64,000 nucleotides of DNA. It comes from Roseibium sp. TrichSKD4 (GTDB taxonomy: Bacteria; Pseudomonadota; Alphaproteobacteria; Rhizobiales; Stappiaceae). The notes under the pieces are model-generated. The model was not told the origin of the DNA and ran no database searches. It worked only from the letters and a program-made list of their open reading frames with translations. Positions 1 through 64,000 of this stretch are shown in pieces (the stretch's first letter is position 1; each line of letters opens with the position of its first letter). Position numbers and translations under genes: made by a program. Location: NCBI RefSeq assembly GCF_000148725.1, contig NZ_GL476310.1, positions 94,119-158,118 on the forward strand. The letters run 5' to 3'.

Positions 1-668
1 AGCTGGACGGTCAAGCGCGCGAAGACGGAATGACCCTCTTCCCGATCCTGCACAAAGCGTTTGTCGAAAAAGACATGGCTCTTTTGGAAGTGAACCCGCT
101 GATCGTCATGAAGGACGGTCGTCTGCGTGTTCTCGACGCCAAGGTTTCCTTCGATGGCAACGCCCTGTTCCGTCACGATGACATTATGGCGCTGCGCGAT
201 GAGACAGAGGAAGATGCCAAGGAAATCGAGGCGTCCAAATATGATCTCGCTTACGTTGCCCTTGATGGCGACATTGGATGCATGGTCAATGGCGCTGGCC
301 TTGCCATGGCAACCATGGACATCATCAAGCTCTACGGGTCCGAGCCAGCCAACTTCCTAGATGTTGGCGGCGGTGCATCCAAGGAGAAGGTGACGGCTGC
401 GTTCAAGATCATCACCTCTGATCCGAACGTGAAGGGCATCCTAGTCAACATCTTTGGTGGCATCATGCGCTGCGACGTAATCGCAGAAGGCGTTGTGGCT
501 GCGGTCAAGGAAGTTGGTCTGCAAGTTCCACTCGTTGTGCGCCTGGAAGGCACCAACGTGGAGCTTGGCAAGAAGATCATCAACGAAAGCGGCTTGAACG
601 TGATTGCTGCTGATGACCTCGACGACGCCGCCCAGAAAATCGTGAAAGCCGTGAAGGGGGGCGCATAA
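1..668 (+). CDS. sucC: Succinyl-CoA synthetase beta subunit, 3' part
   Basis: This is the C-terminal ~221 residues of the ATP-grasp beta subunit of succinate-CoA ligase, which makes succinate and ATP (or GTP) from succinyl-CoA in the TCA cycle. The frame is open from base 3, so the start lies before the window; the full family is about 390-400 residues. The visible part holds the end of the ATP-grasp fold ([15 protein letters not shown]) and the C-terminal ligase domain ([27 protein letters not shown]). Its TAA overlaps the ATG of sucD by one base (TAATG), so the two subunits are translationally coupled. Identification is secure; only the 5' end is missing. Confidence 0.97.
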
Positions 669-1576
669 TGTCCATCCTCGTCAATAAAGACACGAAAATC
701 ATCGTTCAGGGCCTGACCGGCAAAACCGGTTCTTTCCACACGGAACAGGCTCTTCAATACTATGGCACCCAGATGGTGGCCGGTGTTCACCCGAAAAAGG
801 GTGGCGAAAGCTGGACCTCCAACCTTGATGCAGATGCCAAGCTGCCGATCTACGCTTCCGTTGGCGAAGCCAAGGAAGCAACGGGCGCTGATGCATCCGT
901 GATCTACGTTCCGCCAGCAGGTGCCGGTGCGGCGATCATCGAAGCCATCGATGCGGAAATCCCGTTCATCTCCTGCATCACCGAAGGTATTCCGGTTGCC
1001 GACATGGTCAAGGTGAAGCGTCGGTTGGAAAAATCCAACTCTCGCCTGCTCGGCCCGAACTGCCCGGGCATCCTGACCCCTGAAGAGTGCAAGATCGGCA
1101 TCATGCCGGGCTCCATCTTCAAGAAGGGCTCTGTTGGTGTGGTTTCCCGCTCCGGCACTCTGACCTATGAAGCTGTGTTCCAGACATCCAATGCTGGTCT
1201 TGGCCAGACAACGGCTGTGGGCATTGGCGGCGACCCGGTCAAGGGCACAGAGTTCATCGACGTTCTGGAAATGTTCCTGGCTGACGATGAAACTCAATCC
1301 ATCATCATGATCGGTGAGATTGGTGGTTCGGCGGAAGAAGAAGCCGCCCAGTTCATCAAGGACGAAGCCAAAAAGGGCCGCAACAAGCCGATGGCTGGTT
1401 TCATTGCAGGTCGTACAGCGCCTCCAGGCCGCACCATGGGTCACGCAGGTGCCGTGATTTCCGGTGGCAAGGGCGGTGCTGAAGACAAGATTGCTGCGAT
1501 GGAAGATGCCGGTATCAAGGTTTCTCCATCTCCGGCAAAGCTCGGCGAGACCCTTCTGGAAGTCCTGAAAGGCTAA
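668..1576 (+). CDS. sucD: Succinyl-CoA synthetase alpha subunit
   Basis: The 302-residue alpha subunit pairs with SucC. An N-terminal CoA-binding Rossmann fold ([12 protein letters not shown], residues ~10-21) is followed by the ligase domain. The phosphorylated active-site histidine is visible as His259 in TMGHAGA, and the glycine-rich motif GPNCPGI sits near residue 129. Length and motifs are normal for the family. The start ATG overlaps the sucC stop. A 210-bp gap with repeats and hairpins separates it from sucA, so sucA may be read both through from here and separately. Confidence 0.98.
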
Positions 1577-1601
1577 CAGTGGAAGAATTGCGTGGGTTGG
1601 T

Positions 1602-1616
1602 CGTAAACTATTTACG
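1602..1616. repeat. Short palindrome after sucD
   Basis: CGTAAA and TTTACG are perfect 6-bp inverted arms around CTA, 26 bases after the sucD stop. No T-run follows, so it is not a typical terminator; it could be an operator half or chance. Confidence 0.3.
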
Positions 1617-1727
1617 ATTGACCCGCCTAGATGACAGGATACGAATGTGGCGCACTGATCCGCGCCACGTTCGGAATTGAGGGGGCCAGCGTCCCTCGGA
1701 TGTCTGGTCTGAAAAGGAACCGGGTGT

Positions 1728-1775
1728 GGGCAAACCTCCTTTGCCCGCCGAAACATAAGGGCGGGGCAAACCTCC
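1728..1775 (+). promoter_or_regulatory. Repeat and alternative hairpins upstream of sucA
   Basis: GGGCAAACCTCC occurs twice as a direct repeat (1728-1739 and 1764-1775). GGGCAAA at 1728-1734 can pair with TTTGCCC at 1740-1746, leaving CCTCC in the loop. Alternatively, TTTGCCCGCC at 1740-1749 can pair with GGCGGGGCAAA at 1760-1770 with one bulge. The two stems share bases and exclude each other, as in attenuators. The segment ends 11 bases before the sucA ATG, whose own Shine-Dalgarno is weak. A regulatory role is inferred only from this layout. Confidence 0.35.
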
Positions 1776-1786
1776 GCTAAAAAGAC

Positions 1787-4771
1787 ATGGCACGGCAGGA
1801 AGCGAACCAACAATTCGCACTGACGTCGTTGCTTTACGGCGCCAACGCAGCCTATATCGAAGAGCTTTATGCGAAGTACAAATCCGATCCGAACTCGGTC
1901 GATGCCGAGTGGCAGGATTTCTTTGCCGCTTTTCAAGATGAAAAGGACGCTGTGCTCAAGGAAGCACGTGGCGCTCCGTGGAAGCGCAAGGACTGGCCGA
2001 TAGAGGCAAGCGGCGACCTCGTCAACGCGTTTGATGGCAATTGGGGCCCAATCGAACAGAAACTTGGCGACAAGCTGAAAAAGAAGGCCGCTGACAAGGG
2101 TGAGCCGGTCTCTGAAGCCGAAGTTCATCAGGCAACACGGGATTCCGTTCGCGCTCTCATGATGATCCGTGCGTACCGAATGCGCGGTCACTTGCATGCA
2201 GACCTTGATCCGCTCGGTCTTGCTGGCAAGGGTGATCATGAAGAGCTGCACCCGTCTTCTTATGGCTTTACGGAAGCTGATTGGGATCGCCGGATTTTCA
2301 TCGATCACGTTCTCGGGCTGGAATACGCCACGATCCGGGAAATGCTTGATATCCTGAAGCGGACCTATTGCTCGACCCTTGGCGTCGAGTTCATGCATAT
2401 TTCAGACCCGGCTGCGAAATCCTGGATCCAGCAGCGCATTGAGGGGCCGGACAAGCAGGTCGCCTTCACTGCACAGGGCAAAAAAGCCATCCTGAACAAG
2501 CTGATCGAGGCTGAAGGTTTCGAAAAGTTTTTGGATGTCAAATACACCGGCACCAAACGTTTTGGTCTTGATGGCGGCGAGGCGCTGATTCCTGCTCTGG
2601 AGCAGATCATCAAGCGCGGCGGTCAGATGGGGCTGAAGGACATTGTCCTTGGCATGGCACACCGTGGTCGCCTGAACGTTTTGACCCAAGTGATGGGCAA
2701 ACCACACCGGGCTGTGTTCCACGAGTTCAAGGGCGGCTCCTATGCGCCGGACGACGTGGAAGGCTCTGGCGATGTGAAGTACCACCTCGGCGCGTCGTCT
2801 GACCGGATTTTTGACGACAACAAGGTTCACCTGTCTCTGACAGCCAACCCGTCTCACCTTGAAATCGTCAACCCGGTTGTGCTGGGTAAGTCCCGTGCAA
2901 AGCAGGATCAACTCTCTGCAAGAGACGGTCGTTTCATCGAAACAACGGAAGTGGATCGCTCAAACGTTCTGCCGTTGTTGCTCCATGGTGATGCGGCATT
3001 CGCTGGGCAGGGTGTTGTCGCCGAGTGTTTTGGGCTGTCCGCTCTACGCGGTCACCGCACCGGTGGCTCGATCCATGTGATCATCAACAACCAGATCGGC
3101 TTTACGACGAACCCGCGTTTCTCGCGCTCGTCTCCGTATCCGTCCGACATGGCGAAGGTGATCGAATCTCCGATCCTGCACGTCAATGCGGATGATCCGG
3201 AAGCTGTTGTCTTCGCGGCCAAAGTTGCGATTGAGTACCGCCAGACCTTTGGTCGTCCGGTGGTTATCGACATGATCTGTTATCGCCGCTTTGGTCACAA
3301 CGAAGGTGATGAGCCAGCGTTCACCCAGCCGATCATGTATCGCAAGATCCGCAAGCATCAGACAACCCTCCAGCTCTACTCTGATCGCCTGCTCAAGGAA
3401 GGCGTCGTGTCGGCTGAAGAAGTCGATCAGATGAAAGCTGCGTGGCGGACGCATCTGGACGGCGAATTTGATTCCGGAGATGCGTTCAAGCCGAATAAGG
3501 CAGACTGGCTGGACGGTAAATGGTCTGGAATGAAGCGTGCCAAGGATGAAGATGATCCGCGTCGCGGTCAGACCGGTATTCCTATGGCTGAACTCAAGGA
3601 GCTGGGCCGCGCGCTGACGCATGTGCCGGAAGGCTTCAACATTCACCGCACAATCGCGCGTTTCATGAAGAACCGTGAACGCATGATTGAAACAGGTGAG
3701 GGCCTCGATTGGGCAACGGCAGAAGCGCTCGCTTTTGGCAGCCTGATGAAAGAGGGCCACCCGGTTCGCCTGTCCGGTCAGGACTGTGAACGTGGCACGT
3801 TCTCGCAGCGCCATTCCGTTCTGTACGATCAGGAAGATGAAAGCCGCTACATTCCTCTCAATCATGTGGGTGAGGGCGCAGAGCGCTACGAGGTGATTAA
3901 CTCGATGCTCTCGGAAGAGGCGGTTCTGGGCTTTGAGTATGGGTATTCGCTGGCCGAACCAAACGCTCTGACCATGTGGGAAGCCCAGTTCGGTGACTTT
4001 GCCAACGGCGCTCAGGTTCTGTTTGACCAGTTCATCTCGTCCGGTGAACGCAAATGGCTGCGCATGTCAGGTCTCGTTTGTCTTCTGCCCCATGGCTATG
4101 AAGGCCAAGGGCCTGAACACTCTTCGGCACGTTTGGAGCGTTTCCTCCAGCTGTGCGCGGAAGACAACATGCAGGTCGCAAACTGTACGACGCCATCGAA
4201 CTACTTCCACATTCTACGCCGTCAGCTGAAGCGGGATATCCGTAAGCCGCTGATCCTGATGACGCCGAAGTCACTGCTACGTCACAAGCGGGCTGTGTCC
4301 AAGCTATCCGAACTTGGTGAGGATTCCACTTTCCACCGTCTCCTGTGGGATGACGCGGAAATGGGAACATCTGAAACCAAATTGGTGGCCGACGACAAGA
4401 TCCGCCGTGTAGTCCTATGTTCGGGCAAGGTCTACTTTGACCTACTGGAAGAGCGTGAAAAGCGCGGCATCGATGATGTCTATCTGATGCGTGTCGAGCA
4501 ACTCTACCCGTTTCCTAAAAAAGCTCTGACTCATGAGCTGAACCGATTCCAGAACGCGACTGACATTGTTTGGTGTCAGGAAGAGCCGAAGAACATGGGC
4601 AGTTGGTTCTTTGCGGAGCCGTATATCGAGTGGGTGCTCGACCAGATCGCTCACAAGGTCAAACGTCCGCGTTACACCGGCCGTAATGCGATGGCCTCGA
4701 CCGCGACCGGCTTGATGTCTGCGCACCAGGCGCAGCTCAAGGCGTTCCTGGACGACACATTTTCCGACTGA
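1787..4771 (+). CDS. sucA: 2-oxoglutarate dehydrogenase E1 component
   Basis: The 994-residue thiamine-diphosphate-dependent E1 decarboxylates 2-oxoglutarate and passes the succinyl group to the lipoyl arm of SucB. The N-terminal E1 extension reads LYGANAAYIEELYAKYKSDP, followed by the active-site strand MAHRGRLNVL and the ThDP/Mg region (RRFGHNEGDEPAFTQP). The C-terminal transketolase-like half contains GQDCERGTFSQRH and LPHGYEGQGPEHSSAR. The length is slightly above the E. coli protein and normal for Rhizobiales. A strong hairpin lies between it and sucB. Confidence 0.98.
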   Translation: MARQEANQQFALTSLLYGANAAYIEELYAKYKSDPNSVDAEWQDFFAAFQDEKDAVLKEARGAPWKRKDWPIEASGDLVNAFDGNWGPIEQKLGDKLKKKAADKGEPVSEAEVHQATRDSVRALMMIRAYRMRGHLHADLDPLGLAGKGDHEELHPSSYGFTEADWDRRIFIDHVLGLEYATIREMLDILKRTYCSTLGVEFMHISDPAAKSWIQQRIEGPDKQVAFTAQGKKAILNKLIEAEGFEKFLDVKYTGTKRFGLDGGEALIPALEQIIKRGGQMGLKDIVLGMAHRGRLNVLTQVMGKPHRAVFHEFKGGSYAPDDVEGSGDVKYHLGASSDRIFDDNKVHLSLTANPSHLEIVNPVVLGKSRAKQDQLSARDGRFIETTEVDRSNVLPLLLHGDAAFAGQGVVAECFGLSALRGHRTGGSIHVIINNQIGFTTNPRFSRSSPYPSDMAKVIESPILHVNADDPEAVVFAAKVAIEYRQTFGRPVVIDMICYRRFGHNEGDEPAFTQPIMYRKIRKHQTTLQLYSDRLLKEGVVSAEEVDQMKAAWRTHLDGEFDSGDAFKPNKADWLDGKWSGMKRAKDEDDPRRGQTGIPMAELKELGRALTHVPEGFNIHRTIARFMKNRERMIETGEGLDWATAEALAFGSLMKEGHPVRLSGQDCERGTFSQRHSVLYDQEDESRYIPLNHVGEGAERYEVINSMLSEEAVLGFEYGYSLAEPNALTMWEAQFGDFANGAQVLFDQFISSGERKWLRMSGLVCLLPHGYEGQGPEHSSARLERFLQLCAEDNMQVANCTTPSNYFHILRRQLKRDIRKPLILMTPKSLLRHKRAVSKLSELGEDSTFHRLLWDDAEMGTSETKLVADDKIRRVVLCSGKVYFDLLEEREKRGIDDVYLMRVEQLYPFPKKALTHELNRFQNATDIVWCQEEPKNMGSWFFAEPYIEWVLDQIAHKVKRPRYTGRNAMASTATGLMSAHQAQLKAFLDDTFSD

Positions 4772-4779
4772 TGATTGAA

Positions 4780-4810
4780 TTGGGGGCAGAACCTGCCCCC
4801 AACCGTTTTT
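4780..4810 (+). terminator. Hairpin with T-run between sucA and sucB
   Basis: TTGGGGGCAG (4780-4789) and CTGCCCCCAA (4793-4802) form a perfect 10-bp stem with a 3-base loop, followed by CCGTTTTT. It has the form of an intrinsic terminator but sits inside the suc operon, 9 bases after the sucA stop and 30 bases before the sucB ATG. It may act as a partial terminator or an mRNA 3'-end stabiliser. Confidence 0.75.
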
Positions 4811-4840
4811 GGCCAAGGCTAAGTTTAAGAGAAGGCAACC

Positions 4841-6355
4841 ATGGCAACCGAAATCCGCGTGCCCACTTTGGGTGAATCCGTATCCGAAGCCACCATTGCG
4901 CAATGGTTCAAGAAGCCGGGCGACGCGATTACCGCGGACGAACCGATTGTTGAGCTTGAAACCGACAAGGTCACCGTTGAAGTTCCAGCGCCTGCGTCTG
5001 GAACGCTTGAAAGCATTGTCGTGAACGAAGGCGACACCGTCGAAGTTGGCGCTCTGCTCGGCCAGATCGCAGATGGCGCTGGTGCAGCTACCGCTCCTGC
5101 TGCCGCGGCAGCTGCAGAAGCCCCGGCTGCTCCAGCAGCTGCCGCTGGCGGTAATGTTGTTGACGTTGTGACCCCGAGCGCTGGTGAATCTGTTACTGAG
5201 GCCGAAGTTGGCGAATGGAGCGTGAAGGTTGGTGACGTTGTCAAAGCCGATGACACGCTCGTTGAACTGGAAACCGACAAGGCTGCTCAGGAAGTTCCGG
5301 CCCCTGTTGCAGGCACGGTCGTGAAGATTGCCGCTGAAACCGGCGCAACTGTTGAGCCAGGCACTCTTCTTTGCCAAATCGATACGTCCGGTGCAGGCGC
5401 CTCAGCTGCTGCGGCTGCTGTCAGCGCTCCAGCTGCGGCCCCGGCTCCTGCTGCGTCCGGCACGTCCATGCCGCCAGCACCAAGCGCTGCCAAGATGATT
5501 GCCGAGAAGAACATCGCCGCTGATCAGGTTGTCGGGTCCGGCAAGCGCGGTCAGGTTCTCAAGGGCGACGTGATTGCAGCTGCTTCGGCTGGTATTAACG
5601 CACCAGCACCTGCCGCAACGGCTGTCCCGCGTGGTCCGGTTGCAGCGGACGATGAAGTGCGTGAAGAGCGCGTTCGCATGACCAAGCTGCGCCAAACCAT
5701 CGCGCGCCGTCTGAAAGATGCTCAGAATTCCGCTGCCATGCTCACCACTTACAATGAAGTGGACATGGGCCCGGTCATGGAGCTGCGCAAGCAGTACAAG
5801 GACCTGTTTGAGAAGAAACACGGCGTCAAGCTCGGCTTCATGGGCTTCTTCACCAAGGCTGTCTGCCATGCGTTGAAGGAAATCCCGGCTGTGAACGCCG
5901 AGATCGACGGCACAGACATGATCTACAAGAACTTCTGCCACATTGGTGTTGCGGTTGGCACAGACAAGGGTCTTGTGGTTCCGGTCGTTCGCGATGCGGA
6001 TCAGATGTCGATTGCAGAAGTTGAGCAGGAAATCGGGAACCTTGGCCGCAAGGCGCGGGACGGCAAGCTCGGTATGGCTGACATGACCGGCGGTACTTTC
6101 ACCATCTCAAACGGTGGTGTCTACGGCTCGCTGATGTCCTCACCGATCCTGAACGCCCCGCAGTCCGGTATTCTGGGCATGCACAAGATTCAGGAACGCC
6201 CGATGGCTGTGAACGGTCAAGTTGTTATCCGCCCGATGATGTATCTGGCGCTTTCCTATGACCACCGGATTGTTGATGGCAAAGAAGCTGTGACCTTCCT
6301 TGTTCGCGTCAAGGAAAGCCTCGAAGATCCACAACGTCTGGTCCTCGACCTTTAA
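4841..6355 (+). CDS. sucB: 2-oxoglutarate dehydrogenase E2 (dihydrolipoyl succinyltransferase), two lipoyl domains
   Basis: This 504-residue core subunit transfers succinyl from lipoate to CoA. Two lipoyl domains are present: residues ~2-77 with the lipoylated Lys43 in ELETDKV, and ~106-182 with Lys147 in ELETDKA. Ala/Pro-rich linkers join them. An E3/E1-binding domain follows (~212-248, [12 protein letters not shown]...[13 protein letters not shown]), then the catalytic domain (~275-504) with the active-site motif [12 protein letters not shown] near the C-terminus. E. coli SucB has one lipoyl domain and ~405 residues; the second domain accounts for the extra length. The start is supported by GAAGG 6 bases upstream of the ATG. 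Confidence 0.97.
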
Positions 6356-6429
6356 GGTCAGAATCACGCCAGTAGCGATATGGGAATCCAGATTGGATAC
6401 CCTTTCGCTTTGGCGAAGGTCAGGTTTTG

Positions 6430-6455
6430 GATATCTCATGCTGTCATGAGATATC
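6430..6455. promoter_or_regulatory. Perfect 11-bp inverted repeat upstream of lysE-like gene
   Basis: GATATCTCATG (6430-6440) and CATGAGATATC (6445-6455) are perfect complements separated by CTGT. The repeat ends 25 bases before the ATG of the LysE-type exporter. No T-run follows on the plus strand, so a repressor operator or a 5'-UTR hairpin is more likely than a terminator. The cognate regulator is not identifiable here. Confidence 0.55.
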
Positions 6456-6480
6456 TGACTGATCGAAGAAGGAAAATGGC

Positions 6481-7095
6481 ATGAGCATCGAGTTTCTGAT
6501 CGCGGCCTTTATCGTCGTGCTGATACCTGGCACTGGCGTGGTCTATACGGTTGCGGTCGGGCTCGGTAAGGGGCGGCAGGCTTCTCTCGCCGCCGCTCTC
6601 GGCTGCACCTTCGGCATCGTGCCTGCCATTCTGGCGTCGCTGGTTGGCCTTTCGGCTCTTATGCATACCAGCGCGCTGGTGTTTCAGGCGGTGAAATATG
6701 CCGGGGTGGCCTATCTTCTTTATCTGGCTTGGCAAACCTTGCGTGACAGCGGCCCGATGGACCTGAAAGCCGACCGCGCCAGCGGGAAAAGCTTTTGGGG
6801 CATTGCCACATCCGGTGCCCTGATCAACGTTCTCAATCCAAAGCTGACCGTGTTCTTTCTGGCGTTTCTTCCTCAGTTCATCGTTCCGGGAAGCGGATCG
6901 GAAACCGCCCAGATGCTGGCGATGAGCGGAACATTTATGGCAATGACATTCGGTGTGTTTATCATCTACGGCCAGTTCGCGGCAGCTGTCGGAGACAAGG
7001 TGCTGCGCAGTGAGCGCGTCCTCAAATGGATGCGACGGTCCATTGCGGCAACCTTTGCAGGCTTTGGTGTTCGACTGGCCTTCAGCGAACGCTGA
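6481..7095 (+). CDS. LysE/RhtB-family amino-acid exporter
   Basis: A 204-residue inner-membrane protein of the LysE/RhtB family, which exports amino acids or their analogues. The N-terminal family signature is [33 protein letters not shown] shortened here to its key parts: P-G-x-G near residues 16-19 and the G-R-x-x-x-x-x-A-x-G pattern after it. About six hydrophobic segments are visible, with the [16 protein letters not shown] motif in the middle. AAGGA precedes the ATG. It lies between sucB and lpdA, so it may be co-transcribed with TCA genes, though a perfect inverted repeat just upstream suggests its own control. The substrate cannot be told from sequence. Confidence 0.9.
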
Positions 7096-7172
7096 TCAGG
7101 CCTCGATTTGAATTTGATATTCGCGGCCACCTGGCTGCAGGAAACGAGATAAAAAGGCAAAAGGGATCGAAA

Positions 7173-8576
7173 ATGGCCCAATATGATCTTGTCGTCATTG
7201 GCACCGGCCCGGGCGGCTATGTATGTGCGATTAAGGCAGCGCAACTCGGCCTGAAGACGGCTGTAGTTGAAAAACGCGCCACACTCGGCGGCACCTGCCT
7301 GAACATTGGCTGTATCCCGTCCAAGGCCCTGCTGCATGCTTCTGAAATGTTCCATGAAGCCGGTCACGGCTTTGAAAAGCTGGGCATCAAGGTTTCCAAG
7401 CCGAAGCTCGATTTTGGCGCGATGATGCAGCACAAGACCGATGTAGTCGATGCCAATGTCAGCGGCGTCTCCTTCTTGATGAAAAAGAACAAGATCGACG
7501 TTCACACCGGCACCGGTAAAGTTCTGGGTCAGGGCAAAGTCGAAGTGACCGCTGAAGACGGGTCCACATCGACACTCGGCACCAAAAACATCGTGATTGC
7601 CACCGGCTCCGATGTGATGCCGCTGCCGGGCGTCGAAATAGACGAAAAACAAATCGTGTCCTCCACCGGCGCATTGGAACTGGAAAAGGTTCCGGGCAAA
7701 ATGGTTGTCGTTGGCGGCGGTGTGATTGGCCTTGAGCTTGGCTCTGTTTACAGCCGTCTTGGATCAGAAGTCACCGTCGTGGAGTTCATGGATAAGATCC
7801 TTGGGCCGATGGATGGCGATGTTTCCAAGAACTTCAACCGCATCCTGAAAAAGCAGGGCATGAAGTTCAAACTCTCCTCCAAGGTCACCGGCGTTGAGAA
7901 AAAGGGCAAGGGCCTTGCCGTTTCTGTCGAACCTGCCAAGGGCGGGGACGCAGAAGTGATGGATGCAGATGTGGTGCTGGTCGCGATTGGTCGCCGTCCT
8001 TACACAGAAGGCCTCGGTCTTGAGGGTGCAGGGGTTGCGCTGGATGACCGTGGACGTGTTGCCATCGACGCGCATTTCAAGACTAATGTCGATGGCATCT
8101 ACGCCATTGGCGATGTGGTCGTAGGCCCGATGCTGGCCCACAAGGCGGAAGACGAAGGCGTTGCCGTAGCCGAGCTTCTGGCCGGTCAAAAGCCGCATGT
8201 AAACTATGATGTCATCCCAGGCGTGGTCTACACCCAGCCGGAAGTTGCCTCTGTGGGCAAGACAGAAGAAGAGCTGAAGGCAGCTGGCGTCAATTACAAG
8301 GCGGGCAAATTCGCCTACACCGCAAATGGTCGCGCTCGTGCCATGAATGCGACCGACGGCTTTGCCAAGGTTCTGGCTGACGCTGAAACAGACCGTGTGC
8401 TCGGTGTTCACATCATCGGCTTTGGCGCTGGTGAAATGATCCACGAAGCCGCTGTCCTGATGGAATTCGGCGGCTCGTCCGAAGATCTCGGCCGCACTTG
8501 CCACGCGCACCCGACCATGTCGGAAGCTGTTAAAGAAGCCGCCATGGCCGTCTTTGCCAAGCCGATCCATTCCTGA
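7173..8576 (+). CDS. lpdA: Dihydrolipoyl dehydrogenase (E3)
   Basis: A 467-residue flavoprotein that reoxidises the dihydrolipoyl groups of the 2-oxoacid dehydrogenase complexes with NAD+. FAD-binding GTGPGG lies at residues 10-15 and the redox disulfide Cys42/Cys47 in [12 protein letters not shown]-binding [13 protein letters not shown] and the C-terminal dimer domain with the catalytic His (HAHPTMSE) are present. The frame is open further upstream, but homologues begin at [10 protein letters not shown], and AAGGGATCGAAA precedes that ATG. Its position after sucAB makes it the likely E3 of this complex. Confidence 0.97.
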
Positions 8577-8603
8577 GTTTTTCAGGACGTTTATGAAGTT
8601 TCT

Positions 8604-8634
8604 AAACCCGGGGCTCCGCTCCGGGTTTTTTGGT
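8604..8634 (+). terminator. Intrinsic terminator of lpdA
   Basis: AAACCCGG (8604-8611) pairs with CCGGGTTT (8621-8628) and the right arm runs into a T-tract; it lies 28 bases past the lpdA stop. Confidence 0.85.
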
Positions 8635-8697
8635 TGTTTTTGAGGGCTCCCCACAGCGTCGTCCCGGTAGGGCTCGGAAATTTCCCCTTGTTCAGGC

Positions 8698-9030
8698 GTC
8701 ATCCCCGACTTGATCGGGGATCCATTGAATTCCAGAGCACAAGGAAGGGAGCAACGAGCTCTCTGCCTCATAGCAAACCCGGCGCCATGGTGCCAAACTG
8801 AGTGGCATATTGGGTCCCCGATCAAGTCGGGGATAACGCTGGGTGCGAGAGAGGGTTTCTCTGAAGTACATGACGCCAACCAGCACCTTTTCGGGTCCCT
8901 CAACCGACGAGTTCAACCCGTCTGCGGTCATCACCGGACTTGATCCGGTGATCCATTCCGTGATTCAGCCAACTCCTTGTCTAGTCGATAGAATTCGCTA
9001 TGGATCCCACGGTCAAGCCGTGGGATGACC
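8698..9030. repeat. Cluster of four REP-like palindromes in two inverted pairs
   Basis: The 494-bp stretch between lpdA and the merR-like gene holds no convincing gene. It has four 18-23-bp hairpins with a constant 5-base loop. Copy 1 (8701-8721) has arms ATCCCCGA/TCGGGGAT and loop CTTGA. Copy 2 (8815-8833) is reversed, with loop TCAAG. Copy 3 (8930-8952) has arms ATCACCGGA/TCCGGTGAT and loop CTTGA. Copy 4 (9004-9026) is reversed, with arms ATCCCACGG/CCGTGGGAT and loop TCAAG. Stem bases differ between copies but stay paired, and the flanks GTCATC and GGATCCAT recur. This is the form of interspersed palindromic elements (REP/REPIN type) common in alphaproteobacteria. Confidence 0.85.
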
Positions 9031-9070
9031 CATGGAGGATCGGTCAACGCTTCAGTGTGATTAGGCTCCC

Positions 9071-9490
9071 TTAATGCTCCCCCTTGCACAGCCGGTGATC
9101 GCCGAACGCCTTCAAGACATTGCAGTCGGCGATGGCGTGGGTGCCGGTGCAACTTTGGGTGATGCGCAGGAGTTCGGCCTCAAGACGTTGTAGCTGGGCG
9201 ATGCGCGTGCGGATGTTTTGAAGCTGCTCGCTGGCAATACGGTCCGCGTCAGCGCAAGGGGCGTCTGGGTGGCTGCTCAGGTCTAAAAGTTCACGGATAG
9301 CCATCATCGGCAGACCAAGGTCGCGGCCATGGCGGATGAAGGTCAGGCGCTCCAGATCCCGTTCCGTGTAGCGGCGCTGGTTGCCTTCGGTGCGGATCGG
9401 CTCCTCGATCAAGCCTTCTTTCTCGTAATAGCGGATGGTCGGCACTTTCACGCCGGTGCGCCGGGAAAGGTCTCCGATTGAAAAATCCAT
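9071..9490 (-). CDS. MerR-family transcriptional regulator, probably metal-responsive
   Basis: A 139-residue MerR-type activator. The N-terminal winged helix reads FSIGDLSRRTGVKVPTIRYYEKEGL, followed by NQRRYTERDLERLTFI. A long dimerisation helix comes next, and the C-terminal part has several cysteines and histidines (HPDAPCADADR, QSCTGTHAIADCN, HRLCKGEH) suited to metal binding, as in ZntR/PbrR/CueR relatives. The frame extends upstream, but MDFSIGDLS matches the family N-terminus and leaves room for the divergent promoter. It diverges from a cation transporter whose promoter has the MerR architecture, so it probably controls that gene. Zinc, lead or cadmium are plausible ligands; the metal is not proved. 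Confidence 0.88.
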   Translation of the reverse strand: MDFSIGDLSRRTGVKVPTIRYYEKEGLIEEPIRTEGNQRRYTERDLERLTFIRHGRDLGLPMMAIRELLDLSSHPDAPCADADRIASEQLQNIRTRIAQLQRLEAELLRITQSCTGTHAIADCNVLKAFGDHRLCKGEH

Positions 9491-9507
9491 TTTTCTCACT
9501 TTAGCTC

Positions 9508-9538
9508 TTGAACCTATAGTCGCTATAGCAACTACAAG
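9508..9538 (+). promoter_or_regulatory. MerR-type promoter with 19-bp spacer and operator dyad
   Basis: The -35 element TTGAAC (9508-9513) and -10-like TACAAG (9533-9538) are 19 bp apart, too long for normal sigma70 use and diagnostic of MerR-activated promoters. The spacer begins with the dyad CTATAG-TCG-CTATAG (9514-9528), the usual MerR-family operator. It reads toward the cation transporter at 9579. Confidence 0.85.
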
Positions 9539-9578
9539 ATGGGACAGTCGAAATTGAACCACAAGACTGGAGCCCGAA

Positions 9579-10250
9579 ATGGGAGCAAGTTGCGGACACA
9601 ATCACAACGCCAGCTTTGACGGCGTGTCTGCCGATTACCGCCGCCGCCTTTGGCTGGTGATCTTTCTTAATGCCGCGATGTTCGTTGTCGAAATGATCGC
9701 AGGCAAGGCCGCTGGATCACAGGCGCTGCAGGCCGATGCGCTGGATTTTTTTGGCGATGCGGTCACTTACGGCATTTCCCTGGCGGTGATCGGGGCAAGC
9801 TTGAAGGTGCGGGCAACAGCGGCGCTCGCCAAAGGGGTCAGTTTGTTGCTGATGGGGCTTTGGGTCGCCAGTTCAACAATCTATCAGGTGCTGGTGCTGG
9901 GTGTTCCGCAGGCGGGCGTAATGGGCGTGATCGGCTTTCTTGCGCTGGCCGTCAATGTCGCCAGCGTGCTCATTCTGGTGCGCTACAAGGAGGGCGACGC
10001 GAATGTGCGGTCTGTCTGGCTGTGTTCACGCAATGACGCCATCGGCAATGTCGCTGTCATGCTGGCAGCGCTTGGCGTCTGGGGCACGACGACAGCCTGG
10101 CCGGATTTGATAGTGGCCGGTCTGATGTCAGCTTTGTTCTTGCAATCCGCCAGCCAGATCCTTGTGCATGGCTATCGCGAATTTCGAAGCGGCGGGGAAG
10201 GCGAAGAGAGTCACGACCATGCCGATCACCAAGGTCATTCGCGATTGTGA
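9579..10250 (+). CDS. Cation-diffusion-facilitator-like metal transporter
   Basis: A 223-residue inner-membrane protein with about six hydrophobic segments. It matches the CDF/CzcD-like cation transporter pattern: a His-rich N-terminus (CGHNHN), metal-site residues in the second segment (ADALDFFGDAVTYG) and CSRNDAIGN in the fifth, where classical members have HxxxD. The C-terminal tail is His/Asp-rich (SHDHADHQGHS), and the usual cytoplasmic C-terminal domain is absent, so it is short for the family. The MerR-type promoter implies induction by a metal such as Zn, Cd or Pb. It converges on the next gene, 10 bp away. Confidence 0.85.
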   Translation: MGASCGHNHNASFDGVSADYRRRLWLVIFLNAAMFVVEMIAGKAAGSQALQADALDFFGDAVTYGISLAVIGASLKVRATAALAKGVSLLLMGLWVASSTIYQVLVLGVPQAGVMGVIGFLALAVNVASVLILVRYKEGDANVRSVWLCSRNDAIGNVAVMLAALGVWGTTTAWPDLIVAGLMSALFLQSASQILVHGYREFRSGGEGEESHDHADHQGHSRL

Positions 10251-10259
10251 GTAGTCGGA

Positions 10260-11216
10260 TCACGCAACCAGTTCTGACCCGAGTTCAACCAAGGTTATTT
10301 CCGGCGGAACACCGAAGCGGACCGGGACGATAGAGCAGCCGAGACCTCCTGAGACAATAAGATGTCTTGGCTCGCTTTCGATGCCAAGATGGCGAGCGAT
10401 GCGGGTCCCTTCGCGGTCGATGATGTGGCCATAGCATCGGTGCTTGCCAAGCGGCGTTGGTTTCACCGGGCGATAGCCGAAAAAATTGACCTGACCACCA
10501 TGGGTGTGGCCGCTTACTGTCAGGCTAACCCGCTCGGGCACTTCACGAAAAATGCGCGGCTCATGCGCCATTAACAGGATGGGGCCGTCATCCGTCACTT
10601 GCGCCAAAGTGCCCGGAAGATCATCCAGCCCGCGCCAGCTTTTGCGTTTCGCGCGCCTGCTCGGATAAAGGGCTAATTGATCATCCAATCCGGCAAGCCA
10701 GAAGGAATGGCCGTCCTTGCTGAGGCGGGTTGCTCTATTCTGGTAGAGCGGGATACCGGCATTGATCAAAGCTTGGCCGTATTTGGTGGGGCCATACCCT
10801 GTTAGTTGGGCATCCTTGTCGTCCCACCAGTCGTGATTGCCGAGCACGGCATGAACGCCGAGCGGGGCGCGGAGGTCGCCAAAGATGTCCGCCCAAGCCT
10901 GCGGCTCTATCGGTTCATACTGCCATTTGTGACTGGCAACATAATCCCCGAGCATCAGGATGATGTCTGGTCCCAATGCATTGGTTTGAGAGACAATCGA
11001 GCGAACCCTGTCGAGGCCCATCCATGGGTCGCAAATGTGAGGATCGGTGATCAAGGCAGCGCGGACAGTTAGCCCTTTGGGCCATCGCGGTGGGGTGAGG
11101 GCGTGGCGTTTTATATTGAGCCGGAAGGGCTCAATGCCGACGGCATAGGCCGGGGCGCTCAAAGCGCCAAGCGCAGCAAGACCCATTCCTTTTAAAATTG
11201 TGCGTCGTGTAAACAT
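10260..11216 (-). CDS. Metallophosphoesterase with Tat-type leader (YkuE/YaeI-like)
   Basis: A 318-residue calcineurin-like phosphoesterase. The N-terminus carries a twin-arginine signal (FTRRTILKGMG followed by an Ala-rich stretch ending APAYA), so it is probably exported folded. The metal-ligand motifs appear in order: LITDPHIC (DxH), LGDYVASH (GDxxx), LGNHDWW (GNHD), MAHEPRIF and SGHTHGGQ (GHTH). Family members YkuE and YaeI hydrolyse phosphodiesters or lipid-linked pyrophosphates at the cell envelope; the substrate here is unknown. It is convergent with the cation transporter and looks monocistronic. Confidence 0.88.
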   Translation of the reverse strand: MFTRRTILKGMGLAALGALSAPAYAVGIEPFRLNIKRHALTPPRWPKGLTVRAALITDPHICDPWMGLDRVRSIVSQTNALGPDIILMLGDYVASHKWQYEPIEPQAWADIFGDLRAPLGVHAVLGNHDWWDDKDAQLTGYGPTKYGQALINAGIPLYQNRATRLSKDGHSFWLAGLDDQLALYPSRRAKRKSWRGLDDLPGTLAQVTDDGPILLMAHEPRIFREVPERVSLTVSGHTHGGQVNFFGYRPVKPTPLGKHRCYGHIIDREGTRIARHLGIESEPRHLIVSGGLGCSIVPVRFGVPPEITLVELGSELVA

Positions 11217-11339
11217 CGGTTTTGCCCCTTCTCAATCCAGAAGATGCTAAGGAGGCAATTCGGCGGGCGCATGATGCGGTTGGGGTAAGATGACGGCAAT
11301 TCTCGGAAAGTCATGCCACATTTGAAGAGGTATACAGGT

Positions 11340-11366
11340 GAAAGAAAACCCGCCACACGGCGGGTC
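11340..11366 (-). terminator. Intrinsic terminator downstream of small exported protein
   Basis: On the minus strand the stem ACCCGCC/GGCGGGT (11348-11354 with 11359-11365) with a GTGT loop is followed by TTTTCTTT. It lies 30 bases past the stop of the gene at 11396-11620. Confidence 0.8.
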
Positions 11367-11395
11367 TTGAAGTCGGGGTCGATTGCCTACCGATT

Positions 11396-11620
11396 TTATT
11401 TGCTATCTTCCGGTTTTTCCGCTGGCAGCACTTTCAACTTCTTCAGCGCTTCATCGCTCAGATCGTTGGTTGCGATGGATACATCTCCATCGGGTTCCAT
11501 TGGAACATCAGCAACAGTCATCTTTTCTGATTTTGCTGAATTCCAAGGGCATGCCATTGCCGGTGCTGTCGCAAACGCGATTACAGCAATCGCGGCAAGA
11601 GACTTCGAGACCACGCGCAT
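11396..11620 (-). CDS. Small exported hypothetical protein
   Basis: A 74-residue protein I do not recognise. It begins with a clear Sec signal peptide (MRVVSKSLAAIAVIAFATAPAMA), giving a mature acidic peptide of ~50 residues starting near CPW. GAGGAGG lies 6 bases upstream of this ATG, which decides the start over an in-frame upstream ATG at 11644. An intrinsic terminator follows, so it is an independent unit. The single Cys next to the predicted cleavage site could be a lipidation site, but the lipobox is poor (A-M-A-C). Confidence 0.65.
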   Translation of the reverse strand: MRVVSKSLAAIAVIAFATAPAMACPWNSAKSEKMTVADVPMEPDGDVSIATNDLSDEALKKLKVLPAEKPEDSK

Positions 11621-11710
11621 TTCCGCCTCCTCTATCAAGGGCACCTTAAGGGCAACAGTGCAAATCCTACGGGAAATCGGCAGGCTGGCAAGGGAATTCG
11701 GACCCGGTGC

Positions 11711-12121
11711 TTATAGTTTGGCCCGGGTCAGAGTGTAAGATTCTTCAGACTGCGGCAGGTTTGGGTCATGCGGTACTTCAATAAGCCGAACGTCTAGATA
11801 CCCCTGAAAGTTTCGCACAAACAGCACTTTGGCTGTGAGAAATCCCATAAGATCAGAGCGCAAACCGCCATAGTCGCGCAGCTCTGCTTTGTTCCACCCC
11901 CATTTGCAATCACGAGGGATGCATTTTGTGAAAGCGCGCATGCGGGCTTGCACAGTGTCGTCCACGCACTTGGTCTCTATTTCGATCCGGGAAATTTGCT
12001 TGGCTTTGGCATTCTCGTTGATCCAGATACCGTCTTCCGGCAACGGGCAGTAAATACGGCCCTCCGCCTTGGCCGGGGCCATCAGGAAAAACAAAAGAAC
12101 TGCAAAAAGAAATACACGCAT
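11711..12121 (-). CDS. Exported hypothetical protein
   Basis: A 136-residue protein with no family I can name. The signal peptide is MRVFLFAVLLFFLMAPAKA, followed by a mature part with four cysteines (YCPLP, TKCVDD, TKCIPRDCKW) that could form disulfides in the periplasm. In-frame starts up to 12178 exist but would bury the signal peptide behind ~19 charged residues, so the ATG at 12121 is preferred; its Shine-Dalgarno (GAGGCGAT) is moderate. It has no obvious operon partner. Confidence 0.6.
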   Translation of the reverse strand: MRVFLFAVLLFFLMAPAKAEGRIYCPLPEDGIWINENAKAKQISRIEIETKCVDDTVQARMRAFTKCIPRDCKWGWNKAELRDYGGLRSDLMGFLTAKVLFVRNFQGYLDVRLIEVPHDPNLPQSEESYTLTRAKL

Positions 12122-12221
12122 TTTGGATCGCCTCTGGGGCATTGCCCTTGTCACCATGGAGGCGGACAGTTTACGCAAGCTTAATTAGCCCGCCAATTCC
12201 AATTGCAGCCCAGAGTATATC

Positions 12222-12755
12222 ATGCCGGAACAATCTGTTGAGATCCCCCGCCTTGAAGGCGCGCGCCTGACCTTAAGAGCACCAACAGCCTCTGATTTCC
12301 TAGCCTACCAATCCTTTTTCGCAGATGGCGAGGCCTCTCATTTTTATGGCGGTCCGATGGGGGATGGACAGGCTTGGCGCGTGCTGGCGGCGCAGATCGG
12401 TCACTGGCACTTACGCGGGTATGGGGTATGGGCCATTGAAGACAAGGAAACGCAAACGTGCGTTGGGGCCTGCGGTTTTGCATGGCCCGAAGGCTGGCCA
12501 CGACGCGAGCTGACATGGTGGTTGTTGCCGGAGGCCCGAGGCAAGGGACTGGCAGTCGAGGCGTCCCGGTTGGCGATCCGTCATGCTTATGACGTTTATC
12601 GCTGGGACCTCGTGGAAACACACATGAATGATAAAAATAAAGCTGCGCGGGCACTGGTTCTACGCCTTGGGGGAGAACGCATGGCCCGCGAAAGATTTCC
12701 GGATGGTCTCACCCGGAACGTATATCGTCTTCCAAATGGGGAGGCGCGATATTAG
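12222..12755 (+). CDS. GNAT-family N-acetyltransferase (RimJ/RimL-like)
   Basis: A 177-residue acetyltransferase. The start motif [19 protein letters not shown] is typical of RimJ/RimL-type GNATs. Motif A is visible as [18 protein letters not shown] (acetyl-CoA pyrophosphate binding, residues ~106-123), with the following [16 protein letters not shown] region. Members acetylate N-termini of proteins or small amines; no substrate can be assigned. Its stop overlaps that of rpsU on the other strand by two to three bases, an extremely tight convergent pair. Confidence 0.9.
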
Positions 12756-12973
12756 CGCTTCTTGCCTGCAATTAGGCCTTCGCGTTGGGCGAGCTTGCGT
12801 GCAGCCTTGCGGGCGCGACGGACAGCTTCAGCCTTTTCACGGGCACGTTTTTCGGACGGCTTTTCGTAATTCCGACGCGACTTCATTTCGCGCAGGACGC
12901 CTTCCCGCTGCAATTTCTTCTTCAGTACACGAATAGCTTGTTCGACGTTGTTGTCGCGGACGAGGACTTGCAA
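12752..12973 (-). CDS. rpsU: 30S ribosomal protein S21, TTG start
   Basis: The 73-residue S21 is a small basic protein of the 30S platform near the anti-Shine-Dalgarno. The body reads [18 protein letters not shown]...[24 protein letters not shown], typical of alphaproteobacteria. Homologues begin MQVLVRDNN; here the matching codon is TTG at 12973, with AGGAG 5 bases upstream. An ATG 15 bases further upstream would add MSGDN and overlap the Shine-Dalgarno. The TTG start is therefore preferred. The gene is convergent with and overlaps the acetyltransferase end. Confidence 0.9.
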
Positions 12974-13144
12974 GTTATCTCCTGACATTTGCCGGTGCGA
13001 ACAACTGACTGGCAGGCACCGTTGATTGCGGCCGAGAATCCCGACCGTGAATTGGGGTCGCAAGATAGCAGCTTTTCTCAAAAATGCACCCCATTTTTCG
13101 CGGTAAATCGCTGCGAAGTACACTTTTTTGGCGGCCAGAAAGGC

Positions 13145-14107
13145 TCATGAGCCGGATCTGGGGTGTGAGCGGTCGTATGCGGCCAAAAGGGAGGCGCTGT
13201 CGATCTGGGTATAAATCTGCGTGCTGGACAGGCTGGCATGGCCCATCAGCTCCTGAATTGTGCGGAGGTCGCCGCCGCCTGCCAGAAGATGGGTGGCAAA
13301 CGAATGTCGCAGAGCATGGGGCGTGGCGCTGGCCGGTAGGCCTAATGCAGAGCGCATTTTTTCCATTGCCTTTTGAATAAGGCGTGGGTTGAGGGCTCCG
13401 CCCCGCGCACCCAGAAACAGCGGCCCGTTTGCTGTAATCGGGTAAGGGCACTGGGCGATATACGTCTCAATTGCCTGAGTCACGACCGGCAACATTGGAA
13501 CGAGCCGCTCTTTTCCGCCTTTTCCTGTGATGCGCATGGTGCGGGCATCGCCTTTGGGAGCGGTCCGGCCCGTCAATGACAAGGCTTCGGAAATGCGAAG
13601 ACCACAGCCATATAAAAGCGTGAGCACCGCCATGTTTCGAGTTTCGATCCAGGTTTCGCTTTCAAGGCCAAGGTCACCGGAAACAATTTCCTCAGCATCC
13701 GGAACGGTTAGCGGCTTTGGAAGAGATTGCGCGATTCGCGGCGGCCTGACTGCGCCGATGGCAGCGGCATTGAGCTCTCCGCGTTTTTCAAGAAACCGAA
13801 GAAAAGACCGAACCCCGGAGAGGCCTCTTGCCAAGGATCGACTGCCTGCCTTGTCGGCCTGACGGCGTTTTGCCAAGAAACTGCGATAGTCGGCCGGGCG
13901 AAGCTCACCCAAATCCTTGACGCAGGGCGCACCGCCCAGGTGCCCAGTTAGAAAACGGAGAAACTGCCTGACATCTCGTTCATAGGACACAAGCGTTTTG
14001 TCGGCCAAGCGACGTTCATCTGCAAGATGATCCAGCCAAGCCCCCAGCGCGGTGTTGAGGTCCGGCTGGGCGTGTATGCGAAATGAATCAGTGTCCGTTG
14101 AAGTCAT
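13145..14107 (-). CDS. xerC: Tyrosine recombinase XerC
   Basis: A 320-residue site-specific recombinase that with XerD resolves chromosome dimers at dif. The N-terminal SAM-like core-binding domain spans ~18-105 (LADKTLVSYERDVRQFLRFL). The catalytic domain shows Arg in CGLRISEALSL, Lys in GKGGKERLVP, HxxR in HALRHSFATHLL, and His plus the nucleophilic Tyr in LMGHASLSSTQIYTQ. The absence of integrase-type arm-binding domains or a nearby att site, and the housekeeping neighbours, support XerC rather than a phage integrase. It is conventionally located near priA in alphaproteobacteria. Confidence 0.93.
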   Translation of the reverse strand: MTSTDTDSFRIHAQPDLNTALGAWLDHLADERRLADKTLVSYERDVRQFLRFLTGHLGGAPCVKDLGELRPADYRSFLAKRRQADKAGSRSLARGLSGVRSFLRFLEKRGELNAAAIGAVRPPRIAQSLPKPLTVPDAEEIVSGDLGLESETWIETRNMAVLTLLYGCGLRISEALSLTGRTAPKGDARTMRITGKGGKERLVPMLPVVTQAIETYIAQCPYPITANGPLFLGARGGALNPRLIQKAMEKMRSALGLPASATPHALRHSFATHLLAGGGDLRTIQELMGHASLSSTQIYTQIDSASLLAAYDRSHPRSGS

Positions 14108-14169
14108 CAGGCGATTCTACACCGCGAAGACCACCGGGACGTTAACAATGGCAGCAATGCTGAGGTGGA

Positions 14170-14200
14170 AAGAAAAAAGCGCCGACAAATTGCCGGCGCT
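14170..14200 (-). terminator. Intrinsic terminator of the transaldolase gene
   Basis: On the minus strand AGCGCCG (14194-14200) pairs with CGGCGCT (14178-14184) and the right arm runs into TTTTTTC. It lies 26 bases past the stop at 14227. Confidence 0.85.
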
Positions 14201-14226
14201 GCAAGTGGTGTTCGGCGAAACGTCTA

Positions 14227-14880
14227 TCAGAGAATGCTCTGACCCGTCTTGGCCCAATCTGCAAGGAAAGCCTCAAGGCCTTTGTCCGTGAGCGGGTGTT
14301 TCACCAACGCTTTCAAGGTTGCTGGCGGCACGGTCGCAACATCAGCACCGATGAGCGCACAGTCTTTGACATGATTCGCGGTCCGGATGGACGCAGCGAG
14401 GATCTGCGTTTCGAAGCCGTAATTGTCATAGATATCACGGATTTCCTGAATCAGCTCCAGACCATCAAGGTTGATGTCGTCGAGGCGGCCAATAAATGGT
14501 GAGATGTAGGTTGCACCTGCCTTGGCGGCGAGAAGCGCCTGATTGGCGGAAAAACAAAGAGTAACGTTTGTCTTGGTGCCTTCGTCCGTCAGCTGCTTAC
14601 ACGCCTTCAGGCCATCAAATGTCAGCGGGAGCTTGATCACGACATTGTCGGCAATCTTTTTCAGCTCATGGGCTTCCTTGATCATCGTTTCAAAGTCGGT
14701 CGCGGCCACTTCTGCGGACACATCGCCATCGGTGATCTCACAGATTTCAGCGATGACCTCCTTGAATTGACGGCCAGACTTGGCGATCAGTGACGGATTG
14801 GTTGTCACGCCGTCCAGAAGACCGGTAGAAGCCAATTCCTTGATTTCGGCGGTGTCGGCTGTATCGACAAAAAATTTCAT
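14227..14880 (-). CDS. Transaldolase of the TalC / fructose-6-phosphate aldolase type
   Basis: A 217-residue class I aldolase of the short transaldolase family (TalC/MipB/FSA). The opening [16 protein letters not shown] and [12 protein letters not shown] are family signatures. The Schiff-base lysine is Lys83 in [10 protein letters not shown], and [29 protein letters not shown] is conserved. Most alphaproteobacterial members act as transaldolases in the pentose phosphate pathway; aldolase activity cannot be excluded. An in-frame GTG three codons upstream exists, but AAGGGAG is best spaced for the ATG at 14880. It is divergent from priA. Confidence 0.93.
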
Positions 14881-15047
14881 GAGGTGCACTCCCTTGAGCC
14901 AAGGCTCGTCGCTGGTGCCGGAGTGAACGATCCGGCATTAATTCATGCTTCGGCGCCTCTTTACCTTAGGATGGGCGCAAGCTGAACCCCGATTCGATAA
15001 TTTGACCGGACCACGCCCTGCGATTGGGCAAGCCAGCCAGGTGAAAC

Positions 15048-17246
15048 GTGCTGTTTGACGATTTGGAAGATGACACAGAGACAATTGCCAGTGTGCTGGT
15101 GCCAGTCGCAGTACCAACAGCTTATACCTACCGCGTGCCGAAAGGGGCACATGTGTGTCCGGGCACAATCGTCAAGGTTCCGCTTGGCCCCAGAGAGGTG
15201 ATCGGAGCGGTTTGGGATGTGACGCCGGATGCCGGGATCAATCCGAAAAAGCTGAAGGAAATTAGCCGTATTTTTGAGGAGACCAGACCTCTGGATGCGG
15301 AGCTTCGCCAGTTCATCGATTGGGTCGCCAATTGGACATTGGCACCACCGGGAATGGTTTTGCGTATGGTGCTTCGATCCGAAGAGGCATTGGAACCGGA
15401 AACGCCGATTGCCGGTGTGCGGCGTTTGGCGGGAATGGAGCCAGACCGAAAAACGCCCGCCCGTGCCCGCGTTCTGGAAACGATGGAAGACGGTTTTGCC
15501 TGGACAAAGAGCGGTCTTTCGCACGCAGCAGGCGTGAGCGTTTCCGTCATTGATGGGTTGCTGAAGCAGGGCGTTTTGGAAGTTGTTGAAATGCCAGCCG
15601 CACCGCCACTGCCCAAACCGGACATTGACTATGCACGCGTTGATCTAACCGAAACTCAGAAAAAAGCAGCTGACGGGATTCGGGCAGCTTTCGAAAAGGG
15701 TGCGAGCGTTAGCCTCATCGATGGGGTCACGGGCTCTGGAAAAACAGAAGTCTATTTCGAGGCGATTGCCGAGGCCCTGAAGCGCGGCAAGCAAGCTTTG
15801 ATTCTGGTGCCGGAAATCGCGCTGACCGAACAGTTTCTAAGGAGATTCGAGCAACGATTCGGTGTTTATCCCGCCGAATGGCATTCGGAAATCACCCCAA
15901 AAAAGCGAGCGCGGGTGTGGCGCGGCGTGGCAAGTGGCGATGTCCGGGTCGTTATTGGAGCCCGCTCTGCGCTCTTCCTGCCATTTCTTGAGCTTGGGTT
16001 GATCGTGGTTGATGAAGAGCATGATACGGCCTTCAAGCAGGATGATCGGGTGCCATACAGCGCGCGAGACATGGCGGTCGTGCGCGGTCATATATCCAAG
16101 TTCCCTGTGGTTCTGGCATCTGCAACACCCTCGGTTGAAAGTCGGGTGAATGCCGAGCAGGGGCGCTACAATCGGTTCATTCTGCCTGATCGTGCATCAG
16201 GCGCGGCCCTCCCGGACCTTCAGGCGGTTGATATGCGCGCCGAAGGGCCTGAACGCGGACGGTGGATCGCGCCGCCACTGCTCAATGCTATTCGCTCCGC
16301 CTTTGCAGACGGCGCACAATCACTTTTGTTCTTGAATCGGCGTGGATATGCGCCGCTGACCCTGTGCCGAAAATGCGGCCACCGATTCCAGTGCCCACAT
16401 TGCAGTGCGTGGCTGGTGGAGCATCGCTTCCAGAAGCGGCTTAACTGTCATCACTGCGGCCATTCCGAATCTGTTCCAGAGGCCTGTCCGTCGTGCTCAT
16501 CCACCGATTCGCTGGTCGCTTGTGGACCGGGTGTGGAAAGAATTGCTGAAGAAGTCTCAGGCCTGTTTCCCGAAGCGCGCACTTTGGTGCTCTCCTCCGA
16601 TATTCAAGGTGGACCAGATCGCCTTCGCCGTGAAATGAAGGTTGTTGAGGAAGGTGGGGCGGACATTGTTATTGGCACGCAGCTGGTGGCAAAGGGGCAC
16701 AATTTCCCCAAAATGCGACTTGTTGGTGTGATTGATGCGGATCTCGGCCTTGCTCACGGAGATCCCCGAGCAGCTGAAAAAACCTTTCAACTGCTGGCGC
16801 AGGTGACGGGCCGGGCCGGGCGGGTTACCGGTGATGGCGCAGGTTTCTTGCAAACCTACGCGCCAGATCATCCGGTTATTAAGGCGCTTTTGTCGTCTGA
16901 TCGTGATGCCTTTTATAATGCAGAGATTGAGGCCCGGCAGGCAACAGGCTTACCGCCATTTGGCAGGTTGGCAGCGTTGGTGATTTCTGGACCGGACAAG
17001 GCTTTCACGGAAGGCTATTCACGCGCCATATTAAGAACGGCTCCAATGCACGAGGCAATTACCATACTTGGGCCAGCAGAGGCAGCGTTGGCTATGGTGC
17101 GCGGTCGTCACCGCTACAGACTGCTGGCGCTTGCGCCTCGCCAGATTGACTTACAAGGCTACATCCGCGCGTGGCTTTCCGAAGCGCCGAAACCTGTAAA
17201 AGGCTTGCGCGTCCAGATCGACATCGATCCGCAACATTTCATGTAG
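15048..17246 (+). CDS. priA: Primosomal replication restart helicase PriA
   Basis: This 732-residue 3'-5' DNA helicase reloads DnaB at stalled forks. The N-terminal 3'-DNA-binding domain (VLVPVAVPTAYTYRVPKGAHVCPG) is followed by Walker A GVTGSGKTEVYFEA (~residues 226-233), the DEEHD box in LIVVDEEHDTAFKQ, and the Zn-binding insertion with eight cysteines (LCRKCGHRFQCPHC ... NCHHCGH ... EACPSCSS). The helicase C-terminal motifs GTQLVAKGHNFP and QVTGRAGR follow. The start is a GTG preceded by CAGGTGA; no better ATG exists before the conserved N-terminus. In Rhizobiales priA often lies near xerC and atpH, as here. Confidence 0.96.
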   Translation: MLFDDLEDDTETIASVLVPVAVPTAYTYRVPKGAHVCPGTIVKVPLGPREVIGAVWDVTPDAGINPKKLKEISRIFEETRPLDAELRQFIDWVANWTLAPPGMVLRMVLRSEEALEPETPIAGVRRLAGMEPDRKTPARARVLETMEDGFAWTKSGLSHAAGVSVSVIDGLLKQGVLEVVEMPAAPPLPKPDIDYARVDLTETQKKAADGIRAAFEKGASVSLIDGVTGSGKTEVYFEAIAEALKRGKQALILVPEIALTEQFLRRFEQRFGVYPAEWHSEITPKKRARVWRGVASGDVRVVIGARSALFLPFLELGLIVVDEEHDTAFKQDDRVPYSARDMAVVRGHISKFPVVLASATPSVESRVNAEQGRYNRFILPDRASGAALPDLQAVDMRAEGPERGRWIAPPLLNAIRSAFADGAQSLLFLNRRGYAPLTLCRKCGHRFQCPHCSAWLVEHRFQKRLNCHHCGHSESVPEACPSCSSTDSLVACGPGVERIAEEVSGLFPEARTLVLSSDIQGGPDRLRREMKVVEEGGADIVIGTQLVAKGHNFPKMRLVGVIDADLGLAHGDPRAAEKTFQLLAQVTGRAGRVTGDGAGFLQTYAPDHPVIKALLSSDRDAFYNAEIEARQATGLPPFGRLAALVISGPDKAFTEGYSRAILRTAPMHEAITILGPAEAALAMVRGRHRYRLLALAPRQIDLQGYIRAWLSEAPKPVKGLRVQIDIDPQHFM

Positions 17247-17310
17247 TAGTCTTGGCTCATTTGGTTGAGGTTTGTTGGGCAAATGCCTAATGACACGGCT
17301 GGAGCAGTCT

Positions 17311-17676
17311 ATGACTTACATTCAAGGATTCTTGGCACCGGTAAAGACGGCAAAAAAAGCGGGCTATAAAGATATTGCCGAAAAGTCTTGGGCGCTTTTC
17401 AAGGAGTATGGTGCGGTAAGTTCCTGCGAGGGATGGGGTGACACTGTGCCCGATGGCGAAGTGACGTCTTTCCCAATGGCTGTCAAAAAGGAACCGGACG
17501 AAACGGTCGTGTTTTCTTGGATTGTCTGGCCAGACAAACAAACCGCAGATGCTGCGATGGCAAAAATGCAGGATGACCCACGCTGGGGCGAAATCATGCC
17601 CAATGCTGACGAGATATTTAGCCTAAAGCGGATGATGTTCGGCGGCTTTGAGCCCATTCTCGATCAAACCGCATAA
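17311..17676 (+). CDS. DUF1428 family protein
   Basis: A 121-residue cytoplasmic protein of the DUF1428 (YbaA-like) family, a dimeric alpha-beta-barrel fold of unknown function. The family pattern is clear: TYIQGFLAPVKTAKKAGYKDIAEKSWALFKEYGA, VVFSWIVWPDKQTADA, and KRMMFGGFEPIL at the C-terminus. Upstream in-frame starts exist (17272), but the family begins next to TYIQGF, and GGAG sits 7 bases before the ATG at 17311. It lies between priA and the atp operon with no sign of joint function. Confidence 0.88.
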   Translation: MTYIQGFLAPVKTAKKAGYKDIAEKSWALFKEYGAVSSCEGWGDTVPDGEVTSFPMAVKKEPDETVVFSWIVWPDKQTADAAMAKMQDDPRWGEIMPNADEIFSLKRMMFGGFEPILDQTA

Positions 17677-17974
17677 GGTGCCATCCGAAAGGAAGCAGAA
17701 TAAATATCAGGGTTAGACGAAAGAGTCCCAAGCGCTGATAAAATTGCCGATTTTGGGGCATTTTATGCAGCTGAAGCCCAAAAAACGCCAAAAATCGGGG
17801 TCTGCGGCCATTTGGTGAAGTTGCACACTTGAAAACCCTGTGCTAATGGAAGCGCGGCTTTGGGGGAACGGTTTATCCGTCATACCTTCTGACCCTGAAA
17901 TCATTCATTTTTTCAATGCCTTGCGGACACTTGCTGTTTTGCGGGCCTGAAAAACGTCAGAGAGCTCGGACCTG
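17677..17974 (+). other. Intergenic region before atpH
   Basis: These 298 bases between the DUF1428 gene and atpH hold no convincing gene. The atp promoter should lie here. A TTGCAC near 17819 followed 17 bases later by TAATGG is the only loose sigma70-like pair I see and is weak. No clear hairpin or operator was found. Confidence 0.4.
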
Positions 17975-18535
17975 GTGACTGACAACGTATCTCTCGTATC
18001 CGGCGTGGCACAACGATATGCATCCGCCCTCCTCGAACTAGCCGAGGAAAAAGGTGTGACTGCCGACGTGGAGCGGGATCTTCGCAAAGTTGAGGGCTTC
18101 CTCAATGAAAGCACAGATCTCGACCGTCTCGTTAAAAGCCCTGCCTTTAGTGTGGAAGAGCAGCTTGCTGCGCTTGTTGCACTTCTCGACAAGGCAGGCA
18201 TTTCTGGCCTCGCCGCTAATTTTGTGAAGCTGACCGCCAAAAACCGGCGTCTCTTCGTTCTTCCCGGCATGATCAAGGCCTTCAAGGCTCAGCTGGCGGA
18301 AAAGCGCGGTGAAGAAACCGCTGAGGTCGTCTCGGCCGCTCCGCTATCTGATGAGCATGTCGCAGCCCTCAAGGAGGCTCTGGCTGCCTCCCGTGGGAAA
18401 TCAGTAAATGTTGCAGCGTCGGTCGATCCTGCTCTGATCGGTGGCCTCGTGGTCAAGGTCGGTTCCCGCATGATCGACACGTCGTTGCGTACAAAACTCA
18501 ATTCACTCAAGTTCGCGATGAAAGAGGTCGGCTGA
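17975..18535 (+). CDS. atpH: F1-ATPase delta subunit
   Basis: The 186-residue delta (OSCP-like) subunit joins the F1 head to the peripheral stalk. The N-terminal helical bundle starts [18 protein letters not shown]; the C-terminal part contains [19 protein letters not shown] and [28 protein letters not shown], the standard family signature. The start is GTG. Its TGA overlaps the atpA ATG by one base. It opens the atpHAGDC operon; the Fo genes are elsewhere, as is usual in alphaproteobacteria. Confidence 0.96.
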
Positions 18536-20064
18536 TGGATATTCGGGCCGCGGAAATTTCCGCCATCCTCAAGGACCAGATCAAGAACTTCGGCCAGGAA
18601 GCCGAAGTTTCTGAGGTCGGTCAGGTGCTTTCGGTCGGTGACGGTATCGCCCGTGTTTATGGTCTGGACAATGTTCAGGCTGGTGAAATGGTCGAATTCC
18701 CGGGCAGTATCCGGGGTATGGCCTTGAACCTTGAAGAAGACAACGTCGGGGTTGTTATCTTCGGTTCTGACCGTGACATTAAAGAAGGCGACACAGTCAA
18801 GCGGACTGGCGCCATCGTGGAAGTCCCGGTTGGTAAGGGGCTTTTGGGCCGCGTTGTCGATCCGCTCGGCAATCCGCTTGATGGCAAGGGTCCGATCAAG
18901 GACGCTGAGATGCGCCGCGTGGACGTTAAGGCGCCTGGCATTTTGCCGCGTAAGTCCGTGCATGAGCCGATGTCCACTGGTCTCAAGGCAATTGACGCCC
19001 TGATCCCGGTTGGTCGTGGTCAGCGTGAGCTTGTCATTGGTGACCGTCAGACCGGTAAAACCGCGATCATTCTTGACACATTCCTGAACCAGAAGCCGCT
19101 GCATGCGAGCAACGACGAAGGCAACAAGCTGTACTGCATCTATGTTGCTGTCGGTCAGAAGCGCTCCACAGTTGCTCAGTTCGTGAAGGTTCTGGAAGAC
19201 AACGGCGCTCTGGATTACTCCATCGTGATCGCTGCGACCGCTTCTGATGCGGCACCGCTTCAGTATCTTGCACCGTTCTCCGGTTGCGCGATGGGTGAGT
19301 TCTTCCGTGACAACGGCATGCATGCCGTGATCGGTTACGATGACCTGTCAAAGCAAGCTGTTGCTTATCGCCAGATGTCTCTGCTTCTGCGCCGTCCGCC
19401 AGGACGTGAAGCTTTCCCGGGTGACGTTTTCTACCTGCACTCCCGTCTGCTCGAGCGTTCTGCGAAGCTGAATGAAGATCATGGTGCCGGTTCTCTGACT
19501 GCACTTCCGGTCATTGAAACTCAGGGTAACGACGTGTCGGCCTTTATTCCGACCAACGTGATCTCCATCACCGATGGGCAGATCTTCCTTGAGACCGACC
19601 TGTTCTATCAGGGTATCCGTCCGGCTGTTAACGTCGGTCTGTCGGTGTCCCGCGTGGGTTCTTCCGCTCAGATTAAAGCGATGAAGCAGGTTGCTGGTCC
19701 GGTTAAGGGTGAATTGGCGCAGTACCGCGAAATGGCGGCTTTTGCTCAGTTCGGTTCTGATCTTGATGCCACAACTCAGAAGCTTCTGAACCGGGGTGCG
19801 CGCCTGACTGAACTGCTCAAGCAGCCTCAGTTCTCGCCACTGAAAACCCAGGAACAGGTTTGCGTCATCTATGCTGGCGTGAACGGCTATCTGGATAACC
19901 TGCCGGTTGAGCGCGTTGGTGAGTTCGAAGAAGGCCTGCTGCTTTTCCTTCGTGGAGAACATGCAGAACTTCTGGACGCCATCTGGGACAAGAAAGCCCT
20001 TGATGACGACCTGACCGGCAAGCTGAAAGCTGCGCTGGACCAGTTCTCAAAGAACTTCGCCTAA
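18535..20064 (+). CDS. atpA: F1-ATPase alpha subunit
   Basis: The 509-residue non-catalytic nucleotide-binding subunit of the F1 hexamer. The N-terminal motif is [19 protein letters not shown], with the P-loop GDRQTGKTA at ~169-177 and the family signature [14 protein letters not shown] near residue 363. Length and order are normal. Translation is probably coupled to atpH through the TGATG overlap. A 32-bp gap with a Shine-Dalgarno (AAGGAG) leads to atpG. Confidence 0.98.
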
Positions 20065-20096
20065 GACCTGAGTCGGGATAAGGAGCAGGGGCGGCC

Positions 20097-22429
<2,333 letters not shown>

Positions 22430-22441
22430 TCCATCAGGACC

Positions 22442-22464
22442 TCCGGCGCGGAAAACGCGCCGGA
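22442..22464 (+). repeat. Stem-loop between atpD and atpC
   Basis: TCCGGCGCG (22442-22450) pairs with CGCGCCGGA (22456-22464) around GAAAA: a 9-bp GC-rich stem with a GNRA-like loop and no T-run. It fits an mRNA-stabilising or processing hairpin rather than a terminator. Confidence 0.75.
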
Positions 22465-22480
22465 TCTCCAGTTAGAAGGG

Positions 22481-22518
22481 TCCTATCAATGGGTTCTTCG
22501 TGTATTCGACTGATAGGA
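22481..22518 (+). promoter_or_regulatory. Inverted repeat that includes the atpC Shine-Dalgarno
   Basis: TCCTATCA (22481-22488) is the exact complement of TGATAGGA (22511-22518), and the AGGA of the second arm is the best Shine-Dalgarno for the atpC ATG at 22529. Pairing would hide the ribosome binding site. The regulatory meaning is inferred. Confidence 0.5.
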
Positions 22519-22528
22519 AAGACGCCAA

Positions 22529-22936
22529 ATGGCCGATACATTTCAGTTTGAACTGGTCTCACCGGAGCATCTCTTGCTGTCCGAAGAGGTTCTTGAGGTA
22601 GTTGTACCGGGAACCGATGGCGAATTTGGCGTTCTGAAGCACCACAGCCCGTTCATGTCCACGATCAAGCCGGGCATCCTGAAAGTCCGTAAGGACGGGA
22701 ACGCTTGGGTTGAATACTTCGTGCGTGGTGGGTTCGCGGATGCAGGCCCAAATGGGCTGACTGTTTTGGCAGAACGCGCAACACCGGTTTCAGAGATCAG
22801 TGCGGACGATCTGAACCAACAGATTAAGAATGCTGAAGAAGATGTTGCGGACGCTAAGGACGACGAAACCCGTCAAAAAGCTTCCATGCACCTGTCTCAG
22901 TTAAAGGATGTGGCAGAGGCTTTTAAAGCCGCCTGA
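22529..22936 (+). CDS. atpC: F1-ATPase epsilon subunit
   Basis: The 135-residue epsilon subunit, an N-terminal beta-sandwich bound to gamma ([38 protein letters not shown] in pieces: [14 protein letters not shown] is the signature) with a C-terminal helical hairpin that inhibits hydrolysis. The last 40 residues are Lys/Asp/Ala-rich helices. It closes the operon and is followed by an intrinsic terminator. Its start codon sits after an inverted repeat that covers its ribosome binding site. Confidence 0.97.
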
Positions 22937-22967
22937 TTCAAAGATCTAAACTTTTCTGTATTTGAAG

Positions 22968-22996
22968 AACGCGGCTCCTACCAGGCCGCGTTTTTT
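22968..22996 (+). terminator. Intrinsic terminator of the atp operon
   Basis: AACGCGGC (22968-22975) pairs with GCCGCGTT (22985-22992) and runs into six T. It lies 32 bases after the atpC stop. Confidence 0.9.
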
Positions 22997-23067
22997 GCAT
23001 TCTAAGCCTGGGTATTTGGTTCGTTCGGCAAAAGCGTGGACTACGGCTGCGATGCCACAAGAAACAA

Positions 23068-23092
23068 TAAACCCGGCCAAAAGGGCCGGGTT
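23068..23092 (-). terminator. Terminator-like hairpin downstream of GcrA-like gene
   Basis: AACCCGGCC (23070-23078) pairs with GGCCGGGTT (23084-23092). On the minus strand the stem is followed by TATTGTTTC, a weak T-tract, fitting termination of the gene at 23165-23368. Confidence 0.6.
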
Positions 23093-23164
23093 AGAAGTTT
23101 GCATGTTGTACCATGCAGGTATGCTTTTATTTTCAAGCAGCTTATGACTCTTGTGCCGGGGCCC

Positions 23165-23368
23165 TTAGGCAGCGCGGCGGAAAGTCATCGGCGCGCCACC
23201 GGAACGGCTGCGGCGACGCTCCTCTGGCGGGATGTACACGATCGAGCTGTGCTCTTCGCAATAAGACACGCCAGCCTCTACACGGTTAGAGCATGGGAAT
23301 GTGTAATTGCCAGCATCACCTTCTGCCCACTTGCAGCAGCCAGGACGCGGAAGGCTCAAGCTATCCAT
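23165..23368 (-). CDS. Small protein resembling the C-terminal domain of GcrA
   Basis: A 67-residue protein whose middle matches the C-terminal sigma70-interacting domain of the cell-cycle regulator GcrA. The shared pattern is C-K-W-x-x-G-D (Cys12-Asp18), then F-x-C (Cys26), Y-C-x-x-H (Cys37, His40) and Y-x-P followed by Arg-rich ERRRSR. The Cys/His set could hold a zinc ion. The N-terminal DNA-binding HTH of GcrA (~45 residues, plus linker) is missing and not encoded upstream. GAGGAAAT ahead of the ATG at 23368 decides the start; an upstream in-frame TTG is less likely. Function unknown; a role in binding RNA polymerase sigma70 is an inference from the domain. Confidence 0.7.
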   Translation of the reverse strand: MDSLSLPRPGCCKWAEGDAGNYTFPCSNRVEAGVSYCEEHSSIVYIPPEERRRSRSGGAPMTFRRAA

Positions 23369-23663
23369 TGTCGATTTCCTCTTCCTCAAGACGCAAACAG
23401 AAAACGCTCGAGCATCCTTTTGGGAGGAAAGGATCCGAACAGCTTTCGGTCAAATATGGATGTTGCGATTTGTCGTCACGGTGATGCCACTGTCGTGACT
23501 GCCCTTCAGCAAACGCTGGAGGTTAGATAAAGGCGTTGTCATAAAAATGCAATAGTCCGAAACGAATAAGTGCCCTGCGTTGGCCGCATATCGAATGGTA
23601 TTATTAAGTATATGTTTACTGCTTGCCGAATACACAATGTGAATCTTGAACGAGCTCGCCGGA

Positions 23664-25283
23664 TTACTCTGGCAGAATTCCACCTGCGGCTAAAAGTGCT
23701 TCTGGTGTATCAAGATCAATCCGCGCAGACGAACCAATTTCAACTTCGTGAACAGTATCAATGTGTTCTGCAATCAAATGCCGCGCGCCGATATCACCGG
23801 TTAGCTTTTTCAGGTCATCGAAAAAGCGCTTGTGCCAAAGTACGGGGTTACCGCGTTTTCCATTAGCTGTCGCTACAACAATCTGTTGGCCACTTTTCTG
23901 AAAGGCACTGCGCATCTCGTTAAGGTGATCTTCGGAGATGTTCGGCATATCCCCGAGAAGGATAATGATACCATCCAAATCATCTGAAAGCGCAGTGACA
24001 CCGGTTTTGATCGAAGAGGCCATCCCGTCGGAAAAATGCGGGTTGTGCGCCAGCTGAACCGGCGTATTTCCAACCAGATCGGCAACATCCTCACGCATAT
24101 GGCCGGTCACGACTACGATCTCGTCGAATTTGGCAGCCTGTGCGGCATCGAGCACATGCGTCAAGACTGGTTTTCCATCTAGATGAACTAGGAGCTTGTT
24201 GGCCGCTCCCATACGGCTCGACTTACCCGCAGCTAAGACCACTGCGCCGATGCGTGGGGCGACCAACGGGAGGGCGGGTTCGCGTGGCTGGGGCCGACTT
24301 TCAATCTCCATCAACAGGCCGCCGACACCCATTTGGGTGATGTCATCGGAAGCAACAGGTATCTTCGCAAGGACGCGGTCCAGTATCCAGTCGAACCCGT
24401 TTTCCTTAGGGCTGCGTGCACAGCCCGGCGCACCAATGACAGAAACATCATCAAGGTCGGCAAGGAGAAGCAGGTTGCCGGGATCCACTGGCATACCAAA
24501 ATGAAGGATGCGACCACCGGCGTGCTCGATCGCTGTTGGGAGGACATCCTGCCGATCAACAACTGCCGAAGCACCAAACAAAATAAGAAGTTCTGCCCCT
24601 TCATTCAAAAGCTCTTGCATGGTAGATGCGACAGTTTCCGTTGAATGCGGAACGCGTTTTTCTGCGATCACACAGCTGCCACTCGCTTCAAGACGCTCCT
24701 CAAGAACGCGGCGTGTCTTGTCCATTGTTGATGGTTTCAGGTGGTCCAATGTTGTTGCAACGAGCCCGACCTTATGCGGATGGAAAGGTTTGACGGCCAG
24801 GGCCGCCTGTATCTTTTCTTCTGCTTCACGAACAGATCGGTTTGAGGCGGCAAAGGGAATGATCTTTGCGGTTGCCACCATCCGGCCAGCACCGACCTTC
24901 GTGTAGTTTGGTAAAGTCGCGAGAGTAATCGCGGGATCAATACGGTTCAGTGAATTGACCGCAGCTTCATCGGCCACAAGCAGGCCTGCACAATCAGCAT
25001 GCAGGTTTACACGCCCCGTAAACGGTGTATCCAGAATCAACCCGCCACCATTGGCAGCCCGCGCCAGCCTATCAGCAGCCTGATCTTCATTTACATCGTC
25101 CGGGGCAAGGCGGGCGACCGATACTTTGTTGATGCCGGATTTCAAAAGAGCAGCAACATCATTCTCGCTCAGAACACGGCCTTTTTTGAACGTTTTAGAG
25201 GTGCCGTCGCTGCTATTCACCTTGGTGGAGTGGGCGAGGACGCATCCTTTCGCCTCAGTCGTTGGAACCACTCCGAATTCCAT
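23664..25283 (-). CDS. Fused molybdopterin-binding / MocA-type nucleotidyltransferase
   Basis: A 539-residue two-domain protein. Residues ~1-340 resemble the molybdopterin-binding (MoeA/MogA-like) fold, with GAELLILFGASAVVDRQDVLP and DLDDVSVIGAPGCARSPKENGFDWIL. Residues ~345-539 are a MobA/MocA-like NTP transferase with the signature VVLAAGKSSRMGAANKLL, LLGDMPNIS and KRGNPVLWHKRFFDDL. MocA adds CMP to the molybdenum cofactor for xanthine-dehydrogenase-type enzymes. It is last in an operon behind two XdhC-type genes; its ATG overlaps the preceding stop (TAATG). No molybdenum hydroxylase lies in the window. Confidence 0.88.
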   Translation of the reverse strand: MEFGVVPTTEAKGCVLAHSTKVNSSDGTSKTFKKGRVLSENDVAALLKSGINKVSVARLAPDDVNEDQAADRLARAANGGGLILDTPFTGRVNLHADCAGLLVADEAAVNSLNRIDPAITLATLPNYTKVGAGRMVATAKIIPFAASNRSVREAEEKIQAALAVKPFHPHKVGLVATTLDHLKPSTMDKTRRVLEERLEASGSCVIAEKRVPHSTETVASTMQELLNEGAELLILFGASAVVDRQDVLPTAIEHAGGRILHFGMPVDPGNLLLLADLDDVSVIGAPGCARSPKENGFDWILDRVLAKIPVASDDITQMGVGGLLMEIESRPQPREPALPLVAPRIGAVVLAAGKSSRMGAANKLLVHLDGKPVLTHVLDAAQAAKFDEIVVVTGHMREDVADLVGNTPVQLAHNPHFSDGMASSIKTGVTALSDDLDGIIILLGDMPNISEDHLNEMRSAFQKSGQQIVVATANGKRGNPVLWHKRFFDDLKKLTGDIGARHLIAEHIDTVHEVEIGSSARIDLDTPEALLAAGGILPE

Positions 25284-25972
25284 TAAACGGTCCCCGGCTT
25301 ACGAAGAGCCTTGATGACCGATCCAAGTATGGCGACTGCTATTTCTGCAGGCGAGGCGGCGCCAATATCCTGACCAATGGGGGCTTCGATCCGTGCAAGG
25401 TCGGTCTCAGTCACGCCATTGTCACGTAGTCTGTCGAGCCGTTTGCCATGGGTCTTGCGGCTGCCAAGTGCACCGACATAAAAGCACCCCGCCTTTAACG
25501 CCGCTTGCAGCGGGAAATCATCTATTTTGGGGTCATGGGTGACGGCCGCTAACGCGGTATAAGCGTCAAGAGGCTCGTTTTTCAGAACCTCTTCGGGCCA
25601 ATCGGCCTTCAGCGTGGCACTGGGAAAACGATCCTCCGTTGCAAACGCTGTCCGCGGATCGATGACGGTGACGTCGAACCCGGCAAGTTCGGCCATAGGA
25701 ACAAGGGCCTGCGTAATGTGCACGGCTCCAATCAAGACAAGACGGGGAGAAGGAACGGAAACTGTGAGAAAATGGTTCCCGGTTTTGGTCTCAATGGTTC
25801 CTGATTTTCCAGAGTGAAACCGCTTTGTAAGTTCAGTTTCCAGCGGGTCACCGGTACAATCTTGACCGCTTTGAATGAGGCGCTGGTGACCAGTTTCCAA
25901 ATCCGTGATGAGAATGGCAGCTCCGCGCGCTGCACGAATTTCGTTGAGGCGGGAGAGGAGCGAAAGGTCCAT
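25283..25972 (-). CDS. XdhC-family protein, Rossmann-domain part
   Basis: A 229-residue protein of the XdhC/CoxI/CoxF type, which protects, sulfurates or inserts the molybdenum cofactor into hydroxylases. The C-terminal XdhC Rossmann domain is clear: RLVLIGAVHITQALVPMAELAGFDVTVIDPRTAFAT, AVTHDPKIDDFPLQAAL, YVGALGSRKTHGKRLDRL and APIGQDIGAASPAEIAVAI. Usual XdhC proteins combine an N-terminal CoxI-type domain with this one; here the N-terminal type is a separate upstream gene. The 17-bp gap upstream and 1-base overlap downstream show a tight operon. Confidence 0.9.
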   Translation of the reverse strand: MDLSLLSRLNEIRAARGAAILITDLETGHQRLIQSGQDCTGDPLETELTKRFHSGKSGTIETKTGNHFLTVSVPSPRLVLIGAVHITQALVPMAELAGFDVTVIDPRTAFATEDRFPSATLKADWPEEVLKNEPLDAYTALAAVTHDPKIDDFPLQAALKAGCFYVGALGSRKTHGKRLDRLRDNGVTETDLARIEAPIGQDIGAASPAEIAVAILGSVIKALRKPGTV

Positions 25973-25989
25973 TGCAGCGCTGGTCCGAC

Positions 25990-26340
25990 TTAAGAATGTT
26001 TGGAAGAAATGAGCGGTTCGACATAGACCCGTATGCGTCCTCCGCAGGAGAGACCAACTTGCCAGGCTGTTTCGTCTGCTACACCAAACTCGAGCAAGGC
26101 CGGATCACCGGTCTCGATCACGTCCACCGCTTCCGAAACAACAGCGCCTTCGACGCAGCCTCCGGACACGGACCCTTCGAAATTGCCATCTTCATCGATG
26201 ACCAAATGGGAACCAACAGGACGCGGCGCGGAACCCCATGTTTCAATCACCGTCGCCACGGCAACGTTTCGCCCTGATTTTACCCAGAGTTCTGCCGTTG
26301 ACAGGATGTCTTGTGATGGGGACGTGGTATCTTGCGCCAT
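25990..26340 (-). CDS. XdhC/CoxI N-terminal-domain protein
   Basis: A 116-residue protein corresponding to the N-terminal XdhC/CoxI domain alone: GRNVAVATVIETWGSAPRPVGSHLVIDEDG, VSGGCVEGAVVSEAVDVI, and LSCGGRIRVYVEPL. The two conserved cysteines in SGGCVE and SCGG may handle sulfur or the cofactor. In-frame starts run up to 26403, but AAGGAG stands 9 bases before the ATG at 26340. With the two following genes it forms a three-gene cofactor-maturation unit. This split of XdhC into two proteins is known in other alphaproteobacteria. Confidence 0.88.
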   Translation of the reverse strand: MAQDTTSPSQDILSTAELWVKSGRNVAVATVIETWGSAPRPVGSHLVIDEDGNFEGSVSGGCVEGAVVSEAVDVIETGDPALLEFGVADETAWQVGLSCGGRIRVYVEPLISSKHS

Positions 26341-26409
26341 AGGTGCCTGCTCCTTCATGAACTGACAATATAGCCCTCCAGAGGGAAGAAAAAAGCGGGC
26401 CAAAAGAAC

Positions 26410-26436
26410 AAAGGGCGGCAGGTGTGCCCTGCCGCC
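26410..26436 (-). terminator. Intrinsic terminator of pckA
   Basis: On the minus strand GGCGGCAGG (26428-26436 complement) pairs across a 5-base loop with CCTGCCGCC (26414-26422 complement), followed by CTTTGTTCTTTT. It lies 25 bases past the pckA stop. Confidence 0.8.
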
Positions 26437-26460
26437 TCGTTCAATCGGATTTTGGAATAC

Positions 26461-28071
26461 TTATTCCGCAGCGACCTGAACCACTGGAGCCGCATCACGC
26501 ACATCGCCGTCAACGTGGCTTTCAAATGTGCCGAAATTGTCGATGAACATCTGAACAAGCATTGCAGCTTGAGCGTCATAAGCCTTTTGATCGGACCATG
26601 TTTCGCGCGGGTTCAAGATAGCTGCATCTACGCCGGTAACCTCAACCGGTACGGTAAATCCAAAATTGGCATCCGTCCGGAATTCAGCACCGTTCAGGGA
26701 CCCGTCCAATGCAGCGTGAAGGAGTGTGCGCGTGTCCTTGATCGGCATGCGGTGTCCGACACCATAGGCACCACTTGTCCAACCGGTATTCACCAGCCAA
26801 CAGTTTACGTCATGCTTTGCAATCAGGTCGCGCAACAGGTTTCCGTATTCAGACGGATGGCGCGGAATAAAAGGAGCCCCGAAGCACGTAGAGAAGGTCG
26901 CCTGCGGTTCAGTTACACCCTTCTCTGTTCCGGCCACCTTTGCGGTGTAGCCGGATAGAAAGTGATACATCGCCTGAGCTGGTGTCAGCTTTGCGATGGG
27001 AGGCAGAACCCCAAACGCATCGGCCGTCAGCATGATGATTGTTTTTGGAACGGGAGCCTGACCCGTCTTGCTGGCATTTGAAATGAAGTGGATCGGGTAA
27101 GCGGCACGGGTGTTTTCCGTCTTTGAACCGTCGTCAAAGTCCGGTACGCGCTGATCGTCTAGGGTTACATTCTCTAAAACCGTGCCAAATCGCTGAGTGG
27201 TGGCAAAGATCTCAGGCTCGGCTTCAGCGGACAGTTTGATAGTCTTGGCATAGCAACCGCCTTCAAAATTGAAGACGCCATCCTCGCTCCAGCCATGCTC
27301 GTCATCGCCAATCAGTGTGCGGCTTGGGTCAGCAGACAAGGTTGTCTTGCCGGTGCCCGATAGGCCGAAGAAGACAGCTGTGTCGCCTGCGTCGCCAACA
27401 TTGGCTGAGCAATGCATGGACATAAGGCCCTTGGCCGGCAGCAAATAGTTTAGGAACGTGAAAACCGACTTCTTCATTTCTCCGGCATAGGAAGTGCCGC
27501 CGATCAGAACGATCTTTCGGGTAAAGTCGCAGGCAATCACGGTTTCGCTTCGGCAGCCGTGACGGGCAGGATCTGCCTTGAAGCTTGGCAGGTCGATGAT
27601 TGTCATTTCCGGGACAAAGCTGGCCAGCTCAGAAACGTCGGGGCGTAGAAGCAGGTTCCGGATGAAAAGGGAGTGCCAAGCGTACTCGGTGTAGACACGC
27701 ACATTCAAACGGTGTTTGGGGTCGGCGCCGCCGAAAAGGTCTTGGGCAAATAGATCCAAGTTTTCTGCATGGGCGCGGAAGTCAGCAAGAAGTGTTTCAA
27801 ACTGCTCCGGTTGAATTGATTGGTTGTTGTCCCACCAGACGGTCTCGCGGGTCACATCGTCTTCCAGAACGAATTTGTCTTTCGGAGACCGACCCGTATG
27901 CACGCCGGTTTCAGCGACAAGTGCGCCGCCAGCGGCCAGTTTTGTTTCACCGCGCGAGAGTGAATACTCATAAAGCGCAGGCTCGCTCTGGTTCCAATAA
28001 ATACCGTTCAGATTCTTCAATCCGAAGGTTTCAATACCATGCGACGGATTCCTGACGCCTAGTTCGAGCAT
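26461..28071 (-). CDS. pckA: Phosphoenolpyruvate carboxykinase (ATP)
   Basis: A 536-residue PEPCK that converts oxaloacetate and ATP to PEP and CO2, the first step of gluconeogenesis on TCA substrates. The substrate motif [14 protein letters not shown] and the kinase-1a P-loop [15 protein letters not shown] are clear, as is [24 protein letters not shown] in segments (metal-binding Asp and the kinase-2 site). The ATP-type motif and length distinguish it from GTP-PEPCK. It is divergent from chvI, the conserved Rhizobiales arrangement in which ChvI and the LacI-type regulator PckR affect pckA; palindromes in the gap fit such a regulator. Confidence 0.98.
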
Positions 28072-28537
28072 GATCCCGCAGTCCTTGTGAGTTGGGTCGC
28101 TTCATTTGTCTCATCGGGATAGGGGCAAACTGATGAGCCCGCGCTTTTTGCCGATAAGGCTGACGACCGTAAAGGATGCAGAAAACTGCAACAAGATGGG
28201 CGGGGCCCTTACGTCCGGCTTTAATCGATTAAATAATTTTTTGATCGATTTAATAATTAATTTAGGGGCCGAAATAATAGCGAGCTACAGGCTTGCCAAT
28301 GTGTTGGAAGACGCAAAATTGCTTTTGCGCGTTTACCGCAAAGACGAAATCACGGCCCAAACTTGACGCTTGAAGGGCCAAAATCGTGAAATACGGCGGC
28401 AAAGGCTTCTGATCGGCGGCGAAAGAGTGTAGTCACAAGTGATTGCCTTATTTTATGCGCAATTGGAGCGCCAAGAGAACACTGCGTCTTCCAGAAGACC
28501 GTACGCCCGTAGAGTTCGTGAACGGAACAGATACAAC
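28072..28537. other. Divergent pckA-chvI control region
   Basis: These 466 bases between pckA (minus) and chvI (plus) hold no convincing gene. The segment at about 28218-28265 is AT-rich in an otherwise GC-richer area and carries two CG-centred palindromes. The rest shows no clear hairpin or RNA gene. Confidence 0.6.
28220..28253. promoter_or_regulatory. Paired CG-centred palindromes, possible PckR-type operators
   Basis: TTTAATCGATTAAA (28220-28233) is a perfect 14-bp palindrome centred on CG. A second, degenerate copy, TTTGATCGATTTAA (28240-28253), is centred 20 bp away, about two helical turns. LacI-family operators are typically palindromes with a central CG. PckR, a LacI-type regulator, is known to control pckA in Sinorhizobium; assignment of this site to PckR is inference. 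Confidence 0.55.
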
Positions 28538-29236
28538 ATGCCGACAATTGCCCTGGTCGATGACGACAGAAACATTTTGACGTCCGTATCAATCGCGCTG
28601 GAATCTGAAGGATACCGAGTGCAGACCTATACAGACGGGTCTTCTGCATTTGATGGACTTCAATCCGACAAGCCTGATCTCGCCATCTTCGATATCAAGA
28701 TGCCGCGCATGGATGGCATGGAGCTGTTGCGTCGCCTGCGCCAGAGTTCAGACTTGCCGGTCATCTTCCTGACGTCCAAGGATGATGAGATCGATGAGCT
28801 GTTCGGCCTGAAGATGGGGGCTGATGACTTCATCCGCAAACCGTTCTCCCAGCGTCTCTTGGTCGAGCGCGTCCGAGCCGTTATGCGCCGTGCGCAACCA
28901 AAAGATGCCAGCGCGCCGCGTCCGGATGCCGAAAAACTTCTGGAGCGCGGTCTTTTGGTTATGGATCAAGAGCGCCATACCTGCACATGGAACAACAAAC
29001 CGGTGACGTTGACGGTCACGGAATTCCTGATCCTGTCGTCGCTTGCGCAACGTCCAGGCGTTGTCAAAAGCCGGAATGCACTGATGGATGCGGCCTATGA
29101 CGATCAGGTTTATGTTGACGATCGGACAATCGACAGCCACATCAAGCGTCTTCGCAAGAAATTCAAGATGGTAGACGACGACTTCGATATGATCGAAACA
29201 CTTTATGGCGTCGGTTACCGGTTCAGGGAGGTCTGA
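28538..29236 (+). CDS. chvI: Two-component response regulator ChvI
   Basis: A 232-residue OmpR-type regulator. The receiver domain has the acidic pocket VDDD (8-10), phosphoacceptor Asp52 in [11 protein letters not shown], the conserved Thr in [10 protein letters not shown] and Lys in IRKPFSQ. The C-terminal winged helix (~130-232) ends in [16 protein letters not shown] and [10 protein letters not shown]. ChvI with ChvG responds to acid or envelope stress and controls succinoglycan, motility and host-interaction genes in Rhizobiales. The ATG at 28538 matches homologues ([12 protein letters not shown]). It starts the chvI-chvG-hprK-PTS cluster. Confidence 0.96.
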
Positions 29237-29247
29237 AGACCGTTTCC

Positions 29248-31050
29248 ATGGCGGTTGAAAGTGAGAATGAAGATCAGGCCACTCGGTCCGCGGCAAGCGG
29301 CACCGACAGATCCCAGCTGCGCAGGTTTGGAAATCGCCGCCTGCGCCGCCGCATGCTCTCGCAATTTGGCCGGGTCTTCGGCACCTATGTCCTTTCTTCA
29401 CTGACACGCCGAATCATCGCCATCAATCTGGTCGGTTTGATCGCGTTGGTGATCGGTATTCTTTATCTCAATCAGTTTCGAGCCGGTTTGATTGATGCTC
29501 GTGTGCAGAGCCTGCTCACACAAGGTGAAATCATTGCAGGGGCAATTGCAGCCTCTGCGACCGTTGATACCGGTGCGATCACGGTTGATCCGGAACGCCT
29601 GCTGCAGCTGCAAGCAGGTGAGAGCATCGCGCCTGGCGGGGATGATCTCGATACGCTTGATTTTCCGGTCAACCCGGAGCGCGTCGGACCGGTTCTGCGC
29701 AGTCTGATTTCGCCAACAAAAACTCGGGCGCGGATCTATGACCCGGAAGGCATTCTCATCATTGATTCCCGGCATCTGTATTCAAGCGCGCAGATCCTTC
29801 GGTTTGATCTTCCTCCGCCCGTGACTGAAGAACCGAGGGTCATCGAGAAAAGCTGGGAAGCCTTGAAACTCTGGTTCCGTCAAGGCGAACTTCCGCTCTA
29901 TGAAGAAGTTGGTCCCGGTGATGGGCGCGCCTACCCGGAAGTGGAAGCTGCGCTGACCGGCACACCTGCGAGCGTTGTTCGGGTGTCGCAACGCGGTGAG
30001 CTGATTGTTTCCGTTGCTGTGCCCATTCAGCGGTTTCGCGCTGTTTTAGGCTCGCTTCTTCTATCGACGCAAGGCGGCGACATTGATGCTATCGTACGCG
30101 CTGAGCGGATTGCCATCATGCGGGTCTTTCTGGTCGCAGCAACCGTTACGATCTTGCTGTCGATCCTGCTGGCCGGAACGATTGCTGGACCAGTGCGCCG
30201 TTTGGCTGCAGCAGCTGATCGGGTTCGAAAAGGGTCAAACACCCGACAGGAAATCCCGCATTTTGCTGATCGTCAGGACGAGATTGGCCATTTGGCGCGG
30301 TCCTTCCGTGACATGACCAACGCGCTCTACAACAAGATTGACGCGATTGAACAATTTGCAGCCGATGTGGCCCATGAGTTGAAAAACCCGCTGACGTCTC
30401 TCCGCAGCGCGGTTGAAACCTTGCCGCTGGCAAAGTCTGAAAACTCGAGGGAACGGTTGCTTGAGGTCATTCAGCATGATGTACGCAGGCTGGACCGGTT
30501 GATCAGTGACATTTCAGATGCGTCGCGTCTGGATGCCGAGCTTGCACGCGCGCAGGCGGAGCCAATTGATTTGGCCGCATTGCTTCGGGCGATTGCCGAT
30601 TCTGTTAATCAACGCACGGGCGACGAGCGGGCTGGTGTTAGTCTGACAATCGCGGATGCTGCCGGTACAAATCCTTATGAGGTGCAAGGGCACGACATCC
30701 GGTTAGGGCAAGTGATCAGCAATTTGATCGACAATGCTCAATCGTTCTCCGAAGTCGGCGGCGGTGTTCGGATTGGATTGCGCCGCGAAGGCAGATGGGC
30801 AGAGATAACTGTCGATGATGACGGTCCGGGCATTCGCGCCGAGAATACAGCCCGGATTTTTGAGCGCTTCTATACTGACAGGCCGGAAGGTGAAGGCTTT
30901 GGCAACAATTCCGGACTCGGGCTGTCGATCTCGCGCCAGATCATTGAGGCGCATGGCGGCATTATAACGGCCGAGAACCGCCGAGATGAAACACAAGATA
31001 AGCAGATCGCCGGCGCCCGTTTTCTCATCCGCTTACCGGTAGAGACCTAA
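29248..31050 (+). CDS. chvG: Sensor histidine kinase ChvG
   Basis: A 600-residue inner-membrane kinase partner of ChvI (ExoS in Sinorhizobium). A long cytoplasmic N-terminal tail precedes TM1 (~55-75, IAINLVGLIALVIGILYL), a periplasmic sensor domain (~76-285), TM2 (~290-312, VFLVAATVTILLSILLAG), HAMP, then the dimerisation helix with the phosphorylated His376 in DVAHELKNPLTSLRSA. The ATPase domain shows N-box ISNLIDNAQSFSE, DDDGPGIRAEN and GLGLSISRQIIEAHGG. It lies 11 bp after chvI; hprK follows after 2 bases. Confidence 0.96.
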   Translation: MAVESENEDQATRSAASGTDRSQLRRFGNRRLRRRMLSQFGRVFGTYVLSSLTRRIIAINLVGLIALVIGILYLNQFRAGLIDARVQSLLTQGEIIAGAIAASATVDTGAITVDPERLLQLQAGESIAPGGDDLDTLDFPVNPERVGPVLRSLISPTKTRARIYDPEGILIIDSRHLYSSAQILRFDLPPPVTEEPRVIEKSWEALKLWFRQGELPLYEEVGPGDGRAYPEVEAALTGTPASVVRVSQRGELIVSVAVPIQRFRAVLGSLLLSTQGGDIDAIVRAERIAIMRVFLVAATVTILLSILLAGTIAGPVRRLAAAADRVRKGSNTRQEIPHFADRQDEIGHLARSFRDMTNALYNKIDAIEQFAADVAHELKNPLTSLRSAVETLPLAKSENSRERLLEVIQHDVRRLDRLISDISDASRLDAELARAQAEPIDLAALLRAIADSVNQRTGDERAGVSLTIADAAGTNPYEVQGHDIRLGQVISNLIDNAQSFSEVGGGVRIGLRREGRWAEITVDDDGPGIRAENTARIFERFYTDRPEGEGFGNNSGLGLSISRQIIEAHGGIITAENRRDETQDKQIAGARFLIRLPVET

Positions 31051-31052
31051 TA

Positions 31053-31520
31053 ATGACAAGGTCGACGATCCATGCCAGTGCGGTGGTTTTGGGCACCATT
31101 GGCATTTTGGTCCGCGGGGCGTCTGCAGCCGGAAAGTCGAGTTTCTGCGACCGCCTTGTGGAAGCGAGCTGCAACAAGGGGCATTACGCTGCGTGGGTGG
31201 CCGATGATCGTGTCCTGCTGTCGTCTGCGCAGGGCAGGGTGATCGCTGTTCCGCCTCCGCCACTTGCCGGAAAGCTGGAAGTGCGCGGTCTTGGCATTAT
31301 CGAAACGGCCTATGCGCGAGAGGCGGTGATGGATCTTGTGGTTGACCTACAGCCACTTTCTGGAATTGAGCGTCTGCCTGATACTGAATTGACCTCAGAG
31401 TATCTTGAAAACATCTCACTGCCCGTGTGTCGTCTGGCGGAAAATAGGTTCGATGAAGGAATTCGCCGTCTTCGCTGGGTGATACGGCGTCTTTTCCCCA
31501 AGTGCCCCGACTACTTTTAG
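31053..31520 (+). CDS. hprK: Short HPr kinase/phosphorylase
   Basis: A 155-residue HprK, about half the length of the Firmicutes enzyme and lacking its N-terminal domain, as is usual in alphaproteobacteria. The Walker A motif GASAAGKS spans residues 22-29. The capping/second motif VADDRVLL and the HprK signature LEVRGLGIIE are present. It should phosphorylate HPr on a serine and link carbon or PTS status to ChvG-ChvI signalling. The start ATG is 2 bases after the chvG stop, so the genes are coupled. Confidence 0.93.
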   Translation: MTRSTIHASAVVLGTIGILVRGASAAGKSSFCDRLVEASCNKGHYAAWVADDRVLLSSAQGRVIAVPPPPLAGKLEVRGLGIIETAYAREAVMDLVVDLQPLSGIERLPDTELTSEYLENISLPVCRLAENRFDEGIRRLRWVIRRLFPKCPDYF

Positions 31521-31621
31521 GGCGGGTCGTTCGATTTTACTTGCAACCAGAGAACCGGTTGTCGACAGTACGCCGACCGCGTTGAACCCATGTTTATTAA
31601 AGAGACCGGATCGCTGAACCC

Positions 31622-32026
31622 ATGATCGGACTTGTACTCGTGACCCACGGCCGCCTCGCAGAGGAGTTCAAGGCCGCGCTGGAGCATGTTGTTGGCCCGC
31701 AAGAGCAAGTGGAAACCATTTCCATCGGTCCCGATGACGATATGGAAAAGCGTCGGCAGGATATTCTGTCTGCCGTGGAAGCGGCCAACACCGGTCAGGG
31801 CGTTGTTCTGCTCACTGATATGTTCGGTGGCACGCCTTCCAACCTTGCAATTTCCGTCATGGACGGTGCGTCGGTTGAAGTTGTGGCTGGGGTAAACCTT
31901 CCAATGCTCATCAAATTAGCGAGTGTCCGCGTGGACCGGCCGTTATCTGAAGCCGTTGATGAAGCGCGTTTGGCGGGACAAAAATACATTTCTGTGGCAA
32001 GTCAGGTATTGTCTGGTCAGAACTGA
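31622..32026 (+). CDS. PTS EIIA (mannose-type) component
   Basis: A 134-residue EIIA of the mannose/fructose family, often called ManX or EIIA-Man in Rhizobiales. The phosphorylated residue is His9 in MIGLVLVTHGRLAEEF, and LLTDMFGGTPSNLA is the conserved loop. No sugar permease (EIIB/C/D) accompanies it, consistent with the regulatory PTS of alphaproteobacteria, where phosphate flows EI-Ntr, HPr, EIIA. It follows hprK and precedes ptsH by 8 bases. Confidence 0.94.
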   Translation: MIGLVLVTHGRLAEEFKAALEHVVGPQEQVETISIGPDDDMEKRRQDILSAVEAANTGQGVVLLTDMFGGTPSNLAISVMDGASVEVVAGVNLPMLIKLASVRVDRPLSEAVDEARLAGQKYISVASQVLSGQN

Positions 32027-32034
32027 ACCTATTC

Positions 32035-32316
32035 ATGAACCCCGCCGTGCTCGAAAAAGACCTAGAAATCGTCAATCAACGTGGCCTTCATGCCCGCGCG
32101 TCCGCAAAACTCGTCAAGCTGGTAGAGGCCTTCCAAAGTGAGGTCTTCGTTTCCAAGGATGGGCAGACCGTTGAGGGAACGTCCATCATGGGATTGATGA
32201 TGCTGGCTGCCAGCCGCGGGTGTTCGATTCACGTTAAGGTCGAAGGTGAAGATGCGGAAACCGCACTCGCTGCAATCTCTGATCTTGTCTGCGACGGGTT
32301 CGGCGAAGTCGACTGA
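32035..32316 (+). CDS. ptsH: Phosphocarrier protein HPr
   Basis: A 93-residue HPr. The EI-phosphorylated histidine is His19 in NQRGLHARASAKLV. The HprK target serine is Ser50 in GTSIMGLMMLAASRG, matching the Ser46 region of Firmicutes HPr. Retention of this serine beside a functional-looking hprK supports a working regulatory phosphorylation. It is the last gene of the cluster; a 301-bp gap follows before ahcY. Confidence 0.95.
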   Translation: MNPAVLEKDLEIVNQRGLHARASAKLVKLVEAFQSEVFVSKDGQTVEGTSIMGLMMLAASRGCSIHVKVEGEDAETALAAISDLVCDGFGEVD

Positions 32317-32617
32317 CCTGCTCTATTTCCTTTGAAGACTAGAAGCTGCATGAGCACATTTCATTCTATTTGGTTGGCAAACTGAAATGAATGAGAGGCT
32401 TTACAGCAACGGATTGGCAACCCCGTTTTGTAGAAATTGCAATTGATATAAAGATTTCTTTATGTCTTTATTGAAGTAAAGAGTGGCGCGCGGTATAACC
32501 CCGCTCAGTCGATAGGGAAGGCTGCGCCTTTCTGCGTTGAAAAGATTGGGTTTGGAGGTATTTCTCCGGCCTGAATCACCTGCTCGGCAAAGGCCGACAA
32601 CCACTCAGGACATCTAC
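32317..32617 (+). other. ahcY upstream region
   Basis: This 301-bp stretch has no convincing gene. Its AT-rich centre carries a near-perfect 22-bp palindrome (32445-32466). I looked for the SAH riboswitch core expected at some ahcY leaders and did not find it. Confidence 0.5.
32445..32466 (+). promoter_or_regulatory. Palindromic operator candidate upstream of ahcY
   Basis: Arms GATATAAAGA (32445-32454) and TCTTTATGTC (32457-32466) are complementary at 9 of 10 positions around TT. The core ATAAAGA..TCTTTAT is of the kind reported, as I remember it, for ArsR-type SahR regulators of SAH recycling genes. Its place 150 bp upstream of ahcY fits; the regulator is not in the window. Confidence 0.5.
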
Positions 32618-34006
32618 ATGACTGATTATATCGTCAAAGACATTAGCCTCGCAGATTGGGGCCGGACCGAGATTGAAATCGCCGAGCACGAAATGCCGGG
32701 CCTGATGGCTTGTCGTGAAGAGTTTGGTGAAGCGAAGCCACTGAAAGGTGCGCGGATCGCCGGCTCCCTTCATATGACGATCCAGACAGCAGTTCTCATC
32801 GAGACCCTCGTTGCACTGGGCGCTGAAGTTCGCTGGGCATCCTGTAACATTTATTCTACGCAGGATCAGGCTGCAGCAGCTATCGCAGCTGCTGGCATTC
32901 CGGTTTTCGCCATCAAGGGTGAAACTCTCGAAGAATACTGGGCCTATGCGGACAAGATCTTCGACTTCCCGGAAGGGGCGAACATGATCCTCGACGATGG
33001 CGGGGATGCAACACTTTACCTCTTGATCGGTGCGCGTGTTGAAGCAGGCGAAACCGCCTTGATCGAAAACCCGTCGTCGGAAGAAGAAGAAGCTCTGTTT
33101 GCGCAGATCAAAAAGCGTCTTGCTGCAAACCCGGGCTGGTTCACGAAGCAGCGTGATCTCATCCAGGGCGTTTCTGAAGAAACTACCACGGGTGTTCTGC
33201 GTCTTTATGAAATGCAGAAAAAAGGCCTGCTGCCGTTTCCGGCCATCAACGTGAACGACAGTGTTACCAAGTCCAAGTTCGACAACCGCTATGGTTGCCG
33301 TGAATCTCTGGTAGATGGTATCCGCCGTGGCACGGACGTTATGATGTCCGGCAAGGTCGCCGTTGTTTGTGGTTATGGTGACGTTGGTAAGGGCTCTGCC
33401 CAATCTCTGGCCGGTGCCGGGGCACGCGTTATCGTGACTGAAATCGACCCGATCTGTGCGCTTCAAGCCTCAATGGACGGTTTTGAAGTCAAGACCATGG
33501 AACAGGCTCTGCCTGAAGGTGATATCTATGTCACTGCAACGGGCAACAAGGACATCATCACCTTCGACCACATGCGTGGTATGAAGGATATGGCGATTGT
33601 CTGTAACATTGGCCACTTTGATAATGAGATCCAGGTTGCAGCCCTGAAGAACACCAAGCTGCGCCCGGTGAAGGACCAAGTGGACATGTACGAGTTCCCG
33701 GATGGGAAACGTATGATCCTTCTGTCCCAAGGACGTCTCGTCAATCTCGGTAACGCAACGGGTCACCCAAGCTTCGTAATGTCCGCCAGCTTCACCAATC
33801 AGGTTCTGGCGCAGATCGAGCTCTACACAAAGGGTGACCAATATCAGAACGAAGTTTACGTGCTGCCGAAGCATCTCGATGAAAAAGTCGCACGTCTGCA
33901 CCTTGAAAAGCTCGGTGTAACATTGACAGAACTGTCAGAGGAGCAGGCTGATTATCTGGGGATCAGTCAATCCGGTCCTTTCAAGCCTGAGCACTACAAA
34001 TACTGA
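32618..34006 (+). CDS. ahcY: S-adenosyl-L-homocysteine hydrolase
   Basis: A 462-residue NAD-dependent enzyme that splits S-adenosylhomocysteine to adenosine and homocysteine, removing the product inhibitor of methyltransferases. Visible signatures are [31 protein letters not shown], the NAD Rossmann motif [15 protein letters not shown], and the C-terminal KPEHYKY-type end (here FKPEHYKY), which closes the active site. The start is at [16 protein letters not shown]; the open frame extends upstream without family match. It is located between the PTS cluster and divL, as in other Rhizobiales. Confidence 0.97.
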
Positions 34007-34010
34007 TTTT

Positions 34011-34159
34011 GAATCCGGCAGACTCTATATTTAGTGGTCTTCCGGAATCGGCCAAATTTTAAAAGGTTAACGTGATTCATTGTTTCAGTGGGTCTCGTTA
34101 ACTTTTTGGCAAGAGACTCTTCTTCGCGAATCCCAAAAAGGTTATGGTTTTAACGAATC
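34011..34159 (+). promoter_or_regulatory. Cluster of seven GANTC sites and TTAAC boxes upstream of divL
   Basis: GANTC, the CcrM methylation site, starts at 34011, 34021, 34045, 34074, 34115, 34128 and 34155: seven in 149 bp where chance gives about 0.6. TTAAC half-sites like those bound by CtrA occur at 34067, 34098 and 34150, two of them preceded by a TTAA/TTAT four bases earlier (consensus spacing would be seven). The region lies between ahcY and divL. Confidence 0.65.
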
Positions 34160-34251
34160 AGGGGCCAAGAGGCACAAGCTTCTGATTTGTATCCAGCGTC
34201 AAGTGGGTGAAGCCCCGCGCTGGACATAATGGCGGCGTAAGGGGATTTGGA

Positions 34252-36765
34252 ATGCCGATAGGCGGCTTGAACGCAGCGCGTAAACGCGTGGCGTGGCTTG
34301 GAAGGATTCTAGGAACTGGAAAGGTTTTGGGCTCAACTGCCTGTGCGACCTTGCTGCTTCCTCGTGTGGCTTTCGCCGCTGATGAAATGTCTTCTTCGTT
34401 TCCCTCAATTGATGCCAATACCATGATGCTTTTGGGTGCGTTTGGCGGCATGTGCGCCTTCGCAATCACAGCGTCTGTTGCTTATCTGCGCCAGCGCCGG
34501 GCAGCCGGGGCTCTATGTGAGCACCTTCATCGTGAGAAAAGCGAACTCAAGCTGCGGGTTGACCGTCTTGAATCCATGCTCAACTCCGATGAGCAGAGAA
34601 TTGTTGTCTGGACTGGATCCGGCAATGCGCCTCAAGTGTGGGGCGTGCTTCCCGAACAGTCCGGAGTGCCAAGGGCAACCAACCAGCTTTTGGCCTTCGG
34701 GTCTTGGTTGTCTGCAAAATGCGCTTCTGATCTGGAGCGCCGACTGGATGCGCTGTTCAGCACAGGCGAAACGTTCACAACGACCCTGACGACGCGCGTT
34801 GGCACCTTCGTGGAAGCCATTGGGCGGACGACGGGAGGTGCCGTCGTGCTGCGGTTGCGCGACATGACCGGCGAACGGCAAATCCAAGCGGAGATCTCCG
34901 CTCGAAATGCGAAAATTTCCGGTGAGTTGCACATGCTGCACTCTCTCCTTGATGCTCTACCTTCACCGGCATGGCAGAGAGATGCGGAAGGCAAGCTGAT
35001 TTGGGTCAATCAGGCCTATGCCACTGCGATTGATGCGCCAGACCAGAAAGCGGCGATCAAGGAAGGCGACGACTTCCTTGATTCTGCGGCCCGCGATGCA
35101 GCCGGGAAAAACCGGAATGAAGACGGATGCTTTACAGCGCGTATTCCGATGGTGGCCGCGGGAGAGCGTCGGGTCTTTGAAGTGACGGATGTGGCTGCCA
35201 ATGTTGGCGGCGCGGGTGTTGCCATTGATATCAGCGAATTGGATCAGGTTCGCCGGGAACTGTCACGCGCAGAAGAATTCCATGGCCGGACACTGGATCA
35301 GCTGGTAACCGCGGTTGCGATTTACGGCGGCGACCGGAAGCTTCAGTTTCATAATGAAGCTTTCCGTCAGCTCTGGGAGCTCGAGCCCGTCTTTTTGGAA
35401 AGCTCCCCGGAAGATGGTGCTGTGCTCGATGCGTTGCGCGCCGCTCGCAAGCTGCCGGAGCAGGCAGACTATCGCGTCTGGCGCAACACAATGCTGGAAA
35501 GCTACCAGTCTGTTGAGACGAAAGAGCATTGGTGGCACTTGCCGGACGGACGCACGCTACGCGTCGTTGCCAGTCCTCACCCGCAAGGCGGCGTGATTTA
35601 CATCTATGAGAATGTTACAGAGCGTCTCGATCTTGAAAGCCGTTATAATGCATTGATCCGCGTGCAGGGTGAAACGCTTGAGAACCTCTCTGAAGCTGTG
35701 GCTGTGTTTGGGTCCGATGGTCGTTTGCGCCTCTGGAACCCGGCCTTTAGCCGTATCTGGAATTTCGAAGAAGACCGCCTTTCCCAACTGCCGCACGTCA
35801 ATCAACTTGAAAGCACCTGCGCTCTCTCTCCTGCTGAGCAGGAGGCATGGGATCGCCTTTCCGCAAATGTTACCAGCCTGTTGGAAAACCGCACGCCGGT
35901 TGCCAATCGCATGGAACGACATGACGGGGCCGTCCTCGACTATGCAACTGTTCCGTTGCCCGATGGTGGAACCCTCGTCACCTTTGTGGACGTCACCGAT
36001 AGTGTGAATGTTGAACGGGCGCTGGTCGAAAAGAACGAAGCTCTGGAGCAGGCAGACGAGCTCAAGAACGCATTCATTCAGCACGTTTCCTACGAGCTGC
36101 GCTCACCGCTCACAAATATCATCGGCTTTGCGCAACTGCTGACGGATCCAAAGTTTGGAGATTTGTCGGAAAAACAGGGCGAATATGCAGATTATATTCG
36201 CTCATCCTCCTCCGCGCTTCTGGCTATTATCAATGACATTCTGGACCTTGCGACCCTTGATGCCGGCATCATGGAGCTGGAGCTGAGTGAAGTCGATGTG
36301 GCAGCGACTGTAGAAGCCGCTGTTGAAGGTTTGAAGGATCGCTTGGCGGAATCTCGGATCAACCTGCGAACAGATGTGCCGGACAACATTGGCAGCATGG
36401 TGGCCGATGAAAAGCGACTTCGTCAGGTTCTGTACAATCTAATTTCAAACGCCGTTCGCTATTCGGAGGAAGAAGGCGTTGTGGATGTGGTCTGTAATCG
36501 AAAAGACGAAGCCGTCGAATTCGTGGTCAAGGATCATGGCTGCGGAATTCCTGCAGACATCTTGACTCAGGTCTTTAATCGCTTCGTCGGACATAATGCG
36601 GGTGCACGGCGGCAGGGCGCAGGGCTCGGCCTGTCCATCGTGAAGAGTTTCGTTGAATTGCATGGCGGCAAGGTCGACATCAACAGCGTAGAAGGCAAGG
36701 GTACAACGGTGACCTGTTCCTTTCCTGCCAAGCCGGAGCTTTCCGGCAGCATCGCCGCGGAATAA
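34252..36765 (+). CDS. divL: DivL-type cell-cycle pseudokinase
   Basis: An 837-residue membrane-anchored histidine-kinase homologue. A short N-terminal part with one TM (~63-82, TMMLLGAFGGMCAFAITASV) precedes several PAS domains (~195-560; for example PAS-like GELHMLHSLLDALPSPAWQRD and LENLSEAVAVFGSDGRLRLWNPAF). The H-box is HVSYELRSPLTNIIGF, with Tyr614 where kinases have His, the hallmark of DivL. The ATPase domain is intact: QVLYNLISNAVRYSEE, DHGCGIP, GAGLGLSIVKSFVELHGG. In Caulobacter DivL acts with DivK upstream of CckA-CtrA. The ATG at 34252 has AGGGG upstream; a GTG at 34207 is less likely. tsaE follows 14 bp later. Confidence 0.9.
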   Translation: MPIGGLNAARKRVAWLGRILGTGKVLGSTACATLLLPRVAFAADEMSSSFPSIDANTMMLLGAFGGMCAFAITASVAYLRQRRAAGALCEHLHREKSELKLRVDRLESMLNSDEQRIVVWTGSGNAPQVWGVLPEQSGVPRATNQLLAFGSWLSAKCASDLERRLDALFSTGETFTTTLTTRVGTFVEAIGRTTGGAVVLRLRDMTGERQIQAEISARNAKISGELHMLHSLLDALPSPAWQRDAEGKLIWVNQAYATAIDAPDQKAAIKEGDDFLDSAARDAAGKNRNEDGCFTARIPMVAAGERRVFEVTDVAANVGGAGVAIDISELDQVRRELSRAEEFHGRTLDQLVTAVAIYGGDRKLQFHNEAFRQLWELEPVFLESSPEDGAVLDALRAARKLPEQADYRVWRNTMLESYQSVETKEHWWHLPDGRTLRVVASPHPQGGVIYIYENVTERLDLESRYNALIRVQGETLENLSEAVAVFGSDGRLRLWNPAFSRIWNFEEDRLSQLPHVNQLESTCALSPAEQEAWDRLSANVTSLLENRTPVANRMERHDGAVLDYATVPLPDGGTLVTFVDVTDSVNVERALVEKNEALEQADELKNAFIQHVSYELRSPLTNIIGFAQLLTDPKFGDLSEKQGEYADYIRSSSSALLAIINDILDLATLDAGIMELELSEVDVAATVEAAVEGLKDRLAESRINLRTDVPDNIGSMVADEKRLRQVLYNLISNAVRYSEEEGVVDVVCNRKDEAVEFVVKDHGCGIPADILTQVFNRFVGHNAGARRQGAGLGLSIVKSFVELHGGKVDINSVEGKGTTVTCSFPAKPELSGSIAAE

Positions 36766-36779
36766 TTGGCCGGTCGCTC

Positions 36780-38345
36780 ATGTCCGGTCAGGCTCCCGCT
36801 ACCCTCAGTTCGCCCTTCACCACCCTAAAACTGGAAACAGAAGACGCAACGCGCCAGCTGGCGGAGGACTTGGCGGTAATCCTGCGGCCTGGTGATGCGA
36901 TCTTGCTATCGGGTGATTTGGGTGCCGGGAAATCAACCTTGTCTCGCGCGCTCCTGCGAAGCCTTGCAAGTGATCCGGAACTGGAAGTTCCAAGCCCGAC
37001 CTTCACGCTTGTTCAAACCTACCGGCTCGACCGGCTGGAGGTCGCACATTTCGATCTCTACCGGCTCGAAGAACCGGAAGAAGTTGAGGAACTGGGCCTT
37101 GCAGAGGTTCTCGAAACCGGGGCGGCACTCATCGAGTGGCCGGAAATGGCAGCCGACCTTTTGCCGGAAAACGCTCTTTGGCTGCAGTTGACGGAAACCG
37201 GAGAAGTCGGGCCGGATGGTGAGGCCGTCCGTACTGCGGCCTTTCAGTCCGACAATCCGGACTGGCAAAAGCGCGTTCAGCGAACTTTGGGTCTCCGGCG
37301 ATTTCTGATCGAAAATGACTATTCAAATGCAGGACGCTCCCACATTGCCGGTGATGCCTCGGCCCGAAATTTTGAGCGAATAGTTCTATCGAAGAAATCT
37401 GCCATCTTGATGGATTGGCCAGAACCAGAAGGGGCTGCGGCAACACCAGAAGCGCTTTCCTACAATGCTCTTGTTCACCGCGCGCCTGATTGTCGGGCCT
37501 TCGTAGCTGTGGCGGGAGAGCTAAAGCGTCGCGGCTTCGGCGCTGCCGGGGTTCTGGCGTCTAGTGTTACCAACGGTATGCTGCTTCTTGAGGACTTGGG
37601 GTCAGAAGGCATTGTAGATGATGAGGGAGCACCATTCCCGGACCGCTATCATGCCGCAATGCGGATTTTGGCGCGTTTGCACTCAGAGCCTCTGCCCCAG
37701 AATGTCCCTCTGCCAGATGGTGGTTCTTATGACGTTCCGGATTACTCACTAAATGCGCTTTTGACCGAAGCAGATCTTTATGTGGACTGGTTCGCACCGG
37801 ATAGATTGGGGCGGTCCGTTTCAGATGAACATCGACGGGCGTTTCGTGCGCTTTGGACTGCTGCGATCAATGACGCGCAGCAAGCTGAATGCAGCTGGGT
37901 GCTCCGGGATGTCCACTCACCGAATATCCTCTGGCAACAAGACAAAGACGGTGATGACCGGATTGGATTGATTGACTTGCAGGACACGGTTTGGGGTCCT
38001 GTTGCTTATGATGTGGCCTCTTTGGCTTTGGATGCACGTGTTGACGTGTCCGGAGAGCTGGAAAAGCAGTTGTTGATGACCTATTTCGATGCAAGGCAGC
38101 AGGCTAATCCGGGGTTTGATCGCGTGCGCTTTGAAGCTGCCTATGCCATCATGGCGGCACAGCGTTTGACGAAAATTCTGGGCATCTTTGTCCGTTTGGC
38201 GAAGCGGGACGGTAAGCCGGGATATCTCGTTCATGCGCCTCGCCTGATCGGGTATATGGACCGCGTATTGCAGCATCCGTCATTGACAGGTTTGAAGGAC
38301 TGGTTTGGAAAGTCCGGCCTGTTTTTGAAGCGGACTGGGGAGTAA
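36780..38345 (+). CDS. TsaE / AmgK-like sugar kinase fusion
   Basis: A 521-residue bifunctional protein. Residues ~15-165 are TsaE, the ATPase of the tRNA t6A37 complex, with Walker A SGDLGAGKST (44-53), SPTFTLVQTY and HFDLYRLEEPEE. Residues ~175-521 are an aminoglycoside-phosphotransferase-fold kinase with catalytic Asp377 in LRDVHSPNILW and Mg ligand Asp in IGLIDLQDT. That second half resembles AmgK, the N-acetylmuramate/N-acetylglucosamine anomeric kinase; the adjacent murU homologue supports this. Such fusions occur in other Rhizobiales, so this is not an assembly join. The stop is 7 bp before murU. Confidence 0.9.
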   Translation: MSGQAPATLSSPFTTLKLETEDATRQLAEDLAVILRPGDAILLSGDLGAGKSTLSRALLRSLASDPELEVPSPTFTLVQTYRLDRLEVAHFDLYRLEEPEEVEELGLAEVLETGAALIEWPEMAADLLPENALWLQLTETGEVGPDGEAVRTAAFQSDNPDWQKRVQRTLGLRRFLIENDYSNAGRSHIAGDASARNFERIVLSKKSAILMDWPEPEGAAATPEALSYNALVHRAPDCRAFVAVAGELKRRGFGAAGVLASSVTNGMLLLEDLGSEGIVDDEGAPFPDRYHAAMRILARLHSEPLPQNVPLPDGGSYDVPDYSLNALLTEADLYVDWFAPDRLGRSVSDEHRRAFRALWTAAINDAQQAECSWVLRDVHSPNILWQQDKDGDDRIGLIDLQDTVWGPVAYDVASLALDARVDVSGELEKQLLMTYFDARQQANPGFDRVRFEAAYAIMAAQRLTKILGIFVRLAKRDGKPGYLVHAPRLIGYMDRVLQHPSLTGLKDWFGKSGLFLKRTGE

Positions 38346-38352
38346 AGATTAA

Positions 38353-39087
38353 ATGGGACAGGGGCAGTTTCGGCCTTCGCATGCGATGATTTTGGCCGCC
38401 GGGCTGGGAAAGCGGATGCGCCCTTTAACTGCGACAACACCCAAACCGCTTATTGAGGTCAATGGCAAGGCGCTGATTGATCATGGCATGGACCGATTGG
38501 CCGAGATTGGCGTCAAGGTCTGTGCTGTTAATGTGCATTATCTGGCCGATCTTGTTGAGGTGCATGTTAAACGCCGCAAAGACATGGAAATCCGGATTTC
38601 CGATGAGCGCGATGGTTTGTTGGACACCGGCGGCGGCATCAAGAAGGCCCTGCCGGACTTGGGCGACCAGCCGTTTTTCCAACTGAACTCAGACACCGCC
38701 TACTGGATCGAAGGGGTCAAACCCAATCTCCAGCACATGATAGAGGCTTGGGATGACGACCGGATGGATGCGCTGTTGCTGCTTGCCGAGACGGTCAATG
38801 CCGTTGGCTTTTCCGGGCGTGGCGATTTCGATATGGCGAGGAACGGCCAATTGATCCGTCGCAAAGAGCGCAGCATCACCCCCTTTGCTTATGCAGGCGC
38901 CGCAATTTTGCACCCACGCCTGTTTGAAGGCAGTCCGGATGGAGCCTTTTCAATGAACCTTCTCTTTGACAAGGCGATTGAGGCCGGGCGCCTTTACGGA
39001 GTTCAGATGGAAGGTATCTGGCTGCATGTCGGAACGCCTGAAGCCATTGTTGAAGCAGAACATGCCGTGCGCGAAAGCGCGGCGTAA
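38353..39087 (+). CDS. murU: N-acetylmuramate-1-phosphate uridylyltransferase-like nucleotidyltransferase
   Basis: A 244-residue NTP transferase. The N-terminal signature MILAAGLGKRMRPLTATTPKPLIEVNGKALI is read in pieces: G-x-G-x-R-M-R-P-L-T and K-P-L. The catalytic Asp region is LNSDTAYWIEG, and LHVGTPEAIVEAEHAV closes the sequence. MurU makes UDP-MurNAc from MurNAc-1-phosphate in the fosfomycin-insensitive wall-recycling route with AmgK. The preceding gene carries an AmgK-like kinase, so both steps are adjacent. A generic sugar nucleotidyltransferase is the alternative. Confidence 0.87.
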   Translation: MGQGQFRPSHAMILAAGLGKRMRPLTATTPKPLIEVNGKALIDHGMDRLAEIGVKVCAVNVHYLADLVEVHVKRRKDMEIRISDERDGLLDTGGGIKKALPDLGDQPFFQLNSDTAYWIEGVKPNLQHMIEAWDDDRMDALLLLAETVNAVGFSGRGDFDMARNGQLIRRKERSITPFAYAGAAILHPRLFEGSPDGAFSMNLLFDKAIEAGRLYGVQMEGIWLHVGTPEAIVEAEHAVRESAA

Positions 39088-39090
39088 TTC

Positions 39091-42000
39091 ATGCAAGCAT
39101 CCGCACCCGCCTCTGTCTATTCGATTCCATCCTCTGTTCCGTTCCTGAAGACGCTGGCAACGGCGCTCGTTGACGGCACCTTAGTGCCAGGATTTCGACC
39201 GCTGGATGATCCGCTCTTGTTGCCAACGGCAACGCTCTATTTGCCGACAAGACGTGCAGCACGGCTGCTGCCGGAGATATTTCAGGACTTGTTCGGCGGC
39301 AAGCCGGTCCTCCTGCCCGTGATCCGGCCCGTTGGAGATACAGAAGAAGACCTGCAGCTCTTGAGTGCGGAGGCAGATGGCGAAGCTTTGCCGCCATCGA
39401 TGCCTGTGCTGGAACGTCACTTGGCGATGACGCGCTTGGTGATGGCGTGGAAAGGAGCACTTCGCCGAGAAGTGTTGAACCTCGGGCTCAACGAACCGCT
39501 GGGTGTTCCGGCTTCCGCTGCGGATGCGGCATGGCTGGCCGCAGACCTCTTGTCTTTGATGGACGAGATCGAAACGGAGGAAGCCGATTGGTCCGACATT
39601 GCCAAGCTGGTGCCGGATGACCATGCAAGATATTGGCAAATCACACTCGACTTTCTGAAAATCGTTCAAGAGGCTTGGCCAGCTCATCTCGCCGAGCGAG
39701 GCTTAATGGACCCAAAGGCGCGCCGTTCTGCGCTTATTCGCAAGGAAGCTGAACGGCTTTTGACAAACCCGCCCAAGGGACCGGTGATTGTGGCTGGTGT
39801 CACAGGGTCAGTGCCTGCAACCGCAGCTCTTTTGAAAGCCGTCTCTCGCCTCGACCGCAGTGCCATTGTCCTGCCGGGGCTCGATCTGACAATGGACACA
39901 TCATCCTGGGAGGCGCTGGAAGGCCCATCGCCAAAAGCTGGCACCATAATCAAACCGGGCGGCAAATCTATGCCCGGCCTGTCAGCGCACCCGCAATATT
40001 CCCTGAAAAAAATCTTGAGCGAATTGCAGGTCGACCGGTCAGCCGTTTCTTGTCTCGGCGAAAAACCAGAACCAGCCTTGCAGGCCAGAGAGCGCCTGTT
40101 GTCAGAGGCCATGCGTCCGGCGGAAACATCTGACGGCTGGATGGCTTACCTTGGTAGGGTAAGGGAAAAGGAAAGAGCTGCTGCTCTTGAGAATGTCAGC
40201 CTCATTGCTGCACGAAACGAAGCCGATGAAGCGTTGAGCATCGCCATTGCTCTTCGCGAAGCGTTGGAAGTGGGCGAGACGGCTGCGCTGATTTCTCCGG
40301 ATCGCTTCTTGACCCGGCGTGTGGCGAGCGAATTGGCGCGCTGGAAAATTCAGGTCGACGACAGCGCTGGACGTCCGCTTGACCAAACACCGCCTGCGAT
40401 TTTGGCGATATTGACGGCCAAACTGGCGCTTTATGGGTGTGATCCGCTGGACCTGTTGGCGCTTTTAAAACATCCGCTTTGCAGATTGGGCCTCCCGGCA
40501 AAGGATAACCGTTCAGCTGCACGCGCACTGGAGCGTGGTGTGCTTCGTGGCCCACGCGCAGCACCCGGAACGGCCGGATTAAAGGACGCAGTGGACGCCG
40601 CGCGGCTTGAAGCCGAGAAACGCATGGCGGAAGAGGGAACCAGCCGGGAACTACCACGCTGGAAGAAGATCCATGAGGCAGACTGGACGGTTTTAAGCGA
40701 TCTGGTCACCCAATTGGGTAACGCGCTGGCCCCCCTTGAGGCGATTGCTGATTTAACAGCTCCGATGCCGATACTAGACTTGGCCGAAGCACATGCACGG
40801 GCAGTTGCCGCCATCGCCGAAGATGAGACGGGCAGTCCCGATGAGCTATACGCTGAAGAGGCGGGCGATGTCTTTGCTGCGTTCATGGTCGAACTGCTTT
40901 CGGCCAAGGACACAGGTTTGGAATTGAAACCGGCAGATTGGCCAGCGGTGCTGACCGCCTTGATGTCAGGCCACGCCGTCCGTCGCAGGCTTCCCGGTGA
41001 TCCCCGAGTGCAGATCCTTGGGCCGTTGGAAGCCCGCCTGCAGCAATTTGATCGTGTGATCCTCGGCAGCCTGAATGAAGGAACGTGGCCCCAGAAGACG
41101 CGAAACGATCCGTGGTTGAACCGACCAATGAAGCGCGACCTCGGCTTGGAACCTCCTGAGCGCAGGATCGGGGCGTCTGCCCATGATTTTTGCATGGGGT
41201 TTGGGGCGAAAACGGTCATTCTAGCGCGTGCGGCTCGGGCGGACGGCGCTCCTACCGTGGCCTCGCGTTGGCTGCAACGCCTCACGACATTGGCCGGGCC
41301 GGATATTACAAAAGATATGTCAGGCCGTGGTGCTGTCTATTCCGACTTGGCCGAAGCGATTGATCGCGCCGATGGGCTTGTTACACCTGCTCCGCGCCCC
41401 AATCCGGCGCCACCCGTTGCCATTCGCCCAAAGCAATTGTCTGTTACGGAAATAGAACGTTTGATCCGTGACCCATATGCGATTTTTGCACGTCACGTTC
41501 TGGATCTGCAGCCCGTAGACCCGATTGGGGGCGAACCGAATGCGGCGGACAAGGGCAACATCATCCACGATGCCCTAGCCAAGTTCTTGAGTGATTGGGA
41601 CGGCCCATTTAACGAAACGGCGGTTGCCCATCTGGTCTCCATAGGTGAGAAACTGTTTGCCCCGCTCGACGCCTTCCCGTCTGTGCGGGCGCTTTGGTGG
41701 CCACGGTTCTTGCGCATTGCTGACGGATTTGTGGCTTTCGAAGCTCGGCGTGCGCCCAAGGTCGAGCACCGCTATCTGGAAGTTGGTGGCGGTGTGGACC
41801 TGAAATTGCCCAGTCTTGATTTCCTCCTGAAAGGTCGAGCGGACCGGATCGACGTCATGGAAAACGGGTCCATCGCCATTCTGGATTACAAGACCGGTCA
41901 GGTGCCAAGTCTCAAACAAGTGGAAGCGCTGCTCGCACCGCAATTGCCGCTGGAAGCGGCGATGATCACGCGGGCCGGGTTCAATGATATCCCGGCAGAT

Positions 42001-42267
42001 AGAAGTTTTTCCGAGTTTCTTTATCTGCAACTAAAGGGCGGTACAGACCCTGTCATCGAAGCGCCGCGCAATCCGAAAGACTGCGACTTGAAAGAGTTGG
42101 GTGAAGATGCTTTTGCGCGCCTGGAAACCCTTGTCGTTCACTATTCCAAACCGGAAACGGGGTATCTCTCGCGGGCGCGGGTGATGAAGGAACGCGATAT
42201 TGCCGGGCCTTTTGATCATCTGGCACGGGTGGCTGAATGGTCGTCCGCCGGAGAGGACGAGGCATGA
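39091..42267 (+). CDS. addB: Double-strand break repair protein AddB (alphaproteobacterial type)
   Basis: A 1058-residue subunit of the AddAB helicase-nuclease that resects DNA ends for RecA. The N-terminal half is helicase-like (LYLPTRRAARLLPEIF, LLPVIRPVGD) with degenerate motifs; the C-terminus holds a RecB-type nuclease with GSIAILDYKTGQVPS (Asp-x-x-Lys). An iron-sulfur cysteine set as in Bacillus AddB is not evident. The start is 3 bp after murU, and the last four bases overlap addA (ATGA), so the pair is coupled. Confidence 0.93.
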   Translation: MQASAPASVYSIPSSVPFLKTLATALVDGTLVPGFRPLDDPLLLPTATLYLPTRRAARLLPEIFQDLFGGKPVLLPVIRPVGDTEEDLQLLSAEADGEALPPSMPVLERHLAMTRLVMAWKGALRREVLNLGLNEPLGVPASAADAAWLAADLLSLMDEIETEEADWSDIAKLVPDDHARYWQITLDFLKIVQEAWPAHLAERGLMDPKARRSALIRKEAERLLTNPPKGPVIVAGVTGSVPATAALLKAVSRLDRSAIVLPGLDLTMDTSSWEALEGPSPKAGTIIKPGGKSMPGLSAHPQYSLKKILSELQVDRSAVSCLGEKPEPALQARERLLSEAMRPAETSDGWMAYLGRVREKERAAALENVSLIAARNEADEALSIAIALREALEVGETAALISPDRFLTRRVASELARWKIQVDDSAGRPLDQTPPAILAILTAKLALYGCDPLDLLALLKHPLCRLGLPAKDNRSAARALERGVLRGPRAAPGTAGLKDAVDAARLEAEKRMAEEGTSRELPRWKKIHEADWTVLSDLVTQLGNALAPLEAIADLTAPMPILDLAEAHARAVAAIAEDETGSPDELYAEEAGDVFAAFMVELLSAKDTGLELKPADWPAVLTALMSGHAVRRRLPGDPRVQILGPLEARLQQFDRVILGSLNEGTWPQKTRNDPWLNRPMKRDLGLEPPERRIGASAHDFCMGFGAKTVILARAARADGAPTVASRWLQRLTTLAGPDITKDMSGRGAVYSDLAEAIDRADGLVTPAPRPNPAPPVAIRPKQLSVTEIERLIRDPYAIFARHVLDLQPVDPIGGEPNAADKGNIIHDALAKFLSDWDGPFNETAVAHLVSIGEKLFAPLDAFPSVRALWWPRFLRIADGFVAFEARRAPKVEHRYLEVGGGVDLKLPSLDFLLKGRADRIDVMENGSIAILDYKTGQVPSLKQVEALLAPQLPLEAAMITRAGFNDIPADRSFSEFLYLQLKGGTDPVIEAPRNPKDCDLKELGEDAFARLETLVVHYSKPETGYLSRARVMKERDIAGPFDHLARVAEWSSAGEDEA

Positions 42268-45200
42268 GCGGTTTTCAGATCCCTGAACTGACAAGGGAAC
42301 GTCAGGACCGGGCATCCCAACCTCGGGCATCGGCTTGGGTGAGCGCGAATGCCGGGTCTGGAAAGACCTTTGTTCTCTCTCGCCGCGTGGTCCGTTTGCT
42401 TTTGGACGGAACCGATCCCTCGCGAATTCTAGCACTGACCTTTACCAAGGCTGCTGCCGCTGAAATGGCGACCCGGGTTTTCAAGATCCTTGGGGAGTGG
42501 GTCACCAAAGACGACAAAGACCTTGCTGATGAGCTGGAGGAAATTGAGGGCCGAACACCGGATGCAAAGCGGGTGGCATTTGCCCGGCGCTTGTTTGCAG
42601 AAGCGCTGGAAACACCGGGGGGTTTGAAGATCCAGACCATCCACGGTTTTTGCGAGGCTTTGCTGCATCAGTTCCCACTGGAAGCAAATGTCGCCGGTCA
42701 TTTTCAGGTTCTGGATGATCGGATCGGTGCAGAATTGATGGCCGAAGCGCGGGGGGGCGTTCTGCATTTGGCAGAAACCAACCCGAACAGCGAACTCGGC
42801 AATGCTCTCAATACCGTTATCGGCCTCATGGCGGATGGCACGGCAGAAAAAGCGCTGGATGAACTCATTCAGAACCGGGATGACCTGCGCCGCTGGGTGG
42901 AAGATAAGGGTGGTCTGACGAATGCCATCTCTGAGTTGGCGGCTGAACTTGGTATATCGGAAACCTCTGACCTTGCCGCGCTGGAAGCACGGTTTTTGTC
43001 TGAATGTCCGTTCGATCCAAATACCTGTCTGAGCTACGCGGAAGCCTTTCGTGCCGGGTCCGGGAACGACCTTAAAATGGCAGATGCGCTGGCAGGCGCG
43101 GCTGTGATCACCGATCCGGAAAAGTTCAAGAAACACTGGCTGCCTCTGTTCCTCACCCAGAAAATGGAGCCGAGAAAAAAGCTGGCGAACAAGGGCGTTG
43201 CCGAAGCCTATCCGGCTGTTATCGACGCTCTGGTGGCGGAGCAACAAAGGCTCCTCGACCTTCTTGAGGAACGGAATCTCATTGTCACCTTTGTGGGGAC
43301 GCGGGCTTTGCTGGAATTGGCTCACGCGGTTATTGAGCGCTACGAGAACGCCAAAATGGCCAAGGGCTATCTCGATTTTGAGGATCTGGTGGTCAAAACC
43401 GCACGGCTGTTAGCGCGCTCCGATGCAGCGCTCTGGGTTCAGTACAAACTTGATCAGGGTCTTGATCATATCTTGGTGGATGAGGCGCAGGACACCAGTC
43501 CCCGTCAGTGGCAGGTGGTCAGTTCGCTGGCTGCAGAGTTCTTTTCCGGCGAAAGTGCGAGCGACCGGGTTCGCACGCTGTTCGCTGTGGGGGACGAAAA
43601 ACAGTCGATCTATTCATTCCAAGGGGCAGTTCCGGCTTACTTTGACGCCATGCGGCGGCAATTCTCAAAACATGCGGAAGCCGCTCAACACACGTTCCAC
43701 TCCGTCGATCTGCAACTCTCCTTCCGCTCCACGCCTGATGTGCTGGGAGCGGTGGACAAGGTGTTCAAGGAAAGCGACGCTTATCAAGGGCTATCACAGG
43801 AACTGAAAGCACCGGTTCACGAAGCGATCCGCCGAGATCCAGGACTGGTAGAGATCTGGCCTCTGGAGCAGGAAGCGGATGTTGTAGAACCTGAAGACTG
43901 GCGAGAGCCGATCGACCATGTTGGTATCAGTTCACCACCAGCTCGGGTCGCGCAGCGCATCAGCACGGCGATCCGAGACTGGATGGAAAAGGGGGAAGTC
44001 GCGCCCGGTGACATCATGGTGCTTGTGCGCAAGCGTGGCGCGTTTGTTGAGATTCTAAACCGGGAACTGAAACAACGCGGTATTCCCGTGGCAGGGAGCG
44101 ACCGGTTGGTGCTCACAGACCACATCGCGGTTCAGGATCTGGCGGCGTTGGGGCGGTTTCTTCTGCTATCAGAAGATGACTTGTCGCTGGCAGCAGTTCT
44201 CAAAAGCCCACTCTTTCAGTTGACCGATGAGGACCTGCTGGAAATCGCGCGTGATCCGGATGGACGGCGCAGAGCCGGGACTTTGTGGCAGGGGCTGGTA
44301 TCCCGTGGCATGGACATGCCGAAGTGGGAGAAAGTGCGCTCTCGTCTCGACATCTGGCGGGCGCGTGCCGACTTCATGCCGCCCTTTGAATTCTATTCGC
44401 GCCTCTTGTCCGCGGATGGTGGACGACGGCAGTTCCGCAAACGTCTCGGCGTCGAAGTGGACGATGTTCTGGACGAATTCCTGAACCTTACGCTGGCCTA
44501 TGAACAAACCGGCACTCCTGGCCTTGAGGGGTTTTTGGCCTGGATGGCGGCGGCTCCAACTGAAATCAAACGGGAGCTGACCAGCACGAAAGGGCTCGTT
44601 AGGGTCATGACCGTGCATGGCTCAAAGGGCCTTGAGGCAAAGGTTGTGATCCTTGTTGATCCGGGTTCAAAGCCAGTGAACGCGACCCATGACCCTGCCT
44701 TTTTGCCGCGTGAAAGCGGTGTCGCTGGTGCCCCGCCTGCACTTGTCTGGTTGCCGACCAAGGCTGATCGCACCCAATGGCACAATTCCGCTATTGAGGC
44801 GCGTCACGAGACACAAGCCGAAGAGTATCGACGCCTTCTCTATGTGGCTTTGACGCGCGCCGAAGACCGATTGGTGGTCTGCGGTTGGGAACCCAAAAGT
44901 GGGGCGCCGGAAAACGGTTGGTACAATCTCGTCTCTCGAGCTTTGACAGCTGATGCACGGGAAATCAAGAACACCGTTGGCGAGACAACAGCGTGGCAAT
45001 GGCAACGAGCTGCAAATGACCCTGAAGTAATGGATCTGCAGGAAACCCATCACTCTGACGCCCAGACAGAGACAGCGCCGATGCTGGACTTACCTCCACC
45101 CCCGCCACAGTGGCTGGCCAAACCGGTCAAGCCTCTCCCGCGCAAACGTCGATTGCAGCCTTCTAAAGTTTTTGAGGTGATGGAGGAGAAGGAACGAATC

Positions 45201-45788
45201 GATCCTGTCCCTACCAGCGCACGGCTCAAGAGCCGACTGGCAGACCCGTCGTGGCCGCTGGAGCGAGGGCGCATTGTGCACAGGCTTCTTGAGGTCTTGC
45301 CGGAGATGCCGGCTGAAGACCGAGACGGGGCCATTGACCGGTTTCTCGATGCATCGCTGCCTGATGCATTCAAAGCCCGAAAGTCGGAACTATCTGACGA
45401 AATACAGAAGATCCTTCTGTCCGAAGAATTCGCGTCGCTTTTTGCAGAGACGGCACGGGCAGAGGTGCCCGTTGCCGGAACGATCCTGACTACCGGCGGA
45501 GCGGAAATTGCCGTGTCGGGACAAATTGATCGGTTGGTTGAATGTCCAGATCACGTTCTGATCGTCGATTATAAAACCAACGTGAGCGTGCCACGGCATC
45601 CTGAGGAAGTTTCAGCAGAATACCGGGCCCAGCTTTCGGTTTATCGCGAGCTCCTGAAGGGCGTGTTTTCGGGCAAGGCCATAATGGCTGCGCTGCTTTG
45701 GACGTCACAACCTGCACTGATGTTGATGCCGGATGACCTGCTGGAGGAAACTTTCAAGGGACTAAAGCCTGACGGGACTGCTTCTTGA
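42264..45788 (+). CDS. addA: Double-strand break repair helicase-nuclease AddA
   Basis: A 1174-residue UvrD/Rep-type helicase with a C-terminal nuclease. Walker A is [15 protein letters not shown] (~residues 33-41), motif [16 protein letters not shown], motif [17 protein letters not shown], motif [17 protein letters not shown]. The nuclease core reads [14 protein letters not shown] near residue 1105. Order addB-addA-trxA is typical of Rhizobiales. The start overlaps the addB stop; an upstream in-frame ATG at 42237 would overlap more and lacks support. Confidence 0.96.
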
Positions 45789-45874
45789 CGAAGGCCGCTC
45801 GGCTCCCTACGTTCCCACCGACTGAGGTGCCGATTGAGGTTGGCCTCAAAACACATCGCAAAAGAGATCGAACC

Positions 45875-46195
45875 ATGGCAACAAACACGATTACAGATGC
45901 GTCTTTTGAAGAGGACGTCCTGAAGTCATCCGAACCGGTAGTGGTGGACTTTTGGGCCGAGTGGTGTGGCCCGTGCAAAATGATCGCACCGGCATTGGAA
46001 GAGATCTCCGAAGAGCTGGCCGGTCAGGTTAAGATCGCCAAGTTGAACATCGACGAGAACCAGGACGCCGCCATGAAATACGGCGTGCGGTCCATTCCGA
46101 TGCTGATCATGTTCAAGGATGGTGAGCCAATGGCTCAACAGGTCGGTGCAGCTCCGAAGAACAAGCTGGCTGACTGGATCAAAAGCTCCATTTGA
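45875..46195 (+). CDS. trxA: Thioredoxin
   Basis: A 106-residue thioredoxin with the redox motif WCGPC (Cys31 and Cys34), the conserved cis-proline in [11 protein letters not shown] and C-terminal G-A-x-x-K. It reduces cytoplasmic disulfides. The open frame extends upstream 30 codons, but homologues begin at [11 protein letters not shown]. It lies 86 bp after addA and is followed by a hairpin. Confidence 0.97.
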
Positions 46196-46232
46196 GCCTA
46201 AAAGCCTGAAAAATGAATTGCTGAACGGCTCT

Positions 46233-46261
46233 GAGCGGATATGCGGTTGGCGTATCCGCTC
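46233..46261 (+). repeat. Stem-loop between trxA and grpE
   Basis: GAGCGGATA (46233-46241) pairs perfectly with TATCCGCTC (46253-46261) around an 11-base loop. The following TGTTGCG is not a good T-run, so it is at best an imperfect terminator for trxA. Confidence 0.6.
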
Positions 46262-46318
46262 TGTTGCGTGTAAAGAGGCCGCGCAGCATAAATTTCAAGA
46301 GATTTGAACGGACACTCC

Positions 46319-46948
46319 ATGAGCGACGACAACATCAAAACGGAAGAGCAAATGGAAGCCAACGAGGCAGCACATGCGCCAAACGAGGCCGAAGCAGAAG
46401 CGGGTGGCAATCCGGTAGAGGCCCTGATGGCTGAAAACGCAGAACTGAAAGACAAGGTTCTGCGCACAATGGCGGAAATGGAAAACCTTCGTCGCCGCAC
46501 CGAAAAGCAGGTCAGCGACGCCAAGCAATATGCTGTTTCCACCTTTGCCCGCGACATGCTGACAGTGGGCGACAATCTGCGCCGTGCGCTGGATTCCCTG
46601 CCGGAAGAAGAACGCGCTGGTGCAGCTGCAGGGCTCGTTGGCTTGATTGAAGGCGTTGAAATGACAGAACGCGAGCTGTTGAACCAGCTCTGCAAGAACG
46701 GCGTGAAAAAGCTGGAACCTGAGGGCCAGAAGTTTGATCCGAACTTCCATCAGGCCATGTTTGAAGTTCCAAATCCGGACGTGCCGAACAACACTGTCGT
46801 TCAGGTGGTGCAGGCTGGCTATGTCATTGGTGAACGCGTCTTGCGTCCGGCCATGGTCGGCGTTGCCAAGGGTGGTCCGAAAGATGTGCCTGCAGCTGAC
46901 AAGGCCGATGGCGCAGCGCCCGGTCAAACTGTCGATAAAAGCGCTTGA
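46319..46948 (+). CDS. grpE: Nucleotide exchange factor GrpE
   Basis: A 209-residue co-chaperone that releases ADP from DnaK. After an acidic, disordered start (~1-40), a long coiled coil runs through [30 protein letters not shown], then the beta-wing domain with [43 protein letters not shown] in segments, the GrpE signature. The start is the ATG at 46319 (MSDDN); an in-frame TTG 15 bases upstream is less likely. It stands apart from dnaK and hrcA here. Confidence 0.95.
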
Positions 46949-47024
46949 TTAGCTGCAAATGCGCTGATTGGACAGTTGCACAGATCAGTGCGGACTAGGG
47001 TCCCGACCCAAACATGGAACCGCG

Positions 47025-47636
47025 ATGCTATTTCAGTTTCTGGACTATCTGGGTGTCGCGGTTTTTGCAGTTTCGGGGGCAATCCTTGCCTCCCGCAAAG
47101 GCCTCGACTTCATTGCCTTTCTGTTTTTCGCAAGCTTGACCGGTATCGGCGGAGGAACCCTTCGCGACCTGTTGTTGGGTGTTCCTGTCTTCTGGACAAA
47201 ATCCGATGGCTATCTGCTGGTGTGTCTCGGGGTGAGCGTTGTGATGTGGTTTGGGGCCGCTCAAGTTGAGCGTTTCGGAAAGCCGCTGCGATGGGCCGAT
47301 GCTGTTGGTCTGGCCGCTTATTCTGTGATAGGAGCGGCTAAAGCGCTTGCTGTTGGTGACACAGTGTTGGTTGCCATTTTGATGGGTGTCTCCACGGCAA
47401 CATTCGGTGGCATTCTGCGGGATACCATTGCAGGGGAACCGTCTGCCATTGCAAAGCCAGAGATCTATGTGGGCGCTGCGTTTTTTGGTGCAGGGCTTTT
47501 TGTCGGGCTGGAGTACCTTGGCATTGGAATTTGGCCCGCAGCATTAATCGGGTTCGCCGGTGCACTGATCCTGAGAGGTGGGGCTATTGAGCGGAGCTGG
47601 ACGCTGCCCTGCTATGGTGCAGGCAGCGCCAGATAA
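47025..47636 (+). CDS. TRIC-type trimeric cation channel family protein (UPF0126)
   Basis: A 203-residue inner-membrane protein with about seven hydrophobic segments in two UPF0126 repeats. The repeat marks are LDYLGVAVFAVSGAILASRKGLD...ASLTGIGGGTLRDLLLG and ADAVGLAAYSVIGAAKAL...STATFGGILRDTIAGEPS: the Gly-Gly-x-x-Arg-Asp motif occurs in both. Bacterial TRIC homologues form trimeric K+-conducting channels; ion and role here are not known. The start is MLFQFLDYLG; an upstream in-frame GTG region has no family match. Confidence 0.9.
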   Translation: MLFQFLDYLGVAVFAVSGAILASRKGLDFIAFLFFASLTGIGGGTLRDLLLGVPVFWTKSDGYLLVCLGVSVVMWFGAAQVERFGKPLRWADAVGLAAYSVIGAAKALAVGDTVLVAILMGVSTATFGGILRDTIAGEPSAIAKPEIYVGAAFFGAGLFVGLEYLGIGIWPAALIGFAGALILRGGAIERSWTLPCYGAGSAR

Positions 47637-47642
47637 CGTGAC

Positions 47643-47729
47643 TTACGCCAAACCGCACGCCGCTGCATAAACAGCAATTGAAAGTGCAACGGTCGGCAAG
47701 CTTGCCCAATAGGCAAGTGTGGTCATCAT
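47643..47729 (-). CDS. Possible 28-residue hydrophobic small protein
   Basis: A short open frame (MMTTLAYWASLPTVALSI, then AVYAAACGLA) that could form one membrane helix. GGAG lies 8 bases before the first ATG. It sits downstream of lapA on the same strand, beyond a terminator, and ends 9 bases from the convergent TRIC gene. The hydrophobic composition and Shine-Dalgarno make it a candidate; there is no homologue I can name, so it may be chance. Confidence 0.35.
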   Translation of the reverse strand: MMTTLAYWASLPTVALSIAVYAAACGLA

Positions 47730-47818
47730 GGGAGTGCTCCATCAAGTTCTGACAACTCCCCCCTCAACCTGCTAGATAAGATGCCCAAAGCCGTTTTAAA
47801 GAGGCGATCACATAAAAG

Positions 47819-47859
47819 AGAACCGGCTGCCATTCTTCGCAAGTAGGCAGCCGGTTTTT
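47819..47859. terminator. Bidirectional terminator
   Basis: AACCGGCTGCC (47821-47831) pairs perfectly with GGCAGCCGGTT (47846-47856) across 14 bases, followed by TTT on the plus strand and CTCTTTTA on the minus strand. It sits 30 bases past the lapA stop and probably ends lapA transcription. Confidence 0.85.
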
Positions 47860-47888
47860 AAAACTCGGATTACGTCAGCTAGGAGACT

Positions 47889-48227
47889 TTACGCGGGCAG
47901 CCGTGGTTGGTTTGGGTCGCCACCTTCGGTGAGTTCGCGCAGTTGATCGGCTTCCTTGTGCCACTTGTCAGCCTCACGGCGTTTCATGCGCGCTTCCTTG
48001 CGCCACTTGCCCTGCTTTGCCCATGCGCCAATGCCGCCAAGAACTATGCCAACTCCAAGGCAGGCGAAAATCACCCAGAACAAGGGCACGTCCGGGATTG
48101 TCAGCCTTGGATCCGTTGGATCAAACGGGTTGAGCGCAATGGATACCGTATGGCGATTGGCCACGGACAGCGGCACCAGAATGATTGCTACAGCAAACAA
48201 TATGATGTTTTTGACCATACGGGTCAC
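47889..48227 (-). CDS. lapA: LapA-domain (DUF1049) membrane protein
   Basis: A 112-residue inner-membrane protein with two TM helices (MVKNIILFAVAIILVPLSVAN and VPLFWVIFACLGVGIVLGGIGAWA) and a basic, charged C-terminal tail (KWRKEARMKRREADKWHKEADQLREL). E. coli LapA works with LapB in LPS assembly; no lapB is adjacent here. The start is GTG at 48227, with AGGAG 6 bases upstream; an internal ATG three codons later is less well spaced. It lies downstream of ihfB. Confidence 0.85.
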   Translation of the reverse strand: MTRMVKNIILFAVAIILVPLSVANRHTVSIALNPFDPTDPRLTIPDVPLFWVIFACLGVGIVLGGIGAWAKQGKWRKEARMKRREADKWHKEADQLRELTEGGDPNQPRLPA

Positions 48228-48301
48228 GGGTGTCTCCTGGGTTCTATCTGTGTGTCGGACAGGCTAACGTAGATATACGTCATCTTTCCGGCACAACAAA
48301 A

Positions 48302-48601
48302 TCAGTCGTCGCCGTGATCCACGCCATCGTTCAACCGAAGGCGCATTTCCTTGCCGGTTTTAAAGAACGGGACATGCTTTTCTTCGACTTCAACTTTTTG
48401 GCCGGTTCGTGGGTTCCGACCAATGCGTGCGGGACGATTTTTGACCGAAAATGCACCAAAGCCACGCAGTTCAACCCTGTCACCCCGCATAAGGGCCTCG
48501 GTAATCTCGTCAAGGATTGCGTTTACGATATTTTCGACATCTCGTTGATAAAGATGCGGGTTTTGTTCTGCGATATGCTGCACAAGCTCTGATTTTATCA
48601 T
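48302..48601 (-). CDS. ihfB: Integration host factor beta subunit
   Basis: A 99-residue DNA-bending HU/IHF-family protein. The signature is [24 protein letters not shown], containing the Pro-tipped beta arm that inserts in the minor groove, and [17 protein letters not shown] at the N-terminus is typical of IHF-beta rather than HU. The ATG overlaps the sppA stop by four bases, so the two are translated together, a common alphaproteobacterial order (sppA-ihfB-lapA). Confidence 0.95.
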
Positions 48602-49605
48602 TGAGTGCCCCCTGGAACCGCTGCTTTGTTAGCCGCCGAGTCCGGAGCCTGCCAAACCGACACAAGGCCGTCAAGCGTAAGACCCCGAGGAATCAGCCCC
48701 TTAGCGCTTTTTGCCTCCCCAACAAGGCCTTCAGCGACGCCAATACCGAAACTGCGCGAAATCGCGCCGACAAATGGCAGGCCATTTTCGGTTTGCTCTG
48801 GGCGCCATGTGATAACCGGAAGGTCTTTGGAAAGGTCCTTTTCGCTTTCCAGCCACTGGATCGCAACCTCTTCACCACCGATGGCATCAATCAGCCCGAG
48901 TTTGTGAGCCGTGTAGCCGGAGTAGATGCTGCCGTCAGCCAGTTTCAGAGCCGCGTTCCGGTCCATGTTTCTTCGTTCAGCAACCAGATCAACAAACCAG
49001 TCATAAGAATCCTTCACCACCTTTGCCAACATGGCTTTCGCTTCTGGTGAGGCCTCTGAATAGAAATCAGGCTCGGCTTTCAGGTCCGAGCTCTTTACGG
49101 CGTCCATATTAACGCCGATCGTGTCCAGCAGGCCCTTGAAGTTGCCGTACTGGAAGAGAACGCCGATAGAACCCGTGATCGAATTGTACCGGGCGATCGT
49201 GTGATCTCCAGCCATCGCGATCATGTAGCCTGCGGAAGCGCCTTCGGTGCGGATCTCTGACACAACCGGCTTGTCTTCTGCAAGCTTGCGCAGGGCGCTA
49301 TAGATGGCTTCGCCGCCCGTAGTGCTGCCACCGGGAGAGTTGATCGCGACAATCACGCCTTTGACAGGGTCATGCTCGCGAATACGCTCAATCCGCTGGA
49401 GCAGCTCGTAGTCATCCGTGATCACACCATCGATCTCGATGCGGGCGATATGACTGCCTTTCTTGGAAGCGTCAGCAGCGCCGGAGACATAAGCGATGAG
49501 TGAGATGAGCGCGATGGCCAGAATAAGGAAGGCAGCGATGCGCCAGAATGTAACCTTGCGCCGGAGCTGGCGGCGGTCCAGAAGCGAGTCGACATCGACA
49601 GACAT
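48598..49605 (-). CDS. sppA: Signal peptide peptidase SppA (short form)
   Basis: A 335-residue membrane-bound serine protease of the S49 family, which degrades cleaved signal peptides. One N-terminal TM (~25-45, [21 protein letters not shown]) is followed by the ClpP-like fold. The nucleophile Ser is in [14 protein letters not shown] and the catalytic Lys region in [12 protein letters not shown]-type sequence (here [12 protein letters not shown]). [17 protein letters not shown] precedes it. The short form has one protease domain, in contrast to the double-length E. coli enzyme. Confidence 0.93.
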
Positions 49606-49638
49606 AAAGTCAACTTCTCCGTTATGCTGGAGGTGATG

Positions 49639-49658
49639 TTGCCCCTAGATAGGGGCAA
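49639..49658. repeat. Palindrome upstream of sppA
   Basis: TTGCCCCT (49639-49646) and AGGGGCAA (49651-49658) flank AGAT: an 8-bp stem with a 4-base loop, 34 bases upstream of the sppA start. It could be an operator or the terminator of the FKBP gene; on the minus strand no T-run follows. Confidence 0.45.
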
Positions 49659-49782
49659 TTTCCTCTGAAATGCAAATGCTTAGATAAAAAATATCCTGCA
49701 CCAAAAGTCGAACAGAACCGACGATATACGGGATCTTTCGCTGCGTCAGCCAAAAAGCGGGTTCGGCTGCAATTGGGCAGTA

Positions 49783-50211
49783 TCAGACCAATTCAACAAG
49801 TTCGATCTCAAAGGTTAGATCCTTGCCGGCCAGCGGATGGTTCGCGTCGAGAATGACTTCGGTCTCGTCTGCCGAGACGACGGTGACTGCAATAATCTGG
49901 TTGCCTTCGGCCTGCGCCTGAAGTTGGGTGCCCGGCGTCAGCGGGATATCAGCAGGGATCGCCTCCCGCGGAACTGATTGGCGCGCAGATGGATCGTGTT
50001 GTCCATAGGCTTCGTCGCACGGCACCTTTACGGTTTTTGTTTCACCGACCTGCATGCCGGGAATTTCCTTGTCGAGACCTGGAATGACCTGCCCCGAGCC
50101 CACAACGAATTCCAGAGGAGCTTGTCCATTGGAACTGTCGAAGACAGAGCCGTCATCCAGCTTACCGGTGTAATGCAGGCGGACCTTGTCGCCGCTTTTT
50201 GCTATGCTCAT
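49783..50211 (-). CDS. FKBP-type peptidyl-prolyl isomerase, SlyD-like
   Basis: A 142-residue isomerase. The FKBP half reads GDKVRLHYTGKLDDGSVFDSS, PLEFVVGSGQVIPGLDKEIPGM, with an inserted flap (~65-120: DEAYGQHDPSARQSVPREAIP) as in SlyD/SlpA. The His-rich metal tail of E. coli SlyD is missing, so it is closer to SlpA-like forms. The open frame begins earlier (50292), but MSIAKSGDKVRLHYTG is the family N-terminus. It probably assists protein folding in the cytoplasm. Confidence 0.9.
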   Translation of the reverse strand: MSIAKSGDKVRLHYTGKLDDGSVFDSSNGQAPLEFVVGSGQVIPGLDKEIPGMQVGETKTVKVPCDEAYGQHDPSARQSVPREAIPADIPLTPGTQLQAQAEGNQIIAVTVVSADETEVILDANHPLAGKDLTFEIELVELV

Positions 50212-50324
50212 GTAATACGTCGTCCTCAAATGGTTTGGCGTTTCATGTGTCGAAATCCGAACGTACGAAAGTCCTTGGGTGTGGCACGGCATGCTCCAGA
50301 ACGCAACCGATTGGCTTTAAACAA

Positions 50325-50352
50325 AGAAAAGGCCCGGTAAAAACCGGGCCTT
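50325..50352 (-). terminator. Intrinsic terminator of rpsA
   Basis: On the minus strand AAGGCCCGG pairs with CCGGGCCTT (50344-50352 with 50329-50337) around TTTTTA, followed by TTCTTTG. It lies 37 bases past the rpsA stop. Confidence 0.88.
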
Positions 50353-50388
50353 CCTGATTTATTTTTGCCTTTAAAAGCAAGACGAAAC

Positions 50389-52083
50389 TTAGTCGTCGCG
50401 TGCCTTGAGGGCGGCACCCAGAATGTCGCCAAGGGATGCGCCAGAGTCGGAAGAGCCATACTGTGCGACTGCTTCTTTTTCTTCAGCGATTTCCAGAGCC
50501 TTGATCGACACGGCAACCTTGCGGGTTTTCTTGTCGAACTGGGTGATGCGGGCGTCGAACTTGTCGCCAACGGAGAACTTGTCCGGGCGCTGCTCGTCGC
50601 GGTCACGGCTCAGGTCAGCACGGCGTGCAAAGGCTGTCAGATCGCTGTCTGCAATCTTGACTTCCAGACCACCGTCCTTGATCTCGATGACTTCACAAGT
50701 GACGACAGAGCCTTTGCGCAGCTCACCAGCTGCACCGGATTCCATCGGGTCACCGCCAAGCTGCTTGATGCCGAGCGAGATACGCTCTTTTTCAACGTCA
50801 ACATCAAGAACAACAGCGCGAACCATGTCGCCCTTCTTGTACTCGTCGATGACTTGCTCGCCAGGGCGGTTCCAGTCGAGGTCGGACAGGTGAACCATGC
50901 CGTCCACATCGCCGTCGAGACCGATGAACAGGCCGAATTCGGTCTTGTTCTTCACTTCGCCTTCGACTTCGGTGTTGACCGGGAACTGCTCTGCGAATGC
51001 ATCCCATGGGTTTTGCAGGGTCTGCTTGAGGCCCAGGGAGATGCGGCGCTTGACCGGGTCGACTTCCAGGATCATCACTTCGACTTCCTGAGAAGTGGAA
51101 ACGATCTTGCCCGGATGGACGTTTTTCTTGGTCCAGGACATTTCGGAAACGTGGATCAGGCCTTCGATGCCCGGCTCCAGTTCCACGAATGCACCGTAGT
51201 CGGTGATGTTGGTCACGCGGCCAGAGAACTTGGCTTCCAGCGGGTACTTGGCTTCGATGCCGTCCCACGGATCAGTCTCAAGCTGCTTCATGCCAAGGCT
51301 GATGCGGTGCGTATCTTGGTTGACGCGGATGATCTGAACCTTGACGGTCTGACCAATCGTGAGAACTTCCGACGGATGGTTGATGCGGCGCCACGCGATA
51401 TCGGTGACGTGCAGCAGGCCATCGATGCCGCCGAGATCGACGAATGCACCGTAATCGGTGATGTTTTTGACGACACCCTCGACAGTTTGACCTTCTTCCA
51501 AGCTCTGAACGAGTTCCGAACGCTGTTCTGCGCGGGTCTCTTCCAGAACAACACGGCGTGACACAACAATGTTGCCGCGGCGCTTGTCCATTTTCAGGAT
51601 CTGGAACGGTTGCGGTGTGTGCATCAGCGGGGTCACGTCGCGAACCGGACGGATATCAACCTGAGAGCGCGGCAGGAAGGCAACAGCGCCGTCGAGATCA
51701 ACAGTGAAGCCACCCTTGACCTGATTGAAGATCTGGCCAGTGACTTTTTCGTTTGCTTCGAAAGCAACTTCCAGACGGACCCAGCTTTCTTCGCGGCGAG
51801 CTTTTTCGCGCGACAGAACAGCTTCGCCCAGAGCGTTCTCAACACGCTCAAGATAAACTTCGACTTCGTCGCCGACAGCCATTTCGCCGTCACGACCCTT
51901 TGCGCCGAATTCCTTCAGCGGCACACGGCCTTCAACCTTCAGGCCAACGTCGATAACGGCCAGGTCTTTTTCGATAGCAACGACAGTACCCTTGACAACA
52001 GCACCTTCGTAAAGGTCGGTCTGGGTAAAGGACTCTTCCAAAAGAGCCGCGAAATCATCAGTGGAGGGGTTCAGTTCAGACAT
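50389..52083 (-). CDS. rpsA: 30S ribosomal protein S1
   Basis: A 564-residue protein with six S1 (OB-fold) repeats that brings mRNA to the 30S subunit. Repeat signatures include GFTVDLDGAVAFLPRSQVDIRP, NITDYGAFVDLGGIDGLLHVTDIAW, NITDYGAFVELEPGIEGLIHVSEMSW and KTEFGLFIGLDGDVDGMVHLSDLDW in segments. ATG at 52083 has AGGAG 5 bases upstream. Gene order cmk-rpsA is widely conserved; aroA precedes cmk here. A 273-bp leader with a long-range inverted repeat precedes it. Confidence 0.98.
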   Translation of the reverse strand: MSELNPSTDDFAALLEESFTQTDLYEGAVVKGTVVAIEKDLAVIDVGLKVEGRVPLKEFGAKGRDGEMAVGDEVEVYLERVENALGEAVLSREKARREESWVRLEVAFEANEKVTGQIFNQVKGGFTVDLDGAVAFLPRSQVDIRPVRDVTPLMHTPQPFQILKMDKRRGNIVVSRRVVLEETRAEQRSELVQSLEEGQTVEGVVKNITDYGAFVDLGGIDGLLHVTDIAWRRINHPSEVLTIGQTVKVQIIRVNQDTHRISLGMKQLETDPWDGIEAKYPLEAKFSGRVTNITDYGAFVELEPGIEGLIHVSEMSWTKKNVHPGKIVSTSQEVEVMILEVDPVKRRISLGLKQTLQNPWDAFAEQFPVNTEVEGEVKNKTEFGLFIGLDGDVDGMVHLSDLDWNRPGEQVIDEYKKGDMVRAVVLDVDVEKERISLGIKQLGGDPMESGAAGELRKGSVVTCEVIEIKDGGLEVKIADSDLTAFARRADLSRDRDEQRPDKFSVGDKFDARITQFDKKTRKVAVSIKALEIAEEKEAVAQYGSSDSGASLGDILGAALKARDD

Positions 52084-52109
52084 TCATACTCCTGGTGCCA
52101 AATCTGGCA

Positions 52110-52219
52110 GACCGCCGGCGGGTTTGTGTTGCACATTGAATCCACCCCATTCCGGGAACCGCTAAAGTCACAGTTCCTTCCGAAAGCAAGGCAAGTGCCC
52201 CGCTTGTCGGCCGGCGGTC
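52110..52219 (-). promoter_or_regulatory. Long-range inverted repeat in the rpsA leader
   Basis: GACCGCCGG (52110-52118) and CCGGCGGTC (52211-52219) are perfect complements 92 bases apart in the gap upstream of rpsA. A separate hairpin CGGCGC-ATT-GCGCCG lies at 52251-52265. Known S1 autoregulation acts through structured leaders in enterobacteria; whether this one works so is inference. Confidence 0.4.
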
Positions 52220-52356
52220 GGAATGCAGAGGATCCGATTTCTAAAAGCCACGGCGCATTGCGCCGGAATTCCAAATGTTCAAGGCAAATGAAGTGCCGCT
52301 GCAGCGCAATTTCCTAACACAAAACTGGGCACGTCGATCGGACGAACCCCAAAAGG

Positions 52357-54377
<2,021 letters not shown>

Positions 54378-54543
54378 CTATCATGTGGATCACGGCCCGT
54401 CATCCGTTTGACGGCTTGAAATTTTGGCGAACCCGTGCAGAACAGAACATGGAATGTATAAAACGAGTGATTTGGCTTTGACAGCGACCTGCCCTTGGGG
54501 CTAAGGGGCGCGGCGAACACGATAACAACGAAGGGTGAGCACA

Positions 54544-54936
54544 GTGGCAAAACCGGAACTTGGCACCAAGCGGCTGTGCCCGAGCTGCGGCGCAAAATAC
54601 TACGACCTGAACAGGGATCCGATAACCTGCCCGAAATGCGGCACGATATTCGAGATCGTTATGACCTCGCGCGCAGCCAAGGCAGCCAAGGCTGAAGAAA
54701 AGCCTGAGGAAGAAGAGGACGAGGAAGACGCAGCAGCGCCGGAAATCGTTACTCTCGAAGAAGCGGATGCCGAGGCAGAAGGCGGCGATGATGTGCCGGA
54801 TCTCGATGATGACGGCGTTGAGATTGAAGACGACGACGATGATGAGACGGCAGACGTCTTCCTTGAAGAAGATGAAGAAGATGACGACGCGGTTCCAGGT
54901 ATCCGCGTAGAAATCGAAGACGACTCTGAAACCTAA
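54544..54936 (+). CDS. TIGR02300 family acidic zinc-ribbon protein
   Basis: A 130-residue protein of the alphaproteobacterial TIGR02300 family, function unknown. Residues 1-35 form a zinc-ribbon (KRLCPSCGAKYYDL ... ITCPKCGTIFE, two CxxC pairs); the rest is very acidic (runs of Glu and Asp) and probably disordered. The family begins AKPELGTKRLCPSCG, so the GTG at 54544 is the start; a GTG 9 bases upstream would abut the Shine-Dalgarno. It lies upstream of a stem-loop and the tRNA-Ala gene. Confidence 0.92.
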   Translation: MAKPELGTKRLCPSCGAKYYDLNRDPITCPKCGTIFEIVMTSRAAKAAKAEEKPEEEEDEEDAAAPEIVTLEEADAEAEGGDDVPDLDDDGVEIEDDDDDETADVFLEEDEEDDDAVPGIRVEIEDDSET

Positions 54937-55018
54937 TAGCCGGAAAAGTCAGGTATTTTTTCGCATTTGCCATTTTCCACAGCGCTGCGCAAAAAAGACT
55001 GTATTTTCTGCTTGATCA

Positions 55019-55050
55019 ATGGAGGCGGCATGGATATGTTCCGCCTCCAT
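55019..55050 (+). repeat. Stem-loop between TIGR02300 gene and tRNA-Ala
   Basis: ATGGAGGCGG (55019-55028) pairs perfectly with CCGCCTCCAT (55041-55050) across 12 bases. No T-run follows, so it is either a weak terminator or a processing hairpin ahead of the tRNA. Confidence 0.6.
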
Positions 55051-55087
55051 CAGCGCCGGACACCCAAGCCGGTTTCAACAATGGTAC

Positions 55088-55163
55088 GGGGCCATAGCTC
55101 AGCTGGGAGAGCGCTTCGCTGGCAGCGAAGAGGTCAGGGGTTCGATTCCCCTTGGCTCCACCA
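55088..55163 (+). tRNA. tRNA-Ala (anticodon GGC)
   Basis: A 76-nt tRNA with CCA encoded. The acceptor stem GGGGCCA pairs with TGGCTCC (one G-U pair). The D-arm is AGCTCAGCTGGGAGAGC. The anticodon stem CTTCG/CGAAG has loop CTGGCAG with anticodon GGC, reading GCC and GCU alanine codons. The T-arm is AGGGGTTCGATTCCCCT. A T-rich tract (TTTTTCTTTTCC) follows and may terminate transcription. Confidence 0.97.
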
Positions 55164-55262
55164 TTTTTCTTTTCCTCCACGATCTCAATTTATTCCGCTT
55201 GTTTTGTGCAAGTCTTCGGCCATGGCTGCTTCTTTCAAGGGCAGGTTCGGAGGTCAGGTTAG

Positions 55263-55694
55263 ATGACAACAGAATTTGTCTCTCTGTTCATCGTAGCATT
55301 TCTGGCAGCCACCTTGCTTCCGGCTCAGTCAGAACTGGGGCTCGCATACTTGATTAGCGAGCACCCGGGCGAAGTCTTTTCGCTGGTTGCTGTTGCAAGT
55401 TTAGGGAACACGCTCGGTTCGGTGGTCAACTGGGCTCTTGGTCGTGGCGTGCGCGGGTTGGAGCTGCTTCAAAGATCTCGAGCATCAGGCGAAAAGCTTG
55501 CCCGCGCTGAAACGTGGTATCAAAGATTTGGGTACTGGAGCCTACTTTTGAGCTGGGCCCCCATCATAGGTGACCCCATCACGCTTGTTGCGGGCCTTCT
55601 CAAAGAGCCGTTCTGGCGGTTTCTCCTATTGGTCTCCATCGCGAAAACCGCGCGCTATTCAATTGTCGCATTGCTTATCTTTGGCGTTCTGTAG
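55263..55694 (+). CDS. YqaA-like DedA/SNARE-associated membrane protein
   Basis: A 143-residue inner-membrane protein with about four hydrophobic segments. It resembles YqaA-type short members of the DedA/VTT superfamily, whose larger members move undecaprenyl phosphate or phospholipids across the membrane. The central ASLGNTLGSVVNWALGRG and the amphipathic re-entrant motif RFGYWSLLLSWAPIIGDPITLVAGLL are typical, the latter matching the F/Y-x-R-x-x-P-x-x-R/G-type loop. The specific role of YqaA is unknown. AGGTTAG precedes the start. A long gap follows. Confidence 0.85.
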   Translation: MTTEFVSLFIVAFLAATLLPAQSELGLAYLISEHPGEVFSLVAVASLGNTLGSVVNWALGRGVRGLELLQRSRASGEKLARAETWYQRFGYWSLLLSWAPIIGDPITLVAGLLKEPFWRFLLLVSIAKTARYSIVALLIFGVL

Positions 55695-56116
55695 CGCCAC
55701 CACAAGATACGTCGAGATTTGTGCCCCAATGTGACAATGCGACGGCCGATTTTAGTTGCTGGCCGGAATGTCGAGCTAGCCGATGTGGATTTGCTTGGCT
55801 CTATTTCCGGTCGAGGAATTCGCTACGTCAGATGAGGCGAGACGAGGTCTCGCAATCTTGTGATGTCAATAAAGTCAGATATTTAGACGGATTTTGAGGT
55901 GGGCTTTGTTTGGCGAAATATAATTAGCCGACGAAAATATTTTATGGACATGACCGTGGTGCCGGGGCACATTGTCGTCAAATGTTCATATGAGCGACAT
56001 TTTCCATTCATATGAACATTCTAGGGGAGGTGGGCATTTATTACGGATGCCCATAAAATCAAGGGCAATTCCGACAGGTCTAAACTCGGGATGAGCCCGA
56101 AACATGGGAGACTGAT
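55695..56116 (+). other. ugpB upstream region
   Basis: This 422-bp AT-rich stretch has no convincing gene. It carries the paired TTCATATGAA palindromes at 55981-56020. I looked for a PhoB box (two direct CTGTCAT repeats) and did not see one. Confidence 0.5.
55981..56020 (+). promoter_or_regulatory. Paired palindromes upstream of ugpB, operator candidate
   Basis: AATGTTCATATGA (55981-55993) and TCATATGAACATT (56008-56020) are perfect 13-bp inverted arms around 14 bases. Each arm also contains a near-palindrome: TTCATATGAG (55985-55994) and TTCATATGAA (56007-56016), centred 22 bp apart. The outer ATGTTC/GAACAT halves recall GlpR-type operators. It ends 97 bases before the ugpB start. Confidence 0.6.
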
Positions 56117-57427
56117 ATGACTTCAGCAAAAAAGGTCGCTGGCTTGGTTGCTGCGGCAGCAATGCTTGGCACATCCACCTTTTCTTACGCCGCAACCGAG
56201 ATTTCCTGGTGGCACGCAATGGGCGGTCGCTTGGGCGAAGTCGTCGTTGATATTTCCAACGGCTTCAACGGCTCTCAGGATGCTTGCTCCATCACACCTG
56301 TTTACAAGGGAACGTACGAAGAGACCCTGACTGCTGGTATTGCGGCTTTCCGCGCAGGCGAGCAGCCGAACATCCTTCAGGTTTTTGATGCCGGCGCTGC
56401 GACCATCATTGGCGCACCCGGTGCAGTTGTACCCGCTCAGGATATCCTTGAAGGTGCAGGCGTTGGCTTCAACAAGGACGACTACATTGAAGGCGTCCGA
56501 AATTTCTATGCCGACAGCGCTGGCAAAATGATCGGCATGCCGTTCAACTCCTCGACACCGATCCTGTACTACAACGAAGATGCGCTGAACAAAGCTGGCG
56601 TAGAAGCTCCGAAAACTTGGGAAGAGTTCCAGGAAATCGCGCCGAAGCTGAAAAAAGCTGGTTACGTTCCGTTGGCACAGTCTCACTTGCCGTGGATTTT
56701 CACAGAGAACTTCAAGTCTCGCCACAATCTTCAGTTCGCAACCAATAACAACGGTTATGATGGCGCTGAAGGCACGCAGCTGGTTTTCGGTGACCCGATC
56801 AAGAACCACTTCAAGGCCGTCAAAGGTTGGCTCGACGAAGGTCTGTTCGGCTACTATGGCACTGGCTGGGGTGATAACCAGACACCGTTCAACGAAGGCA
56901 AGGTAGCCATGTGGCTCGGGTCTTCTGGTTCTTTCGGTGGTATTTCCAAGACGGTTGAGTTCCCGTTCTCGGCTACTTACCTGCCTTATTGGGATGCTGT
57001 TGAAGGTGCTGGCACCGGCACGTTCATCGGTGGTGCTGCGCTCTTCTCCATGTCCGGGAAGCCGGATGGTGAAAACAAGTGCGTCGCCTCCTTCTTTGAG
57101 TACCTGACGTCTCCGGAAGTTCAGTACATGTGGCATAAAGAAACCGGCTATGTGCCGATCACAAATGCTGCCTATGAGCTGGCGAAAAAAGACGGCCACT
57201 ACGACCGTGCACCGGCTGCTGAAATCGGCATCAAGCAGCTGACCTTGCCAGGTGGTGATTGGACCAAGGGCTATCGGATGGGCTTCTATGTTCAGATCCG
57301 CGATGTCATGAACCGCGAATACGGCAAGGTTCTCTCGGGTGAAGCGACCGTTGAAGATGCGTTTGCCACCATCGAAGCGGATGGCAACAAACTGCTCGAG
57401 CGTTTCGCGAAGACAACAGCAAACTAA
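56117..57427 (+). CDS. ugpB: sn-Glycerol-3-phosphate ABC transporter, binding protein
   Basis: A 436-residue periplasmic binding protein with a signal peptide (MTSAKKVAGLVAAAAMLGTS, cleavage near SYAA). The body follows E. coli UgpB closely: ISWWHAMGGRLGEVV, YKGTYEETLTAGIAAFRAGEQPNILQVFDAGAATI, MPFNSSTPILYYNEDAL, NGYDG, MWHKETGYVPITNAAYELA and TKGYRMGFYVQIRDV. It should bind glycerol-3-phosphate or glycerophosphodiesters. Two stem-loops separate it from ugpA, likely raising its expression over the permease genes. No glpQ/ugpQ-type phosphodiesterase is adjacent. Confidence 0.93.
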   Translation: MTSAKKVAGLVAAAAMLGTSTFSYAATEISWWHAMGGRLGEVVVDISNGFNGSQDACSITPVYKGTYEETLTAGIAAFRAGEQPNILQVFDAGAATIIGAPGAVVPAQDILEGAGVGFNKDDYIEGVRNFYADSAGKMIGMPFNSSTPILYYNEDALNKAGVEAPKTWEEFQEIAPKLKKAGYVPLAQSHLPWIFTENFKSRHNLQFATNNNGYDGAEGTQLVFGDPIKNHFKAVKGWLDEGLFGYYGTGWGDNQTPFNEGKVAMWLGSSGSFGGISKTVEFPFSATYLPYWDAVEGAGTGTFIGGAALFSMSGKPDGENKCVASFFEYLTSPEVQYMWHKETGYVPITNAAYELAKKDGHYDRAPAAEIGIKQLTLPGGDWTKGYRMGFYVQIRDVMNREYGKVLSGEATVEDAFATIEADGNKLLERFAKTTAN

Positions 57428-57439
57428 TCGTCGTTGAAT

Positions 57440-57512
57440 GACCTTGCACGGGCTGCAGTCTGTGCAAGGTCCTGGTTTTGGCGAGCCTCATTGTTTTACT
57501 TTGAGGCTCGCC
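57440..57512 (+). repeat. Two tandem stem-loops between ugpB and ugpA
   Basis: GACCTTGCAC (57440-57449) pairs with GTGCAAGGTC (57462-57471), a 10-bp stem; GGCGAGCCTCA (57480-57490) pairs with TGAGGCTCGCC (57502-57512), an 11-bp stem. Neither ends in a long T-run. Such hairpins between the binding-protein gene and permease genes commonly protect the 5' mRNA and lower downstream expression. Confidence 0.8.
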
Positions 57513-57546
57513 TTGCCTGTTTGAAAAAGTCTCATTCGGTGGTGTG

Positions 57547-58428
57547 ATGAAGAAAGTCCGCTTTCAGTCGGGGCTGACGCCTTATCTCTTGCTGCTGCCA
57601 CAACTGGCCATTGTTGTGGTTTTCTTTTTGTGGCCAGCGGCAGAAGCAGTACGCGCGTCGTTCTATCTTGAAGATCCGTTCGGGTTCGGGTCCACATTTG
57701 TGGGCATGGACAATTTTGTCGATACGGTTACGTCGACGGATTACAGTCGGGTTGCGAAGTTTACAGCCGTCTTCACGACGCTGGTGACTTTCTTGTCTCT
57801 TGGAATTGCGCTGTTGCTGGCCGTCAAAGCCGACAAGGTGCTGCGCGGGGCCTCAACCTATAAAACACTGCTCATGTGGGTATACGCGGTCGCTCCACCG
57901 GTAGCAGGCCTGATCGGTGTGCTTTTATTTGATCAGCACGTCGGCCCCCTGACAGACTTCTTTGGTCTGCTCGGATGGGAGATGCAGATCGGTGTGAGCT
58001 ACTTCGATACGGCCTTTGCAATGACAGCAACCGCAGTGTGGAAGCAGATCCCTGTGAACTTCATTTTCTTTTTATCCGGTCTGCAGGGCATTCCGAAGTC
58101 TGTGCAGGAAGCAGCCAGCATTGACTGTCGCTCGGGCTTCCGCCGGTTCTGGACAGTCACCTTTCCGCTTCTGGCTCCAACCGGTTTCTTCCTGCTGATC
58201 ATCAACATCACCTACGCCTTCTTCGACACATTCGGCATCGTCGATGTGATCGTGAAGCAAGAGCCGGGCAACAATCCGGTGACCCTTGTCTACAAGGTGT
58301 TCCTTGACGGCTTCCGCGGGAACGATCTTGGCGGCTCGTCAGCCCAATCGGTGATCCTGATGGCCTTGGTGTTTATTCTAACTGTTGTGCAGTTCCGCCT
58401 GATTGAGCGGCGCGTGCACTACACATGA
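57547..58428 (+). CDS. ugpA: sn-Glycerol-3-phosphate ABC transporter, permease UgpA
   Basis: A 293-residue inner-membrane permease of the MalF type with about six TM helices, starting LTPYLLLLPQLAIVVVFFLWPA. The cytoplasmic EAA loop, which contacts the UgpC ATPase, is visible as VQEAASIDCRSGFRRFWTVTFPLL, matching EAAxxD/Gxxx...F..IxxP. A GTG one codon upstream is possible; the ATG is preferred. The next gene, ugpE, starts 10 bp downstream. Confidence 0.93.
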   Translation: MKKVRFQSGLTPYLLLLPQLAIVVVFFLWPAAEAVRASFYLEDPFGFGSTFVGMDNFVDTVTSTDYSRVAKFTAVFTTLVTFLSLGIALLLAVKADKVLRGASTYKTLLMWVYAVAPPVAGLIGVLLFDQHVGPLTDFFGLLGWEMQIGVSYFDTAFAMTATAVWKQIPVNFIFFLSGLQGIPKSVQEAASIDCRSGFRRFWTVTFPLLAPTGFFLLIINITYAFFDTFGIVDVIVKQEPGNNPVTLVYKVFLDGFRGNDLGGSSAQSVILMALVFILTVVQFRLIERRVHYT

Positions 58429-58438
58429 GGAGAGTGAC

Positions 58439-59281
58439 ATGAATAGACTACAGCTCTCCGATCATCTGATCTTGATTGCAGGCGTGATCTTCATGGTGGT
58501 GCCGGTGTTGTTCGCCTTTGCGACCAGTACCCATGATGCCATCACGATATATAAATCCGGCCTGCAATACCTGCCGGGCGATAAGTTCGCCGAGAACTAC
58601 GAGACTGTTCTGTTCAAGGCAGGCGGGTTCACCAAGGAAGTCAACGGCTTCGTCATGTTGAAGAACTCGTTGATCCTCGGGTTGGGCTTTGCGATTGGCA
58701 AGATCATCATCTCGATGCTGGCCGCCTATGCGATCGTCTATTTCCGGTTTCCGATGGCGACGTTGTGCTTCTGGGTGATCTTCTGCACTCTGTTGCTGCC
58801 CTTGGAAGTTCGCATCCTCCCATCTTATGAAATCGTGCAGTCGCTTGGCATGGTCAACACTTACTCGGGGCTGATTGTCCCGTTGATTGCCTCGGCAACG
58901 GGGACCTTCTTCTTCCGTCAGTTTTTTATGTCAGTGCCGGATGAATTGCTGGAAGCGGCCCGGATTGACGGGGCAGGTCCCTGGAAGTTCTTCATCGACA
59001 TTCTGGTGCCGCTGTCCAAGACGATGATCGCGGCGATCTTCATCATCATGTTTGTTTATGGCTGGAACCAGTATCTCTGGCCGACCCTGATCACCACGGA
59101 AGAATCTCTCTTCACTTTGGTGCGGGGCATCAAGCAGATCACACAGGTCTGGGTTGGGGCGCAGATCCCGGCACTGAACGAGGCCATGGCCTTGGCCATC
59201 CTCGCCATGTTGCCACCGGTGATCGTTGTTGTGATCTTCCAAAGCTGGTTCATCAAAGGGCTCGTCGAGAGCGACAAGTAA
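58439..59281 (+). CDS. ugpE: sn-Glycerol-3-phosphate ABC transporter, permease UgpE
   Basis: A 280-residue MalG-type permease with six TM segments. The EAA loop reads [28 protein letters not shown], the standard MalG form with G at the third small position. C-terminal [30 protein letters not shown] is the UgpE tail. GAGGAG lies 7 bases before the ATG at 58439; an upstream in-frame start at 58403 would overlap ugpA. ugpC follows after 16 bp. Confidence 0.94.
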
Positions 59282-59297
59282 GGATTACGGTTTCAAA

Positions 59298-60371
59298 ATG
59301 GCTACGATTACTCTCGATCAGGTCCGCAAGGTCTATGCCGGTAATGTTGAGGCGGTGAAGGGCGTTTCCATCGACATCAAGGATGGTGAATTCATCGTCC
59401 TTGTCGGCCCATCCGGCTGCGGAAAGTCGACTCTTCTGCGCATGATCGCCGGTCTGGAAGACATTACAACGGGCGAGATCAAAATTGGCGAGCGTGTGGT
59501 CAATAAGGTTGACCCTGCAGACCGTGACATCGCCATGGTTTTCCAAAATTACGCGCTCTATCCGCATATGTCGGTCTATAACAACCTGGCCTACGGCCTT
59601 AAGAATCGCGGTATGGCCAAGGACGAGATTGATCGTCGCGTAAAAGAAGCAGCCAAAATCCTTGAAATTGGCGAATATCTGGAGCGCAAGCCGCGCGCCC
59701 TGTCTGGTGGTCAGCGTCAGCGTGTAGCCATGGGCCGGGCAATCGTGCGCGAGCCTGCAGCCTTCCTGTTCGACGAGCCGCTTTCAAATCTGGATGCCAA
59801 ACTGCGGGTTCAAATGCGGGTGGAAATCAAACGCCTGCAGCGCTCCCTTGGTACGACCAGTGTTTACGTGACCCATGACCAGCTAGAAGCCATGACACTG
59901 GCTGACCGGCTGATTGTCTTGAATGGCGGCAACATTGAACAAATTGGCTCGCCGATTGATGTCTATGACAATCCAGCCTCCACTTTTGTGGCGAGCTTTA
60001 TCGGCTCTCCGGCCATGAACTTGATTCCGGTGACGGCGGACGGGGAGAAGCTTGGACTTCAACACGGCACGGGGCTGAGCGTTGCCAATCCCTTTGGGAA
60101 GCAAAGCTATCAGTTGGGTATCCGGCCGGAACACCTCGAGGTCGCTGAGGAAAACGCCTCTGGCCCCGCTTTTGAAGTAAAGGTCAATGTGATCGAGTCC
60201 GTAGGAGCTGAGACCTACATCTATGCATCATTTGCAAATGGTGGGCCTGAAATCGTCCTGCGGGTGTCGAGCCATTCGCAACATGAACCGGGCGAAGTCC
60301 TGCATTTGCGTGCGAAAGAAGAAGACCTGCATTTCTTTGATGCAGAGACAGGAAAACGTATCGAGTCCTGA
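59298..60371 (+). CDS. ugpC: sn-Glycerol-3-phosphate ABC transporter, ATPase UgpC
   Basis: A 357-residue ATPase of the MalK/UgpC subfamily. Walker A is [12 protein letters not shown] (~residues 36-43), Q-loop [13 protein letters not shown] signature [14 protein letters not shown], Walker [14 protein letters not shown]-loop VTHDQLEAM. The C-terminal third is the TOBE/MalK regulatory domain ([10 protein letters not shown]), where inducer exclusion or phosphate control can act. An intrinsic terminator pair follows at 60391-60457. Confidence 0.96.
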
Positions 60372-60390
60372 TCTCAAAAAATCAGTTTGG

Positions 60391-60457
60391 AGACCGGCCT
60401 GTCGAGGGTGCCGGTCTTCTGAAAAGTCGTTCCGACCGTAGACCGGAACGGCTTTTC
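60391..60457 (+). terminator. Tandem hairpin terminator after ugpC
   Basis: AGACCGGC (60391-60398) pairs with GCCGGTCT (60410-60417). Next, GAAAAGTCGTTCCG (60421-60434) pairs with CGGAACGGCTTTTC (60444-60457) with one G-U pair, ending in TTTTCTCTT. The second hairpin is a good intrinsic terminator. Confidence 0.8.
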
Positions 60458-60528
60458 TCTTGTCCACGGTTACATACCCTCCTGACAAAAGGTGTCAGTT
60501 GGACATCGTGCAGCAGGTTGTCTTGGGT

Positions 60529-62012
60529 GGTTAAAAAGTCCGCCCTGAACAACGTCTAAGCCATTGATGTTGCGCGTGGCCGAAGCAATACGCAAATATT
60601 CGATTTGACCGGTTTGGGGATGGGGTTTGTGATCCAGAGCAGCAAAATGATCAGTGCATTGAGGATCAGACGCAGGTTATGACCGGCTGCGGCCAGCAGG
60701 GCGTTGATGGCATCGCCATTTTTGCCATTGAGGAAGTTCCGGTCAAGTCGTCCATCTGTTTTCATGTGGCCGATGGTGGCCTCGATCGCTGATCGTCGTT
60801 TCAGCTCACGCTTCATCTGTGCCGTCAGCCCGCGCTTCTGGCCGGAGATCATGACCTTGGCGTCGCCCTCATAATCATGCCCCCGATAGCCACGGTCCAC
60901 ATAGACACGCTCAGCTTTGGTGCCGCAGACTTTCTCAGCCTGACTGATGGTGTCATTCAAGGTGTGCCCATCATAGGGATTGCCCTCAAAAGCCCTCGCC
61001 GCAAGAACCAATCCTTCCCGATTGGTCGTGGCAATGCCAACCTTGGCCCCGAACTCGTAAGGTGTTCGCGCCTTGCCCTTGGCAATACAGGCCACTTCCG
61101 GCGCATGCATGGAATAAATCTTGTTTTTGTCCTTGGGGGTCTGGGCCAGAAGCCGCTCCACCAGTCCCAGCAGACGGGAGAACCGGTGCTCAAGACCTTC
61201 GTTGCCTGCGATCTTGCGGGAGATGTCGCGATAGACCCGGCCCAGATAGGTCTTCAGCTTTTTGAGTTCCCGGCGCATCCGCTTGAACTGTTTGGCATGG
61301 GCATAACGGCCCGCCATCAAGGCCGCCTTTTTGGCAACTCTGGTATGGCTGCGACGCAAGATGATGCCGGCCCTCTTGGCCTGGCGCACCAGAAGCTGCA
61401 AGGCCTTGTGATAAAGACGGCTATCGGTGGGATGGGCAATGGCTTTGGGTTGAACGGTCGTATCAACCAAGACCCGCTCAAGGCTGCTCTTCTTGATCGT
61501 CCCGCTCTCAATCGCAACACCTACCGTAGCAGAAAGAAGCTTTTCCATTCCCTCAGGACCAATCCGTTTGCGCCAGCGGGTCATGGTTGAGGGATCAATG
61601 GGGAATTGGTGCTGGAAAAACTCAAAACCGCAGAAAGACTGCCAGTAGGGGTTTTCAACCCAACGCTCAACCGTCTCTTCATCGGAAAGATCGTACATGT
61701 GCTTGAGAAAGTGCAGCCCGGCCATCAGACGCGTTGGTTTGGCCGGTCGTCCCAAGGGGCGATAATGCCTGCCGAACTCCGCATCAAATTCATCCCAAGG
61801 CATCAGACCAGACAGCCGCACCAACGAATGGTTCATATCGATGATTGCGGCCAGGCGTTCCTTGAACAGATCGCCACACCGTTTGTTGCGTTTTGAAGGT
61901 CTCATGAGAATATGCCAGAAAATGCGTGCTTCGGATCAACTAACCGGCATATTCACACATCCAAAACCCAATGGGTATCCATACTCTTCAATCAGTTAAG
62001 GGGTTTTTCAGC
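60529..62012 (-). mobile_element. IS5-like insertion sequence
   Basis: An element of about 1.48 kb with one transposase on the minus strand. Candidate terminal inverted repeats are GGTTAAAAAGTCC at 60529-60541 and the complement of 62000-62012 (reading GCTGAAAAACCCC), which match at 9 of 13 positions. I see no matching target duplication, so the exact ends are uncertain. It separates ugpC from alkC. Confidence 0.6.
60556..61905 (-). CDS. IS5-family-like DDE transposase
   Basis: A 449-residue transposase, intact from ATG to stop. The N-terminal DUF772-type domain (LAAIIDMNHSLVRLSGLMPWDEFD, DLSDEETVERWVENPYWQSFCG) is followed by a DDE core: Asp in VLVDTTVQPKAI, Asp in VYVDRGYRGHD and Glu in RSAIEATIGHMKTDGRLDRN. 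A Lys/Arg-rich insert lies between the first two. It resembles the long IS5-group transposases of alphaproteobacteria. No frameshift is visible, so the element may still be active. Confidence 0.9.
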   Translation of the reverse strand: MRPSKRNKRCGDLFKERLAAIIDMNHSLVRLSGLMPWDEFDAEFGRHYRPLGRPAKPTRLMAGLHFLKHMYDLSDEETVERWVENPYWQSFCGFEFFQHQFPIDPSTMTRWRKRIGPEGMEKLLSATVGVAIESGTIKKSSLERVLVDTTVQPKAIAHPTDSRLYHKALQLLVRQAKRAGIILRRSHTRVAKKAALMAGRYAHAKQFKRMRRELKKLKTYLGRVYRDISRKIAGNEGLEHRFSRLLGLVERLLAQTPKDKNKIYSMHAPEVACIAKGKARTPYEFGAKVGIATTNREGLVLAARAFEGNPYDGHTLNDTISQAEKVCGTKAERVYVDRGYRGHDYEGDAKVMISGQKRGLTAQMKRELKRRSAIEATIGHMKTDGRLDRNFLNGKNGDAINALLAAAGHNLRLILNALIILLLWITNPIPKPVKSNICVLLRPRATSMA

Positions 62013-62062
62013 GCGAACTAAAAAGCGTCATGGTCAGCTCAACCGACACGGAGCGATTTTTC

Positions 62063-63217
62063 ATGGAACCTTTTAAAAACAAATTGTCCGCAGACCTTGT
62101 GCGCATTATCGCTCGTCTCTTGAAGCGCGAGTTGAATGCCTTTGACCAATCCGCTTTTGAAGAGGCAGTTCTGTCAAAATTGGAGGCTCTTGAACTGAAG
62201 CAACGGGCCCAGCTGATGGCAGATGAAATGGACCGCGTTCTGCCGGATGATCTGGGTGAAAAGTTCTGGGTCATCAAGAAACTGCTTCACCCGTCCAGCA
62301 ATGGTTCAATTGACAGAAGCAGTGACTATGAAGGCATTGCCGGATGGGGCATGATGCCGCTTGGCATGATTGTCTCAAAGCATGGTCTTGCCGACTTTGA
62401 CCTTTCCTTTGCCTTGATGAAGGAGATGACAAAACGCGCCACAGCCGAGTTCGACGTGCGCCCGTTTCTCGACGCTGATCAAGGCCGCGCACTGGATATC
62501 CTGTCCCTTTGGGTGGCTGACCCTAATGTTCATGTTCGGCGTCTGGTGTCTGAAGGAACGCGACCACGTCTGCCATGGGGTATGCGTTTGCCAAAGCTTG
62601 TGCAGGATCCGTCTCCGACCTTGCCATTGCTGGAGGCTCTGAAAGATGATCCGGAAGAGTATGTCCGCCGGTCTGTCGCCAATCACTTGAATGACATAGC
62701 CAAGGACCATCCAGACTTGGTGGCAGATATTGCAGAGGCTTGGCTGCAGGATGCCGGGCCGGAGCGTCGGAAACTCGTGCGTCATGCTTGCCGAACCTTA
62801 GTCAAAAGCGGGCATGCACGAACCTTGGCGGCGTTTGGTTTGCAGGCACCTGAGGTTCGGTTGAACGACTTGAAGATCAAAACGCCAACGGTTCAGTTCG
62901 GTACAGCGCTTGAGTTCGAAATGGATCTCACATCGAACGCCAAGCGGTCACAAGACCTAATCATCGACTATGTTGTGCATTTCAAGAAGGCGAACGGAGC
63001 GCTTGCACCGAAGGTCTTCAAATGGACCAAAATGTCCATGGGCGCCGGGCAACAGGTGCGATTGGCGCGAAAACATCCCATAAGGCCGATCACCACAAGA
63101 ACCTACTATCCGGGCGTGCAGGCCATCTCACTTCGGATAAATGGTCAGGATATCGGCTATCAGGAGTTTAACTTGGAGATGGAGCCTGCTCCGTCAACCG
63201 CTTTAGCTGCAGCATAG
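62063..63217 (+). CDS. AlkC-type DNA alkylation repair glycosylase
   Basis: A 384-residue protein of the AlkC/AlkD HEAT-repeat glycosylase superfamily, which removes 3-methyladenine-type lesions without base flipping. The opening MEPFKNKLSADLVRIIARLL and the conserved VRRLVSEGTRPRLPWGMRLP, DDPEEYVRRSVANHLNDIAKDHPD are AlkC signatures. The last ~120 residues (from VRLNDLKIKTPTVQFG) look like a beta-rich Ig-type domain, as in long AlkC proteins. GGAG lies 9 bases before the ATG at 62063; an ATG at 62030 is possible. Its end overlaps the convergent MFS gene by 50 bp. Confidence 0.85.
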   Translation: MEPFKNKLSADLVRIIARLLKRELNAFDQSAFEEAVLSKLEALELKQRAQLMADEMDRVLPDDLGEKFWVIKKLLHPSSNGSIDRSSDYEGIAGWGMMPLGMIVSKHGLADFDLSFALMKEMTKRATAEFDVRPFLDADQGRALDILSLWVADPNVHVRRLVSEGTRPRLPWGMRLPKLVQDPSPTLPLLEALKDDPEEYVRRSVANHLNDIAKDHPDLVADIAEAWLQDAGPERRKLVRHACRTLVKSGHARTLAAFGLQAPEVRLNDLKIKTPTVQFGTALEFEMDLTSNAKRSQDLIIDYVVHFKKANGALAPKVFKWTKMSMGAGQQVRLARKHPIRPITTRTYYPGVQAISLRINGQDIGYQEFNLEMEPAPSTALAAA

Positions 63218-63905
63218 CAACGATCCCGTAAGCCGGGCCGATTGCCATAATGGCAAAGACCAGTGGCCAGCCGAATGTGTTGGCCATAAGCGGCGTGACC
63301 TGCACCGTGAAAAAGGTCAGCGCAAACCCGAGGGCGGTCTGAAAGGTCATCAGGCTGCCTGCCTTCTCCGGTCGGGCATGATCTGCGACAAGGGCCGAAA
63401 ACTGAGCGGAATCCGGCAAAATTGCCGCTCCCCAGATAATGGCGCAAAACGCTGTTAGCCATACCGGACCGCCGAATGTGAGCGCTGTTGCCAATGCGCC
63501 GATGCCGCTCACGACCATCGCTGCAATCGCAATGTTTTCTTTTCCCACCCGGTCGGCGATCAGACCGCCAAAAATGCAGGCGACGCCGCCCGCAGCAATT
63601 GCGCAAAAAGCGATGACGCGCGCATATGACACCGCCTCTCCGTCGCTCAAGGAAAGGGAAAAGGAGGCAGTGAGAGCAACGCCGATCCAGGCCCACATGG
63701 CATAAAGCTCCCACATGTGGCCTAGATATCCTGCATAGGCTAGACGCACCTTCTTGTTGGTCCAGCTTTCACGGATGGTTCTTGGATCAAAAGCCCCGGC
63801 TTTCGCGTGAAACGGGCCAAGACGAACCAGCAGGCAAAGAAGCCCGCCAGCAGCAGCTGCTGCAGAGGCGACGAGGACAGTCAAGCGCCAGTCTGCTCCA
63901 CCTAG
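63168..63905 (-). pseudogene. MFS transporter, C-terminal half, truncated by an insertion
   Basis: The reading frame gives only the second half of a major-facilitator protein: the end of TM5, TM6, the central loop, then six TMs with the second-half motif FGGLIADRVGKENIAIAAM. A typical MFS protein is ~400 residues; here ~242 in-frame residues remain. Going upstream in frame the family-like GGADWRL is followed within a few codons by TAA, exactly at a sequence that looks like an IS end. A TTG at 63884 could start a short product, but the N-terminal half is missing, so it is called disrupted. Confidence 0.7.
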
Positions 63906-64000
63906 GGTCAGGACCCATTAATTTGATTGGAATGGCGTAACAAAAAGCCATGAGCTGCAAGGAAAAGCGCGACGAGCGGACTTCTTGTCCGGTTGAGCGG
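63906..64000. mobile_element. End of a second insertion sequence, running off the window
   Basis: The MFS homology stops at CTAG (63902-63905), and the following GGTCAGGACCCATTAATTTG starts a region unrelated to MFS coding. CTAG fits the (C/T)TA(A/G) target preference of IS5-type elements, and ends beginning GGTCAGGACCCATT are, as I recall, found in such elements in alphaproteobacteria. The transposase would lie outside the window, and no coding region can be seen in these 95 bases. Confidence 0.5.

Follow-up and report, generated by a model that had tools for sequence, protein, structure and literature searches.

What does a dense cluster of GANTC sites do in front of divL? In the window (the whole stretch of 64,000 nucleotides of Roseibium sp. 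TrichSKD4 that we analysed), an earlier note had listed seven GANTC between ahcY and divL and proposed that divL transcription is read against replication through their methylation. Upon re-reading the sequence, we found all seven positions to be exact (Table 1). The chance rate assumed there, one site per 256 bp, needs correction: the window carries 87 GANTC where dinucleotide shuffles predict 302, a depletion, and its real background is one per ~736 bp. The strong excess claimed for seven sites in 149 bp was borne out: the 87 sites, placed randomly in 20,000 trials, never put more than 6 into any 149-bp stretch, and dinucleotide shuffling of the 245-bp gap, repeated 20,000 times, gave a mean of 0.93 GANTC and a maximum of 5, so that seven was reached in neither set. 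Alphaproteobacterial genomes are depleted of GANTC overall, with over-representation in intergenic regions (PMC3973325). The remaining non-coding DNA of the window, as defined by a greedy choice of open reading frames, contains 12 GANTC in 6,305 bp, or 1.9 per kb; at that rate the content of the gap has a Poisson probability of ~6e-7, and intergenic enrichment alone is therefore insufficient as an explanation. A looser group, eight GANTC in ~830 bp, lies inside the priA coding sequence (window 15677-16510).

The gene behind the gap encodes a protein with the PAS, HisKA and HATPase_c domains of DivL (PF12860, PF00512 and PF02518, all above cut-off), and its H-box, SYELRSPL, carries Tyr614 instead of the phospho-acceptor histidine. 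Among 85 long loci including the window, some of which are repeats of one genome, 84 cover the box, and every one of these has tyrosine at this position. Caulobacter DivL likewise has a tyrosine for the phospho-acceptor histidine. Its translation more likely starts at ATG 34252 than at GTG 34207, judging from a Shine-Dalgarno-like stretch and from relatives. Downstream, gaps of only 14, 7 and 3 nt separate divL, tsaE/amgK, murU and addB, and addB and addA overlap. The order and strand of divL, tsaE/amgK, murU and addB are kept in 23 of 24 loci, the contig ending in the remaining one; the spacing varies, with murU ~0.9 kb after tsaE/amgK in loci L014 and L019 and addB ~0.6 kb after murU in L005 and L008. 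Judging from this layout, the timing of peptidoglycan recycling and break repair may be set by the same promoter as that of a cell-cycle pseudokinase. The gene at 36780-38345 encodes a single 521-amino-acid protein that joins TsaE to an AmgK-like sugar kinase, and an IS5-family transposase lies on the minus strand at 60556-61905.

Table 1. Features of the ahcY-divL region, in window coordinates; promoter positions are relative to the expected start, and intact copies are counted in 88 distinct family gaps.
Feature	Position	Strand	Evidence or remark
ahcY, adenosylhomocysteinase, upstream neighbour	32612..34006	+	NCBIfam TIGR00936, 619 bits
GANTC site 1 (GAATC)	34011..34015		lineage-specific, intact in 1/88
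GANTC site 2 (GACTC)	34021..34025		lineage-specific, intact in 2/88
GANTC site 3 (GAATC)	34045..34049		part of family, intact in 33/88
GANTC site 4 (GATTC)	34074..34078		few relatives, intact in 8/88
T-rich block GTTAACTTTTT, ~-58 to -48	34097..34107	+	1 to 8 changes per column, gap median 10
GANTC A (GACTC), ~-40, abuts -35 region	34115..34119		intact in 56/88
Predicted weak -35 region TTCTTC, 17-bp spacer	34120..34125	+	0 changes at 34119-34121
GANTC B (GAATC), ~-27, in -35/-10 spacer, 10 nt before -10	34128..34132		intact in 75/88
Predicted extended -10: G34141 + TATGGT 34143-34148	34141..34148	+	0 changes at G141, T143, A144, T148
Predicted 5'-leader hairpin, 12-pair stem, AGGC in loop	34154..34189	+	covariation, fold comparison
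GANTC C (CGAATCA, reverse complement of TGATTCG), at expected +1	34155..34159		intact in 87/88
divL: PAS, HisKA with Tyr614 replacing phospho-acceptor His, HATPase_c	34252..36765	+	
Fused tsaE/amgK, murU, addB, addA	36780..45788	+	perhaps co-transcribed with divL

The DivL protein was matched in 87 of 87 family genomes, in one only from residue 273 onward. The closest named relatives belong to Roseibium/Labrenzia (72-75% identity), and the closest genome overall, L026, reaches 86%; the order is that which we take to be Hyphomicrobiales (Rhizobiales of GTDB). Within the family, 95 loci with an ahcY-divL gap gave 88 distinct gaps, the window included, and changes were counted per column of the gap alignment on the ahcY tree, where the median column shows 10. 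We found that the cluster consists of two parts, a conserved triad (A, B and C) that is strongest at C, and four variable upstream sites. Changes across the five columns number 9, 4, 2, 7 and 0 at A, 2, 3, 6, 3 and 4 at B, and 1, 0, 1, 0 and 1 at C. The comparison with relatives that the earlier note had called for thus upheld A, B and C and went against the other four sites, and we rejected the seven-site cluster as a single element, since those four are kept in 1, 2, 33 and 8 of the 88 gaps. Having seven sites is unusual even inside the family: per gap (or its first 245 bp), one GANTC was found in 12 gaps, two in 15, three in 9, four in 33, five in 17 and seven in 2. Two results at B count against methylation control of the promoter: in one family branch B was lost and C retained, and the N of B changes 6 times, little more than its fixed positions (2-4). 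All 56 intact copies of A in the family read GACTC and none fits the GcrA motif; A may therefore be kept through its overlap with the -35 region. By eye, the alignments of L007 and nine Rhizobium-type loci contain terminator-like inverted repeats after ahcY and before the divL promoter; the counterpart of this region in the window looks degraded and holds the variable GANTC sites.

Conservation also points to a promoter. The gap appears to hold a sigma-70-type promoter with a weak -35, a 17-bp spacer and an extended -10; C34119, T34120 and T34121 are invariant in the family, as a CTT 22-24 bases upstream of the -10. A plain consensus promoter scan found no promoter at the divL gap. If the start lies seven bases downstream of the -10, a placement made from the -10 alone, A would lie at -40, B at -27 and C at +1. 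By this conservation-based placement, in which the start is a predicted one, GANTC occurs inside a sigma-70 core promoter, with B in the spacer and C beside the -10. The distance from A to B is 13 bp (14 in some other families). The position of C varies by one base in either direction within the family, and in Rhizobium loci C is found 4 bases farther away. The T-rich block, 48-58 bp upstream of the predicted start, occurs in the variants GTTAACTTTT and GTTTACTTTT (window 34097-34107); it is perhaps UP-element-like, or perhaps a CtrA half-site drifting to TTTAC.

We assessed this geometry with a scan anchored on TANNNT. Among 114 distinct cores, 50 had A, B and C, 32 had B and C, 5 had A and C, 20 had C only, one had B only and 6 had none, as compared with 0 with all three, 1 with B and C and 233 with C only among 2,280 shuffled regions. 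One of the six cores with none, L025, is a match to an unrelated metagenome-assembled genome and was then excluded; L076 gave no candidate, and 12 loci lacking a divL tblastn match were absent from the scan and later added by coordinates. As anchored scans presuppose the distance from B to the -10, a separate check chose B-C pairs without reference to the -10: of 79 distinct pairs, 76 have TANNNT 15 nt downstream of the first base of B, the three exceptions being two chance pairs and L076. We also considered whether the geometry marks a general promoter class. The pattern CTTC-N5-GANTC-N10-TANNNT was sought in 8 genomes and precedes divL in 7 of them; in total it had 9 matches (the 7 at divL and two elsewhere) against 7 for the reversed control, and the spacing pair of -10 and TGATTCG had 12 matches against 8 in the control. 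On these counts, a general class was rejected.

Site C carries more than GANTC. The Caulobacter GcrA motif has been given as TGATTCG or YGAKTCK, and Brevundimonas as having no such extended preference (PMC7987155). In the family, C is CGAATCA or CGAATCG and matches YGAKTCG in 86 of 87 intact sites, a fit shared by 10 of the 87 GANTC in the window. The looser YGAKTCK is matched by B in 57 of 75 copies and by A in 0 of 56; among the window's own three sites, the extended motif is matched by C but by neither A nor B (CGAATCC). In loci outside the family, the motif at C sits in the same place, mostly on the opposite strand (52 of 55).

The arrangement reaches well beyond the family. Sixty-nine order-level loci outside it were used, in sets of 14, 25 and 30; the search behind the set of 25 had a match in 146 of 150 genomes. 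The 69 loci yielded 62 distinct cores, of which one lacked a TANNNT candidate. C was found near the -10 in 56 of the 62, with the extended motif in 55 of these, and B in 36 of the 62; 45 of the 56 also had A or B, and 17 had all three. Among 1,220 shuffles, C occurred in 119, the extended motif in 28, and C with A or B in 1. At class level, B together with C was absent from the 40 relatives examined, which are 40 of 91 genomes with a match, mostly the best-scoring, with uncertain gene starts and possibly some members of the same order. C beside the -10 was present in 7 of these 40, about double the shuffle rate (63 of 800), and C alone may therefore extend beyond the order. The full arrangement thus appears widespread in the order, with B plus C unseen in the class-level sample.

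The regulators that could read such sites are present in relatives. The GcrA family (PF07750) was found in 14 of 14 relatives, 13 of them above cut-off; among 14 control genomes the profile matched in Caulobacter and in Sulfolobus, the latter a point against the reading proposed below. A RAMA domain, which we take to be a domain of CcrM-type enzymes, was found in 15 of 15 relatives, and Caulobacter was the sole control to match. With hemE taken as an origin marker, we assessed the chromosomal position of divL: the two genes share a contig in 15 of 20 genomes, at 340-743 kb directly in eight family genomes, at 215-702 kb in three more if the contig is circular, near opposite contig ends (the distance then being inexact) in two more genomes, and at ~1.23 Mb in two genomes outside the family. 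In closed relatives from the family, divL thus lies on the origin side of the chromosome, and its sites in the family should turn hemimethylated early in S phase. Many Rhizobiales have been described as having one divL homologue near the origin (PMC8116508).

We propose that divL is transcribed from a promoter within 34115-34189, a stretch that also takes in the beginning of the leader, and that CcrM-methylated GANTC in this promoter is read by GcrA, giving replication-timed transcription; we give this reading a probability of about 0.68. It starts from the observed site positions, the geometry seen through conservation, the GcrA-type motif, the regulators of relatives and the gene order. RNA polymerase with the housekeeping sigma factor would use the weak -35 and the extended -10, TATGGT, and CcrM would methylate the GANTC at about -40, -27 and +1. 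GcrA, a sigma-70 cofactor for methylated GANTC, would bind C (YGAKTCG) most likely and perhaps B, and once bound would help to open the divL promoter; it has been described as binding sigma domain 2 and stimulating opening at methylated promoters (PMC7403470). Passage of the fork would leave the sites hemimethylated early in S phase, until CcrM returns. Depending on which methylation state is the active one, transcription of divL, perhaps also of tsaE/amgK, murU and addAB behind it, would then be timed by replication; on the sequence evidence, divL is probably switched by a methylation state that DNA replication changes. The interpretation is partly supported by the fixed place of C beside the -10, its GcrA motif and the regulators in relatives. 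Of the methylation control that the earlier note had assigned to the cluster, three of the seven sites stand as conserved parts of a core promoter, one of them with a GcrA-type motif, and the cluster as a whole does not. The direction of the effect is harder to state. In Caulobacter, a GANTC between -10 and -35 goes with promoter activation at 40-60 min, as in ctrA P1 (site at -28/-29) and podJ P2 (site at -24), whereas promoters whose GANTC sits elsewhere in the upstream 50 bp are at their minimum in that interval (PMC4287350). B falls into the activated position class and A and C fall outside it, and the joint effect of the three is therefore not predictable from the Caulobacter rule.

The most serious alternative, which we consider unlikely, is an ordinary housekeeping promoter, conserved for its sigma-70 contacts and its leader, whose GANTC are methylated without controlling divL. 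The -35 and -10 columns are indeed among the most conserved, and A, invariably GACTC, overlaps the -35 region. Some GANTC of Agrobacterium repABC promoters may similarly be mere core-promoter bases (PMC11514494), and counts of GANTC upstream of cell-cycle genes gave no derivable control (PMC2877005). C, however, lies outside the -35 and -10 hexamers and yet is conserved as strongly as they are, and YGAKTCG and GANTC persist there even though the strand of the motif differs between groups.

Could C be kept not for methylation but because the transcript begins with an RNA hairpin whose 5' arm it forms? A covarying hairpin with a conserved AGGC loop is predicted to begin at C, at the putative divL start, with compensatory changes in its 12-pair stem in one subclade. 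The Roseibium-like subclade, with 26 rows, shows pairing in 96.2% of cells and changes on both sides in 16; 0 of 500 shuffles were as high, whereas double-change pairs were matched by 62 of 500 and pair types by 19 of 500. For the 12 rows of a second subclade, 84.2% of cells pair with 10 both-side changes; again 0 of 500 shuffles were as high, and double-change pairs were matched by 1 of 500 and pair types by 39 of 500. These rows (26 and 12 of 72) were chosen by hand to match in length and fold, which biases the counts towards structure. The leader alignment comprises 61 of 72 distinct leaders, and L131, which lacks C, was excluded from the hairpin work. Of 73 distinct family leaders, 55 have a stem of 7 or more net pairs that carries an AGGC loop, compared with 1% of shuffles. 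Folded as a whole, the leader of the window is unremarkable (z -1.07), and Rfam returned no match above gathering for the leader, only chance matches below it. A leader peptide within the hairpin was rejected upon inspection of the leader listing by eye, the ATG not being conserved. Because C lies inside the stem in one subclade, part of its conservation could be at the level of RNA. As an account of C as a whole, however, the hairpin is improbable: in the second subclade GAATC precedes the stem, and yet none of the 12 rows departs from it; outside the family the hairpin occurs in 5 of 35 leaders (those with a scan score of at least 3), yet C occurs in 56 of 62 cores. As to the role of the hairpin itself, protection of the 5' end or a small-RNA target are guesses.

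It is more improbable still that CtrA, or a LexA- or DnaA-like factor, binds the gap and that the GANTC are incidental. The TTAAC half-sites that the earlier note had pointed out among the GANTC are present, at 34067, 34098 and 34150, but a functional CtrA role for them found no backing: those at 34067 and 34150 are kept in 12 of 88 family gaps each, and the full site, TTAA-N7-TTAA, occurs in 0 of the 88, the window gap included. The site at 34098 is kept in 52 of 88, with TTTAC in 29, and lies in the conserved GTTAACTTTT block at 34097, which together with an 8-mer CtrA half-site in 6 of 88 family gaps is what speaks for such a factor. LexA-type and DnaA-type motifs were found in 2 of 88 family gaps each and not in the window gap, all three motifs being scanned for in the forms that we take to be theirs. 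Finally, chance or general intergenic enrichment of GANTC, to which the intergenic over-representation noted above and the lineage variability of the four upstream sites would lend themselves, is hardly credible for a gap whose seven sites no shuffle reproduced and whose A, B and C are kept at fixed spacing; it is refuted for B and C and may hold for other sites.

Returning to replication-timed control by GcrA and CcrM, we can extend it, tentatively and with more doubt than belief, to a promoter that arose early in the order and ties an entire operon to passage of the replication fork. In it, the three marks at -40, -27 and +1 would form a graded methylation clock read by GcrA, the leader would bear the AGGC hairpin as a dedicated regulatory element, and the CtrA-pathway pseudokinase DivL and the break-repair helicase-nuclease AddAB would be timed together, through DNA methylation and then through RNA.

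How does this promoter compare with known ones? The ctrA P1 and podJ P2 promoters of Caulobacter crescentus are likewise sigma-70 promoters with a GANTC in the spacer near -27 (PMC4287350, PMC7987155), and a GcrA-type extended motif and a cell-cycle regulator gene are common to the Caulobacter GcrA/CcrM promoters and to this one. Unlike ctrA P1 and podJ P2, divL here has three GANTC whose spacing is almost constant (-40, -27 and ~+1), its best GcrA motif at the predicted start rather than in the spacer, and a weak -35 with an extended -10; its conservation is order-wide, and its regulation is predicted from sequence. In Caulobacter and Brevundimonas the gene and its proposed regulator are the same: GcrA has divL in its regulon in both C. 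crescentus and B. subvibrioides (PMC7987155). The same paper, using a score that ignores site position, describes divL as auxiliary, with regulation likely in only a few of its 13 alphaproteobacteria. In contrast to that picture, we found the architecture kept in most of the order-level relatives sampled, and B plus C in 0 of 40 class-level ones. The Agrobacterium repABC Ch2 promoter also has three GANTC, some of them in the core promoter, and is linked to GcrA, but it serves the initiator module of a replicon, whereas divL is a chromosomal cell-cycle kinase gene (PMC11514494). In Brucella abortus, GANTC is enriched 4.4- and 4.7-fold in GcrA ChIP peaks; the available part of that paper contains no mention of divL that we could find (PMC6813329). 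GcrA control of divL is thus already known in Caulobacterales, and the fixed-spacing, order-wide version is what is added here; we found no description of a fixed-spacing divL promoter in the open-licence literature, the scope of our search, with subscription papers and supplements outside it.

DivL heads the CckA-CtrA pathway. If the proposed control is true across the order, its symbionts and pathogens included, then an input to CtrA, beyond ctrA itself, would be clocked by replication. The conserved geometry pinpoints the exact bases concerned, and makes the generality of epigenetic divL timing outside Caulobacter directly testable. It is the fixed spacing, and not the number of sites, that reveals promoters of this kind.
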